This document shows, piece after piece, positions 1 to 64,000 of a DNA stretch of 64,000 bases. A program made the position numbers and the translations under genes. How positions within the stretch are numbered: the stretch's first letter is position 1; each line of letters starts with the position of its first letter. The stretch lies in the NCBI GenBank assembly GCA_018873225.1, contig JAEILZ010000002.1, positions 310,001 to 374,000 of the forward strand. The letters run 5' to 3'. The notes beneath the pieces were generated by a model that had not been told where the DNA came from, ran no database searches, and saw only the letters and a list, made by a program, of their open reading frames with translations. Source of the DNA: [Phialemoniopsis] sp. UDSM-2020 (lineage: Eukaryota; Ascomycota; Sordariomycetes; Thyridiales; Thyridiaceae).

Positions 1-462
1 ATCCACCAGGCCTTCATCAAAGCAAGCGGCGGTAAAGGTACCATCATCAACATCGGCAGCATGGGTGCTGGCCTCACCCTTCCTGGCATGTCAGGATCCT
101 CGGTCGCCCAGCTTGGGCTGATCAAGCTGTGCGAGAACATGGACATTGAGCTCCCCGAAATCCGTGTCTTTGTCGTGCATCCTGGCATCGTGGCGCTCGA
201 GGAAGGGCGCGGTGCTGTACTGAGAAACATGTTAGATGTGGCCAAGGACACGCCAGCATTGACAGCTGGCCTTACGTTGTATCTGGCTACGCCGAGAGCC
301 GACTTTCTCAAGGGTGGGTATCTGCATTCAAACTGGGATGTGGAGGAGTTGGAGCTGCACAAAGACGAGATCGTGGAGAAAAGACTACACAAGCTTGCTT
401 TTCTCAACGCAAAGCTGCAAGTGGGTGGATATCCATGGTCGAATGCTGCTAGAGAGGCGTGA
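1..462 (+). CDS. Short-chain dehydrogenase-like protein, 3' part only
   Basis: The reading frame is open from base 1 and ends at the TGA at 460-462, so the gene starts outside the window; the last 153 codons are present. The beginning matches the beta-5/active-site part of SDR enzymes (GTIINIGSMGAG). Where active SDRs have YxxxK followed by the helix AAL, this protein reads SGSSVAQLGL, so both the catalytic Tyr (to Ser) and Lys (to Gln) appear replaced. After the active-site helix come IRVFVVHPGIV and a C-terminal lid without a further motif. The family is well supported, but the missing residues make normal oxidoreductase activity doubtful; it may be a non-catalytic homologue. The convergent permease gene begins about 100 bp downstream, on the other strand. 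Confidence 0.8.
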   Translation: MHQAFIKASGGKGTIINIGSMGAGLTLPGMSGSSVAQLGLIKLCENMDIELPEIRVFVVHPGIVALEEGRGAVLRNMLDVAKDTPALTAGLTLYLATPRADFLKGGYLHSNWDVEELELHKDEIVEKRLHKLAFLNAKLQVGGYPWSNAAREA

Positions 463-564
463 GACGTATACGTACAATCCCTTGCAACAAGCTTTCGTAG
501 CATTACAATCGAGTAGCTGGTAAGAAAAGATGACCATGCGCTGTTTCATCACCTATGCACGTTT

Positions 565-2322
565 TTACTCCCACACTAGCGAGATCTTCTTCCATATCCG
601 CATCATCCAACCTTTTGGCGCCGTCTCCTCTTTCTTCTCCGCCTCCATGCGCCAATAATGCTCATCCGCCTCGACCTGGTCCAAGCCAGTCGTAAGATCA
701 ACATCGCTAGCACTCCGCCACCAGTCGTCATGCCTTCCAGCAAAGATCTTGTGACCGGCGTACAGAGCTATGAACACTGCGATGCCCACATATGCAGTCA
801 TAAACCCAGCGGCGGTGAATCGGCCCGGGAAGAAGACGGTGAAGCCATTGCTCAACAGCAAGAATGTGAACGACACGGCACAGATATACGCCATCCATGG
901 CTGTAGCCGCGATCTGTAAGGTACATCCACACCCTGTGTCTTGACTGACCTGCGAAAGCGAAGGTATACGACGGAGCTGACGAGCCAGGATGTGTATCCA
1001 GCCGTATTGGTCAGGTTGATAAACCAATTGAACACTATGCCGGCTTGCTTGGAGCATGCCATGTATGCCAGAGGTGCGAACAGGCTAGATGCAAAGACGG
1101 CATAGTGCGGCAGACCATAACGGTTGCATCGGGTGAAGACTTTGGGTGCATTGCCCGCCACGGCAAGTGAGTACAGGACGCGGCTCGACATGTAGAGGTA
1201 CGCGTTGCCTGCTGACCAGGCGCTGGTCAGGATACCCGCGTTGACAACAGAGGGGAGTACCTTGATCCCAGCGTCCTGAATCGCGATGACCCACGGCGAG
1301 GCATTGGCGTTACCCTCGCCGGTAGTCAGACCCTCGGCCGTCGACTTGCAGATAGCGCCCACGAGCAGCGTGCCGAAGAAGTAGAAGAGCACCATGCGGA
1401 TGAAGAAGCGGCGCGATGCCCGCGGAAGGTTCTTGCGTGGGTGCCTCATCTCGCCGGACGTGAAGATGATCATCTCGGCGCTGAAGTTGAAGGAGAAGGC
1501 CGACAGGACTGTGACGTAGAGGAAGGCTGTGAAGAGGCCACCGCTGCCGTCAACGATGTATGTCTTGACAGCGCCTGGATCGGACCAGTAGGAAAAGCCG
1601 ATTCGCTCGCCCGATGGACCGCCGCCTAGTATGATGACGAGTGCCACAATGAGCAGGCCGATGATCATGATGACTTTGATGCCCGCGAACCAGAACTCCG
1701 CCTCGCCGTATACACCGACAGGGCACAAGTTCAGTCCAATGATGACAATCATGAACACGGTGATCCAGACTGCAATCGGCACACTGTTGGGCCAATAATC
1801 GACCATGATCGTCGCCGCTGTGATCTCGTACGCCACAATAATACCAAACGAGTAAAAGTAGAGCCAGCCCAGAGCGAAACCAAGAGAAGGCGAGACGAAT
1901 CGGCTAGCGTAGTAGTTCATCGAGGCTCCGGAGACGGGCAGATAAGTCCCCATCTCGATCATAGCCGTGACCATCCCGTACACGAGGGTCGAAGTAACAC
2001 AGTAGGCAAGAAACGTAAAGGCAGGCCCGCCAATGGACAATGCCTGACCGATGGCGAGGAAGAACGAGGTTCCGATGGTGCCACCGATGGCAATCATTTG
2101 CGCGTGTCGAGACTTGATGTTCCGTTTGGTGCCGACCTGCTGAAGAGCCGGTAGCTGCAAGGCCTCGCCATCGGAGCAACTTGCCACGCGTTTGGCATCG
2201 GCACCTTGCGTTGAATCGGCAGCCATGGAGGAGTTGAAGAGGCTCTTCTCTTGTTTGGTAGACATGTTGTCTTCAGAGGGAAGTTCAGCATCAGACTTGC
2301 TGTGGAGAGCCATTGCAACCAT
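565..2322 (-). CDS. Amino-acid permease (APC/YAT family)
   Basis: A single-exon gene of 585 residues, read from the first in-frame ATG at 2322 (a second ATG lies at 2313). A hydrophilic N-terminal tail of about 80 residues is followed by the family's first membrane segment (IAIGGTIGTSFFLAIGQAL) and about eleven more hydrophobic segments, ending in a hydrophilic tail. The segment SFSFNFSAEMIIFTSGEMRHPRKNLPRA is the usual fungal permease loop around TM6. The product should be a plasma-membrane proton/amino-acid symporter; the substrate cannot be read from sequence. The 558-bp gap to the divergent Zn2Cys6 gene holds two HGATAR motifs (2560-2565 and 2690-2695), which could allow nitrogen control by a GATA factor. 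Confidence 0.93.
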   Translation of the reverse strand: MVAMALHSKSDAELPSEDNMSTKQEKSLFNSSMAADSTQGADAKRVASCSDGEALQLPALQQVGTKRNIKSRHAQMIAIGGTIGTSFFLAIGQALSIGGPAFTFLAYCVTSTLVYGMVTAMIEMGTYLPVSGASMNYYASRFVSPSLGFALGWLYFYSFGIIVAYEITAATIMVDYWPNSVPIAVWITVFMIVIIGLNLCPVGVYGEAEFWFAGIKVIMIIGLLIVALVIILGGGPSGERIGFSYWSDPGAVKTYIVDGSGGLFTAFLYVTVLSAFSFNFSAEMIIFTSGEMRHPRKNLPRASRRFFIRMVLFYFFGTLLVGAICKSTAEGLTTGEGNANASPWVIAIQDAGIKVLPSVVNAGILTSAWSAGNAYLYMSSRVLYSLAVAGNAPKVFTRCNRYGLPHYAVFASSLFAPLAYMACSKQAGIVFNWFINLTNTAGYTSWLVSSVVYLRFRRSVKTQGVDVPYRSRLQPWMAYICAVSFTFLLLSNGFTVFFPGRFTAAGFMTAYVGIAVFIALYAGHKIFAGRHDDWWRSASDVDLTTGLDQVEADEHYWRMEAEKKEETAPKGWMMRIWKKISLVWE

Positions 2323-2880
2323 TATGGCAAAGTGCGTCGACAGCTTCGAAAAGGTGGTCTTTATAGCAATGCGCCTGGGGAATATGACAGGGTGGCAAGG
2401 AGACGACAACTGAACAGGAGGAGGCTGTGATAGCAGTCAAAAGGTGGCACCCCATATCCGAATCCTAGCTCCAAACCCGACCAGTCCCTCCGCATTTACA
2501 ATCCCTCAAGTGGGACCCATCTGACATCAACATCAAGGAACCAGGTTCAGCTTCATCTACGATAGCCATTTTCCAAAGTTGGTTGCGGGGACGCCGTCAT
2601 ATCAAGAAGACCACTTTGGCAAGTAATACCGGCGCTAGTGTTAGCAGCATCCACCAGCTAGGTTGGCCGTTAATACCAATTGATACCACCTTATCATGCA
2701 AGATACGAGTCAGCTAGAGCCCCCCAGCTTTTCCCCGCGCCCGGCTCCAGGCCCGGTCCTTTTCTTGTCCTCTGTTACTTTCCTGTCTGGGCTGCATCCA
2801 CTGTCCCGTATCCAGTCCCAGCCAGGTTCAGCAAGACTTGCCGTGGGAACTGCACATCGCAATGATAATGAATTCCGAAG
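2323..2880. promoter_or_regulatory. Divergent promoter, permease / Zn2Cys6 regulator
   Basis: This non-coding stretch lies between the start codons of the leftward permease and the rightward regulator. It contains CGATAG at 2560-2565 and CTTATC (GATAAG on the minus strand) at 2690-2695, both matching the HGATAR core of AreA/NIT2-type factors, and a pyrimidine-rich stretch at about 2720-2830 leading to the regulator's start. No other gene is visible. Confidence 0.5.
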
Positions 2881-5193
2881 ATGGCTTCAGCATCAATCTC
2901 TGCGACACCGGGGTCGATGGTAGACACTCCGATCCGATCGTTCGGTGGATGCCATACAGTGAGTTGATTCTCGGCACAAATTTGGGTGCACCCTGTGCAT
3001 GTATCTTTCTTTGCTGATGGCTTCACTCGTTAGTGTCGCATCCGACATCTGAAGTGTGACGAGCGCCATCCATCCTGTCTCCAGTGCGTACGCGCCGGAG
3101 TCACCTGCGGAGGCTACGAGAAGAATGTCTTCTTCGACACTGATGGGCCCCTTGGCGACGAACCCGCTCGTTTTCGCAGGCCTGTCCTTACTATCAGTGA
3201 GCAGAAGCGCATGAGCAGATGGCTTACCTCGAATGTCCCATCCAGAAGGATGAACAGAATCATCTCACGCCTGGATGATGAGTACAACAAGGAGACAAAA
3301 AGGAAGCCAGACGCGCAAATTGTGCATGGGCCCTTTGCCGTTTTCCGATTGAGTCCATCCGAACAAGACACCCAGTCAACAGAATATGAATCAACACATG
3401 ATGAAAGTCCCGAAGACAGTAGCCAACAAGAGGCGACTTTGCATACCGCCCGGCCAGAACAAGTCCAGCGAGATCAGCCGCTCTCGCCATGGCTCGAGGG
3501 TATCATCAATTGTGTTGATGAAGAGCCCGTACCACCAGGTTCCGTCGACTTCCCATCCTTGGGCGGGTTAGAGGGCTATTCTACGCCAGATCTCAACTTG
3601 TTTGAGTCAAATATTTCGTCCTTCACCAGGAACCTAATCCAGCCATTGATCGAACGAGACAACGATGGGCACGATCCACAAATCACAGCGGAAGGCTTAA
3701 CAGCCCCTGACGATATCGTCTTTGAAGAGCCGATATTACTTGCTAGGCAGGACCAAGAATTGGAATACACGATGGACGATCGGGTGATACAAGATACCGA
3801 AAGCCATTCCCAGTCTCTATTGCCGACTAGCCTCTCATTCTTTGGAAACACAGAACAAACACCGCTACTAGCACATGCTGTTCCCCTGCTCCAGCACTAT
3901 GTGAGCACCGTCATCGCATCACTATCGCCATTCCGCCACAGCAACACTCCATGGCATGCTATATTCTTACCGCACATCAAAAACTGCCTGGCAACATACA
4001 CGCTCGGAGAAACGCTCGACGAAGCTAGCCTCACTGCATTCTACGGTACCCTGGCGATCAGCGCCTTCAGCCTCGGAGTCATGTCACAGTGCCAGGCATG
4101 GCGAGACGAAGCCGTGGCGTACCAGCAACAAGCCTTTGGTTATGCAAGGACACTCCTCACCGTGGCATGCAATAATCTTGAAGCGGCCAATTACAAGAAG
4201 ACATTGATGGCGCTCATCACTATGGCGCAAGCCTGCTTCTTCTTCGGCCGGCGCGAACAGACGGAAGGCTTCCTTCTCGAGGCCGAAAGGCTAGTGCGAC
4301 TACGAGGCCTTGCGGGGAAGAAGTCGCGCAAGGTCCGGATCCTTCACCACTGCTACGTCTACATGCGTCTTCTACACGAGAGCACATTCATTGCCCTACC
4401 CGGCGTCGAGTCCAATCATCGCAGGCAGGTGCGCAATGCTGTGGAGTGGAGCGAGCTCATGGTCCACATCAAGGACAACCTCACCTTTCGTCCACGACAG
4501 TGGACTGATCTGTCGGAGGAGATGAAGATCATTAAGACTCGCATTGAAGGGGAGAACGACTTGCACCTGTCAATACCAGGCACTTTCGATGCAACGATGT
4601 ATCCCGACATCTGGGGCATTCCAGAGCCCTGGTTCTTTTACTTGTCACAAATCATCCGTCTTGCCAACGAGAAAGAGTCTGCAGAACGGGATGACGGCTC
4701 TGAGGCGACCACACTTCGAGACTTCTCTCGCAGGGCCAAGAACCTCGAAAAGAGTATCGACCGCATGGAGCAACCAAACACGGAGCGCTGCCTGCCTGCA
4801 GTCATGCCTGGCATGCAGCAGGCGCTTTCCATCTACTTTTACCGCCGCCTCTACGACGTCAGCTCGTCAATCTTGCAGCCCAAAGTCATTGCCGTCCGTG
4901 ATTGGCTCTTCTGCTACGAGCAGGCGAACCCAGATCTACTGTATGGCTCATTTGGGCTGTTGTGGCCAGCTTTTATTGCGGCGTGCGAGGCGGATGATAA
5001 CGAATTGCAGGCGTCATTTTCTCAGTGGTTCCACATTGCTTCAAGGCGAACGGGATTAATCTGCTTTACCGAGTATTTGAGCGTTGCCGAGAGGGTGTGG
5101 GAAGCGAGACGCGGGCCTCAGGGGGACAACATCAGCTGGCTAGACGTTGTACGGGATAAGCTTCCGGGGGCTTTTGTTGCTGTGAACCCGTAG
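2881..5193 (+). CDS. Zn2Cys6 transcription factor with Fungal_trans_2-like region
   Basis: Two exons, 2881-2958 and 3034-5193, give 745 residues. The intron has a GTGAGT donor and a TTAG acceptor and lies inside the zinc finger, one codon before its second Cys. Joined, the finger has Cys at 24, 27, 34, 41, 44 and 51 (C-x2-C-x6-C-x6-C-x2-C-x6-C), beginning GCHTCRIRHLKCDE, a classic binuclear cluster. Without the intron the finger is lost and only a shorter finger-less frame from 3211 appears. The C-terminal two thirds (HYVSTVIASLSPFRHSNTPWHAIFLP and on) resembles the Fungal_trans_2/ARCA-type regulatory region. It is the only regulator among the permease, SDR and monooxygenase genes, so it is the natural candidate to control them; that is inference. 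Confidence 0.9.
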
Positions 5194-5756
5194 GTTTCAG
5201 ATGATAAATGAATTCCATTCACCCCTGGACATGGGCACATGATGTACCTCCTGACCAACGACCGAGACCTTGTATCTGTGTGTTATCATAACGAGCAGAG
5301 ACTTGTTTGCGTCAAATTCAACAGTGTGCTCCGTAGGCAGACCCACTTCAACCGAGCACGAAGCAAGACTTGATAAGGGCTGGGTGTAGTGGGATGCTAG
5401 CGCTGGGGAAACTTTCCTTCCTGGGCTTCTCAATCGGCGTCCCTCCCCAGTCCCCACCTCTTGCCAAGGCGTGATAGCGGAGGTTGGCTCGCCCTCCTGC
5501 ACCACGATTAGACATCGCAGCAGTGACACAGTGGCGCGGTTTCTCTGGGGCGCGGATATTGGACCTCGGGAATTGATTAAGTCGAGCATGAGGAGCCGAG
5601 TCCGGAGAACACTGGCGACGCCGACCGGCGGGCTAAAGGTTCATAGATCGTCCAAGGACAGGGCCTTCTCCGGGCTTTAGGCCACTAATGCAACAAAGTA
5701 CACCGTGACAGCCATTCATCAGCATCATCAAGCACTTGTTGGACGAACGCACGAAA
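5194..5756. other. Intergenic, regulator to SDR
   Basis: No gene seen. Two CCG/CGG-rich patches occur near 5595-5640, including CCGACCGGCGGG, which could bind Zn2Cys6 proteins, but GC-rich sequence alone makes this weak. Confidence 0.4.
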
Positions 5757-6691
5757 ATGGCCTCCTTCGAAGGTAAAGTGGTATGAGACCCCTGAAACTC
5801 TACAAACTGCATCGGAAGTCCTGCTCACTCTATGTCCGGCTTGACATTTAGATCGCCATCACTGGAGCCGCCTCTGGCATGGGCCTTTCCACGGCCAAGT
5901 TGTTGGCGTTTCGAGGCGCCAGCATCTCTCTCGCAGATCTTAACGAGACAGCAGTTCAGACCGCAGCTGAAGAGCTTCCTCGAACTAGCAGTAGTCAGAG
6001 GCACATCGCCACGGTCCTAGATGTACGCAAGTCTGATATGGTCGACGCGTGGATCGATACTACAGTCAAGACACTCGGTAAATTGGACGGGGCGGTTAAC
6101 ATGGCGGGCGTGATCTCACCAGCAAAGCCCATCACACAGACCAGCGATGCCGACTGGGACTTTCAATTCGCTGTGAATGCCAAAGGTGTCTTTGCATGCT
6201 TGCGTGCTCAGCTTCGAGCCATGAAAGATGGCGGTAGCATTGTATGTTCAGATCCTTTCGAACATTGACTACTCTCTATGCGGGTTTACTAGCTGACGTG
6301 CTATTCTGAAAGGTTTCTGCGGCGAGTACATTCGGTCAAATGGGATCCCCTGGTGTTGCAGGCTATTGCGCGAGTAAGGCCGCTGTCATTGGACTGACAC
6401 GGACTGCCGCCAAGGAGAACGGCAAGATACGTGTCAACTGCGTGGCTCCTGGTAGGTGAACGCTCCTGGATAGCTTCGAGGTTACAATGCTGACCCTTTC
6501 AAGGATCCGTGAACACCCCAATGTCTCAGGGTGAGGACCCAAAAGACGTTCAGCGCGGCCTACAACAGACATGCCTCAAGAGAAGGGCCGAGCCGGAGGA
6601 GGTTGCCCGTGTCATTGCTTTCCTGCTGAGTGAGGAGGCATCTTTTGTGACAGGGGCTGTGTATAACGTCGATGGTGGCTGGATATGCTAG
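5757..6691 (+). CDS. Short-chain dehydrogenase/reductase, classical type
   Basis: Four exons: 5757-5780, 5852-6241, 6313-6451 and 6504-6691, giving 246 residues, the usual length for classical SDRs. All three introns have GT/AG ends and restore frame. Visible motifs are the cofactor loop TGAASGMG (residues 12-19), NMAG (91-94, a variant of NAAG), Ser in the SAAS strand near 140-143, YCASK with Tyr156 and Lys160, and the usual C-terminal strand [13 protein letters not shown]. An NAD(P)-dependent alcohol/ketone reaction is expected; the substrate is unknown. It lies between the Zn2Cys6 regulator and a convergent second SDR, close to the flavin monooxygenase, which suggests shared use in one pathway. 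Confidence 0.9.
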
Positions 6692-6951
6692 ATAGGTTTA
6701 ATCTATCCTATTTAACAGATAAATCGTTCCATGTTCTACAGAATCACAGTAAGGAGAGCATGTGCACCACTAAGTCAGTATGTGATCAAACAAGCGTGAC
6801 GAACATATGGTCTGGGCACAGATGGTACCAAATGCGATCATGAAGATAAATCGCAGTCAGGAAATTTACCACAAAGACTTTCACACTGACGTACTCTTGT
6901 GAAGATTCATCAAGAGGACTTGAATATGTGTCACTATTGACTCTAGATGAT

Positions 6952-7773
6952 CTATCTTTGAGTGTACCCTCCATCTACACACAAAGCTATTCCCGTGACA
7001 AAAGAACTTCGACCGCCTGCGAGGTAGAGCACGCCATCTGCAATCTCTTTTGGTGAGCCCATGCGGCACATGGGGACTGAGCTTGCGACACGCTCTTCCA
7101 TAGCTTTCGCTATCATGGGATTGCCTGTCGTAAGCGGCGTCTCCGTATACCCCGGGCAGATAGCGTTGATGCGCAAGCCATCCTTGGCGTAGTCTTCCGA
7201 TGCTGTCCGTGTCAAACCCATCACGCCGTGTTTGCTCGCGGTGTATGCGCCGGAGAGTGCAATGCCGACTACGCCTTGGATGGAGCTGAAGTTGACAATG
7301 GACCCTCGCTGCAGCGGCCTGCCGTCCACTGACGACTTGATGGGCTCCTGCTTGAGCATGATCTTGGCAGCTGCCCGGAGAAGAAAGAAGTTGCCGCTCA
7401 GATTGATGTCGATAATTCGACGCCAGTCTTTTGTCTCAGCGAATGCAACGCCGCCTTGGTGTTTCATAGCGATGCCTGCCGCGTTGGCGACGTAGTCCAG
7501 GCGGCCAAAGTCGCTTGCTACCGCTTGCACGACTCGATCGACAGCCTCTTCGTCGCTGACGTCCAGGGTGAAGCATATCAGGCGAGTCCTATTACCGCTC
7601 TGTCCGCGTTGGAGCTGGCGCTCTTCGATCTCGGCTTTGACCGTATCTAGTGCATCTTGATTGATATCGAGCAGGGCAACCCCGGCAGCCCCCTCGTCTG
7701 AGAAGGCTTGTGCACAGGCCCGGCCAATGCCTGATGCTGCCCCGGTAACTAACGCAAAGCCAGGTACATCCAT
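6952..7773 (-). CDS. Short-chain dehydrogenase/reductase, classical type
   Basis: Single exon of 273 residues with ATG at 7773. Motifs in order: TGAASGIG (10-17), acidic end of beta-2 DIN (37-39, suggesting NAD preference), DVS (71-73), NAAG (97-100), NFSS (161-164), YTASK with Tyr177 and Lys181, and the C-terminal FVTGIALCVDGGYTQ. All catalytic residues are present. It converges on the preceding SDR and is divergent from the Baeyer-Villiger-type monooxygenase, sharing a 756-bp promoter region. A dehydrogenase that makes the ketone used by the monooxygenase is the simplest pathway role; this is inference from position. Confidence 0.93.
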   Translation of the reverse strand: MDVPGFALVTGAASGIGRACAQAFSDEGAAGVALLDINQDALDTVKAEIEERQLQRGQSGNRTRLICFTLDVSDEEAVDRVVQAVASDFGRLDYVANAAGIAMKHQGGVAFAETKDWRRIIDINLSGNFFLLRAAAKIMLKQEPIKSSVDGRPLQRGSIVNFSSIQGVVGIALSGAYTASKHGVMGLTRTASEDYAKDGLRINAICPGYTETPLTTGNPMIAKAMEERVASSVPMCRMGSPKEIADGVLYLAGGRSSFVTGIALCVDGGYTQR

Positions 7774-8529
7774 TGCTTCTCTATTTGACGAGGGCCGAAG
7801 AATTGGGGGAAACCACGGTGACAGGGACTGTGGACGCGATACCGACTCTGCATGATCATGTCAATGATACTGGCTGTAAAGCAGACTTAAGACGCTCATG
7901 TACAAACACATGGAAATGCCCTATCCCGATACAGAAATCACCTCCAAGTATCACCACCACTGTATCGTGAGGTTATCGCCGATACAAGACTTGCTCAGTG
8001 GGGAAACCTTCCCCTTCGGGCCTGATAGAGCGTACTCCACCCTGGGGATCCCCGCTGCCGGTCTGATGCGGGGAAGCGTATCGCCAGTTCGCTAGTGACT
8101 ACATGAGATAACGTCCGCCAGGGATAGCGGCTTCGATAGATCATTTGACCGAAAAGAAGCGTGGGGTGCCCCAGATGAGAAAGTGAGCCCGTCTTGGAGG
8201 TGTTACGGAATGGTTAGATCAGCCGATGTATCGGACGACCGGCTCCGTGACGTACGCCGTCGCTGGCCGGGTGGACATGGGCGATACTTTTGGCAAGACT
8301 GAATGCCGAAGTTTCCCCCTGGACATTGCCACTCCGCGATCGCAAAGTTCTATCTTTGAGCTGATTTGCGTTTCGAAACCGAGTAACAAGTCATTCAGTG
8401 GTAGTATAAGGCCTCTCACTTATTCTATCCTGTTCCGTTCGTTCATCACCCAGGCTATCTGACGAATTGGGTCTCTTTCATTCATTACCAGACATTACCT
8501 TACGACAACACCTCTGACACAGACACGAA
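7774..8529. promoter_or_regulatory. Divergent promoter, SDR / flavin monooxygenase
   Basis: Non-coding region between two divergent start codons. At 8232-8241 it contains CGG-ACGA-CCG, an inverted CGG pair with a 4-bp spacer of the kind bound by Zn2Cys6 dimers; a further CCG follows at 8245-8247. No coding frame of interest seen. Confidence 0.4.
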
Positions 8530-10200
8530 ATGGGTTCTCTGGGGATAGACCACGAGATCTACGATGTGTTGATTCTAGGTGCCGGTCTGTCTGGTCTTTG
8601 CACCCTTCACCATATTCGAGAGCGTTTTCCTGAATGGCGCGTTAAGGCGCTCGAGGCCGCTTCCGGTGTGGGCGGCACCTGGTTCTGGAATCGCTACCCA
8701 GGAGCACGCTTTGACTCTGAGTCCCTGTCGTACGGCTACTCATTCGACAAGGACATTCTGAACGAGTGGCACTGGAAAGAGGCATTCTCACCACAGCCCG
8801 AGACACTCAAGTACATCGAATTCGTAGCACAGAAGAAAGACCTCATTCGAGACATCCAGTTCAATACCCGGATCAAGTCTGCCCGATGGCAAGACAGCAC
8901 GCGCACCTGGACGTTTGTCGACGATTTAGGAAAGCAGTACGAGACGCGGTTCTTTGTGAGCTGCATCGGTTTCTTATCGTCGCCGACGGTCCCGAGCATT
9001 CCTGGGATCGAGACGTTCTCTGGACAGGCTTACCATACCTCGCGCTGGCCAGAGAACTTTGACATCAAGCGCGATTTTGCAGACAAGCGCATTGGCGTGA
9101 TTGGGACGAGTGCCACAGGCATCCAAACCATCACGGCAACAGCCAAGGAACCTATCAAATCCCTGCACGTCTTCCAGCGCACGGCAACCTGGTCAGCTCC
9201 TCTTCGCAACAGCGAAATCACAGAAGAGCAGATGGCCCAGTATCGCAAGGGGTACGATGACATCTTCAGACGCTGCTCTGAGACCTGGGGCTGCTTCCTT
9301 CACAACGCCGACCCTCGAAAGTCCAGCGAGGTGACGGATGAGGAGCGGATTGCTCTGTGGGAGAAGGTCTACGCGGAGCCTGGCTTCGGCAAATGGCTCG
9401 GCGTGTTCAGCGACACGTACACCGATCGAGCTGCCAATGAGCTATACAGCAAGTTCATGGAGAAGAAGATCCGTGAGCGAGTGCATGACCCCGTCGTTGC
9501 TGAGAAGCTGGTACCCAAAAATCATGGGTATGGCACCCGCCGCGTCCCGCTTGAGAGTGGCTACTTCGAGGTCTACAACCAACCGAACGTACATCTTGTA
9601 GACCTTCAGGAGACTCCGATTGACCATATGACCCCCAAAGGCATCGTCACAGCCGACGGAACAGAGCATGCGCTCGATATACTAATCTTTGCGACTGGCT
9701 TCAACGCCATCACTGGCGCCTTCAGCGACATCGAATGGCACGCCAAAGCTGACCGCCCTCTGCTCGGTCATAGTGACGAGCCAAAGACCTGCAATGCGAT
9801 CTGGCTCGACCACAGGCCGCGCACCTTCCTGGGCTTGACCGTGCCGAGCATGCCCAACATGATGATGGTCTTGGGACCACACCAGCCCTTTGGCAATGCG
9901 ACGCGCAGTATTGAGCACGCGGTGACGGTAGTCTGCGAGCTTCTGCAACACTGTCACGACAACGGACTCACGTACTTGGAGCCGACTGAGGATGCAGTGG
10001 ACCAGTGGACGCAGCATGTGGTCGAAAGCAGCAAGGGGCAGCTGTCCAACGAGATTGACAGCTGGATGACGGGAGTCAACAAGAACGTCAAGGGCAAGTC
10101 GGAGAGGAGCGTTGCACGCTACGCCGGGAATGCCATAGAGTATCGGCGTAAATGTGAGGCATGTAGGCAAGATGGCTGGAAGGGTTTGCAGTTTGCATGA
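8530..10200 (+). CDS. Flavin monooxygenase, Baeyer-Villiger type
   Basis: Single exon of 556 residues. The FAD-binding Rossmann motif is GAGLSG (17-22), followed by the BVMO signature GGTWFWNRYPGARFD (48-62). The Baeyer-Villiger fingerprint FxGxxxHxxxWP is present as FSGQAYHTSRWP (163-174), followed by the NADPH loop GVIGTSATGIQ (189-199). Length and order are normal for fungal type I BVMOs. Such enzymes insert oxygen next to a ketone (or oxygenate heteroatoms) using NADPH, FAD and O2. No membrane segment or signal peptide is seen, so a cytosolic enzyme is expected. Flanked by a divergent SDR and a co-directional DUF1330-like gene; substrate unknown. Confidence 0.95.
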   Translation: MGSLGIDHEIYDVLILGAGLSGLCTLHHIRERFPEWRVKALEAASGVGGTWFWNRYPGARFDSESLSYGYSFDKDILNEWHWKEAFSPQPETLKYIEFVAQKKDLIRDIQFNTRIKSARWQDSTRTWTFVDDLGKQYETRFFVSCIGFLSSPTVPSIPGIETFSGQAYHTSRWPENFDIKRDFADKRIGVIGTSATGIQTITATAKEPIKSLHVFQRTATWSAPLRNSEITEEQMAQYRKGYDDIFRRCSETWGCFLHNADPRKSSEVTDEERIALWEKVYAEPGFGKWLGVFSDTYTDRAANELYSKFMEKKIRERVHDPVVAEKLVPKNHGYGTRRVPLESGYFEVYNQPNVHLVDLQETPIDHMTPKGIVTADGTEHALDILIFATGFNAITGAFSDIEWHAKADRPLLGHSDEPKTCNAIWLDHRPRTFLGLTVPSMPNMMMVLGPHQPFGNATRSIEHAVTVVCELLQHCHDNGLTYLEPTEDAVDQWTQHVVESSKGQLSNEIDSWMTGVNKNVKGKSERSVARYAGNAIEYRRKCEACRQDGWKGLQFA

Positions 10201-10925
10201 AGTTGAGACAGTCGTCTCCTTTGATTGTCATCAGAGGAATATGCATGTCAGGAATACAACATATTTTGAACAGGGAATCTTACATCTTCACATCGCGATG
10301 TGATAAGACAGCCCAGGATGTGAAACCTCTACGATTACACTGGATTGAATAGCGAGGCGAGTTTGAGCTGGTGGGGATTGCGACTCAACTGACTTACTTT
10401 CAGACTCAATGCTTGACATCAGAAGGCCTACTACAATCGCGAAACTGCCACGTACCCAAGCAATTTCACGGCACTCAACCTACCAAATTCTCCTTGTAGG
10501 CGCCAATGAAGAAATGACGTCGGATCTTGAGGCAGTGTGCTGACGTCTTAATCCCGATCGGAGTTTAGACGTCTTACTTCCTTCGCTGATCGACTCCACA
10601 TAAGCCCGCCAAAGCCAAGGCTCTCCACTGCACAACCACTAACAACTTTGGAGCGTTTTTTGGTGTAGTCCTGATTAGCTTCGTGATGATTTTCGTGGTT
10701 CCTAAAATCATCAGACTGTCTCGCAAGATTGACTTGAAGAGGATTCCATTGACTCACTCGGCAACAGCTTGATTGGTAATTAAATAACGCAGTCCTGAAC
10801 ACAAATAACACGAGCAGATTTCAGTTCAGAGACATCTGTTGAAAAACCATCTAAGAGCCCTACAGACTCATCTCAATAACCTCAATCAAGTTAGCCAAGT
10901 GCACCCGACAGGATACTCAGACAAC
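10201..10925. other. Intergenic, monooxygenase to DUF1330-like gene
   Basis: No gene recognised. The codons between 10839 and the chosen ATG at 10926 are open but begin at a non-ATG codon and look like leader sequence. Confidence 0.4.
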
Positions 10926-11789
10926 ATGGCGCCTTTGACGTTCACCTTGATCTCACTTAAGTCACCCGCTGACGGAGACCGCTTCATCCATGCATTGAAG
11001 CTGCTGTCACCTACAGAGTGGCCAGTATGGGCGGCAACCTGCCACCAATGGATGCACGAACCGCACATCTCAGTCGAAGCCCTGTCAGGCACGGGGGATC
11101 GCACGAAGCGCTGGGACTATGTCGTCGTGTTCATGCTAGAGCAGTCGTCAGCGGGCCCCGCTCTGCCGGCCACGATCCAACCTTTGGTCGAAGAAAGCTG
11201 GTTCCTCACTGCAGAGGTTCCAGATGAGCAGATTTCTAGCCTCAAGACCCGCAGGGAGGCCATGCTTGCCGGTGCGGTGCCTCCTCTACCCGAGGGCTTC
11301 TCCGCGGAGAACCACACTGTCATCGACGCCGCAAAGGGCGAAAAGGACGTCGAGCTTTCACTCGAGACTCCCACGCGTCCATTCGGAACGGAAACGTCGC
11401 AGGGTGGCCCGGCTCTTAAGACGGTAATTCGTGACCTTGGCATCGCCCACCCTGGTCCGGTGGTCATGTTCAACCTTCTGTCGTACCTGCCGGGACAGAG
11501 GGATAGGTACATGGGCTACATCGCGGCGTTCATCGAGAAAATCGGACCGAAATTCGGTGGTCAGCCCGTAATAGGCCTGGGCAATGTCACCGGTTGGAGC
11601 TCGCAGGCCGCTGAGAAAAGCCAGGTTGGCGGATGGGAAGATACGGCCCTGGTCTGGTATCCGAGCGTGTGGCACTTTGGCGCGATGCTTCATGACCCTA
11701 TATATGTGGATCTGGACCGCAGGCACAAGGGCGGCGTTCTCAGGGATAACCCGCTCATTTGTTGCCAGGAAATCAACTTGGACAAGTAG
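10926..11789 (+). CDS. DUF1330-like (dimeric alpha-beta barrel) protein
   Basis: Single exon of 287 residues from the ATG at 10926. The C-terminal part (VVMFNLLSYLPGQRDRYMGY, then FGGQPVIGLGNVTGW, WEDTALVWYPSVWHFGAMLHDP and a terminal dipeptide-rich RRHKGG) resembles the DUF1330/dimeric alpha-beta barrel pattern: a strand, a Tyr-rich helix, a GG turn, and a strand ending in the 'YPS' turn. The N-terminal half (TFTLISLKSPADGDRFIHAL...) looks like a diverged copy of the same kind of fold, so the protein may be a two-domain barrel. No catalytic residue can be named. These proteins often accompany oxidative enzymes. No signal peptide. The assignment rests on pattern only. Confidence 0.7.
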   Translation: MAPLTFTLISLKSPADGDRFIHALKLLSPTEWPVWAATCHQWMHEPHISVEALSGTGDRTKRWDYVVVFMLEQSSAGPALPATIQPLVEESWFLTAEVPDEQISSLKTRREAMLAGAVPPLPEGFSAENHTVIDAAKGEKDVELSLETPTRPFGTETSQGGPALKTVIRDLGIAHPGPVVMFNLLSYLPGQRDRYMGYIAAFIEKIGPKFGGQPVIGLGNVTGWSSQAAEKSQVGGWEDTALVWYPSVWHFGAMLHDPIYVDLDRRHKGGVLRDNPLICCQEINLDK

Positions 11790-12001
11790 CTGGAAAGAGC
11801 TAATGAATTAGGTATTGGGCTATAAGTTCGCCTCCTGAGCAAGTCTCATTAACAATAGCAAATAGCTAAATCCTTGAAGAGAAGAGGGAACCACAAGGCA
11901 TTACTGAATATCCATCATGACTATGGTATCAATATCGAGAGCAGAGCTGCCCATTACCAGACCTTGTCAGGTGTAGCCAATGCGGGGCACGGTAGACTAA
12001 A

Positions 12002-14039
12002 TCAGTTTGCAACATCCTGGAGACGCTTGTCAAGGCCCTGGATGTGCCTGAGCTTCTGCTGCTCCATCTCCGCCGCCTTGGCAGCTTCGATGTCGATCGC
12101 GTCCTTGTTCTGCTTGCCGACAAAGACACTGTCGGGCAGCGCGTTGAGCTCTTCCTCCTCTCGGTCGAGCCCAGCAAATGTGAACCAGAATCCCAGACCG
12201 CCCAAAGTAGTGATGATGGCGATCGTGGTGTACAGCCAGACCAGGAGAGGATCCTTGGCAAAGGGCACGAATGCCTGGGCAACAGCAGCACTGAAAGCCT
12301 GGGCAAACCAAAACATGCCGGTGACAAGGCCACGCATGTTCTTCGGGGCTTTGGTGAAAGCATACTCGAGACCAGTGATGGAGGCTCCGATCTCGGAAAA
12401 GGCGATGAGGACGTAAGCCGGGGTCTGGACCCAGACGGAGATGTCGGGCGGAGTATCGCAGCTACTGGCACTGTCACCGCAGGGTGACTTGACGTAGATG
12501 TAGTGCTGAATCAGGGCGGCGACAACCATAGCGAGGACGGCCATGATGAAACCAACGGCGATTTTGCGGATGGGGGTCACACGGATGCGGGCACGGTCCA
12601 TCCAGGGGTAGAAGAACTTGTCGAACAAGGGGATGAAGACCAGCAGAGCAATGGGGTCGAGGTTGTTGACCAGATCATTTGGAAAGCCGTCGAGCCTCAA
12701 CGTAGCCGCTTGAGATGTCAAGTTGTTGTACAGCTGGTTGTATGGCTGGTGAAGGATGGTTTGTTAGTCGCTAAATCCATTGCACGTACAGAAGCAAAGA
12801 TGGGGAAGGTCTTACCAGCCAGAAGATGGGGTAGAAGATGAAGACAGTGCAAGCCTTGAATCCACGTCGGACCTCGTCTACCCAGTTGTCGTCGAACGTC
12901 ATCCACTCGGGCTTATCGTCGCCCAGGCGGCTGGGCTTGACAGCTTCCCAGAAGCCTCCCGACCGCATGTTCTTGACGGTCCGGACCGGGCTCCAGGACC
13001 AATGTTTCTTCATCGCCAGAGCCCAAAGACCAGTGGCCTTGCTAGCGACTGAGCCGGTCGGCGGGTTCTTGACATACTTGTCCCTGCAGATGACCATGAC
13101 GATCGGGCAGAGGAAGAAGAGGATCGTGGGGAGCAGGTACGCGAGCCAGAAGCCGACATACTTCTCGGCATAGACCATCGTGACTTGGCCGAACAAGACG
13201 CCGACGTTGATGAAGAAGTAGTAGCGCATGTAGATGATGGCGTACGTCTTGTGAGGGTCTACAATCACGCGCTCGCCGCTTGGAAGCGTCTCGACAGTGG
13301 CGCGAGGATGCTTTGCCTCGTACTGTTCCGCGACCAGGGGGGAGATATTACTCTTGAAGAAGCCAACACCGACGCCGAAGAACAAAAGACCGATGATGAA
13401 GGCGCCAAGCGAGCCTCTCTGGTTGTCCAAGACCGCAGGAATGGCCGAAATGACAATGAGGACGTGGCCAAAGGTGGCGGAGACGATGCCGACGTTGATC
13501 GTCTTGTACTTGCCCCAGTAGGTATCAGACAGGTAGCCTCCCAGAAGCGGCATGAGATAGGCCCAGAAAGAGTGGAAGAGTGTTAGGCCGGTGGAAGCCT
13601 GCTGTCCCATGTTCATGGCGCCTGACTGTCCCTCGTAGCCGGCGCCGCTGGGAGAGCCCTCGGGACGAGGGAACTGGATGAAATTGGTGAAGATGGTAGT
13701 AGTTCCGTAGTAGCTGAAGCGTTCCACCATCTCCACGATCGCAATTGTGTAAATGACCCATCCAATCTTGCCTCTGACGGGGCGAAGAGTGAGCAGCTCC
13801 TCGGCGGTGGGGTAGACCTCGCCATTGGGACCGCGGAGAATGTCTGTCGTGACGACGTTGCCGACCTCCTCAGCGCCATCAGTCTGTCCGGTGACAGTCT
13901 TCTCTCCGGATGGTGCGGTCTCGGTCACCGGTGGGGCGGTAGTCACGGTGTCGGTGTGGGGGTCTGCGGCGACCGGGTGGGACTGCTCCGGAGTGGCGGC
14001 AGTGGCCGACTTCTCAGCCGGATCATCAACTTTGGACAT
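12002..14039 (-). CDS. Proton-dependent oligopeptide transporter (PTR2/POT family)
   Basis: Two exons, 14039-12816 and 12745-12002, give 655 residues. The intron (GTAAGA donor, ACCAG acceptor) joins IFYPIFWL to PYNQLYNNL, restoring the membrane segment characteristic of PTR2 proteins. The hydrophilic N-terminus of about 90 residues is rich in Thr, Ala and Pro. Family signatures are GGYLSDTYWGKYKTI (PTR2 signature 1 region) and RYYFFINVGVLFGQ (signature 2 region), then NMRGLVTGMFWFAQ. About twelve membrane segments are expected. The product should import di- and tripeptides with protons at the plasma membrane. It converges on the DUF1330-like gene with a gap of 212 bp and may be unrelated to the enzyme cluster. 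Confidence 0.93.
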
Positions 14040-16495
14040 TGTCGTCTGTTTACCGTCAATCAAGTGACGCAGTCGCTCGCGATTGTGGATCTTTTCGCTG
14101 CGAAAAAGACTGTTGACAGTGATCAATGCAACAACGCGCAGCAGACGTCAGCCATTTATTAAAGTGCCGCCTTGAAGGATTCGTCCTACCTCATACCACA
14201 GCATTTGATTGCTCCATCCAATGCCTGGCATGCCCGCACCCCTTACGGCTCGCTGATAAGAGGCTGCCAAGCCTGCCAAGAGCGGAGGAGGTGAGCAGAA
14301 TGACACTCTGCCTTTCCGACCTGCTAAATGCGGCGAGGTCAACTGCCGATCCACCCCACAATATGTCAGAAATCCGTAAACACGGGTTGCCCCCAGCGAT
14401 GCAAACCTTCCATTGCATTTGCAAGCTATGGACTCGCGTGGCAGAATCCCTTTCAAGATACGCCCGAAGCCAGTGTGTCGGGACCAGGCAGACGCCAGGG
14501 CTGTCCTGACACTCGTTTGATGCAGAGTGGCCCCGCAAACAACGGGTTGTGTACGGAGTACTGAGGTCGATTTCAGTGAAGTGCACAGAGGAATCAGAGC
14601 ATGGGCCGTGCAGGCTGCCTCCATTTTCTCGGCATGCCGCGGGCTTGGCCCGCTGACATGGATGCCTACCTTCCCTACGCGATACAAGTGCTCGAGCGAT
14701 CCCTCCCTCTCCTACCCCGTAGCCATTCCTGTGCCAATCTAACAAACGCCCTTGGCCGGCCTTGGCCCTATCCATGTGTTTTCTCTCGCCTAGAATCTAT
14801 CCAGTCGGGTGCGGTGCGGTCCTGATGTGCAATTTCTGGTCCACAACGATACGCCCGCATGCGACTGAGTTCGCATCGTAATCACCAGGTCGGACAATCG
14901 CGTGGATTCGGTGTTGCTTTGGTAAGAGGTCGTATCTGTTCGCTTGGCAGGATGACCAGGGCGTAATGAAGTCCGTGTGCACCTCGAGGCTTGGCAACAC
15001 TCGTTGGGAAGGACTTACATGTGGCAGTGAGGGTGCAATGCAGGATATCACGATTACTCGCGTTGCACAAATCGCTCTGGCATAGGAATCGCTATTGCCA
15101 AGGCGTGCAGCCCATTCCAGCCACTTACCTCCGAAGATGGGAAGCAAGATCTTTCAGCCGTCATCTTACTGATGCGCAGGAAAATCGTCACCTTGGGGGT
15201 GATTGGAAGCACCGTCCTTCAATTGTTGTCCGGAACGTCGCCTGTTCTTTGGGACGACAATCCGGCGGGTGACCTACTCACAACCGCCTCCGGTATGAAC
15301 GTAGTCCAAAAGAATGAAATGATCTCCTAGAAACACGTAGAAAATATTCGCTCTGCCAGTTACTCTATCACGTCGCAACATCATTCCCTGAATGAGTTGA
15401 AGGATCAAGTCTCCGGCCCATCTTCGATCTTTTGTCTCTATTCTTGATCTCCAGTCACCATTTTGGCACTAGGTGTTCTTTCAGTTCAGGCTGAACATGT
15501 CGAACCTAGTCAGCGAAACGGCCCCTAATGTGAAATCGAGACCCGGAAGAGCTTCAAAACATGGGACTATGTCAATCTTGTCAAATGACAGAGCTAGCGG
15601 CACCAGGGTAAGACACCAGTGTGGGTACGTCTCCGGCTTGCCTCCGTCACCTTGAGAGAAGGGAGAAGAGATGTAGCTTCATATTACGTACCGCTTGAAT
15701 GACGAATAAAACCCACAAGTGTGTCATCGCCACTGTCGTCAGCCTTGAAAATGCCATATTAGGGTAAACGCATCGACAAGTCCGTTATGATATTGAAAAC
15801 TTACCATGCTGTCTTTCTTGCGTAACCCATCATCCAACTTGTCTTCGGGTTGCATTGCAACTGCATATCAATATTTGGCTGATTAAGTGTTCCTGTTGCC
15901 CAAAGTCGGCGTTGCGCAACCAAAAACGGAAAAGGCTCAAAAATGCCTCGCGTTCTGTACCCGGCGGCCGCGAACACTGCCGTTCACTTGTTGTTGCGGC
16001 GTAGTTGATGATTCGGACCAAATAACATTTCCGTGCGGCCATGGGACAACTTACACATCCATTTAGTTATGAAGGGTATTTTTGTCCTATAATGGCTTTC
16101 GGTGGGTTCCGGTAGCACAAGCCAGGTCAAGTCAGCAACATGCTTTCGTTACAACCTCCTTCGCCTATTAAAATACAACCGCAGTCACAAAAGTACCAAC
16201 CCTTTACTCAATAGCCTACATACGTAGATGACCTCGATAACTTGTGATCTCGTGTGCTCAAAGATTGAACTGTTGGAGAAGATGAGGTGATTAAGATGGA
16301 CAAGAGCGACATCTGATGAATACGAGACAGCCTTGACAACGTGCCTCATGATAGCTCAAGACGATGGCAGTATTTGGATATAAATATGATCGTGGTTTCT
16401 GGCATTGAACCCCGAAATCGTTCATCTCAGACCTCCAAGCCCACAAGCCCAGTACTGCAACAGACCGAAGAAACTATCAACCCCAATCCATCACC
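14040..16495. other. 2.5-kb intergenic region
   Basis: No convincing gene. Several open frames of 60-190 codons on both strands have no family motif, no continuous codon bias and no good splice partners. The right end is the promoter of the small secreted protein. Confidence 0.5.
16379..16386 (+). promoter_or_regulatory. TATA box of the small secreted protein gene
   Basis: TATAAATA lies 110 bp upstream of the ATG at 16496, in the usual range for fungal genes with a pyrimidine-rich leader, which follows here at 16400-16490. Confidence 0.55.
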
Positions 16496-17004
16496 ATGAA
16501 GTTCAGCCACGCTCTTGTCGCACTCGTCGCGACCATCTCGCAGGCACAGCCCATCGAGGACGTGTCTCCTGTGATGTCTCCTGAGGATACGCCCGTCCCA
16601 CATCAATATGTGTCGGACTGGAAACGGTCACTGGATAAGCGCGCTGACGTTTCCTTCACTGTTTGGACAGAGGAGAGTAAGTTTTCCTTACTTCGCCAAT
16701 CCATTCTAGAATGGGAGAGGTCTTAGTAGGCGGCTGGGCCAATACTGACAAGAGAATTGCACGGACAGACTGCCAAGGCACGCCTACTACTATCTCAGTG
16801 GCCGTTGGTTCCAAGGGCAACTTCAACCCAAAGCAGAAGAGCGTGAGCCTCAACCAGATCCTCTTCGGTACCCATCTCAGCCTCTACACGGAGGCGAACC
16901 AGCACCCCGAAGGCTCGCCCAACATCCGTCTTGGCCCACCCCACCTTGGCCAATGTTGGTGGTTTTCTCCGGGCTGGGCCAGCTACGGCTACTACAAAGA
17001 CTAA
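16496..17004 (+). CDS. Small secreted protein with Kex2-type propeptide
   Basis: Two exons, 16496-16676 and 16727-17004 (GTAAGT donor, CTTAG acceptor), give 152 residues. Residues 1-18 form a signal peptide (MKFSHALVALVATISQAQ). A short acidic propeptide follows, with two dibasic sites, KR at 43-44 and KR at 48-49; cleavage after the second would release a chain of 103 residues beginning ADVSF. That chain has only two Cys (76 and 137), suggesting one disulfide, and an aromatic C-terminus (QCWWFSPGWASYGYYKD). I recognise no family. The gene stands alone, with a TATA box and a pyrimidine-rich leader, as expected for a strongly induced secreted protein. Effector, antimicrobial or signalling roles are all possible; none is shown. 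Confidence 0.75.
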
Positions 17005-17418
17005 GCGGGTACACAATTGGGTACCAGAGAGGGACGATCCGTGGTGTTTTCTTTTCGATTGGGGTGTCATTCTTCGTGATCGAAGCAGTCGAGCTCATGC
17101 TCTACATTCATTTCCAAAGATGTGTCTAACGCGCTGAGTTGAGACTTTGGCGATTTCGTGACACCAACTATCTATTCATTCGTTTCATCTTTTCGAGGTT
17201 CTCATGAGGAGACAGGATAAATGACTCAAGTCCTCTTGTATTCTGTTCCCGGGCCAGCATGCCGCACGGTAACCCGGCGGACTCGACCAAGTAGCTAGCA
17301 GAGAACAACTGTCCTACCCATAATTGTTTCAGTACACAAATTGCCCGCCTTTAACGTGACTCCTTGTGATTAAAAGAAGACGGCTCTCTATCCGCACTCA
17401 AGTACCTGCTCATTGATC

Positions 17419-17444
17419 GTGCCAGTGGCAGTGCTAGGCGCCGG
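17419..17444 (+). repeat. 26-bp exact repeat, copy 1
   Basis: This 26-bp segment, beginning GTGCCAGTGGCAG and ending GGCGCCGG, recurs without mismatch at 21625-21650. Here it forms the left edge of the GH43-like remnant; there it is inside the Cys-rich protein gene, encoding part of its Pro/Ala/Thr-rich stretch on the minus strand. An exact match of this length in 64 kb is not expected by chance. Confidence 0.9.
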
Positions 17445-17712
17445 ATACATCGGCGTACAAAAGGATGCAAATGGAACCAAGATCCTGTCTGTGAACGAGA
17501 CCAATATAAATCAGCAATGGCAAATTGTCAGTAGAGCCACGGTCGCAGTGACGGATCCCTCGATAAACGCGGACGAGATCTGACTTCGTATCGATGCTGA
17601 TGTAACCCCTGCTTTCGGCTCGTCTCCTGTAAGGAAGGCACATTTCTACTATAGCGTTGACGGAGAGAATTGGAAGCAGCTCGGCACGTTTGTACTCCAC
17701 AACATGCTTTAA
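17422..17712 (+). pseudogene. Remnant of a GH43-like glycosidase C-terminal domain
   Basis: The plus strand encodes a continuous stretch interrupted by one TGA at 17581-17583, reading ...SINADEI-stop-LRIDADVTPAFG, then a frame through RKAHFYYSVDGENWKQLGTFVL and a stop. The DxTPAFG...A.F.YS.DG..w.qLG pattern matches the beta-sandwich module found at the C-terminus of many fungal GH43 arabinofuranosidases/xylosidases, where a Trp or Tyr usually stands at the stop position. No catalytic domain is found upstream; sequence before 17419 has no matching frame. It is therefore a truncated, inactivated fragment. The left boundary coincides with the 26-bp repeat, suggesting it was created by rearrangement. 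Confidence 0.6.
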
Positions 17713-18394
17713 TTACTAGGCAGTCGTTGAGAGGGCGGTAGTGACTTTCCCCTTTTACCTAGTAGTATTCGACAGTGCGGGGTACACATTGTTGGCGGAT
17801 GCCTTCAAAAAGGGAACACGGCGGGCCATTGTGTAAGCGACCGATTGTATCTTCTTACAGCAGGCTCCGTGTCGAGAGATCGGATCGGGGGTCGTGGGGG
17901 CATGGGTTCGAGATCTCGAATAACGCGTTGTCTATGGACTATGTAACTAGATTAAGTTAGCAGGCACGCGATGTGAATTGGAATTGATCTGTGGCAGATT
18001 ATGTCAGAGCTGAGCAAGCTGAGGCTGGTTTCCTCACAAGATAAGAACAAGTAAGACCCTCGGATTTAGTCACACTTCAGCGTATCACAGAAGATAACGT
18101 TGGGAGATCTCACTGGCTAGGTCGGCACGGAAGCCATGGATTAGAGCTAGGTGGCGATAAAGCTAAGCTAGATCCCTTCTAGCTTATCGATACGTCTTAT
18201 GATTTATCGATTGCGGAGATAAGCTTTAAAGCGTGTCTTTTCTGGGATATCAATCCCCAGACTCCCCCAGACTCTCCCAATTCGTTTTGCTTTGAAATGC
18301 TTGGCACTTTTGTTTCCAACAGCTTGGTCTCTAGTCTACTCCTGTTGATTGATTGACTCGGTACTGCGCTTCACTTTCCCTGTCTTACCCCAGA
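17713..18394. other. Intergenic, AT-richer
   Basis: No gene seen. The end of this stretch (18290-18394) is pyrimidine-rich and acts as leader for the NCS1 permease gene. Confidence 0.4.
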
Positions 18395-20643
18395 ATGCAG
18401 TCAGACGGCTCGGAGACTAAGAATGGCTTCGGGGTCACTCCCGACTCAGAAGCGGGGCAAGTCGGCCCGGTGAGACGGAGACGACGATTCGGATTCAACT
18501 TCAGCCTCGAAGTTGACCAGGAACCGAGCTCTTTTGCAAAGTCGAAGAATTTCTCCAATGCGGATTTCGACCCGATTCCGCCTTCGAAGCGGACCTGGAA
18601 TTGGGGTGCCTATGTGGCTTATTGGATGGCAGATGCATGGGCCGTGTCGAATTGGGAAGTTGGTAAGCTTGCGACCTAATGCATAATTACAGGAAGAGCG
18701 CGGCTTGTTAACGTCTCGCGATGTAGCCTCATCCATGATTGCTGTCGGACTGAGTTGGCGAATGGCAATTGGAGCTTGTGTTCTTGGTAACTTTCTCATG
18801 GGCATCGTCATTACAGTCAATGGAAGAATCGGAGCTATTGTGAGTTTCTCATTTCGTGATTATGGCTCCTCATCGACTCACTGACTTGTTCACAGCTTCA
18901 TACCCCCTTCCCGGTTCTCTCTCGCATGCCATTTGGCTACTACTTTAGCTACTTTGTTGTGCTGTCCCGCTGTGTCCTTGCTATTGTCTGGCTCGGGTAA
19001 GTGCACTTTGCCCCCTTGAGGCTGCGAGGTTCGTGGCTGAGAGATGTCTTATAGTGTGCAAACCACAACTGGAGGTCAATGTATGACCGTTCTACTGACC
19101 GCCATCTGGCCAAGTTTTGCCAACATACCGAATCACATTCCAGAATCTGAGGGCATCACCACTGCAGGCATGTGTGGATTCGTGCTCTACTTCCTCCTCC
19201 AGCTTCCCTTCTTGTGTATCCCATACACCAAGGTACTACTCCATACCCCGTCAGTGAACTGAACATCAGGCTGACAATTGCAGGTTCAATACTTCTTTGC
19301 CTTCAAGAGTATCATCGCTCCGATCGTCTTCCTGGCTGTCTTTGGTGACACATTACACAAGGCCGGTGGAACAATCAGCCACAGCACTGTGATTTCCAAG
19401 GGCCCTACTATTCACGGTGCCACTTTGGCATGGGCCTTCTTCAATAGTGAGCGAAGCAGTTCCTGTACTCTCTTTGCTCCCTAACACGTGAACAATTTAG
19501 ATCTTAACGGAGTCTTGGGTAATTACTCCACGCTCGGTCTCAACATCGCCGACTTTTCGAGATACGCCAACAAGCCCAGCGCTCAGAACGTGCAAGCCAT
19601 TGTCATCCCCTTCATCTTCAGTACGACTCCCCTTTCATGTACCCTATTCAGATTGCTAATCGGTGTTATCAGCCATTGTCGGTCTCCTCGGCATTTTTAC
19701 TGCAGCTGCTTCCCAATCTGCGTACGGCGAGGTTCTCTGGAACCCGATTGATATTATAAACCTGTGGATGAAGTCTGGTTCCTCTGGTGGGCGTGCTGCA
19801 GCAGCTTTCGCCGCCATCGGTCTGATTATCGTGACGCTTGGTATCAACATTTCCGCCAACTCAATCAGTGCCGCCAACGATTTGATGGCTTTTGCTCCCC
19901 GGTATATCAACATTCGACGTGGTCAGATTCTCGCCGCCGTAATCGGTAGCTGGGGCTTTGTTCCGGTAAGTAAAGACAACCTGTATCTTTGTTGCAACAA
20001 CATCCCATTCTCCAAAATACCGACTTCAGTTAACCAAATGACTAACTTTATGCTGCAGTGGAAAATCCTGGCATCGGCTCAAAAGTTTATCGCCTTCCTC
20101 AATGGCTATACAATCTTCTTGGGTCCTATGACCTCTATCCTCATGACAGAGTGCGTTCTTCCAAACCTTTGCATCTTATGACTCTGTAAAGGTCCACTGC
20201 CTCTGACCCTTCTCTAGCTACTACATTCTCCGCCGCGGCAAAGTCTCGGTCCCGGACATGTACGACTTCCACGGCATCTACCGCTACTCGCAGAGATGGG
20301 GAACCAACTGGCGTGCCGTGGTTGCCTTCTTCATCGGCTGCACCCCTCCTCTTCCTGGCTTCATCGACAACATTGTCCAAGCGGGCAGTGGCCATACCGG
20401 AGTCTCGCTAGATGGTCAACACCTGTAAGTCCTACACTCCATCCTGCTCTTTATCACATCAATGCATTCTCGCTGAAATCATATAGCTTCTACATCGGCT
20501 ACGTCTACTCTTTCATATCTGCTGGCGTCTTCTACTATACCCTCAACCACTTTTTCCCAGCCACGGACAGCATGGTGGAGTTTGCTATAACTGGAGAGGA
20601 CATTATTGCTGCCCAAAACGCCAACAACTTGGAGAGAAAGTAA
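18395..20643 (+). CDS. NCS1-family nucleobase/allantoin permease
   Basis: Ten exons: 18395-18662, 18727-18839, 18896-18996, 19055-19232, 19284-19446, 19501-19620, 19673-19965, 20059-20150, 20218-20424 and 20487-20643. Together they encode 563 residues in one continuous frame; all nine introns are GT/AG. The N-terminal tail is followed by WNWGAYVAYWMADAWAVSNWEVASSMIAVGLSW, the NCS1 TM1 region, then RMPFGYYFSYFVVLSR, GLNIADFSRYA and SISAANDLMAFAPRYINIRRGQ, all typical of Fur-type members. About twelve membrane segments. The product should be a proton symporter for uracil, allantoin, uridine or a related compound; the exact substrate is not readable. No neighbour suggests one. Confidence 0.93.
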
Positions 20644-21515
20644 GCAGGATTTGCAAGTAAGGAATCTGCTTAGATGAAACACCAGAGTATAGTAGTCAAT
20701 GTGAGTAGGCCACGAGTCGCAGCAAGGCTTGGAGAATAAGGGGTTAAATCCGGGCTTGTGCTGAGACTGAAACGTTCTAAGCGCGCTATATCTTTTAGAT
20801 CCTCATCGCCCGAAGAAATCTATAAAGCAAATCTAGTTTGGCCTTGACTAGACGCCGTCCGCCTTGTTGCGCAGTTGTTTGATCAACCTCAGGGCTCTTG
20901 CCTAGGAAGTCTGACCGCGGGAGTAGATGTATTATGCATTAGCTAACCAAATGGCTTTATAATGACCTCTGTCTCCATACTCTGTCTTATCTCGCTTATG
21001 ATAACATGACATTTGAGGCTATAAGGCTCTAAGACCTCTCAAGGCTATACCTCGTATAGATGGTGGCGCAACGTTATTGTGTGTTCCACTCCTCCATTCA
21101 ATTCTAGCTACAGAACGCTCAGCGCCTTGAGGAACGCGTCGACCATTAAGACTCGTGATTGATACAAGAACAGCCCACCTATGCGACCCGGATGGTGTCT
21201 GGAAGAAATCTACGTGACGACACCAACGAGCTCGTCATTCTTTTTGCACATTTAAGATATTGTTGCCGTCGAGACGAAGCTTTACGTAAAGTAGTTAGGA
21301 GTCCTGCTGAATACTATTCTCAGGCTACCATGACGTACATTCATCGGGCTTGAGAGTTGAACGAAATATTAGCCAGCAGGATCCAAGACTACTCCTAACA
21401 AATACCATAAATTGATATAACCACTTCCAACTTGACTTATGCTAATAGACAAGGGCATATCCCCTTTACCACTGCTCACTTACACATCTCTCATCTCCGC
21501 GCTATAGTCAACCTC
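20644..21515. other. Intergenic, AT-richer
   Basis: Nothing recognised. It separates the 3' ends of two convergent genes and contains no frame with a family motif. Confidence 0.45.
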
Positions 21516-24500
21516 TTACATCAAGAGGGCAAAAGCGCCAACAGCAATCACCAGCGAGCTGAAGAAAGTAGCCACCTTGCCAGCACCAGCAACAACGACC
21601 GGCGTACCGGTGGTCTGGCCCATGGTGCCAGTGGCAGTGCTAGGCGCCGGGGCCGGGGCGGGCGAAGGCTGGACAAAGGTCACGCCGCCGGAGCAGTCGG
21701 TGCAGGCCTGGGGCTGGTAGACGGTGCCGTTGCCAGCGTTGGAGCCGTTGTACTCGACGCAGCGGTAGACAACCTGGGACCCGCAGGCGGCGCCGTCGCA
21801 GCCGGCCTCGACGTACTGCCAGCCGCCGTGGCAGCTGCAGGGGGCGAGGATGAAGACCAGCTCGCCGGGGTTGGGGAAGCCCTGGCACTGCTCAAAGACG
21901 TAACCACCGCTGTGGCACCAGCCGTTGACGCAGGCTGCGGCGGTAGTGGTGGCGGTGGCAGTGGCGGTTGCGACGGCGGTCTCGGTGGCAGTGACGACGG
22001 CCGTGCTCTGCGGGTTGCCGGTCAGCGGAGGCAGGCTAGTGGTCGAGGTCGGGTTCGTAGGGGCGGGGCCGGTAGCAGTGGCGACGACGGGGTCGTTCTG
22101 GTAGATTGCGAGGAGAGCGACGGCCGGGACGTCGGCACGGCGGGCGAGCTGGCGGTAACCACCACAGTTCTCGGCCGGGTTACCAGGGCAAGGAACGGAG
22201 CAGAGATCCCGAGCTACCTCGACAATGGCATCGTAGGTGTCGGCGCAGTAGCAGTTCGTCACATGGACACCTGCGTACGCGTGGGCAGAGCAGGCCTCGG
22301 TACAGAACTCGAGGGTCATGTTGGCGTTGGAGGTCTGGAAGAAGAACGACGGGTAGCTCTGCTCGGAGCCGGTGCAGCCGACGAAGCTGAAGTCACCGAG
22401 GACGGGAGGGAAGGGTCCGTTGGTGCTTGTCGGGACACTGGACTGCGACGATGTGGGAGATGATGTGGGCCGCGAGGAGGTAGATCCAGGGGTAGACGTA
22501 GGTCTTGTAGTAGCCGGCTCAGAAGACGAAGGCACGCTGGAGCAGTACCCCGACGGAGACACTCCATATATGCAAGTACAAGCGGGCGAACAGATATCGT
22601 TGCCGTCCTTGCCTTCGTCACACTCCTCAGTACCCTCCTTGATGTTGTCGCCACAGACAGGGGCCGAGTTGCAGCCGGTCCCATCCGATTTCAGGCCGTA
22701 GATGCACTGACAGACGTCATTGCACAAGTCGTCTCCTCCGGTGGTCTCGCGGCGCATCCTCGTCACCATTTTCGGCTCGCACTGCTCGCCCTTCTCAACT
22801 TGGCCGTTCAGGCAAGCCGGCTTGGGAAGACAGGTATGGGCAGAGGCGTCAAGGACTCCATAGATGCAGCTGCACACCGGAGAGCAGAGGTCGGCGCCAG
22901 CAAGCGATACTTCGCACTCCTCACCGTCATCGATCGCCGAGTTGCCACAGTTGGGCGGCGTGTCCGGCTTAGGGTTGCACTCTCCGGTAGAAGTGTTCAC
23001 ATCGTATATGCACGTGCAGGCGGCGCTGCACGTGTCCGTGACGAGTGCCTCGCCAGTCTTGGCTCCAGCACCTCCGTCGCACTGCTCTGCGGCATTCTTC
23101 GTACCATCACCGCAGACAGGCTTGGCCATACACTTGCCGGCAGTCTTGGGATCGACGCCATAGATACAGAAGCATTTATCTGTACAGACGTCATCGCCAA
23201 CGATCGGGTTGGACCCGCGGCTCAGCAGCCAGCGCTTGGGGTTGTTGGGTTGAACAGGCTCGCACTGCTCGGTGGCAGAGTTGACCTCTCCGTCTCCGCA
23301 GTAAGGGACCGGCTTGCATCCACCGTGAACGGTATCCTTCCCGTAAATACAGGTGCATTTAGCGGAACATGTTGAATCAGGCTGAAGATCGGTGCGGCCG
23401 ACAAGACCACGCTTCCCGTTGCCCTGGATCGGCTCGCACTCCTCTTGGCCATTGATTGACCCATCACCGCACCTAGGCTCCTCAAGACAGTGTCCAGGGT
23501 TGTTGGGATCCTTGCCGTACAAGCACTTGCAGTGGCTGTCACAGTTGATGTCCCATTGGTCAGACTTGCGGCCAAACAGCTCAAGACCACGCTTGCTCGG
23601 CGGTATCGGCTCGCATTCCTCATCTCCACCTACAACACCGTCTTGGCAACGGTTGGGAGCACACTCTCCCTTCTCGTCCGTGCCGTAGCGGCACTGGCAG
23701 CTCACGCAAAGATCGTTGTCTTGGCCAGGGTCGCACTTCTCGCCTGCCTCTTTCACGGAGTTGCCGCAGACAGGAGTGCACTGCTGCAAGTCTTTATCGT
23801 AACCGGCGATGCACTTGCACGTTCCACTGCAGACACTGTTGCCACCGGAGACCTATCGTCATGTTAGTCCAGGTTGTTCGGGCCAGAGTCTGCCACCATC
23901 TCAAGACACCCAAGAGTGAGAAAGAAACCTACCCCAGAATCGCACTCCTCATCATACTCTTTGATAGAATTGCCACAAGACGAAGGCGCGAAGCAAGTTC
24001 CTGGCTTATCCGGGTTGGGAGCCGTTGAGCAAGTGCAGTCAGCTTGGCAGTTCTTGGTGAGGTCTCCCTTTGGTCCAGCATCACACTGTTCATTCGGGTT
24101 GACCGTGGCGTCGGGGTCGTAAATGCCGTTTCCGCAGACATTGGGAGGTACGGGGCACTTGTTGTCGGTATCGAGGGTAGTCTTGCACTGGCAGTTGATG
24201 TCGCAGTTGGTGTACGCTTTGCCGTTGTCAAGCCCGTCGTCGCAAGCCTCCCCAAAATTCGCCTCGACTATGCTGTTGCCACAGTTGGTGCCTGTCGCAC
24301 CGCGATAGAGGAGGTAGGGATCTCCTTGGGCGCTGTTTACTCTCTCGGCAGCAGCAACGGAGAAGGACGGTGGGCGAGACTTGAAAGTTTCGGCGATGGC
24401 GCAGGCCTGGTCAGCGCCCAGCTTTTCGCTGTTGAGGTCCGGCAGGATAAGAGGATTGCTGAGGTAAACGTCCGTGCCGCAGGATCCCCCTGAGGCGACC

Positions 24501-25085
24501 GAAGACGCGGAAAAGCTGCCGAACCCAGACAGAACCGACACGGTCTGTGGAGTAACGACGGAAGAGCCTCTGTAGTAGCACGAGAGGGACAGGTAAAGGC
24601 CGGTGGCTGGGCCAGTAGTGACGTATTTGAGCGCGTCCCTGACAAGGATGTTCATAGAGTTCTGTCCACTTGTGGTTGCCGATAGATCATTATAGTTGTT
24701 GTAAGGACTAGTGCCTTGGATGAAGATCTTGCCCTTGAGGGCACCGATAACACTGGGGGTGATGAATGTGAGACTGTCAATGTCGCAGGAACCGATGTCC
24801 CCGATGACAACGGCATTGTATACGGACAGGTCATCCGCAGTGAGACTCATGAACTGTTGCTTGGTCTTGGTCGTGACTGCGAGGACCCATTAGCCATCTA
24901 AGAGTGCACAGAGGAATCTGGTCCATGGCGTGGGATTTGTGACACGTACTGCTGTATTTGGCGTTGGTGGCCCCTTGGTTTTCAAGACTATTGGCGAACT
25001 CCGAGATGACAAGGACCTCGGGCGGGGAGAGGGCCGAGACAAGCCCAAGCCCTCCGGCCAGGAGACTCAACCAGCTGGAACGCAT
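21516..25085 (-). CDS. Large secreted Cys-rich repeat protein with WSC domain and GPI signal
   Basis: Three exons, 25085-24950, 24876-23933 and 23852-21516, give 1138 residues. A signal peptide (MRSSWLSLLAGGLGLVSA) leads into an N-terminal domain of about 220 residues. Residues ~242-800 contain about twelve tandem Cys-rich units of pattern CG[DN]G...E.C..G....C...C.CIYG, related to DUF4215-type repeats. A Ser/Thr/Pro linker follows, then a WSC-like domain (~846-935, GCTGSEQ...CYCAD...CGG), a Thr/Ala-rich stretch, a second small Cys-rich region and a hydrophobic C-terminus (VATFFSSLVIAVGAFALLM) typical of GPI-anchor addition. A cell-wall or surface adhesive/sensor role is likely. Both intron junctions restore repeat units in frame. 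Four repeat units have dibasic insertions. Confidence 0.88.
21625..21650 (-). repeat. 26-bp exact repeat, copy 2
   Basis: Identical to 17419-17444 on the plus strand. It encodes the PAPSTATGT part of the C-terminal Pro/Ala/Thr linker of the Cys-rich protein, so this copy is the functional, probably original one. Confidence 0.9.
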
Positions 25086-27369
25086 CGCGGTGGTTCTAGT
25101 AAGGAACGAACGGCCGAGATGGCCAGGAACTATCTAACAAAAAATAAATGAATGACAGAGTGCTATGTCTCCTTTGGAAAGGGCCGGGCCCGCGACGTTG
25201 CGTCGTGGCTGGATGGCCCTGGTCTTATACACTATGGCTCGTTGCATCGTGCTACACTGGAGCGGAGCGATTGAGGAGATCTTCTCGCGTGCTATTCTCA
25301 TATCGCGTCAAGCGCTCGATCTAGCCGTGACTAGGGCGTGTAGGCCATCCTTTCCATTCCATGTTAGCGAAGTGGCACACGAGGGTGTTTTGACAGGAGG
25401 TGCAACTTCCGGCCGAGTGATGGCATACACCGTTGACTGGTGCGAGTCGGGGCAATTGTACGAACGCAGAGGCAAGAGCCTCCGGGCAAAATACTAGTAG
25501 TTGCTCATAAAACATGTAGATCTTATTAGTGCTATTTGCTAGTGAGTCTAGACGTGGCACAGACAGATCGGGCCTCGCTGACCCATCCGAGAGGCTTGAA
25601 CTTTGATCGTGGCGGGTACCATGCCCCGTGAGATGAATCCCCTGCCTTTTTCTTTGGCACGACAATCCAGCTGTTTCCTTTTTCGTCGCAGTTTCGCGAG
25701 ATGTCAATATCTGGAGCAGCTCGGAATGCAACAGCAGCAATGTGACAATCTTGCGAGCGCTTCGTGGCTAGTCGAGGGTCTTAGTACTTCGTAGCGCGAT
25801 ACTAGAACGGCATAGTCTAGTCCTCAGGTACCCGAAAAATAGCCCTGTGACATAAGCTTAATTCAAAAGTCCCTTGAGGGGTTGATCATCTCTTATTAGC
25901 TTCGTGCGTAGCCTCACAGCTGGACACCTCCTGGCCTGCGACACTGAGAGCAGCAAGGGACTACATTGCTTGCCTAAATTGCGAATTCCATCAAGGGATT
26001 TTGATGTTGATGTCTGGCTATCCAAACCCGGGCCCAAACTTTCCCATTGTCAATCCCCTCCTCATCCGCAATACCATGATCTGACTTTGCCGAGGCCCAG
26101 TTTCCCCAGTCCCCAGTAATTCGCGAAGCCTCAGCCCTACTGCAAAATCCACCCAATGAACCAACATTGGTCACAGGGCGGGCTGATCAAGGCGAAGCGT
26201 CACACAGGCAGTCAGACGCATCCCACGTGTGTTGCATACGCACCCGCGCCGTTAGCAGCGCAACCGCCGACTTATTCGTGGCGCCTGCCAGTCTTGAGAT
26301 CTGGATGCGCCACCGAAGCCAGACACGTGCGCAATCGGCCGGCCGGAGAGAAGTGTCCGCGGCGTGCAGCACCTCTCGGCCGTGTCATCACCACATCAGT
26401 GTAGTAGCGCAGGCTTGTCAAGGAGGTTGCCTCGTGGCGGCGGCGTCTGGTTGGAGAAAGGGTCATATCAGCTTAAACACGACACTAGATCGCTCCCTAG
26501 CCAGGGATCCGGCCAGCCCTAGAACATGCATGCATTCCAGCGGCCCGTTAGCCGGTGCTTGCACGTAGGGCGAAAGAAGTCACGTCAGTAGCGTGTTTGC
26601 CAAGAGCATCCATTCTTCACGTCAAGGATTAAGCACCGATGCTCGCCGCCGGCAAACTGCGCACGACATGCGCTACAGCTACCCTTAGGCAATCCCGTCT
26701 TACTGCTCTTACTACATGCAATCGTGATACTGGCAGAATCGACTTTTGTCTCTAGATGTTGCTCAAGAAGACATTGGATTTTACTGAGCTCGCTCAAGAT
26801 TGCATGCACGAGTATTTCTGCTGCGGTTGGGGCAGTCAGCAAAGGGAAACAGCTCGCAACCAGAATCAGGTCTGTATCAAGTGTTAGGACATTCCATCTT
26901 CGATGAGGCGTCCTATCACAGCGCTTAGCGCGAAACAGAGCTACCAAGATGATGGAATCTACCTAGTACTTCGTACAATGCTGATTGATAAATAGATGTT
27001 CTTGTGGAATCGGCCGAATGCCGTCTTATCCGATCATGACGAGCGTCTTGCTGTCCCGCTATGAGCCTCTTGAACGCCACACCGAACCATGTCACAAGCT
27101 GCGCAGGTGTCAAAGCTTATTGCAAGGACGGCGTGCACGGCTACTCACGCCGCGGACGGGATTGTTTGAACAGATCGCCGATTATTCATTTTGATAAGCA
27201 TCCAAGATTGTTAGCTTCAAATCATCATCTTCACACAGTGAAACAAACCTTGCCGCCCTGCAGCTTAACACAATGAAGTAATAATGCGACTTTCGTTCCG
27301 CATCACTTGGCCAGGAGCATCCCTGTGGAAATCAAATCGTAGGGGGGTCCGCAGCTGAGAAAGTACCTC

Positions 27370-27403
27370 TATACCTATTGCATCCCTATACCTATTGCAT
27401 CCC
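27370..27403 (+). repeat. Tandem repeat, 2 x 17 bp
   Basis: The unit TATACCTATTGCATCCC occurs twice, head to tail and without mismatch, at 27370-27386 and 27387-27403. It is in non-coding sequence. Confidence 0.9.
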
Positions 27404-28435
27404 GTTGGGCCAATAAGAATACGGTGTATACGCCCATACCAATACTCGTGGCCGCTAAAGCAATCAGCGAGGTTGTGTCACAATGCAATGCGATGCAGCG
27501 ACGGCTAGGCCGAGATGAGTTCGGTAGCGATTTCAACTTGCCTCGTTAGAACTCCCGCGCGCTCGTCGGGTATGCATGCAGCCGTGGTGCTCGAGCGGGC
27601 GAGGTGGGCGTTCAGCTGAGTTCGAAATTCATGCAGCTGGCTCAATGCAGTCGGACATTGGGTATTCAGATCAACCTACGTGAGGGGTGGGGCCCCATAT
27701 TTGAGTGACAGATTGACCAGGCTCGGGAGTTGAAGTTCTGCTGCTCAGCCAACAGTGTGTAAGAAGTCTTGGCCTGCTTATGCATATTTGTAAAGGTTCG
27801 TAGCCAAGTGCAGTGGACTTTCCAATAGAACGTCTAGCCACAGAGGTGAGATCCCGACAAAGAAGAAAGGAAGAGACTTCTCGGAGGGGCCATCCATCCT
27901 ATCTTCAAATTCTCTGCGTGTGGCCTGCACGGACTTTTGCAATCCTGAGCACGAACAGCATTGCAACATAGATGTAAGAAGAATAAGGAAGGACTGAAGG
28001 CCACTTGTGTGCACACCAGGCTCTGAACGTGCTCCGGATTGTCTCCGCTGACACAGTACGCTTCGTGTGTGTCTTCGCGTGTGACTGACCCGCAGGATTG
28101 ATACCCAAAGCTACATTTCCATGCTCGGAACAAGCACCTCACTTACGCATCCTCGTAAGCACGTAGCTATGCATTATCGCCAAGAAATTGTGGCTTGGAC
28201 CACGTCAGGCTTGAATCTTTTTAGAGTCGGGCATCGAAACTTGCCAAGGCTAGATGCCACGAGAAGTACCTCGGCAAGGCCTGGCACCAAGGAGCTCCCG
28301 ATGAAGGAGGCTTCTACATGGATGTTTCAACTGCTTTCACACCTTGCGAGACCATGGGAAGGGTGCATAGAGTACGTAATTAACCATAGAGCGACGGAAC
28401 AGCGCTGGGGCTGCTGAAGTTCCAGGCCCTTTGCA

Positions 28436-28442
28436 TATATAT
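28436..28442 (+). promoter_or_regulatory. TATA-like box before the repeat membrane protein
   Basis: TATATAT lies about 100 bp upstream of the ATG at 28543. Confidence 0.35.
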
Positions 28443-28542
28443 CGGTCCCAACCTTCAACCGGCAATTCCGGCAATTCTAGAAACTGCCACATACATATCT
28501 AAAAGCAGCTCAGTCTTCTTCAGGAAACAACTCTGCGTTGAC

Positions 28543-30057
28543 ATGTTCCATTTTCGTATCAATTGTACCTTGCCACCGGAAGGCTCCAACTTCGTCACCG
28601 GACCGGATGTACGTTCGACGCTCAACATTCTCTGGAGTTCCCTCCTTACGGTCTTCTTGTGCACCTGGACATCCCAACATCTCAACTTACCACTCGCACA
28701 TGAACAACAGGATGGGTTTTGCAAACGCATTTGGCGCTTCCTGTGCAGAAAGCCCAAATGGATGCTGGTGAATCTGGTGCTGCCCGAGTTTTTGGTTGGC
28801 CGAGCACTGGAAGACTTCGTTGCCGCCCACATATCGTATAAGACTTTCCGAGGAAATTCTGAAGGTCTACCATGGACGATAACACATGCTTTCTATCTAA
28901 ATATGGGTGGTATCATCTTGAGACCACCACAACAAGAAATGAGACTACAACAACAAGAAATAAGACTACAACAACATGAAATGATACTACTACAACAAGA
29001 AATGAGACTACAACAACAAGAAATGAGACTACAACAACAAGAAAGGAGATCACAGCAAGAAATAATACCACAACAACAAGAGATGGGACTACAACAACAA
29101 GAAATGAGACTACAACAACAGGAAATGAGACTACTACAACAAGAAATGAGACTACAACAAGAAATGATACCACAACAAGAAAGCGCAACAGGTGGGTCTT
29201 CAGAAGGCGGCAATAGCAGCGACACTATTGTTGACTTTGATCTCCCAATTGCCCTCAATTCCGCACAATTGCGTTGGTCATTGGAATGTGGATTGATTCA
29301 GGAGCTGCCATATATCACCGAACAAGATATCATGGACAAGAGCAAAGAAGACGTATTCATCAAGTCAATCACTCTTCTTCAGGTTCTATGGTTTGTCATA
29401 CAGCTTATTCAGCGCCGCATCAGTGGACTTGCATCATCGCAACTCGAACTCGCAGTAGTCAGCTTTGCTATCTGCTCATCCATCACCTACGCTTTCTGGT
29501 TTGGAAAGCCGAAAGACGTTATTGTCGCAACGAGTGTCCTTGCCAGACGGCACCTAAGCGCGGAAGACAAAAAACAACTATCAGAACGGAATAGGGTTGG
29601 CTTCTTTGAGAACGCCCTTCGCTCTGTCGTCAGCCATCCACCCAGCCCGGTCATCCCGAATGATTTCTACAGTAGTGATAGCGAGATCAAATCGTTGTCC
29701 GTTGAGTATTGGAGAATGAATTATGCCGATTTAGGCTTCATACTCGGTGCCGTTGTGTTCGGAGCAAGCCACTGCATCGCTTGGAATTTCGACTTTCCCA
29801 CTCCTATCGAACGCAGTCTTTGGAGAGCTGCAAGTCTTTTCACTACCTCTATTATGCCAGCATATTACTTAATTTGGTATCTTTTCTGTCGGTTCGGCCT
29901 TCCGGAGTCGCTTGAGCGACTGCTAGGTGTCAGCACATTTCTACTATATACTTTCTGCCGGCTGTATATCATGGTCGAGATATTTCGCTCTTTACTCTAC
30001 CTTCCGCCAGATGCTTTCATAACGACATGGACGTCGGTGATACCACATGCTAGTTAG
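28543..30057 (+). CDS. Uncharacterised multi-pass membrane protein with QQQEMRL heptad repeats
   Basis: Single exon of 504 residues from the ATG at 28543. Hydrophobic segments lie near residues 28-45, 65-80 and, after the repeat block, near 275-292, 300-316, 395-415, 425-445 and 455-475. Residues 128-213 consist of roughly twelve units of a seven-residue motif, mostly RLQQQEM with variants (IRLQQHE, RRSQQE, IIPQQQE), hydrophilic and Gln/Glu-rich. A seven-residue period with Leu and Met spaced 4/3 suggests a coiled coil. The repeat sits between the second and third predicted membrane segments, so it would form a long soluble loop. I recognise the overall layout as a fungal protein of unknown function (opening SNFVTGPDVRSTLNILWSS). 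Function not known. Confidence 0.8.
   Translation: MFHFRINCTLPPEGSNFVTGPDVRSTLNILWSSLLTVFLCTWTSQHLNLPLAHEQQDGFCKRIWRFLCRKPKWMLVNLVLPEFLVGRALEDFVAAHISYKTFRGNSEGLPWTITHAFYLNMGGIILRPPQQEMRLQQQEIRLQQHEMILLQQEMRLQQQEMRLQQQERRSQQEIIPQQQEMGLQQQEMRLQQQEMRLLQQEMRLQQEMIPQQESATGGSSEGGNSSDTIVDFDLPIALNSAQLRWSLECGLIQELPYITEQDIMDKSKEDVFIKSITLLQVLWFVIQLIQRRISGLASSQLELAVVSFAICSSITYAFWFGKPKDVIVATSVLARRHLSAEDKKQLSERNRVGFFENALRSVVSHPPSPVIPNDFYSSDSEIKSLSVEYWRMNYADLGFILGAVVFGASHCIAWNFDFPTPIERSLWRAASLFTTSIMPAYYLIWYLFCRFGLPESLERLLGVSTFLLYTFCRLYIMVEIFRSLLYLPPDAFITTWTSVIPHAS
28924..29178 (+). repeat. Coding minisatellite, 21-bp unit (CTACAACAACAAGAAATGAGA)
   Basis: About twelve imperfect head-to-tail copies of a 21-bp unit within the membrane-protein gene, encoding the heptads described there. 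Some units are short or have an in-frame codon gained or lost, so length is always a multiple of three. The repetition also leaves long open frames on the minus strand, which are by-products. Confidence 0.93.
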
Positions 30058-30654
30058 AGTCTTACTGCTCCTGCTGCTGCTACTGTTGTGGGTTATCGCG
30101 CTAGTAAGTGCGTTCAATCACTCAGAAACTGGTTTAGAAAGCTTGAGGTTATAGGCTTGGTAAGGAAAAAAAGTGAACATGAGATTGGAGTCTGGTTCTG
30201 GTAGAAGTAAGAAATATCTTTTGTATGCCTGAGTCTAGGTGTCATGACTTATTACAGATTGATAAAAGCCTGTGGTGAATGTGCGTCGCGGTCTCGGGGA
30301 GCTCAATGATGCTCAAGGAAAGCTCAGGGCGGTCCTGAGGGATCAGATAATACCTCAAGCCGCGCATCAGGAAAAAAAGAGTTCACGCAGATGGCCTACT
30401 AGCCTGACGAAGAATACTGAGGTGATTTCTTTGACATCGACTTCTCTGGTGCTTTCGTTATCGAGAACAGGGTAACCCGCCACGATCTTCTGGCTCTCAG
30501 AGTCCAGTCTGTACCGGACGGCGGTGAGTCCCTGGTATCACTAGCGCCCTAGAGCTAACAACAACTAGTTTACGAGTCTGAGAGTGCCGAAGAGACATGG
30601 CAATGCCATTGATTGTTTTGACTTGTCATCTTGAGTGTGCAATACTATATCTTG
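30058..30654. other. Intergenic between convergent genes
   Basis: No gene assigned. Plus-strand stretches at 30269-30475 and 30421-30550 encode short peptide runs (such as GDFFDIDFSGAFVIENRV) that may be remains of a gene, but they break into different frames and no family was recognised. Confidence 0.3.
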
Positions 30655-31765
30655 CTAGGCAACATATTCTGCTGTTTCTCTCTCGCAATACGCTAGAAAC
30701 TTGCCCATCATGCCGTTTCCGCCCTCGACTTGCGTTCTAGTGCCTTGGGTGACATTGTCAGGCAGCTTTCCAAACCGGCCCCATGGCAGGACATATGCGC
30801 CGTTCCGGTCCGCAGTGATCTCTGGAGAGAACCCGGCGAATATCTCGGTGTAAGCGCCGTACTTGGCTGGCTTGAACATGATCCCCTGGCGACTAGTCAG
30901 CATTGAATTCCCTCCGATCCTACAAATTGACGTGACCGTGGGACTTACCATGATACTCTGCGTCACGCGCTGAGTTCGCTGAAGCTCAGTCCGCATCAGC
31001 CCCGGATGCGCGCTCACAGCGATGACACCCTTGCTTCCTAGTCTTCGTGCGATGTCGGTGGACATGTACGTAAGCCCGACCTTAGACATCATGTAGTTGT
31101 TCATGGACTTGTTCAGCACCTTCGGCTGGGCCGCGTCGTCGTCCCACGCGATACCGCCCTTGGGCACCCCGACGCCCAGCCAGGATACGACGTTCACCAC
31201 CCGCACACCACTGTCGCCTTTGCTCCCAGTCCCGGCTTCCAGTTTGGCTTGTGCAGTGTGCACCAGGATGGGCTCGAGGCATTTCGTCAGTAAGTAGTGC
31301 CCGAGGGCATTCGTGCCCATCTGCGACTCGTGCCCCTGGGCGGACCTGGCCTCGGGCGGGGCGAACATAATGCCTGCGTTGTTGAACAGAACGTCCAGGC
31401 GAGACTCTTGGGCCAAGAAGGTGTTGACTGCTGGGCGGATCGTGGGGAGGTCGGACAGGTCCAGCACGAGCTGCTCGAGTCTGCCGGTGCTCTTTGGGTA
31501 TGCGGCCCTTGCAGCTTCCAATGCATTCTGGATCTTGGTGAGAGAGCGCGTGGCAATGTACACGGTGGCGTTCTTGGAGTACAAAAGCTTTGTCAACTCA
31601 ACACCGACGCCCGAGGAGCCGCCTGTGATGATGTAAACCTTTTAGCTGTCAGCATGGTGCACTGATTGTGTTCATGATGGAGATGGTCCCCACCTTGCCG
31701 TCAAGATCCGGAAGATGCTCCTCCGTGAACTTTGGCGCTGGCGGAAACACGTCACTGAAAGACAT
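30655..31765 (-). CDS. Short-chain dehydrogenase, retinol-dehydrogenase/WWOX-like
   Basis: Three exons, 31765-31694, 31638-30949 and 30885-30655, give 330 residues. The first intron falls just before the cofactor strand, joining LPDLDGK to VYIITGGSSGVG, so the TGxxxGxG loop is only complete after splicing. The Arg at the end of beta-2 (ATRS) suggests NADP(H). Later motifs are DLSDL, NNAGIMF, VNVVSW and YMMSK (catalytic Tyr and Lys). Length of about 330 and the long C-terminal segment match the retinol dehydrogenase/light-dependent protochlorophyllide reductase-like group common in fungi. Substrate unknown. It converges on the preceding membrane-protein gene and stands alone. Confidence 0.9.
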
Positions 31766-32294
31766 GGCAGCTGAAGTCTTTTAAGATGAAGTTGATAGGT
31801 GTTCGGCCTTGATTCTTCTGCATTGTTCTCAACTCAATATCTCAACTCCGAATTGCATTCCCTTAACTTATATTCAACAAATTCATCACGATCACTGTCC
31901 ATCCAAGCCTGGAAAGGCTGCAGGTTCGAGCCGCGGAGCCCGTGGGACTCGTCAGCCTTATCAGTCTCAATGAAAATCAATGAGGTTGTCCATCAGGCTT
32001 AAGGTTCGTCGACAGCCAAGATGCTGGAGGTGTAAGATAAATCCGAGGCGGGATAAAGCCGGTGTAAGCGCCGGAAATATAGTGGAGTCCCTACCTATTG
32101 GCGAACCAGTAAGGCAGAAAATCAGCGTCTAGTTAGGCGATGGGTTGTTCACGTCAGCCCGGCTTTGCTAGTGTTTCCGTCAATCACCGATTATCATTCG
32201 GGGCCCGCGGTCCCCACGGCATATCAAGGCTGAGAGTCCCAACCGCGATGACGACTTTACTTACGTATCATCACTGCCTAGCTGTGAAAGGCTC
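31766..32294. other. Intergenic
   Basis: No gene seen; it contains the promoter of the SDR at its left end and the 3' flank of the HET gene at its right end. Confidence 0.4.
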
Positions 32295-34363
32295 TCAGTG
32301 CAGGCTGATCCAATCGTACGAGTCGAATCGTAGTGTTTTCACCAGCTCGAGTTCCCTGTACATGATACCGTGAATGTAGGACTCACCAACAAAGTCGAGA
32401 TGATCTTTGCCTTCATTTTCGGGACTGCGAAAGATGTGCGGGACGAGTCCTCCGTGCAAGAGGCCCACTTGGTCGCCGACTCTGAGCGTCCTCGGCCCGA
32501 GACCGAGATAACCTGCTTCGGTGCGGAACAGAAGTCTCTCGCGAGCTGGATGTAAACCATATGAAAGTTCATGAAGGCGAGGTCGGATTGTGAATTCTTT
32601 GTGACCGTTTGCTGAGCTGAGAGCTCCTTCAATCGCTGTGACTGTGCGGAAAAGATGCGTATATCGGTCCAGTGGACCTGCTATAAGTTCAGGATTCTCA
32701 CGGATTCCCAATTCATAAAGTGCTGTCGTAACATCCATGTTCTTGCCATCCAATAATCTGTAGGCTAGTCTTTCGTCTCTTCTTCGTATGTCTTGCCACA
32801 AGAGACAATACATCAGCTTCCTGAACTCTGTCTTCATGGCATCACCAGCGTCAGGATGTTGGCAGCGATCTATGGTGATGACTCGGTTGATCACAGTGAT
32901 CAAATGATCGTCAAGAACAGCCACGGGTACGGGGTATAATGCGAGATCAATGATGTTGTAAACTTGGTCTAGAAGACCCGTATTCGGCGATAGAATTGTT
33001 GCTACTCGGGTGATGGTATCGAATATTCGACATGGGACCACTAGTATTTCTGGTTTTGATGCCTTGAGATGAAACTCCACTCTTTCGTAGTTGGGATTGG
33101 CCCTGAATCCAAACCCAGGCTTGAAAATGCGATCCCAGGGCACAGCCTGGGTGTAATCTGGAACCCATGAAGGGAGACCTTTTATTCGGTTCTGTGATCT
33201 ATCACCCACAGACCCAGGCACCACCCAGTCATTCCCACTAGCAAGTGCAGATAATGCAGCGGTGGTGAAGACTTGCGCAGCATCGTGAGAGTAATCAGCC
33301 TCGTACAGCTGATGGTCGAAGACATTGAAAGACCCTGGAGGCTCGTAAGCAATTTGTTCAAAGAAGGATGGGAACGAACACAAACACAAAGCGCTGGGCA
33401 ACGCATACCTGATATTCCAAGCAGTCCAAATACCTTATCACGCGGATTGCTTGCAAGCCTTCCTCTATGCATGTCGGCGTTAACTCCCACAGCATTGAGG
33501 TTGAGATGGTAAAAGTCAGTGCGAATCCCAAACCCATAGTCCTTGAAAAAGGTCTGTCTTTTAACTCTACGATTATCATTATCCCCAAAGCTGACATGCT
33601 GAGCTATTGCGCTTCCCTTCCAGAAGACGTACGAGTCCTCCATGATGCGTCCACAGATGAAGCGCATCGGGTCACGGGCCAGGACCATCTCTTGCAGCGC
33701 CCATGTTCGTGTAAACCAGTTGTTCTCTCGGAAGAACTTGGCCACGGCAAAGACTTCTTCCTTTCGAGCTTTGTGAAACCATGTCCTGACGGCCAGATCC
33801 AGCTTTCGGGCTTCAGCCGGAGAGGGCGTATCGTGTCTCCGGGGCAATAATCTGGGTGAGTAATCAGTCGACAAGCGCCTCATTGCAGTCACGGCCAGCT
33901 CTGTCATCGGCGTGTCCTTGCCTAACCGTACGGCGACCTCTTCGGCAGACATAAATACGTTGGCCATTTGCGATACCTGAGCCCGGCGTTCTTCCGGATC
34001 GCGCTGGTTGATGCAGAGCGCGTCGATCCATATCGGTCCAGATATGCCGTGCTGATGCAAAGCAATCAATGCATCACGTAAATTACGTCGAATGGGTTTG
34101 ACCGCACCGTCGAGGATGTTGGGATGCGTCGGCTTAGTCCAGGTTGCTCCGATATCGTGCTTCCGTGGCCCAGCCCATGTATAAGACAGGCATTTGTATG
34201 GAGGCTCATCGTCCAGCTTGACCACGCGGAGATGGCCGTGTATCGTGCCAAACGCAGTGCAATTGAATTCAAGGACTCGGATGTATCCTAGGCGCGGCAT
34301 ATGCTCATATCTGAAAGCTGTTGCACAACGCCGTAAGCGCGAGAGGCTCATACCACGCGACAT
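32295..34363 (-). CDS. HET-domain (heterokaryon incompatibility) protein
   Basis: Two exons, 34363-33409 and 33334-32295, give 664 residues from the ATG at 34363 (the open frame extends 11 codons upstream but to a TTG). The HET domain runs from about residue 57: YKCLSYTWAG, then the hallmark IWIDALCINQRDPEERRAQVSQM and the later RTWALQEMVLARD. The intron (GTATGC donor, CTCCAG acceptor) follows DKVFGLLGIS, the usual end of the HET core. The C-terminal part carries a hydrophilic region and ends in a typical 'G.GP..L+.GD.V.LL.GG..P.I.R' pattern (GLGPRTLRVGDQVGLLHGGLVP). HET proteins trigger cell death on non-self fusion; the partner here is unknown. No NLR or lipase partner lies adjacent. Confidence 0.9.
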
Positions 34364-35086
34364 GTTTGCGCGCCAACTAAATGGGGCTGTAGTCAATGTT
34401 GTCTTGCATTTTACAGATGCTTTGCAATAACAAGGAGTCCCATGGCTACGAACAAACGCAGAAGCTCAGCCGTCGTGGAGTTCACAGGCCTCCCAACCGA
34501 GCAAGAATGCCTGAGCTGGGGCTGAAGACGCCACATCCCGTATTTGTCCCGGGCACCTTCTTTGGTTTGCATAAGTGCAAAAAGTGGCAGCCTGTGCGAG
34601 CTATGCTTGTCTTCGTTGGTCTCGTCCCAGAAGGGAGCAATTGTTTGCGTGAAATCAATTCGGCATTGGTGCCTCTGGTGGACATCGTCTCTGACACATG
34701 ACAATGCCAGAGCCGACTAACACGTCGCCTCTATTCATGGGTGCGGGTCTTGTTAGTGTCGCCTTGGTAAGCAAGTTGAGTCAATCGACTTGCCGCAATA
34801 GCCGACGACTAAGGGATGAACCGAAGTTTCGAACAGGGACCTAGGTATCGCCGCTAAAGATGCGGCGCATCCCACGCTACTTTCTAAGGCGGCGGTGCTT
34901 CACTAAGGCCACATTACTTATGCCCCCATGCCGTAATCTCATGGATCGTGCGGGAAAAGCGGAACAAGCCAGGGATGCGCGATCCCCTCAACACTGCCTT
35001 CAAGTACGTCACCCGCAATTGCCCCGACTTCATTGCTGTCCAGACCCCGTAGTGGCTCCCTGGACTTCCTGACATTAACATAATCC
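34364..35086. other. Divergent promoter, HET protein / Zn2Cys6 regulator
   Basis: No gene seen. Small frames on both strands lack motifs. Confidence 0.4.
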
Positions 35087-36808
35087 ATGGATGTCCAAGC
35101 CGCTTCCCGCACGATGAACTCCACTAAACGCAAACGCTCACGGCTGGCCTGCAAGCCATGTCGAGAGCGCAAGAGGAAGTGCGACGGGCAGGACCCCTGC
35201 ATCACCTGTACGGAATGGGGATACAGCTGTTACTACGAGACTCCGAAGCGGCGGAGGACGTCCTTCCACGCAGGGCCAGCACATACCTCACCAGAGTCCC
35301 AGACCGGGCAGACTCTCCATTCCAATGCCGGGGCGCCAAGCACCGTCGAGTCTGACCATACCGGCATGGTTCGGCACCTCGAAGCCAATTCCGGGGCGGC
35401 CTTTGTCCGGAAGCTTGGCCTCAAGATGGATCCCTCTGGGGCTCCGAGGCTCAATCTCTTTGGTTGGAACGTCGGGGCAAGGCAACTGACCACCGAGCTC
35501 ATTCCCACTACTTCTGCTCTTTCAGTGGTGGAGATCACATCTCTTGAACACATGAAGACCCTGGCCCAGTTTTACTTTGACAAGCTGGCCCCATGTTACT
35601 GGTTCATCGACCGCAACCAGTTTATGGAGCATTTAGAGGCACGATGGAATTCACCACTGATGCCGGGCATATACGACGCCGTATTAGCTGGTGTCGCTGC
35701 CCTCGGATGCCTATTTTCACAACGCAATGTCACGATCACCGAGTTACATCTGATCCGCTCTGCTGCAACCACTCTTGATAATCATCATCTCACTGGTCCT
35801 CCATCTATGGATCTTCTTACAGGATGGACCCTCAGGACGATCTATCTCCGTCTTACGGATACCCCGCATGCTACGTGGATCGCGAGTTCGACCTTGATGC
35901 ATCTGGTAGAGGCATCCGGTCTCCACCCCAGGTCACCCTCATCAGTACTCCTACCTAGTGCGCACGGGAATCCAGATATCGAGAGAGGGCTCGTCGGTGT
36001 AGCCCATCACCTGAATACATGGGCCTCATTCGACCTCGGCCTGTCCCGCGTCTTTGCGCAGACCGACGAGTTGCCATTGCTCCCAGCTCCCGCAAATGCG
36101 ATGGACTACACAGCCGAGGTGATGGGCCTCTTACCAGTATCTATCAGTCTGGACCCTGGGCGATCTAGGGACGAGGCAGAATTGACAGCAAAGCTCATCA
36201 GAGTCCTCAATGGCTCACATACTCAGCCTCCTTCAGTTCTCGCCCAGTCTAATCTTGTCCTGTGCATCCTTCGCCGCATCCATAGCCAGAACCTGGATAT
36301 CTCGAGCGAGCTGGCAGAGCAAGTCCTCGCTTTGTTGAAGAAGGGACTCGGTTCGGCTCGCAGCATGGTCATGGAATGCTGTCCATGGCACCAAGTTGCG
36401 AACGTGCCCTTCCAGATCATCTGCGTCCTCTTGGTTCTGGACACGCGCTCGTCCCTAGCCTTGCTTCCGGAGGCGATGCAGACGATCAACCTCGTCGCTA
36501 CGACCTATCCGACCGACACCATGAAGGAGGCCTACAGCACGGCGTGTCTACTTGTCATGCTGCACCAGCAAAGGCGGAGATACGACATGGCCGTGTTTGG
36601 CGAGGTGCTCAACATGCATCAGCAAGAGACACAAATAGTCTCGTCGGATCAGCTTGCTCCTAACACGCAAGAGAATATGTGGCTCGAGGCGCTGGTAGCT
36701 GATTTTCCGGGTTTGCAGGGTGTTGATCTTGATCAGTTTTTGAATGCGGATATGGGCACTGGGTTTTCTATGTTGGGCGGCGTACCGGAGGGGTCGGGTT
36801 TATCTTGA
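35087..36808 (+). CDS. Zn2Cys6 transcription factor
   Basis: Single exon of 573 residues. The N-terminus has a basic stretch (TKRKRSRLA) and a zinc cluster with Cys at 22, 25, 32, 38, 41 and 48 (C-x2-C-x6-C-x5-C-x2-C-x6-C), followed by the linker YYETPKRRRTS. The middle region, with LAQFYFDKLAPCYWFIDRNQFMEHLEARW and LDLLTGWTLRTIYLRLTDTPHATWIASS, follows the fungal-specific transcription factor domain. The C-terminus is acidic and hydrophobic (DFPGLQGVDLDQFLNADMG), as in an activation domain. It precedes an MFS exporter by 460 bp on the same strand and may control it. Confidence 0.92.
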   Translation: MDVQAASRTMNSTKRKRSRLACKPCRERKRKCDGQDPCITCTEWGYSCYYETPKRRRTSFHAGPAHTSPESQTGQTLHSNAGAPSTVESDHTGMVRHLEANSGAAFVRKLGLKMDPSGAPRLNLFGWNVGARQLTTELIPTTSALSVVEITSLEHMKTLAQFYFDKLAPCYWFIDRNQFMEHLEARWNSPLMPGIYDAVLAGVAALGCLFSQRNVTITELHLIRSAATTLDNHHLTGPPSMDLLTGWTLRTIYLRLTDTPHATWIASSTLMHLVEASGLHPRSPSSVLLPSAHGNPDIERGLVGVAHHLNTWASFDLGLSRVFAQTDELPLLPAPANAMDYTAEVMGLLPVSISLDPGRSRDEAELTAKLIRVLNGSHTQPPSVLAQSNLVLCILRRIHSQNLDISSELAEQVLALLKKGLGSARSMVMECCPWHQVANVPFQIICVLLVLDTRSSLALLPEAMQTINLVATTYPTDTMKEAYSTACLLVMLHQQRRRYDMAVFGEVLNMHQQETQIVSSDQLAPNTQENMWLEALVADFPGLQGVDLDQFLNADMGTGFSMLGGVPEGSGLS

Positions 36809-37268
36809 GGTCTTTGGGATAGCAATTAATAATGAGAAGGCATATGCTTAACGTATTACCATCATGCATGTCTAATGCAGTTATGTAGGAAGAACCCGAT
36901 CCAGCACAGAAATAAGTCAGCTTAAGGATCTCTCGTTGTCGGCAGTCAGGCACTTTGGTAGAGGGAATTACCCATTTTACCACTGAAAGAGGAGCATTCT
37001 AGAACATTTTAGTGGCTTTCACATGGCCTTCGGGATATGTTTACAGGGCTTATTAGGAACACTAAGTGGGCTGCGGCTGTTGCGGTTATGAGCGGACCCT
37101 GACGATCCATAAGGCGCGATGATGCCAGTCGTGACGCAACAGAACTCAAAAGAACCGCCCCTCTGGAGTCATTTGTCAGGAAGATTTCTTCAAAAGCCTA
37201 CATGACCATTATTTCAAAGGGCGAGCGAACATGTACGACCTGCGGATTCCCCTGAAAGCTGAAGAGGA
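36809..37268. other. Intergenic, regulator to MFS gene
   Basis: Nothing recognised beyond the likely promoter of the transporter. Confidence 0.4.
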
Positions 37269-39037
37269 ATGCCAACATCGCCAGACAGTACACCGCCACC
37301 CACAAACCTGGAACAGATGGACAGGACCGACTTGGATCTAGAGGATTCTGCCAGCGAGCAGAGCTACCGGAGAACAATGACTGAGAAGATATCTATGGGC
37401 AAGGGAAGACCGATACCACCGCGATTCGGCGAGCCGGAAGAGTACACTGTCGAGTTTGACGGGCCAGACGACCCAGCGCATCCCAACAACTGGAAGCGCT
37501 CCTCCAAGTACGTCATCTTCCCCGGGACGCAGACATCAGCAAAACAGCGCACAACCCAGCGATACTGACATTCCCTAAGGCTTTTCACTTCTATTCTAGT
37601 CTGCAGCGGCACCTACATCGCAGCCCTGACCTCCGCCATCTTCGCACCCGCCGCCAAAGCAGCCAGCGCCGAGTTCAACGTCAGCCCCGAGGTGGGAACC
37701 CTCGGAACGGCCCTCTACGTCCTGGGCTTCGCCTCGGGCCCCGTGATATGGGCGCCTGCATCGGAGCTACGTGGGCGGAAGTGGCCCATCACCATCGCGA
37801 TGCTGTTGGGTGGCGTCTTCTGCGTCGCCTCCGCGGCCGCCAAGGACATCCAAACCCTGATGATCTGCCGATTCTTCGCGGGCATTTGCGGCGCGAGCCC
37901 TTTCGCCGTCGTACCAGGCGTGCTCGCCGATGTCTACGACAATACGTACCGTGGCGTGGCCATCTCTCTGTACGCGCTGTGTGTATTTGGCGGGCCGTCG
38001 ACGGCGCCGTTCATCGGAGGGTTCGTCGCGTCGAGCTACCTTGGCTGGCGGTGGACGCTGTACATCCCGGCCATCCTGAGCTTTGCGAACGGAACTGTGT
38101 CGCTCTTATTCCTGCGAGAGACGTTCGCGCCACGGCTCTTGGTAGCCAAAGCTGCTGTCATGCGCAAGAGGACGGGCAACTGGGCTATCCATGCACGGCA
38201 CGACCGAGTGGAAGTCAACCCGTGGGAGCTTTTCGACAAGTACTTCAGCCGGCCGCTGAAGATGTTATTCACCGAGCCGATCTTGTTTCTCGTGTCGTTA
38301 TACATGTCGTTCATTTATGGGCTCGTGTACTGCTTGCTGGGGGCTTACCCTCTGGTGTTTGAGGATATCTACAAGATGAAGCCAGGTGTCGCCGGGCTTC
38401 CATTCCTCGGGCTGCTCATCGGACAAGCGTCAGCAATCGCGGTCATCGTGTTTCGACAAAGAGCTTATGTGAATAAGCTGAGGGAGAACAACAATGTGCC
38501 GGTTCCTGAGTGGCGCCTAGGGCCTACGCTTGTTGGAGCGCCTGTATTTGCAATCGGAATCTTCTGGTGAGTGGCCTTATTGCATCGCAAGCAAACCATT
38601 GCCGTGAGCTAATGTCTTTGGCTGTAGGTTTGGCTGGACGGCATACACGGGCAAGGTCCATTGGGCTGTACCAACAGTTGCCGGCGTGTTCATCGGTTTC
38701 GGCAACGTGAGCGTCTTTCTCCCGTGCTTCAACTATATCGTTGACGCATATTTGCCCTTGTAAGCCCGCCAGAGCGAATCATTGATAGGTGCTCCGTACT
38801 AACGATCTACTCAGTGCTGCATCGGCTGTTGCCGCCAACATCATTCTCCGCTCTTCAGTAGCAGCAGGTTTCCCGCTCTTCTCAAGACAGATGTTTGAAA
38901 ACCTGGGCGTGCAGTGGGCTGCTACTCTGTTAGGATGCCTTGCGACAATCATGATACCGATCCCGTATGCTTTCAGGATATTCGGTCCTCGGTTGCGAAG
39001 CAAGAGCAGACTGCTCAAGGAAGAAGCAGAGGTTTGA
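37269..39037 (+). CDS. MFS drug/polyamine-type transporter (DHA1 group)
   Basis: Four exons, 37269-37507, 37580-38566, 38628-38759 and 38815-39037, give 526 residues. The first intron joins PNNWKRSSK to [21 protein letters not shown], completing TM1 behind the family's NW motif. Other landmarks: a motif-A-like loop [33 protein letters not shown], the motif C region [12 protein letters not shown] and the wide central loop. Twelve membrane segments are expected. DHA1 members export drugs, polyamines or metabolites by proton antiport. The location just after a Zn2Cys6 regulator suggests a two-gene regulated efflux unit. Confidence 0.92.
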
Positions 39038-39581
39038 AAGTCAGCATGGCAAGGTGCATTGTGGGGTCTCAAGCGGGCGTTGGAACAAAAAGGATGACAA
39101 AAGCCTTCATTTGCTAGCATCAACAACTTCACTCAAATTAGATATTAGTAAATATGGCCACCATAACAGTTGAGCCTAATAACTATTTTGAGCAGGATCG
39201 ACCATACAAATCACAGACCGAGATGCGAATGAATGGTTGCCTTGGGGTCCGGGAAACCCCCAAACCTCAGCGCCTGGGGGCCATTGGCTAGCTTGACTAG
39301 ACATTGGACCAGAAGCCCATACTGCCAAGGCATGTTCGACGCTGACTGGACAAAGATAACTCCTGAAGAAAGGTGACTGGCGCGACAAACGCCACCAATG
39401 CTACGCTGACCCAGTGGTCACAGCAGACCTCTCCAGATCTGGCCATCACGATGCTGATCTATTCACGACGAGGCTGCGGGTGCAAAGATATAAACGTATC
39501 CTTCAGTCGATGTCTCCTTCAGCTTTACTGCCTTTTCACAGATTGCACAATACCTGCTAGCTGCTCTTCAAGAATGGCATC
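39038..39581. other. Intergenic
   Basis: No gene. A TATAAA at 39489-39494, 93 bp before the next ATG, is a likely TATA box. Confidence 0.4.
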
Positions 39582-42181
39582 ATGAGACTCAACGGCTCAG
39601 TGTCGTGGATCAAATCGGCGTGGCTTCAGCAACATGCAACGGACGACCCTTCTGGCGCTCAGCATGATGACGAGGGCAGAACGCCGTGGGAGATATTCCA
39701 GGAGAAGTTTGCGCGCCGCAAAGTCGTGCTTTGGACAGCGTTCTCGACATGTTTCGCCGTGTTCTCCATCAATCTGACCCTCACTATCCTTGCCAGCACC
39801 TTGCTTTCCAATGACACTCCCGACAACTACATCAGGAACCTCTATAGCGGGAATTGCGACCTGACTAAAAACATCGACAAAGTCGCCCATTTAGTCATTA
39901 ACCTCCTTAGCACATTGATGCTCTGGGCGTCTAACCTCGTGATGCAACTCGTTGCATCGCCTACCCGGGGGGATGTCAACAAGGCACACGCGAAGGGAGA
40001 GTGGGTTACTATTGGCACAGTCAGTACACGTAACGTCAGGTTCATTCCTTGGAAGAATCGAATTGTGTGGATCTTGCTAGCTTCAAGCTCATTGCCCATT
40101 CACTTCTTGTGAGTCTCCTCAAAATTCCCTTCAGCATGCGATCTGACAAAGAGATAGATACAACTCGGTCGTGTTCACTGCGTTTCATATGAACAACTAC
40201 ATGCTCTATGTCGTTACTGAGCGCTTCTTTGATGGCCCGATCTCCAACTCCAGTATCACAGGTACCGTAACGTCGTGGCCACAATTTCGCAAAGACAAAG
40301 ATGCTGTGACGTGCAACAACTCGCTGGCTGAGATGGACTTCATGGGCCATGCGGGACTCATGTTGGATGATTATCATGCTAGGAAGCATGCTTGGAAGTC
40401 CGCGTCGGTGCTTGAGTGCCTTCGAAGATACAACAATCCTTTCTCGTGGCGGCCCAATCTTTTTCTCGTCACGGGCGAGAACTCAAGCTACTCGAACCTG
40501 TGCATGAAAGACCGTGAGCTACCTAATGCCGACTGGAATCTCATCGACAAGAAGCAGAGCAACCCGATCAGCGACGACAGAAATTTCTTCTCCGCCACGC
40601 TGTGCGAATATGCTGAACCCGAGTTTTTCAAGACGGAATGCGGCCACCTGTCGAGTAAAGACTTCACCGAGGCGCAAGCCTCGCGCTACAGAACAAAAGG
40701 GTGGCCTCAATATCTACCCGTCACGCGATGCGTCTATGACGAGTCCATCACCACTGAAAGCATTCGCGCTCAGAATCAATGTCATCTGCAGTGCTCGCCA
40801 GAGCTGCTCGTTGGTAAGTGTCCGTATGTGCTGTGTCAGTAGAATTTACTAGCATCTAACTTCTACGTGACAGTGGTGTTGATCTTTAACGGGATGAAGT
40901 GTCTCTGCATCCTGTTCGTGATTTTTCGGTGCGAGCGAAGATCGATGAGCACTTTGGGCGATGCAATCGAGTCTTTCCTGGAAACTCCAGACATACACAC
41001 CCAAGGGCTCGGACTGTCGACCAAGAAAGCAGTGCGACAGGCTCAAGCACGCTGGAAAGGAAGACGAAAGGGCTGTGTCCATCGGTGGTACAACTGCTGG
41101 AGAAGGAAGGACAAAACTCAAAATGATGCAACTGTGGAAGAGCCTGGCGAAAGACCCGTATCTTGGATCGATGAAGTGCCCCAGTCAAGATTTGTTTGGT
41201 CGAACAAAGCTGAGCGATGGTGGCATGCCGTTGACCCAGGTGATTGGACCACGTCTTTGATCATCTTCCCCATGGTTGCGTCATCGGCTGCCGGCTTTAT
41301 TGGCGACGAAATCAGGATCCAGAAAGCCTATGGACGTGAATACAGTCTCCCGGCTCTCTGGAGGCTAGGGTTTGGTGAAGAAAGGGCAGAAACTATCATC
41401 TCTTGGTACCAACGCGGAGATGTAGGTCTTGCCGATGAGGGCTGCTGAAGGCAAATCTTGCTGACTTTTGAATATCTAGGGTGCTGTCGGACTGCTCCAG
41501 AATCTAGCCATCAGCAACATATGGCAATTTCTTGTGTCTGTTCTTTACATGTCATTCACAGTGGTGCTAGCCAGCCAACTTATCGGACGAGAATGGGCGA
41601 CGTACGGCAAGAACAGAAAAGGCCTTCGTGTATCCAAGCCCAAGCCGAAGACTCGACAACGGTCAACCTACTTTATTTCCATGCCATTCAGATACGCCAT
41701 ACCACTGATCGCCGTCTTCACCCTTGAGCACTGGCTCTTGTCACAAGCGACCTTCATCATCCGTGTCCTCTATTTTGACTGGGACGGCAAACAGCTTCCC
41801 GGCCGTACCACCTCTGGCTTCAGCGTTATGCCAAGCCTGTTTGGCTTGATTCTAGCGGTGCTACTCTTCACGAGCTACATACTCAGTGGCGTATGTCGAC
41901 GATATCCTTCCAATCCGCGGATGCCCATCGTTGGCACAAATAGTCTAGCAATCAGTGCTAACTGCCATCGACACCCTGCCGACGAGGACGCACACCTTAA
42001 GAAAGTGCAATGGGCAGCATGGGAGGATCCTGGGGACATGAGTTTCGGAGTGAGATATGGCCTGACCTCGCTTGAGTTGGAGGGACCAGAGGACAATGCA
42101 GTCGTCATAGGATTGCCAGAAGATCATTCTAGGTGGACATGGCGACTACTCTATCGTCTTGGTCTATTTGCGGGACCATGA
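39582..42181 (+). CDS. Fungal multi-pass membrane protein, DUF6536-like
   Basis: Four exons, 39582-40108, 40158-40813, 40874-41421 and 41480-42181, give 810 residues; all junctions are GT/AG and keep frame. The N-terminus is hydrophilic, followed by a membrane segment (VVLWTAFSTCFAVFSINLTLTIL) and a second near the end of exon 1. A large, probably extracellular, Cys-containing region follows (exon 2), then membrane segments in exons 3 and 4 separated by a basic loop. The end has MPIVGTNSLAISANCHRHPADEDA followed by VQWAAWED, a pattern I associate with DUF6536 proteins. No enzymatic motif. Plasma-membrane location likely; function unknown. Confidence 0.82.
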
Positions 42182-42729
42182 GGGATGCTGTGTATCACCA
42201 TGAACCTGTGTCAGGCCTTTACCACCTTTGCAATGTCTTGTGTAGTTCTATCCTTCTTCTGAATGCACTTGTCCTGATGAGGGCTACCTGTCGGCCATAG
42301 TCCTGACCATTTGAAGTGGATGCAATCGTGTCAAATCCGATACTACGCCGGAGACATGGGCGGCGAGCAAGTTTTCTTTACTAGCCCCATGTCTTCGATT
42401 GATGAAAGGAGCTTGATGCAATTCGGAGATACAGGATTCTCGATCCATCCACCTCATCCCGAGGGAAGCGGGGTGTTGAGACCCGTGGAGGGCCAATCAA
42501 CTCAGCCGAGCCGGGGTCTCTATTGAACCTGCTCAAATTGACTCAGAAGGACTTCCCGTGCCTCCCGTGCACAGGTGCGCAAGAAAGTCTGACAATGGTC
42601 ACGCGTGACGATCAACAAAATCTGTAATAACAGCCAGACAACTATAAATCCCGAGATGTCGCCTCAACTAGCTTGGTCCCCGAACATTGTTCACGGGCTA
42701 CAAGGATTCGCGCTCTTGTTGTTACCATC
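42182..42729. other. Intergenic / tannase promoter
   Basis: Contains TATAAAT at 42643-42649. An ATG at 42656 only 7 bp after it opens a frame (MSPQLAWSPN...) that does not match the esterase frame and ends at a stop, so the gene is taken to start at 42730, 81 bp after the TATA box. Confidence 0.45.
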
Positions 42730-44386
42730 ATGTCGGTCTCAGCCTGTGTTCCAGCCAGCTTTAGCAACATCTCCTTCTTTGGAGCCGAAGTGCTGTCCTT
42801 GAGTGCGAACTTGGTCACAAACTATTCCCTCTCTGTCACTGCCGCGCAACGCTTTTCACAGCCAGCGATAGACGTCAAAGATGCCACTTTCTGTAATATC
42901 ACTGTCACTTATACACATCCTGGACAAGACGATCCCATCATTGTGGAAACATGGCTTCCTCCAAGCACTTGGAACGGACGACTGCAGGCTGTCGGAGGCG
43001 GTGGATTCGTTGCTGGGCGCCACGACGACTCCTATGCCGCCATGGCTGGAGCGCTCGGCGACGGCTACGCGACTGTAGCGACTGATGCAGGAGTTGGAGG
43101 CACCCAAGCGAGCCAAGCCACGAGTCCCTGGGCTTTGGTCAGCCCTGGCAATGTGAACCTCTACAAGCTCCAAGACCTCGGGTCAGTCTCTTTGGAAGAA
43201 CAGGTATGTTGGTCTAGCCTGAAAAGAACCTGATGAAACCTGTCGACTAACAGACTTCTCAAAGGCTATCATCGTCAAATCCGTCATCAAATCCTACTAC
43301 GGCCGTCCGCCAGACTACTCGTACTGGAACGGGTGCTCACAGGGTGGTCGCCAAGGGCTAATGCTTGCCCAACGATACCCTGATGCGTATGATGGGATCT
43401 TGGCGGCCTCACCTGCTGCACAGTGGAACGACGTCTTCGCTAGCTTCGGCTGGCCACAGATCTTTGCGAATGCCCTCGATAAGCGGCCGTATCCGTGCGA
43501 GCTCGAGGGCATTAGGCTAGCTGCAATTTCGGCGTGCGATGGGCTCGATGACGTTGAGGATGGTATCATTATCGAAGTAGACAAGTGCCTGGCAACCTTC
43601 GACCCTTTCTCGCAGGTCGACAAACCAGTCAACTGCTCTGATACCACCAAGATCAGCCATGCGGCTGCAGCCGTGGTCAACGCCACCTGGCACGGGAGGC
43701 GCACCGCGCAAGGCGTGCAGGTATGGCCAGGGTCGAGTCCAGGTACAGACATCTCCTACATTGCGGGAGCCAACTGCACTGGGGGCCCTTGTAAGAGTAA
43801 CTGGTTCGGTATTGCCGCCAACTGGTTCAAAGACTTTGTTGCAAGGGGCGCAGACCTTGACCTCGACCTCCTGAGCATTGCCGAGTTCGACTTACTGGCC
43901 CACCAGGGCAAGCAGCGGTTCGACTCGCTCATTGGCACCGATGATCCCGATCTCACAGCGTTTCGAAATGCCGGTGGCAAGCTGATTACTATGCATGGCC
44001 TTGTAAGTAGTTCTGGAATATTTGACCATGTGCACATCAGTCTTCTGACCTCCCTGCAGTCTGACCAGTCTATTCCTCCAAAGAGCACTGTGAAGTATTA
44101 CAACAGGGTGCAAGATATCGCGCCAGACATTGACACCTTCTACCGTCACTTCCAGGTTCCTGGGATGGGCCACTGTTCCGGCGGGTCATCCGAGAACCCG
44201 ACGAGCCTCTTTAACCAGCTTCGCGCGTGGGTGGAGAATGGCACAGCCCCTGACCAGACTCCGGTTAGGATCACAGATCTCGAAGGAACTTTGCAAAATC
44301 GGATTTTGTGCCCTTATCCTCAGAAGACTATCTTTGACAAGAATTGCGGCCCCCCCTCGGAAGCCAAGTGTTGGTCTTGCAGCTAG
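42730..44386 (+). CDS. Tannase/feruloyl esterase family protein
   Basis: Three exons, 42730-43203, 43265-44002 and 44060-44386, give 512 residues. The second intron (GTAAGT...CTGCAG, 57 bp) has no stop and could be missed; splicing it joins LITMHGL to SDQSIPP, giving the family's Asp. The catalytic set is visible: Ser in GCSQGGRQG, Asp in HGLSDQ and His in GMGHCSGG, with the paired Cys of the CS-D-HC motif. A calcium-site-like Asp-rich segment (ACDGLDDVEDGII) is present. It hydrolyses phenolic esters such as gallates or ferulates, normally outside the cell. The modelled N-terminus (MSVSACVPASFSNIS) lacks a full signal peptide; open codons continue upstream without ATG and would give a hydrophobic stretch, so the true start may involve an unrecognised upstream exon or a frameshift. 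Confidence 0.85.
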
Positions 44387-44518
44387 TTGAGAGCTCATGT
44401 GTAATAGCATTAGCAAGCTTCTTCTTGATTCTTCTCATGGGAAGCTACAGATCTCGAGATTTAGCTTTCAGCTACCGAAACAGCACGACATCAATGCCAA
44501 TTACTACGATTTTTATGT

Positions 44519-46008
44519 TCACTGCGGCGCGTAGATAAAAGCAAGCTGGTCCACCTCATCTCCAACCTGCCCCATATATCCAATGATCTGCCACCCGGTC
44601 GGCGCGGTGAAAGTAGCACAGTCGCTCGTCGAAGTTCCCGCGGTCAGCGTGTTGCCCTTGCTAGTCGTAGCCTTGATGTAAAAGTTGCGCGTGCGGCTAC
44701 TGTATTGCCCCTGACAAAGAGTAGCTGACGTCCAGTACTCGCCGGATGCAAGGGTCAATGTCGCTTCGGTGCCTCCGGTACCGCCGTGAGCGAAGACAGT
44801 GCCATCGGTCAGCGTAAGACCAACCGAGTCCAGGCGCTTGGCACCGCGGAACGTCAGCACTTTGGCAGTAGGCTTTGTCTTTGCCGCCAGAGCGTCAAGA
44901 TCCGAGAACCAGTCACCGTGCGGGCCTCCAAAGTAATTTGACTGCTGGAAGTTGCCGCTAAGCGTGTAGGTAAAGTTGACCCCGACCGGGTTGTGGTCGC
45001 TCAGGATGTTGCCATCAGCCTGAAGAAACTTGGTAGACTCGTAGTTGAAGGACGTCGCTTCCAGCTTGAAGACGTTGCTACCGCGATAGAAGATCTTGTC
45101 GACGGTCTCGCAGTAGTTCGTCGTCGACGGGTTGTCACAGAGTATTTCTTGGGTAGGGATGACTCCATTCCGCTCGATCTCGAGCCATGCATCTGTCAAG
45201 CCACACTGGGTTGATAAGAGGTTGATATTGTCGGCAGTACGCGTGTAGCGGGAATTGGTGTCCCCCATTACAATCACGGCATTGCCAACAGACCAGGTGT
45301 CGATGTAATCAGCAACTTGTTGGATGTTGGCCGTGCGAGCAGCCTCATCTGCATCTTCCGTTCTGTCGCAACACCAGTCAGAATCAAGTGACATAGGTCG
45401 GGATCTCGCGACTTACCCGGCGTCTGTGTGGATGTTGTAGAAGTCGACAAAAACACTGTCTGCCACCTTGGCTCGCATAAAGGTAAAGCCCTTGGGTGTT
45501 AAGCAGTCGGCCCCGGACGCATCAGAACACTTGTTCCAGCGGACCCTCGTAAAGTCGACCCAGTCAAAGTTGGACAATGTGTTGAGCCCGTCGCCGACGA
45601 TGACAGTGCCCGATGTCGGAGTGCGATACGGGTGGTTGTCATTGGCATAGATGTACCTTGCCAGGGCGGGTCAGCCGGTGCACCACACAGAAGGCGACAC
45701 CACAAATGAACTTACGCATGGTAGGCAAAGTCCTATTTCAAGGTCTGTCAGTGAGAGGTCCTCCTGATGGCGATGGTAAATTCAACACTTACCTCCTGCA
45801 CGTGGATGACATCGTACCCGTATTTGGCGAACAAGGTTCCAATACTGCCGGCATTCGTCGCCTTGTCGCCGGGCACATCGTTGCTATTGAGAATAGCAGG
45901 AAGGCCAGCGACATTCATAGCGAGGACACTGAAGTCACCTCCATCTGCCACGGCCAGAGACGCCAGTGTCGACAACGCCGCGACTGCGGAAATAATTAAC
46001 GACTTCAT
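44519..46008 (-). CDS. Secreted endonuclease/exonuclease/phosphatase-fold protein with jacalin-like domain
   Basis: Four exons, 46008-45793, 45732-45716 (only 17 bp), 45656-45417 and 45362-44519, give 438 residues. After a signal peptide (MKSLIISAVAALSTLASLAVA) the EEP fold shows its metal and catalytic landmarks in order: MNVAGLP, VQEDFAYH (Glu completed by the micro-exon), NIHTDAGTEDADEAARTANIQQ, GDTNSRY and SDHNPVG. The last ~140 residues (GGPHGDWFSDL ... GTEATLTLASGEYW ... DEVDQLAFIY) resemble a jacalin-like lectin. A secreted nuclease or phosphodiesterase/phosphatase tethered to glycans is suggested; nuclease versus phosphatase cannot be told. The junctions around the 17-bp exon restore the conserved His after DFAY. 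Confidence 0.88.
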
Positions 46009-46685
46009 GATGCCACAGGTAGTCTCCACGACCTAGTGTTGGACGAAGATGCCTCGCAAGGTACGGAACCAGAGAGTCTGGAGCGGTGGACGAGGCCGCA
46101 GGGCAGCTTTTGAACCCCTTCGCCTTGTGAGATCACAAGTCTTTTATTTCCTCGTGAAATGAGCCATGGCCTCGAGTCGCAGCCGGCATTGACGACGCGC
46201 CATGTTCCCTGTCAACCCCACCAATAAGTTGCCCGTTTCGGTACTCATGCCGCGACTAGCACCGGTACAGATCCTTGATCGGCTCTTGTCGCTTGCAATG
46301 AGGTGTGATCCTACCTTCGCTCAGAACTGATCTTCTTGCCACGTGCATCGACTGGGCTGCTGCATGGAACCAACCTGGATAACGGATTTTGTCATGAGCT
46401 AAACACAAGGGGCTGTCTTCTGCAACGCACGATTGACGAGATCTCGATTGTGGGGTCACTGCGCTAAAACTTGGTCGCTTACCAAAGACAGGTGCTGAAT
46501 CAGAGACCGCGTCGGATATTGCGGCAGCGTGCAAGCAACAGTGGTCTCTAGGCCAATGTTGCTATTGATGGAAACAAGAACTATGAGCAGCGAACCTTCA
46601 TATAAAGATTGGAAAGATGTCGTCTATAGTCTTTAGATTGTTCCCGATCTCTAACATCTCCGTTGCTTCACCCTTGATCTACACC
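46009..46685. other. Intergenic, divergent promoter
   Basis: No gene. Promoter region shared by the leftward EEP/lectin gene and the rightward tautomerase gene. A TCTCCG hexamer at 46657-46662 matches a half of the palindrome in the NMO/MMSDH promoter, but it is short. Confidence 0.4.
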
Positions 46686-47170
46686 ATGCCGTTGCTTCGG
46701 ATCGACTTGATAAAAGGCGTACGCTCCCCTGCGGAGGTCCGAAACCTTGCCAATGTAATTCAGCAAGCGATGCTCGATCATTTCCACGCACCTCCTCGAG
46801 ACCGTTATCAGGTAAGATTTCAGCCATACTTCTATGCTTTCCGCCCTCTCCCATTCATTACTTTTCGGGTATAGCCTCTAACGCACGTAGCTTGTAGGTC
46901 ATAACCCAGCATGAGGACTACGAACTCCTATGCGAGGATAGCGGTCTAGGCTTCACGAGAAGCAAACATCTGGTGGTCATACAAATCTTCCAGCAAGGTC
47001 GAAGTGACGAGGACAAGAAGAACGTTTACAAGCAGCTTTACCAAAGCTTGGCAGAACACTGTGGCATTTCTGGCGAGGACTTGATTGTTTCATGCATTGG
47101 CAATACGCCTGTGGACTGGAGCTTTGGCTTTGGGGAAACTCAACTGCTGCGTGAAGGTTCGGCCGAGTGA
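46686..47170 (+). CDS. Tautomerase-superfamily protein, malonate-semialdehyde-decarboxylase-like
   Basis: Two exons, 46686-46811 and 46898-47170, give 132 residues. The chain starts MPLLRIDLI, so removing Met exposes the Pro1 that is the catalytic base/acid of the superfamily. Exon 1 ends in PPRDRYQ, with Asp at mature position 38 near the Asp used by malonate semialdehyde decarboxylase (MSAD); exon 2 holds EDSGLGFTRSKHLVVIQI, a single Arg (76) in the usual Arg region, and DWSFGFG (115-121), the Trp/Phe set of MSAD-type members. MSAD converts malonate semialdehyde to acetaldehyde and CO2; the related cis-3-chloroacrylic acid dehalogenase uses a Glu here not seen. No targeting signal. It converges on the MMSDH gene, 200 bp away. 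Family firm; MSAD activity is inference. Confidence 0.85.
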
Positions 47171-47371
47171 GTCAGTGACATGAGATCTACTTGAAAAATA
47201 GTTCAATTCAAAATTAGAGCAAAAGCATGAATGTACCATATATGGCAAAAGGATGTAGCATGTATGATAGCAATGCGCCAATCTTCACGTTATGTCTTTT
47301 AAGAGAAATCTAAGCAAGAAAGAAACCGACGCCAAATTGACGCTCACCCATTGATCCAACTTATATGAGAT

Positions 47372-48986
47372 CTACAAATGCGACGGCATGGACATTTGCT
47401 TGCCTAAGGCCGCAGCATTCTCCCGCCGCCACAAGCTGGTTACTGTCTTCTGTTGTGTGTAAAAGGCCAGACCGGACTTTCCATAAAAGTTGCTGGCACC
47501 TCCTCCTGCGATGCTCTTCTTGTTTCCCGTGAACGAGAACATGGGTAGGGGAACCGGCAGTGGTACGTTGATGCCCACTTGTCCAGCCTCGACAGTCTTT
47601 TGGAAGTACGAGGCCGCCGAGCCCGATTGGGTGAATAATGCCGCTCCATTTCCGTACTGGTTGTCATTCAGGATCTGGATCGCCTCATCCAGCGTCTTCG
47701 CAGCCACACACACCAGGACCGGTCCAAATATCTCCTCCTTGTAGCATGTCATCTGAGTATCGACGTCTGTGATAACTGTCGGTCCCACCTACACAGATAT
47801 GTCAGTGCTTGGCATCAAGAGTGTATCAAAAAATAGGCCTTACAAAGTTCCCGCTCGGATAGCTGTCCACCTTGAACCCTCTGCCATCCAGAATAATCTT
47901 GGCTCCCTCCGTCTCCGCACTCGTGATTAAGGACTCGATCCGTTTCTTAGCTTCGGGGCTAATGACAGGTCCCAGATCAACCCCCTGTTCGAAACCTGCC
48001 GACACGACCAGTTCTTTGGCTTTGTTGACTATGTCGGGGATCCAATCGGCGGTCTCTCCGACGGTAACGACAACACTCAGTGCCATACATCTCTGGCCTG
48101 CTGCACCAAATGCAGCACCGATCACAGAGTTGATTGCCGCGTTCTTGTCAGCGTCAGGAAGCAGCACCGCATGATTCTTTGCCCCCAAGTTGGCTTGCAC
48201 TCTCTTTCCGTTGGCTGAAGCCCGCGTGTAGATGTACTCGCCCGCTTGGTTGCTGCCGACGAAGCTGATAGCCTTGATGTCTGGAGAGTCGAGGATGAAG
48301 TTGACAGTATCCTTTGCGCCGTGAATGATGTTCAAAACCCCGTTCGGTAGGCCTGCATCCCGGGCCAACTCCGCCAGGATCATAGCTGCCCCGGGATCCC
48401 GCTCCGACGGTTTGAGCACCATGCAGTTACCGGTCACTATTGCAAGGGGGATGCACCACAGGGGGATCATGGCGGGGAAGTTGAAGGGACAGATCGCAGC
48501 GACGACTCCCAAAGGCTCACGGTAGCTTCTCGTCTCCATATCGCGGGATACCTCGAGCACTTCGCCCGTGAGCTGAGTTGTGATGCCGCATGCGGTCTCG
48601 GCAACTTGCAACCCACGGTGAACATCTCCTCTCGCATCCTTGAAAGTTTTGCCCTGCTCCAGGGTAATGGATGCTGCTAAGCGGTCCCAGTTGGCCTTGA
48701 TCAAGTCGACGAACTTGAATAGAATCTGCTGTCGAGCCAGAATGCTCTTGGATCGCCAAGCTGGAAACGCTTTCTTGGCTGACTCCACAGCTGCTTTGAG
48801 CTCCGCATCCGTTGACTGGGGTACACGGGTGACGAGAAAGCCAGTAGCCGGGTCGTGCAGCGGGAACCATTGTGTTGCACTCGAGGGGGTGAGCTCGTTA
48901 TCGATGAAGTTCTTCGTATCCTGGATCTGTGACAGTCGCTCATGGTCCATCTTGATAGCCTTACTGACAGAAGATAGTGAAGACAT
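47372..48986 (-). CDS. Methylmalonate-semialdehyde dehydrogenase-like aldehyde dehydrogenase with PTS1-like end
   Basis: Two exons, 48986-47844 and 47788-47372, give 519 residues. It follows the CoA-acylating MMSDH branch: NFPAMIPLWCIPLAIVTGN, KPSERDPGA, FVGSNQAGEYIY, ANLGAKNHAV and the catalytic Cys in GQRCMAL, ending with SFTGNKKS and the YTQQKTVTS tail usual for this family. These enzymes turn (methyl)malonate semialdehyde plus CoA into propionyl- or acetyl-CoA. The C-terminus is MPSHL; SHL fits the PTS1 peroxisomal consensus. The N-terminus lacks the long Arg-rich presequence expected of mitochondrial MMSDH, supporting a non-mitochondrial paralogue. Divergent from the nitronate monooxygenase gene across 685 bp and convergent with the MSAD-like gene. 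Confidence 0.92.
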
Positions 48987-49671
48987 GATGATGTTGCCGA
49001 GGGAAGTTATGAGTATGAGACTAGAATGGTGATGCTTGTCAACTTAGCCAACCGAAGGAGAATGCAGAGGTTAATCGAGATATCTCATTGCCAGAGTATT
49101 ATAGAGCGCTCCATTAAGTATCATCTATCATCAACAGGTAATTCACAGGTTTCTCTGACAACATTGGTGGACAGCATCACAGTCTCAGTGTCTGCAATGT
49201 TGCAGGTGCGGGTATTGCGGGTCGTTGGACTGCGTTGTCAGGGATAATGCCACCACAGATCTCCGCGGAGAAACACAAGCCTAAACCGGCACCACCCAAA
49301 GAACCCAGCGAGATATATCACTGTATGAGATCATCTCCGCTCAGGTGGTTGGAGGTAGTCGCGGATAGAATCGCGGATGGCTGCGGGTAGAACGGGAACG
49401 CGTGGCAAATTGCGACCTGCCCATGGGGATGTCGGGGATCATGTCATGGATTCTTCCCCGCAGGTGGGGTGACTTGGAATGGGGAAATACCGGGAACTGT
49501 CCCCTTCTTGGTCTTGACCCATGGGGAAGCCTTCGAAAGCCAAGAGCGTTATAACTTTGCAAAGTATCGCCAAACAACCACTCAGTCCCAATGTCCAGGC
49601 AGACAGGTGTTCTTCTGACTTTGTAGACGGTCACATCGCAAACAGGTCTGTACTGCACTGTCTAGTTCGCC
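48987..49671. promoter_or_regulatory. Divergent promoter, MMSDH / nitronate monooxygenase
   Basis: Shared upstream region of two enzymes of the proposed pathway. It holds a perfect 12-bp palindrome TCTCCGCGGAGA at 49260-49271 (CCG and CGG halves abutting), another TCTCCGC at 49333-49339, and a direct repeat TCGCGGAT at 49359-49366 and 49371-49378. These resemble Zn2Cys6 recognition triplets arranged in inverted and direct orientation. No TF gene is adjacent. Confidence 0.5.
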
Positions 49672-50742
49672 ATGGGATCCATCCTCCAGAATCACTACCC
49701 ATGGGTCTCGCTGCCGTTAGTCGCTTCGGCCCCTATGGCCAAAGTGGCCATGCCCAAACTAGCGGTGGCAGTCTCCAAAGCTGGAGGCTTGGGCTTCATA
49801 GCCGCAGGCTACCACAGTGACGCCGTTGAAGACTTCTTTGAAGAAGCAACCGAGCTCCTCGCCAAAGAAAAGATTGCTGTGGATACAACTGAACAAGGAA
49901 TCACCAAGCTTCCTGTCGGTATTGGGTTCATCACTTGGAGTGCTTCACTTGACGATGCCTTGCCCGCCTTCGAACGCTTTTGGCCTTGTGCCGTCTGGCT
50001 ATTCGCGCCTGCAACTGAATTTCAGGATTTACAGCCCTGGGCAACCCGGATACGAGAGGCCACACACGGGTACACCAAGATCTGGGTGCAAGTCGGATCC
50101 GTTGCGGATGCACTTGAAGTGGTCAAACTCATCAAGCCCGACGTGATCGTCGTCCAGGGAATTGACGCTGGAGGACATGCGTTAGCCCGCGGAGCCAGCA
50201 TCATCTCGCTTGTGCCCGAGGTGGTGGATGCCTTAACGGACATATCGCAATCAAAAATCCCCGTTCTGGCCGCCGGCGGTGTCTGCGACGGCCGAGGAGT
50301 CGCTGCTTCCGTGGCCCTCGGTGCACAAGGCTGCGTGATGGGCACTCGATTCCTCGCAAGCCCCGAATCGCTTGTTCCCCTTGGCTATCAACAAGAAATC
50401 GTGCGAGCAACCGACGGCGGGTTAAGCACTATCAGAACCACTATTTACGACAAGGTTCGAGGTATCGATGCTTGGCCCAAGGCTTACGACGGGCGTGGCA
50501 TCATCAACAAGACCTACACGGATATGAGTGGAGGCCTTTCTGACGACAGAAACACTGAGCTTTACAATCAGGCTCTTCTCGAGGGCAACAAGGGCTATGG
50601 ACCAGATGGGAGGGTAGTTACATATGCTGGGACGGGTATTGGCCTGGTCAAGAAGATTCAACCAGCGAGTGAGATCGTCCTTGCCACCAGGCGAGAAGCT
50701 CGTCAGATACTGCAGATGAGCGCAAGGCAAAGTAGACTGTAA
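49672..50742 (+). CDS. Nitronate monooxygenase (2-nitropropane dioxygenase family), PTS1-like end
   Basis: Single exon of 356 residues. FMN-binding TIM-barrel features of nitronate monooxygenases (NMO): the start APMAKVAMPKLAVAVSKAGGLGFIAAG, the conserved GIDAGGHALARG with the presumed catalytic His, VLAAGGVCDGRGVAASVALGAQGCVMGTRFLASPES (phosphate-binding end of the barrel). NMOs oxidise alkyl nitronates, notably propionate-3-nitronate (from 3-nitropropionate), to an aldehyde plus nitrite/nitrate; from that substrate the product is malonate semialdehyde. The C-terminus QSRL ends in SRL, a strong PTS1 peroxisomal signal. It is divergent from the MMSDH gene (ends SHL) and followed by a convergent acetate-type transporter. 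Family assignment is firm; the substrate is inferred. Confidence 0.9.
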   Translation: MGSILQNHYPWVSLPLVASAPMAKVAMPKLAVAVSKAGGLGFIAAGYHSDAVEDFFEEATELLAKEKIAVDTTEQGITKLPVGIGFITWSASLDDALPAFERFWPCAVWLFAPATEFQDLQPWATRIREATHGYTKIWVQVGSVADALEVVKLIKPDVIVVQGIDAGGHALARGASIISLVPEVVDALTDISQSKIPVLAAGGVCDGRGVAASVALGAQGCVMGTRFLASPESLVPLGYQQEIVRATDGGLSTIRTTIYDKVRGIDAWPKAYDGRGIINKTYTDMSGGLSDDRNTELYNQALLEGNKGYGPDGRVVTYAGTGIGLVKKIQPASEIVLATRREARQILQMSARQSRL

Positions 50743-51342
50743 ATGATAGTATCCAAAGATTACTGAGTCACTATCTGGAAGACAAAGATGCTTCCTCCAA
50801 CCGTTTTGAATTATCAGTGCTTTCAAATAGAGTGAATATACTCATCATATACTTCATTACAAAAGTCTCCCCGTTCATGATATCGTCACGGAATGGCAAT
50901 GGGTGGTGAAGATTTGGCGCATGACCTCACGAGAAAACACCTACAGGGGTTACAATATTTAACGGTAACAGGAGAACTCCAGCAGTTTATTGGCCAAGAG
51001 ATAGTCTTATTTCTATTAGGACACCGACATTCCAGCTGAGTTGTTTGTTTTAGTTTGGCAAACGCAGATATTAAGCTCAAGATGACAAATAGACGAACAC
51101 AGTGTGTTCACGAAACAAAAGAAGCTAATTGCATATACCCAACCCAAAAGAACCAATGAAAGTCCGCTCATCTGCATCTCAATTCGTTTACTGTTTTGGG
51201 GTTTTCCATTGCCCCTCTCTTTGAACATAAGTGCGTGACCGGCATGGCCCTGGACAACATTCCTCAAATGGTCCAGATGGTCGGGAGCATATCTCGAGAC
51301 TGCACGAACTGAGGCCGGAGCCAGCTACGGTCATCGATTAGA
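50743..51342. other. Intergenic between convergent genes
   Basis: No gene; AT-rich 3' flanks of two convergent genes. Confidence 0.45.
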
Positions 51343-52478
51343 TCAAACGTTGGTAGAGTCTTTTGCGGCCTGGCGTTGGCTTTTGCCCTTGACCAATCGA
51401 CTAAGGTCGCCGACAGGCAGGGAGTAGGGAAAGTCAACGGCCATGAGCAGTTGCGATACAAGGATGTACCAGACTGGACAGACCAGTATGAAATTGAGTG
51501 CGCCAGCGACCTGAAGGCGACAAAAGATGAGTCGTCAGCAACAACCTCGTGACAACTCGCGAAGAATGCCCATTGCAAATCGAGCACGACACCGAGCAAA
51601 CAAGTCAACTCACAATCTCAAGTTTCCTGGCGTAGATATGTTCGCCCAGAGCGATGTAGAAATACACTGCCGAGTACATCGAGTAAGCTAGCGTGAGGAA
51701 GAAGAGAGCCAGGAAAAAGCACAGATTGGTCCGGAGGGAGCAGATCAAAAAGATGGCAGTAATCAATCCTAAAACCACGTAGTACAGACCTATTCGCCTT
51801 GATGTCAGTCCATGTCTAACGAGGTATCCGTTGCAAACGCATTGGTACAATGCTTACCGACTGTAGCGTGGTATTCGGGTGTTGCAATACCGTCGAGGGT
51901 ATCGCCTGTAGGGGAGTAATGGACACCGACCCCAAAGGCTGGAATAAGCGCGGCACCTTGCGCGAGCCAGAATGCGCCTTGACAGAACAGGGTTACTATG
52001 ATCCAGACAGTGAACCAGTGAATTCGGGTTCAAGTACTTACCATAAACAAGGAACACAGCACAGGAGAAGGTGTTTCCCAAGATCCACTCTCCAACGCCG
52101 CCGATCAGTTGGAGGATACCGCCGAAGAATATGTACACCGCGCTGGGATGAGACCAGATCAGTGTCCATACGTCTCACAAACTGTTAGATTAACAAGGGA
52201 TCATACAGAATAGCTCCACCGTCACCGCCAGCACCCCGCCAGCCCATATGGAGCATGGCATTCGGAGTGGCGGCTGTCAAGAACCCAATGAGGGCTATTG
52301 GAGTTGGATTTCCGAAGGTACGACGGAGGTCTCCCGCGATGGCAGTCTTGGGACTGAGATAAAGCTTCTCGAATGATTCGCGAGACATAGGAAGTAGGAC
52401 ACTCTCTGCTGTTTGAGTCCGATGAATGATGTCTCCCTCATCATTCCCGGTGGCATACTGGTTCTTTGTATCGGCCAT
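51343..52478 (-). CDS. GPR1/FUN34/YaaH-family acetate (or ammonium) transporter
   Basis: Five exons, 52478-52207, 52142-52042, 51977-51858, 51789-51614 and 51510-51343, give 278 residues. A hydrophilic N-terminus of about 70 residues leads to FGNPTPIALIGFLTAATPNAMLHM, the NPxP family signature, then YIFFGGILQLIGGVGEWILGNTFSCAVFLVYGAFWLAQGAALIPAFG and further segments, six in total. Relatives include yeast Ady2/Ato proteins and fungal acetate permeases AcpA; all four introns are GT/AG and the frame is continuous. It would move acetate (or ammonium) across the plasma membrane. Placed right after the NMO, it could handle acetate derived from acetaldehyde/acetyl-CoA; alternatively it is an unrelated neighbour. 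Confidence 0.92.
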
Positions 52479-54140
52479 TATAACGGTTGGGGGGTAAACA
52501 AGAATATTGTTGTGGGAATGAAAGGTTGATTAGATGTGTCTGGATATTGAAGAAGAGGAAGAAGGATTCAAGAAAGACTTGAGAAGGCGGCCGGCTATAC
52601 ATAAGGTTTTTGATCGCAAGTTCGACATGACAGATAGCGCCGCGTCTCAACGTCTGTTTGCGACCCCGCACGATCCTATCTTGCTCCTCGTGTTCCCACT
52701 CTACCCGCTCTCCCCATGGGGTTAACTTCCCAAGCGGTGAGGAGAAGATAAGCTACAGCTGAAATGGTGCTTCTCTCCCTGGATATCTCCCAATATCTCC
52801 CAAGCTTACGTGCTTTTACACTTACGTGTCGCTTTGTCCTACGGTAACGTCCAGTGTTATCTCAACATGCTTCGGAGTCGAGGCCTTGCTTTGATATTTT
52901 TCGCGTTGTCCGTCAATAGTCGTGTTAGAATCAGAAGAATAGAGCATTGGGTTGACAGTCATGAAGCAAATAACATATTCTCAAGTGTTTCATTGCTACT
53001 TGGTTGGCGAATTCAGACAGGTGTGGTGCATGTATAGTTCACTTTGGTTCGAGACTGCAATGAGCCAAATCAAAACTACGACATATCTGACGATCAAAGC
53101 TACACGCCAAGTACGACACGATCAAAGTAATAAATCACCGCGTGACTTGACCTGCAGTATCACAACGAGCCTTTGCTCTCTGAGTATCGCGATTGTCGTG
53201 ATCCACTTCTTATCATTGAGTTTAAATCACTACAGGTATTATAACACCAACATCCATCTTTCCATACGAGTCAGCGTCGAGCACACGGGCATCATGTTAT
53301 CTGAAAACACACTGGCACTTTCGATATGGCGACCGTGTATCGCGGCTTGTGCAGATCCTCCTACTCCACCTTCCCCAACCTTCAAGTTGAGGGCCGCATT
53401 TGCCGACCATAAGACCGCAGCAGCCGCTTCGCGCTCCAGTCAGTTTCCACATTGTTCTGCTCAACATCCCTGCCACTGGGCAATAGCACTACGAAATTCA
53501 CTAGGGTGTTAAATCTCAAGCTCCTTACGTGGCATTGCACCATCTCCACGGCCCGCGGAGAAGCAGTATCTCTCCTTATCACCCCTAGTGTGACCAAAAG
53601 CTTCCTCACGTTTGCTCTCCAAGGCTAGCTTGTACCATGTCTTGAACTCACAGACCACGGTTCAGACGGTGTGTCGGGTCGATAACGCAGGCCGTCCTCA
53701 TTGCAACTCCATATTGTACCCCACAAGGGCGAAGGGGTCCCAAGATTTGTAGGCAATTCGCAGCCGCAAGATCCGTTTCTTGAGACAACCATGACAGCAC
53801 AACAGGTTGACGTCTCTGCAAGAGATCTTGACACGAAGAGCGCGTCTGGGACGGCGAATCTGCAACTTCAAAGTCGCCTATTGATACCAATGTTGCTCCG
53901 CAAACGACCTATGGTCTTACAGGCAAGTACAGTCTTATCCTCGAAGATGTGAACCCCAAGGCATGCGACTTCAGATAGCAGATGGATACATATAAGACTC
54001 GAACAAGTACGGCGGCTCCCCGAGTCTCCCGTTCGTGAGACTGGAATCAGATCATGAAATATTAAAGCCTTTGATCTGCGTAAATGGCCTAGTCGTCTTT
54101 TACTTCCATTGACACCTACTGACGAACGGGGATAATGGGC
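52479..54140. other. Gene-poor region
   Basis: Contains the transporter's promoter at the left. No other gene could be supported; frames of 60-190 codons show no motifs. It continues into a stretch with decayed genes. Confidence 0.4.
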
Positions 54141-54680
54141 TTAGCCACCGATTGGATATGTAGCCTTGATGCTTCGGCAAGCACCGTCCAGATAATCCCC
54201 AGTCATGTTCCTGACAGCTATGTCCTTGTATCCGAACTCTACGAATTGACCGTGGTCTTCCGCGCTCGAATTGAATACAGGCCATACATTCATCTTCGAG
54301 ATCCTATCCCTCTTGAGGAAATGCAAGAAGTAGTCTTGCATCGCTTTCGATGTGTTGATTTCAGCCTGCGGTATGGGCCCCGCCATTTTGCTGTACATGT
54401 ACGTTCCAAATATCATCAGAAGATCGGTCCAGTGGTATGCCCAAAGCCACGGTTCGGGGCTGATGCTGGTCCAATTGCCTTAGTACGAATTCAAATTAGT
54501 TGCACGAGACAAAATGCTGTTGGTTGTGAGAAAGAACCGCCTTCCTCTTGGTATACAACGACTGAACTCAGCCACACAATGTTGGTTGGAGCCTGGCCAG
54601 AATCTCAACACCACTATAACTATGCTAGTTGAGATTGCAAACGCTCTCGGTGATCTTACTGGCGCAGAGGCAATGAACAC
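54141..54680 (-). pseudogene. Broken type-B carboxylesterase (C-terminal part)
   Basis: The minus strand gives, near 54480-54141, NWTSISPEPWLWAYHWTDLLMIFGTYM and on through TSKAMQDYFLHFLKRD ... WPVFNSS ... EFGYKDIAVRNMTGDYLDGAC. This is the C-terminal region of type-B carboxylesterases/lipases, including the catalytic-His segment (AYHWTDL). Immediately upstream a stop (TAA at 54482-54480) precedes the stretch, and the preceding CASKITESVCNLN, which fits the upstream part of the family (54667 downward), lies in another frame and also runs into a stop. No N-terminal Ser-active-site domain is found further upstream. Hence a truncated, frame-broken remnant. An intron could explain one break but not the missing two thirds. 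Confidence 0.7.
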
Positions 54681-55414
54681 AACACACCATTCGTGCCGTC
54701 GTAGCATTGCGCTTCCTGTGATCATTTGGCGCGCATATACACCCGTGGGCTTCGATGTTGCTGACACAAGGCTTACAATGTGTCTGGTGTTGTATTGAGC
54801 GGTTCCGAGGGTATGGAAGCCAATAGGAATAGAGAAATTGTATTAGCCCAGGCGAGCTCCGGGCCGCATATGCTCACCGGCCCGCTCCTAGCACACTGAA
54901 CAAGGTTGATTTCCCGGTTAAAGACCTGGATGAAAGAATAGGAGTCCGAGGTTAAGCATCTGTATCATCTGCTTGGCGAATAAACTACCAACGACAAGTC
55001 TAGAACTAAAATGACATCATCAGCATATGCTGCGCATGGAGAACCCCATAAATGTATCTTTGTCTCTCTGTTTTGGAGTTGCTCCTGGAGTTTTCATTGT
55101 CATGTACGCCCACCTGAGCATCGGGCATTTTTGATTATCCGTCGAACCATGCGTTCCTCAAACCTCGCCCCTCTCACTGATGCAGTCGGTTCCTGGGATG
55201 TTTATCTCCCAAACTTCGCCAATAGCACAGAGGTAGGCTCTCAGTCGGCTTCTTGACGCTTTTCGGGCCTGTTCTATTCGGATGCCAACTTCTCTGGCAG
55301 GTCCCAAGGCGTTCATGGGTTAACAGATAATGAATAGATCCAAACACCATGGCTACATGATCCGCGAGCTTGTGGCAGGCCTCCTGTCGATTACGATCTC
55401 GTATATATATGTTT
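54681..55414. other. Gene-poor region
   Basis: Nothing firm; a plus-strand frame around 55150-55232 (MRSSNLAPLTDAVGSW...) may belong to the decayed gene that follows. Confidence 0.3.
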
Positions 55415-55894
55415 GGTCACTGGTGGCATCGTCGGCAATGGCCAGACTACTGTTAACAACAACTCCAACCACAACGCCACCACGAGTACCAGAGCCGAGC
55501 CGGGACCAAGTCGTATTGGAGGCAGCTTGGGCGTGGAGTTCGAAACACTGGCGGCTTGTTGCCCATACGAGTCTCATACCCCCAATATCTTCGTTGCCAA
55601 TCATCAGTGCAACACAGTCTTCTGCTACACGAGGAACGTAGACCTGGCTACGGGATGGAACGATTGTATTGTCAATCGCACGCAGGCTACACTTCAGCAG
55701 CTGGCTGCTTCTACGTCAAGCTAGAGTCTGTCTAACGGGTCTAACACCTATCAGGGCAGATGTGAATACATTGATTATCAGAGGCTGAAGAAGAGTGTAC
55801 AGATGCACACGAGCAATGGGTCTTTTGGTCCAACAACCTGGGTGGGATACTGGGTGTATCTGGGAACATTTGTGTCGCTACTCCTGGCTTTGTG
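55415..55894 (+). pseudogene. Possible decayed membrane glycoprotein gene
   Basis: One plus-strand frame reads GGIVGNGQTTVNNNSNHNAT ... SRIGGSLGVEFETLAACCPYES ... CNTVFCYTRNVDLATGWNDCIVNRTQATLQQLA to a stop at 55722-55724, and continues in the same frame after it with CEYIDYQRLKKSVQ ... TTWVGYWVYLGTFVSLLLAL and another stop. Potential N-glycosylation sites and six Cys in a ~100-residue stretch, followed by a membrane-like segment, look gene-like. The stop could be removed by a 41-bp intron with a poor GTCAAG donor. I do not recognise the family; it may equally be non-coding. Confidence 0.3.
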
Positions 55895-58280
55895 AATAAT
55901 TTGAAGAAATCATTAGCAGCACCCTATAAGTTTGGAAGTCAATCCGTAGTATTTCCGCATTCTCATGGGCTGCTTTTCATATTACTATGTGAACGCAACA
56001 GGCCAGACGGGTTTAGTACTAGGGGTGGAATGTATCTTGCAAGTCACTTCACGTTGTACTATGTTCACTAAGAAGTACGTGCCAAGGGGTTGTTCTGATG
56101 GGTAACCCGGTAAAGGAGATGTGCTGGTCGTTGGTAGCTGCTCCAAAATGGTTAGTCAAAATTCTTTCCGCTTGCCATCTACCTCGTGCAATTCACAGGT
56201 GGATCCTCCATTCCCGGCGCATTAGCTTCCGAGTAGGATAAATGGTTTGGATAGGAGTAGACGATGACTTCAGTTAGTTACCCGCAAGCAAAAATTGAAG
56301 TCATCGGCAAGATTTTACACGGCATCTTCCGTGCTTCAATTCAGAAGCATCCGGACGCCTCGGCAGTCTCACAATTCTCAAAGGCTCTAGAACAGTGCAG
56401 CGAGGGCTCAGCCCCAGGTAACTTGTGTGTCATGAGACCTATTTCCCCAGACTGTAGCGCCTTTCCCCATGTTTCTCGGGGCTTCTACGGGGAAACGGTG
56501 CCAAGCAAGGCGCCATGAATGGCGCTATAACATGGTGCATGCACGTGGAGCTCGCAGTCACAGTTTCGTCGGAGGGTTTGGGTATCTTTATAGGATTCCA
56601 TCAGTCTGCCTGGCTGCACTGCAGAAGGGTGTCTTGCAACGTTCCATGTCTTTGTGTCTCTGTCAAGATAACCCCAAGGAGGAATGCATCATGGTCGTTC
56701 GGATCATTTGACTCCCGATCCAAGTAAGCGCACTGCATCTAGCACTGCATTGACCAATTGTAGTGCTGGTATCCGAGGTGTGGGCGCTTAAGTCCGACGC
56801 GTTAATGGAACCACACGCGTTCCGTACAGGAGATTAAAAGCTTGGCGAGACAGTCTAATTACTCTGCAGGGGCCAGGAAAGGAGACCCCAGTGACAAAGC
56901 ACAAGCTGCGCACATGTCAAGGGTTCGGACCGAATTATGTTCAGTCCTTTTACATGTAGTATTCATCTAGTACTGAACTTCCTAAATCGTCTTGTCCCCA
57001 GCGCTTCTAGGCTATACTTCTTGTGGACAAGTGAATCTACGCTTACTCTGGGCCTGGGCGCTCATCGCCAAGATGCACGAGGCAGTGGGTCACTGGCAGT
57101 CTCAAGGTAACCATGCAGGCATCTTAGCCACACCTTACTTCGAAAGAGACCGAGCGATGGCGAGATCGAGGCTCCCGCTTCCTTCGGCGCGCTTGCTCTT
57201 TGGGAAAGGATCATCGGTGCCAGCGCGATTGGTGAGATATCGGCTTAGAAACCGAGAGGGAGTCTGTACTACACGCGAACGTGTGCCATGCAGTTCAGGA
57301 CTAGCAGATCTTCCTTCTGTCTCTCTTGCAGGAAACGTCATCTGTAAGCCTAGATCCCTAGTGCAGATGCAAGGTTCGTACCTGACAGATTGACAACGTG
57401 CTGTAGATATGGACTTATGTCTTTCCCCAGGATCTGGAAACGTGTCTCACGCAAGCCGGGTCATGATTAGTGCCAAGAAGAGTTTCCCACCAGAACAACC
57501 CTATTTGAATGACACAAGCTTATCCGCGCTGCTGGACTGACTGTCGATTGCCGGTTCCCTCGCTAGGAGAGGACAGCGTGTGTGTGGAACAGCCGTTGCC
57601 GGACTAGCGCTTGTCAGTCCACAGCCCGTTCCGGCCCAGACCAATGACCTTAAACTGCCAACCCCCACGAGTCTGACAGTTGAGGGCAGAGGAACCCCTC
57701 AATCAGAAGCTACCGTGTGATTCGGCGATGCGACGCGCCAAAAGCCAAGAGTGCTAGGCTGTCAGCGAGGGGCGACGACAATGAGGCTCGACACATGATT
57801 GTCAAGCCATGGCTCAAAGCATGGAATGGTCGGGTGCTTCTGCAATGGCACAAGGACATGCATAGTATGCGAAGCAGACCGACTCTTCAGCTAGTCTCGG
57901 TGTTGATATCCAGTTCGCGTTTTGGTAAGGTAGCAGCAGACTAAGATCACAACCTAGCAAGGGACCCCGGTGCAATGTACCCTCCCTCCTCCATCGTACG
58001 GTAGCATGGAGTTGAGCCATGTGAGGTTCAGTCCATCGCTCACTTAACAATTTAGATGTCAGGTGCGATGGAGGTGCCGAGGGGACTTGCAGACTGCGAT
58101 TAAAAGAGTTGAACTATAAAAGACGGGGATGTGGACAACACCAGAGACTCTGGTCTTGACCGTCAACCCAGAGCAGACGACAACCACCTGCGGTCTTTGA
58201 CAGTCCTTCTAAGACCTATAGCCAGCCCACTCCTTAAGTAGTCATTCCTTAGAACTCAACACAACTCATATCATCCCAAG
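55895..58280. other. 2.4-kb intergenic region
   Basis: No gene supported. The right end is the GH64 promoter, with TATAAAA at 58115-58121. Other frames lack motifs. Confidence 0.4.
58115..58121 (+). promoter_or_regulatory. TATA box of the GH64 gene
   Basis: TATAAAA 160 bp before the ATG, followed by a C/A/T-rich leader as in highly expressed fungal genes. Confidence 0.6.
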
Positions 58281-59630
58281 ATGCGTCCCTTCGCCATCTT
58301 GGCTACCCTCTTGGGAGCGGCTATGGCTGCGCCATCATTCCCTATTCAGCACCGGGCTCCCGCGGTGGACCCAGATGGATTCACTCCAGCCACTCCTGGT
58401 GGCATCGAGGACATTGTCATCACCTCGGAAAACACATTGAATGCCACCGCCCCGTCCCTCAGTGCACAAACCACTACTATCCACACTAGAGCTCTCACAG
58501 CCAACCTGCCGATGCAGTTTGTCAACAACCTCTCGGGTGGCCAGGTCAATGCTTACATCCAGGGCTTGGACTCTGACGGCCGCATCGTCTTTGTGACTGC
58601 GGGTGGAAATCTCGTCTATCCCTCCTCTGGCGGATCTAGCACTCCCGTCAAGATCAACGCCAATCTGGCCATCCCCTTGACTGGCAAGGGTGGGGCCCTC
58701 AACTTCAACCTTCCCATTGTCTTGGAGTCCGGCCGAGTCTACTTCGCCGAGGGCAACCTGCAGTTCTTCATGGTGAGCATCGGTGGTGGCAAGGACGGTC
58801 TTGTCCAGCCCTCGGCTGCCAACCCCTCTGACCCGAGCGCCGGCATCAACTGGGGCTTTGCCGAGTTTACGTTCACCAAGGACAAGGTCGTCTTTGCCAA
58901 CGTCTCCTATGTCGACTTTGTTGGCCTGTCCCTCGGCACCAAGCTCGAGGTCAACGGCGGTGCGACTCAGACCGCCCTGGGCCTGAGCTCCGGTGCTCTC
59001 CAGAACATTTGCAACGACCTCCGGACCCAGCAGAACTCCGACGGCCGCTCTTGGGCTGCGCTCTGCGTTGCCAACGGCGCGGGCAAGCCCGTCCGAGCCC
59101 TCGCTCCGATATTATACACCGACATAAACAGCAACGCCTTCGCAACGTACTGGCAGAGCTACGTCGACCAGGTCTGGTCCACCTACGCGAGCAAGCCGCT
59201 CACCATCAACACGCAGATGAGCGCCGGCAAGATCCAGTGCAAGGTCGCCAACAACGTCCTGTCCTGCCCCGGCGACAACAGGTCCTACTCCAAGCCCGCG
59301 GCCAAGGACATCTGGGGCTGTAACAGCGGTCCCTTTGGCAAGGACGGCACCGAGAACGCCGTCCACCTGGCCGTCATCCCGCGTCTGTGCTCCGCCTTCT
59401 ATCGCTCCACTCTGCTCCTTGCCGGCGGTGATGTCCAGCCCTCGCTGCCCTCCAGCAAGTACTACACCGTCAACCCGACCAGCCACTACGGCCGTCTTGT
59501 GCACAAGTATGAGCCTGATGGAAAGGGATACGCCTTTTCTTATGATGATGTCAACCCCGATGGAGGAGAGAACGCCTCTGGCACCGTCTCCTCTGGCAAC
59601 GTCAAGCTTCTGACGTTCACTATCGCTTAA
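58281..59630 (+). CDS. Secreted endo-beta-1,3-glucanase, GH64 family
   Basis: Single exon of 449 residues with a signal peptide (MRPFAILATLLGAAMAAPSFP). The mature part begins with a Ser/Thr-rich segment, then the GH64 core: LPMQFVNNLSGGQVNAYIQGLDSDGRIVFV, VYFAEGNLQFFMV, WGFAEFTFTKDKVVFANVSYVDFVGLSLG (holding the Glu and Asp expected to be catalytic) and further along YADIN-like and GNxLxC segments (CPGDNRSYSKPAAKDIWGCNSGPF). GH64 enzymes cleave beta-1,3-glucan to laminaripentaose; in fungi they act in wall remodelling or attack on other fungi. Third codon positions are strongly C-rich and the gene has a TATA box, both signs of high expression. Stands alone. Confidence 0.93.
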   Translation: MRPFAILATLLGAAMAAPSFPIQHRAPAVDPDGFTPATPGGIEDIVITSENTLNATAPSLSAQTTTIHTRALTANLPMQFVNNLSGGQVNAYIQGLDSDGRIVFVTAGGNLVYPSSGGSSTPVKINANLAIPLTGKGGALNFNLPIVLESGRVYFAEGNLQFFMVSIGGGKDGLVQPSAANPSDPSAGINWGFAEFTFTKDKVVFANVSYVDFVGLSLGTKLEVNGGATQTALGLSSGALQNICNDLRTQQNSDGRSWAALCVANGAGKPVRALAPILYTDINSNAFATYWQSYVDQVWSTYASKPLTINTQMSAGKIQCKVANNVLSCPGDNRSYSKPAAKDIWGCNSGPFGKDGTENAVHLAVIPRLCSAFYRSTLLLAGGDVQPSLPSSKYYTVNPTSHYGRLVHKYEPDGKGYAFSYDDVNPDGGENASGTVSSGNVKLLTFTIA

Positions 59631-62600
59631 GTACGCTCAACATATGGAGCTTTTCGGGAGGGAGATATGCAGCGCTCATGGACTATGAGAGCCTGTTCAG
59701 CATTGAAAGTCTAACACCGCTTGTCGGGGGCCTTCTCTTGGGAGATTTTTCTTGTATATATTTCCTGCATCTTGTACATACGCACATGACCAGAGAATCG
59801 GATATGAAATCGAATGAGATACAATGTCCTGTTAGTTTCAAGTGATGTTATGCCATTCTTTCCCATGATCCGCAAGCTCTTGTAGTTCTATCAGCTCTGT
59901 CAGAGTCATGGCTGCCCAGTTCCAGAGGAGTGTCTTGCATATCACGGCGAGGACTCGTGCCTTTTGCTACGACTCGATAAGAACCTCAAAATCACATGTT
60001 TGAAATGTCTCGGATGATGGGGAAGCTATATCCCGACTTTTCCGAAGGGTTATGCGGTGAACCCCTGGAAAGACAGGTTAATGACTTACCCAATGTTCAC
60101 ATGCCAGTGACAAATGCGCCAGTCTCCGTGCGTCGCCTTGTCTACCCGAGGATCTAACACATCCGCGAACGAATACCGCTTCTTTGAACCCGTCTCAGCA
60201 TCGTACTGGCAAGTGGCTTGGACCACTAGTAGGGTCGTGGCTGAGACGGATGGAAACCACTTGTAGGTGGACGTACGCCCTGCATTTCGCTTGCGGTATC
60301 GTCCTGATATATGAATAACATCGGTGTGGCTACGAGCCGCTTTTTAGTTCTCAGGGAGAGGATTGCAACTGGATCATGTACTTTGTAGAAAGAATCTACA
60401 CCACGCGAGCTACATAGACACCGAACGAGCAACTTAAATTGATGCCGGGTGACACCAACTTTGACTACCAGTAAGTGTAATTATTTTGGCATCCCTGGAG
60501 CGATGTCCCTCTCTGGCGGTCCGAGACATGTCTTGATACTGATTGTGGAGTTTCGGGAGGCTGATGTCGCTAGGTGAAGCGCTTGCGGCGGATGGGGACG
60601 CCGCTGGGCAAGCCTCAGAGGACATACTCACGACAGTCTGTATCTAGGTAACCATTGTCCGTATCAAAAGTCTCGAGAATGAAAATAACAATATCGGTAA
60701 CAGGTAAGCCAGCTTATCACCATTTCAGATTTCAGTGCAGTCGCGTCGAGGACCAAAGCCTGCAAATCCCGCCGCTACCCGTCGGGGAAATTCGCGACCA
60801 ATCGCGTCCCAAGACACCATAAATTAGGTGTGGCGAAAACCGCCCGGGCTCACGGCCCGTGGGGGTTTGGCTTGAAAGCTAGAAAGCCCACACCACATCC
60901 CGCACACCCGCGCCCCGCTTCACAGCGAACCAGGGGCTAAGCACAGGCCAATGGGTGGTCCTTTGTGTGCAGAGAAAAGCTGACATGCGCTTGGCTGTGG
61001 CCCCAGCAGGACGGTCCCGGCCGTGTAATACCCGTGAGATTGGCAATCTTTATGCCGATCATGCACGGGGCATAGGGGTCCTGCGTCCCTAAGATCCAAG
61101 CAACGAAAGGGCTTGACCCAGTCGTGCCATGCCGCATCGACGGGTCGGCGGCTCTGTTTGCTTCGCCGGGCCTGTCGTCTTGGTTTAAAAGGGTGAGATA
61201 TTCGCCACCGCAGCGGTGGACGATGTTTTGGAACAGCGGGATCGTGTTCCATGTTGAAGAGGTGGGACGGGTTTCGTTCGTGCTGGACTGATAAGCTGTC
61301 ATACGTTGCAACTGGTGGGCAGGAATGGTCATATTGCCAACGGCATATAGAGTCCATGTTTTACCGCGAGTGAACTCGCTACTGCGGTTCATCGCCGATG
61401 GCAGGATCTACGGTCTCGGATCGTCGGTGTCGTGCTTGTTTCTCCAGCTGGCAGAATACCAAGCGCGGGAACCGCAACCGCGGACCAGGAAGCCGTGTCG
61501 CCATATTCGTCCCATTGATTTCTTGTATTGTCCTCGGCTACTGGTATAGAATGTCATGGCATATCGGAGAAAATACTGCTATTTGACCTCTTCCCTCGAG
61601 CGTGCTGATGAAACTAAAGCCCAGATGAAACACATAGGGCTGAGACATGCGAGCTCAACCCAGTGGGAGTTCTTGGCGGGCATTGGAGGTAACATCTCCA
61701 GGTCGAATTAGCCTGGAGAGGCTAAGGCTACACGAACGAACATGCTCGGACACACTTTGTTGCCGGGATCTGCCCAACTCATGGTGTGTACACACATGCA
61801 AATCACTGCAAACCGAGCACGGGGCACATACCCGGTGAGGAAAGCAAGATCGACCCGTGATAGATGATCAACTTGAGATGGATGGACAATATTCACCATC
61901 AACATTATGTCATTCCGACATTACCGAAACGATGCTGAGCGCACCACAAAACACTAGCGAGTGTTGTCGGGTCGACATTTACCTCCGTGGCTCACATTCT
62001 TGACGTTGGGAACTCTGAACAATGATTATTCCGGTGAATCAACTCGTGTATCGGCCTTTCCACGAAAACAGACAAAACAGAGAAGCGGCTCCGCTGTTGA
62101 GGGCTCTGCACCAGCCACCAGATGGTCCCGGAAGCCGGCCCCCGAAGAACAAGGAAAGATGGGTATATGTCGGGATATTTCCTCATAGATCTCCTCGTCG
62201 TCTCATCCTCATTGCATGGTCCATCAGCCATACCAGAGGAGCATGAACCATTGGCATCGCGGAAGCCAAGTCTGCATCCGACAGACACAAAAGGTACCCG
62301 ATTCGGCCAGCGCCTCGTTAGGGTCCTGCTCATCAACTCTGGTTCGAACGGTGGGGCGTGAACCATATAAAACAAGAGTATGGATATCGTGGCATGGCAG
62401 AATGGCACTCTATGCTTGATTAACACTCGTGGAAAGATTCCCGGGTCCCAAACCAAAAGCTCGGCACAGAATAGCCCGTTGATCACTTTACTTTCTCGCT
62501 ACTCGGGACGAGCAGGGAATGGGGGCACGTGAAAGAAGGGGTGAGGAGATGTCAATATCGAATCCATGCGTCGCATCATCTGTTTTCTCATCTGTCTCGC

Positions 62601-64000
62601 TCGCTTGTTCCTGGCTGATCTGCTGCGGATGAGGGGCGTCGCCTAGTTTAACCGGGAACCGTTTCCTGTTGGAATCACGCCCTCTACTAATAGCCGTCAG
62701 GCGAGAAAGAGAATGTTGATCTCACGCCGACCGCTCGGTAAGGCTTTCGTCAGCAAGGCCCTCAAAGGAGGTGTTGTTGTCGCAGATCAGGCGTCGCCTA
62801 TGTGAGGTCCTTTCCAGACCTTGGACGTCCCTGGGTTGGGTGGGATGCGAGAGCATGGGGACATGCCAAATCCCTGGCAGGCTTATCGAGATCCTTGGAC
62901 GGTCGGTGGGGGTTAGTGCGTGCCTATCTTTGGAGAGGTGGGATTTCCTCGAGAGATGTCGATGTGGTGATCGGTGGCATCATCATCCGCACCCACGGCT
63001 CTTAGGGGGAGGAGGACTGAGGGTGGTGTAGGTATCATCGGGCGACCTGAGGCAGTAATCGCAAGCGAGAAGATGGCTTGGCCCGCAGCTCGGCCGTTTC
63101 GGCACACACGACAGTGAACAGCATGGGGCGCGCGGCGCAGAGGGAGCGAACGCCGCCGTATCGCGATCTGGGCCGGGGAGAGCGACCGTTTCGGCCTCGA
63201 GAACAGCTGAGACGGCTGCACGCTTGGATCGCCGACTTGACAGGCGGGCTAAAGGTAACGTAACGTGTGCCCAGCGCCGAAGAAAGAAGTGCCGTCTGCT
63301 CATCCCTTTACTGTCTCCCTGTCCGTTTCATCAGAGGGATCAGCAGTGCAGGACCTGGCCTGACGGCGGAGAAAGGCCAGTGGGTTGATCCACCGTCTTC
63401 TGGGATACGGCAAATCCCCCGAAGTTTAGCCCCTTGAGTCTGGACCCGCTGTAGCACGCTAAAGAGGCCACTGACAAAGGACTAGCGGCCCTGAAGCCTA
63501 CCGCTAAGACTGGCGCTATCCCGCTTCCGTGACAGCCCATCGTCCCGAAATGCCGGCACCAATTCCCCACGATCCGCCTGCCACTCGATTGGCTGTCTTG
63601 TCTCTCAAAGTGTGTGCTTGTCTGCGGGATGGGTGGGATAGCGGTCCCGAAAGGTGTGGCTACCTGTGCTGTTGGCTCTTTGGTTTGGGCTGGTGGTGGC
63701 CCCCAGTCCGCCCGCAAGTCCGCCGCGCCGCGATCTCTCAGGCCCAACCAGACCCCGGGTTTCCTGTCAAGCGGATGGCCATATTTCAAGATCAAAGCTG
63801 GGGATTTAGGGGCATGGGGAAGGAGGCGAAAATGAAGGGAATGCGGTTCGAAATGCCATAGGGCATGAAATTGGGAGGGCTAGACAGGCATGATGATAAT
63901 GAAGTCCGCAATCACCATCATTTTTCGGAGAGCACGCGATGCACCACCGCCGAGGAGCATAGATTACCCAGGAACGATGTGCCGCAGCCAAGCAAAGTCA
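59631..64000. other. 4.4-kb gene-poor region
   Basis: No gene supported to the end of the window. The longest minus-strand frames (60937-61392, 151 codons; 61992-62486, 164 codons; 63340-63795, 151 codons) show no motif, hydrophobic pattern or splice continuity. No telomere repeat or transposon end was seen. Confidence 0.45.

Follow-up and report, generated by a model that had tools for sequence, protein, structure and literature searches.

Four adjacent genes of the fungus [Phialemoniopsis] sp. UDSM-2020 are read here, with a probability of roughly 0.58, as a cluster that serves catabolism and detoxification, with malonate semialdehyde at its centre, and that is fed by 3-nitropropionate, a widespread plant and fungal toxin. 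The genes lie in a stretch of 64,000 nt (GCA_018873225.1, JAEILZ010000002.1, positions 310,001-374,000, forward strand), which was analysed as a whole and is termed the window. From the gene set we infer a substrate, compartments, co-regulation and a carrier cargo: a flavoenzyme of the nitronate monooxygenase (NMO) family would act in the peroxisome on a 3-nitropropionate species (the nitronate or the neutral acid), yielding malonate semialdehyde and freeing nitrite or nitrate plus peroxide, and a peroxisome-targeted MMSDH would convert malonate semialdehyde and CoA to acetyl-CoA and CO2. Escaping malonate semialdehyde would be turned into acetaldehyde by an MSAD-type tautomerase, probably in the cytosol, and the fourth gene product would transport acetate or a related small acid.

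The features are as follows, in the numbering of the window:

46686-46811 and 46898-47170, forward strand: MSAD-type tautomerase, 132 aa (PF14552, 100 bits; PDB 2aag, E 1e-27; splice model)
47372-47788 and 47844-48986, reverse strand: CoA-acylating MMSDH, 519 aa, C-terminus PSHL (TIGR01722, 684 bits; splice model)
48987-49671: intergenic stretch of 685 bp separating the divergent MMSDH and NMO genes
49672-50742, forward strand: NMO-family flavoenzyme, 356 aa, intronless, C-terminus SRL (PF03060, 118 bits; tree)
51343-52478, reverse strand: GPR1/FUN34/YaaH carrier, five exons, 278 aa (PF01184, 104 bits; 5ys3, E 1.1e-7; splice model)

The splice models of the tautomerase, MMSDH and carrier genes were made by hand, the tautomerase gene having a single 86-bp GT..AG intron and the MMSDH gene likewise a single intron. 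Together with the profile matches (Tautomerase_2 100, Aldedh 465, NMO 118 and Gpr1_Fun34_YaaH 104 bits), they bear out the families and gene order given in a preliminary description of this DNA. The genes, their families and order, the C-termini, the conserved residues and the family linkage in part of the bacterial loci discussed below are all directly seen. Elsewhere in the window, an FMO-like frame occupies 8518-10200.

Among sequences in the PDB, the tautomerase is closest to solved MSADs, being 42% identical to 2aag and 41% identical to the MSAD of FG41 (3mjz), and it has in common with both the N-terminal Pro, an Asp, one Arg, a Trp and a Phe. The chain begins Met-Pro, with the catalytic N-terminal proline present in 85/85 rows of the alignment, and Asp39, Arg77, Trp116 and Phe118 correspond to Asp37, Arg75, Trp114 and Phe116 of 2aag, whose catalytic roles we take as given. 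A DWS stretch belonged to the scan pattern by which 80 of the 85 rows were gathered, so conservation there is partly by construction. The position of Arg73 in 2aag is occupied by Gln75, and Gln also stands there in the FG41 enzyme, in 18/85 tautomerase rows and in 0/22 NMO-linked rows. Decarboxylase activity of the window protein is a prediction. A cis-CaaD identity was rejected, no chain so named occurring among the 16 PDB matches up to E 1. The C-terminus, SAE, carries no peroxisome-type signal.

The MMSDH matches TIGR01722 far above the curated cut-off (684 vs 448.5 bits), and its translation contains GQRCMAL and QANLGAKNH, aligned with 8xxq; we take the Cys of GQRCMAL, and the Asn that replaces the Glu of hydrolytic ALDHs, to play the roles expected of a CoA-acylating MMSDH. 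The protein lacks the N-terminal extension seen in its C11 paralogue and ends in SHL, just as the NMO ends in SRL. Both tripeptides fit what we take to be the PTS1 consensus, so that the two peroxisome-type C-termini noted earlier are upheld by the translations; the carrier ends in TNV, and PTS1-like ends are present on further NMO-family frames of the same genome. By itself, an MMSDH is also compatible with valine, inositol or beta-alanine catabolism.

Assignment of the NMO to class I was rejected. In a tree of 51 rows, in which both fungal rows form long branches, it stands apart from 4q4k (presumably PA4202), to which it is 27% identical, and groups with the C8 paralogue and the Methylobacterium nodulans/Rhizobium type with support of 98/97. 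A provisional sequence of the Neurospora crassa class II NMO is 38% identical to the window enzyme over 358 aa and serves as a lead only. A fungal NMO reportedly acts on propionate-3-nitronate, as named in the title of a cited reference; since the window enzyme falls outside class I, its own activity on this compound is a prediction. A single-sequence fold prediction gave a mean pLDDT of 36.5, too low to be of use. The active site of PsNMO comprises Met18, His176, Asn67, Tyr297 and Lys305, according to an excerpt of PMC11510023. In the window NMO the corresponding Met22 and His169 are invariant in 11 rows, the active-site Asn is absent (FNVN of 4q4k aligns with PVGIG), and the alignment with 4q4k is poor in the C-terminal stretch where the Tyr and Lys would be expected.

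For the fourth gene, a YaaH/Ady2-type acetate carrier had been proposed. The family stands, with PF01184 matched at 104 bits against a cut-off of 25 and NPTPIALIGF aligning with NPAPLGLMGF of 5ys3, an NP-A-P-type signature that we take to mark GPR1/FUN34/YaaH proteins. The best PDB match, 5ys3, is weak (E 1.1e-7), the likeness to the solved succinate-acetate permeases being only distant, which makes acetate as cargo a family-level guess.

Within the 685-bp gap, CCCATGGGG occurs at 49420 and again at 49518, with AGACAGGTG at 49601. NirA control, considered from CTCCGHGG sites (presumably the NirA motif), was rejected even though the MMSDH and NMO genes have a palindrome between them: the window holds 12 sites against 7.08 expected, and at least 12 arose in 6/100 shuffles.

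Bacterial neighbourhoods of the same families were compared at 80 tautomerase loci. An NMO lies within 4 kb of the tautomerase at 18/80 and an MMSDH at 16/80; both are near it at seven, all in Pseudomonas, with the tautomerase sitting between NMO and MMSDH in six Pseudomonas loci. No panel partner accompanies 48 of the 80. By distance to the tautomerase, 14 NMO matches fall below 1.5 kb, 6 at 1.5-4 kb and 3 at 4-10 kb. The gene rows are varied: LysR-NMO-tautomerase-DUF485-ActP (an acetate symporter) in Methylobacterium nodulans, flavohaemoglobin-NMO-tautomerase in Sphingomonas, and NMO-MFS-tautomerase in Rhizobium and Sinorhizobium. In Bradyrhizobium, an NMO-MFS pair with 68% and 75% likeness to that of Rhizobium is accompanied by an MMSDH, and no tautomerase was found. 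This apparent swap of MMSDH for tautomerase would fit both enzymes acting on malonate semialdehyde, and on its account the bacterial comparison suggests for MSAD-type tautomerases a role in malonate semialdehyde removal during nitropropionate and inositol breakdown. Among 249 genomes of one bacterial order, none of the 27 tautomerase places had an NMO nearby among the NMO matches listed. This absence counts against the main reading, as do the 48 loci that lack a panel partner, the Gln75 shared by no NMO-linked row, the actinobacterial affinity of the tautomerase described below, and the position of the window NMO outside class I, the type that prevails at tautomerase-linked bacterial loci.

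The same neighbourhoods feed the strongest alternative, in which malonate semialdehyde has another source, the MMSDH, tautomerase and carrier serving catabolism of beta-alanine, inositol or the like while the NMO clears unrelated nitroalkanes or products of nitro-oxidative damage. Bacterial tautomerases also occur within 4 kb of IolC (11/80 loci) and near a class III aminotransferase (loci L045 and L086), the window NMO is not of class I, and NMOs of other fungi are linked to nitro-oxidative stress in an excerpt of PMC9323177. We nevertheless consider this account unlikely, though worth keeping in mind, given that the NMO gene diverges from that of MMSDH across 685 bp and that several groups of bacteria have an NMO linked to either the tautomerase or an MMSDH.

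Chance or loose neighbourhood, with no pathway shared by the four genes, appears distinctly improbable. The genes have separate promoters on mixed strands, and the nearest bacterial tautomerases, those of an actinobacterial clade into which the window protein falls in the 85-row comparison (17 bacterial rows), include no NMO-linked row. Against this, the 44.18-Mb genome has only two tautomerase matches, which are the window gene's own two exons, alongside 4 MMSDH genes, 6 NMO-family places above cut-off, where fragments belonging to one gene were taken as a single place, and roughly 8 genes of the carrier family. The probability of all three other families falling within 6 kb of the tautomerase is ~4e-9 under uniform, independent placement, a rough hand calculation that counts the window's own copies and concerns families picked after the fact. 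Some bacteria bring these kinds of genes together too, which makes it probable that their grouping has a meaning.

That the fungus received an entire nitropropionate operon from a bacterium is very improbable: the partner families are those of the Pseudomonas MMSDH-tautomerase-NMO loci, but the MMSDH shares 68% identity with a paralogue of its own genome and no more than 47% with any bacterial stretch compared, the NMO clusters in the tree with another copy from the fungus and with a different subfamily of bacterial enzymes, and the actinobacterial clade of the tautomerase is devoid of NMO links. By sequence, the nearest relative of the MMSDH is a fungal paralogue. Class I-type NMOs stand at 16/22 tautomerase-linked bacterial loci (the 18 plus 4 on plasmids), and the window type at only 3/22, each time beside a class I-type enzyme. 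The candidate 3-nitropropionate cluster is best read as an independent assembly rather than a transferred operon. A fuller version is offered tentatively: a eukaryotic, peroxisome-based cluster that converged on the bacterial partner families by combining three enzymes: a non-class-I NMO for which the neutral toxin itself may be a substrate, an MMSDH of mitochondrial type that was duplicated and then redirected to the peroxisome, and an MSAD from an actinobacterium-like source.

As the preliminary description had supposed, titles and abstract openings of the CC-licensed PMC literature yielded no account of this gene combination in a fungus, nor was a paper joining nitronate, malonate semialdehyde and tautomerase found in that literature. 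Nor did it yield a fungal gene cluster that disposes of 3-nitropropionate. Four adjacent genes render the question directly testable. The npa cluster of Aspergillus oryzae also concerns 3-nitropropionate in a fungus, but is biosynthetic, making 3-NPA via an amine oxidase and a decarboxylase (PMC12383939, in excerpt); no Pfam match to either by name appeared among the scanned stretches, which cover part of the window. Bacterial degradation proceeds, in an excerpt of PMC9552603, from NMO through 3-oxopropanoate (malonate semialdehyde) to MMSDH, although in the strain of that paper the known pnoA gene stands alone and is not expressed, another flavoenzyme being proposed. This route, together with some bacterial clusters in which NMO, MMSDH and an acetate symporter accompany members of the tautomerase family, lends independent support to malonate semialdehyde as the shared intermediate, within an earlier interpretation that is supported in part. 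Like the bacterial 3-nitropropionate/propionate-3-nitronate genes (NMO/pnoA with MMSDH; PMC9552603, same excerpt), the window pairs an NMO-family enzyme with a CoA-acylating MMSDH, and the adjacency of the two recurs in the fungus as divergent genes 685 bp apart. The fungal cluster differs in having an NMO of another subfamily, an MMSDH nearest to a paralogue of its own genome, introns, separate promoters and two peroxisome-type C-termini.

The sequenced genome (44.18 Mb in 11 contigs) places the window at C4:310001-374000, and its introns and its Zn2Cys6, HET and Fungal_trans_2 frames are fungal features. The preliminary description had put four named families side by side, and all four genes are indeed present, the MMSDH and NMO genes as a divergent pair separated by 685 bp. 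A tannase-family gene also lies to the left, and the sole stretch scanned close to the right side (54123-54632) matched no Pfam family. Two Zn2Cys6 transcription-factor frames occur in the window, neither adjoining the cluster.

Features of the cluster and the window
3034-5193: Zn2Cys6 transcription-factor frame
35084-36808: Zn2Cys6 transcription-factor frame
44522-46010: gene with endonuclease/exonuclease/phosphatase-type (EEP) and jacalin-like lectin domains, directly left of the cluster (scan covered 44522-45412)
46686-52478: four genes, in the order tautomerase (+), MMSDH (-), NMO-family gene (+), GPR1/FUN34/YaaH carrier (-)

The reading of this set as a pathway is plausible and has gained support over its first proposal, with the NMO substrate, the carrier cargo and the compartments remaining putative. 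The only strong PDB relatives of the tautomerase are MSADs (42% and 41% identity), and its genome matches are confined to its own two exons. Pro2, Asp39, Arg77, Trp116 and Phe118 are kept in 85/85 aligned rows (the window and 84 bacterial loci), a conservation to be read with the DWS stretch having belonged to the scan pattern that retrieved 80 of the rows. The position of Arg73 in the solved MSAD 2aag is Gln in the window enzyme, as in FG41 MSAD; the 22 NMO-linked rows have 17 Arg, 5 Lys and no Gln there.

The MMSDH scores above the TIGR01722 cut-off, and its top PDB match (8xxq) is a mitochondrial methylmalonate/malonate-semialdehyde dehydrogenase. Three further copies are found in the genome, with identities over matched stretches of 68% (contig C11), 65% (C6) and 54% (C8). 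The C11 enzyme carries a long, Arg-rich extension at its N-terminus and terminates in SMPTMH, while the window enzyme lacks such an extension and ends SMPSHL, bearing out the peroxisome-type C-terminus proposed earlier; the C6 copy terminates in NMV, and the C8 copy showed no intact C-terminus. By common targeting rules, the window MMSDH looks like a duplicate relocated from mitochondrion to peroxisome.

The NMO scores above the PF03060 cut-off. In a 51-row tree, it groups with a C8 paralogue and 14 bacterial rows, including the plasmid enzymes of M. nodulans and Rhizobium (support 98/97; both fungal rows are long branches), apart from the class I reference 4q4k, and class I membership is therefore rejected. 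His169 and Met22 are present; the class I active-site Asn is absent in alignment with 4q4k. As a lead only, a putative N. crassa NMO sequence is nearer the window enzyme than 4q4k is. Three further NMO-family frames in the genome end SRL, AKL and SKL, so the SRL end alone is of little information about the cluster. According to PMC11510023, neutral nitroalkanes are among the substrates of class II enzymes as well.

The 64-kb window has three copies of AGACAGGTG (46486, 49601 and 53015, all + strand), one per cluster promoter, and any 9-mer common to all three promoters appeared in 1/150 Markov shuffles. CCCATGGGG has three window places (49420, 49518 and 52712), each in either the MMSDH/NMO or the carrier promoter and none seen upstream of the tautomerase; genome-wide it is over-represented, with 205 + 194 strand hits vs 75 + 69 for the reversed control. 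Both were selected after inspection and are weak candidate cluster motifs. Among the matches listed, one of CCCATGGGG (C2:405595) has a further carrier-family match (C2:406511) ~0.9 kb away.

Scanning genome contigs with the tautomerase alignment yielded 130 relatives; the best 80 were taken forward, and every one of them was checked with a tblastn panel. Among these best 80 of 130, NMO lies <=4 kb away at 18 loci (Pseudomonas 9, Bacillaceae 5, Janthinobacterium, Massilia and Paracidovorax together 3, Alcaligenes 1), MMSDH at 16, and both at 7, every one Pseudomonas (six MMSDH-tautomerase-NMO, one NMO-tautomerase-MMSDH). NMO matches in the same best 80 number 14 at <1.5 kb, 6 at 1.5-4 kb and 3 at 4-10 kb, some loci being shorter than the full flank. 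An ActP-like symporter lies 5.2-7.8 kb off in 4/7 Pseudomonas loci, and a contig end cuts two of the other three. IolC is <=4 kb away at 11/80 (L042, L044, L046, L048, L049, L052, L056, L087, L104, L105 and L106), 8 of them also with MMSDH, which suggests a role for the tautomerase with malonate semialdehyde during inositol breakdown. A class III aminotransferase match adjoins the tautomerase at two of these best 80 loci (L045, L086), and at 48/80 none of NMO, MMSDH, IolC or class III aminotransferase was seen in the panel ranges.

Ten plasmid regions were opened from 40 listed of 346 NMO records and 40 listed of 215 tautomerase records: those of M. nodulans and Sphingomonas were chosen since the listing already paired NMO with tautomerase, and eight were picked off the NMO list. 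Two of the eight carry a tautomerase (R. leguminosarum, and S. numidicum, where it is unannotated); the Bradyrhizobium CW1 region has MMSDH, and no tautomerase was found in it; in Methylophaga, Microvirga (no annotation) and Pantoea, neither enzyme was found by annotation or panel. In the remaining two, Leisingera and Phaeobacter, the tautomerase is a short one of 4-OT type, within a consecutive run of GST, NTF2-like protein, this tautomerase and M. nodulans-type NMO (L133:4761-6942, L134:4605-6774). A LysR-NMO-MFS backbone is common to Rhizobium (L029:7824-10678), where it carries the tautomerase, and Bradyrhizobium (L135:2423-8392), where it carries MMSDH; this apparent functional swap is the pattern expected of two alternative malonate-semialdehyde-consuming enzymes.

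In the 22 tautomerase-linked loci (18 scanned, from the best 80 of 130, and four plasmid), the NMO belongs to the class I clade in 16, another clade in five (Bacillaceae) and a third in Alcaligenes. Among these 22 loci, the window-type NMO occurs only in M. nodulans, R. leguminosarum and S. numidicum, each also with a class I-type NMO. Among the matches listed, it immediately adjoins a second NMO gene in five sampled genomes (G041, G118, G149, G200, G222).

That the fungal cluster copies a single bacterial operon is disfavoured. The fungal tautomerase groups with 17 bacterial tautomerases, all actinobacterial (97/93; fungal row on a long branch); 0/17 are linked to NMO, and MMSDH lies near four, once at 77 bp and three times at 4.8-6.4 kb. 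A sample of 249 genomes of the order to which a Rhizobium locus belongs gave 27 tautomerase places in 24 genomes, 0/27 of them <=10 kb from an NMO among the NMO matches listed (<=8 candidates scored per genome). With no NMO link seen in either set, the fungal genes are not one operon's copy, and independent assembly around the same chemistry is likeliest.

Among CC-licensed PMC papers, no fungal counterpart of the bacterial degradation genes was found; A. oryzae makes 3-NPA through npaA and npaB (PMC12383939). PMC9552603 describes a bacterial route in which NMO-type oxidation yields 3-oxopropanoate, taken by MMSDH to acetyl-CoA, with the degradation genes of NPA-degrading Pseudomonas forming an operon near a regulator; in that paper's own strain, pnoA is solitary and unexpressed, and a different enzyme is proposed. 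Set against this known nitropropionate route, the fungal cluster contains the same NMO and MMSDH families.
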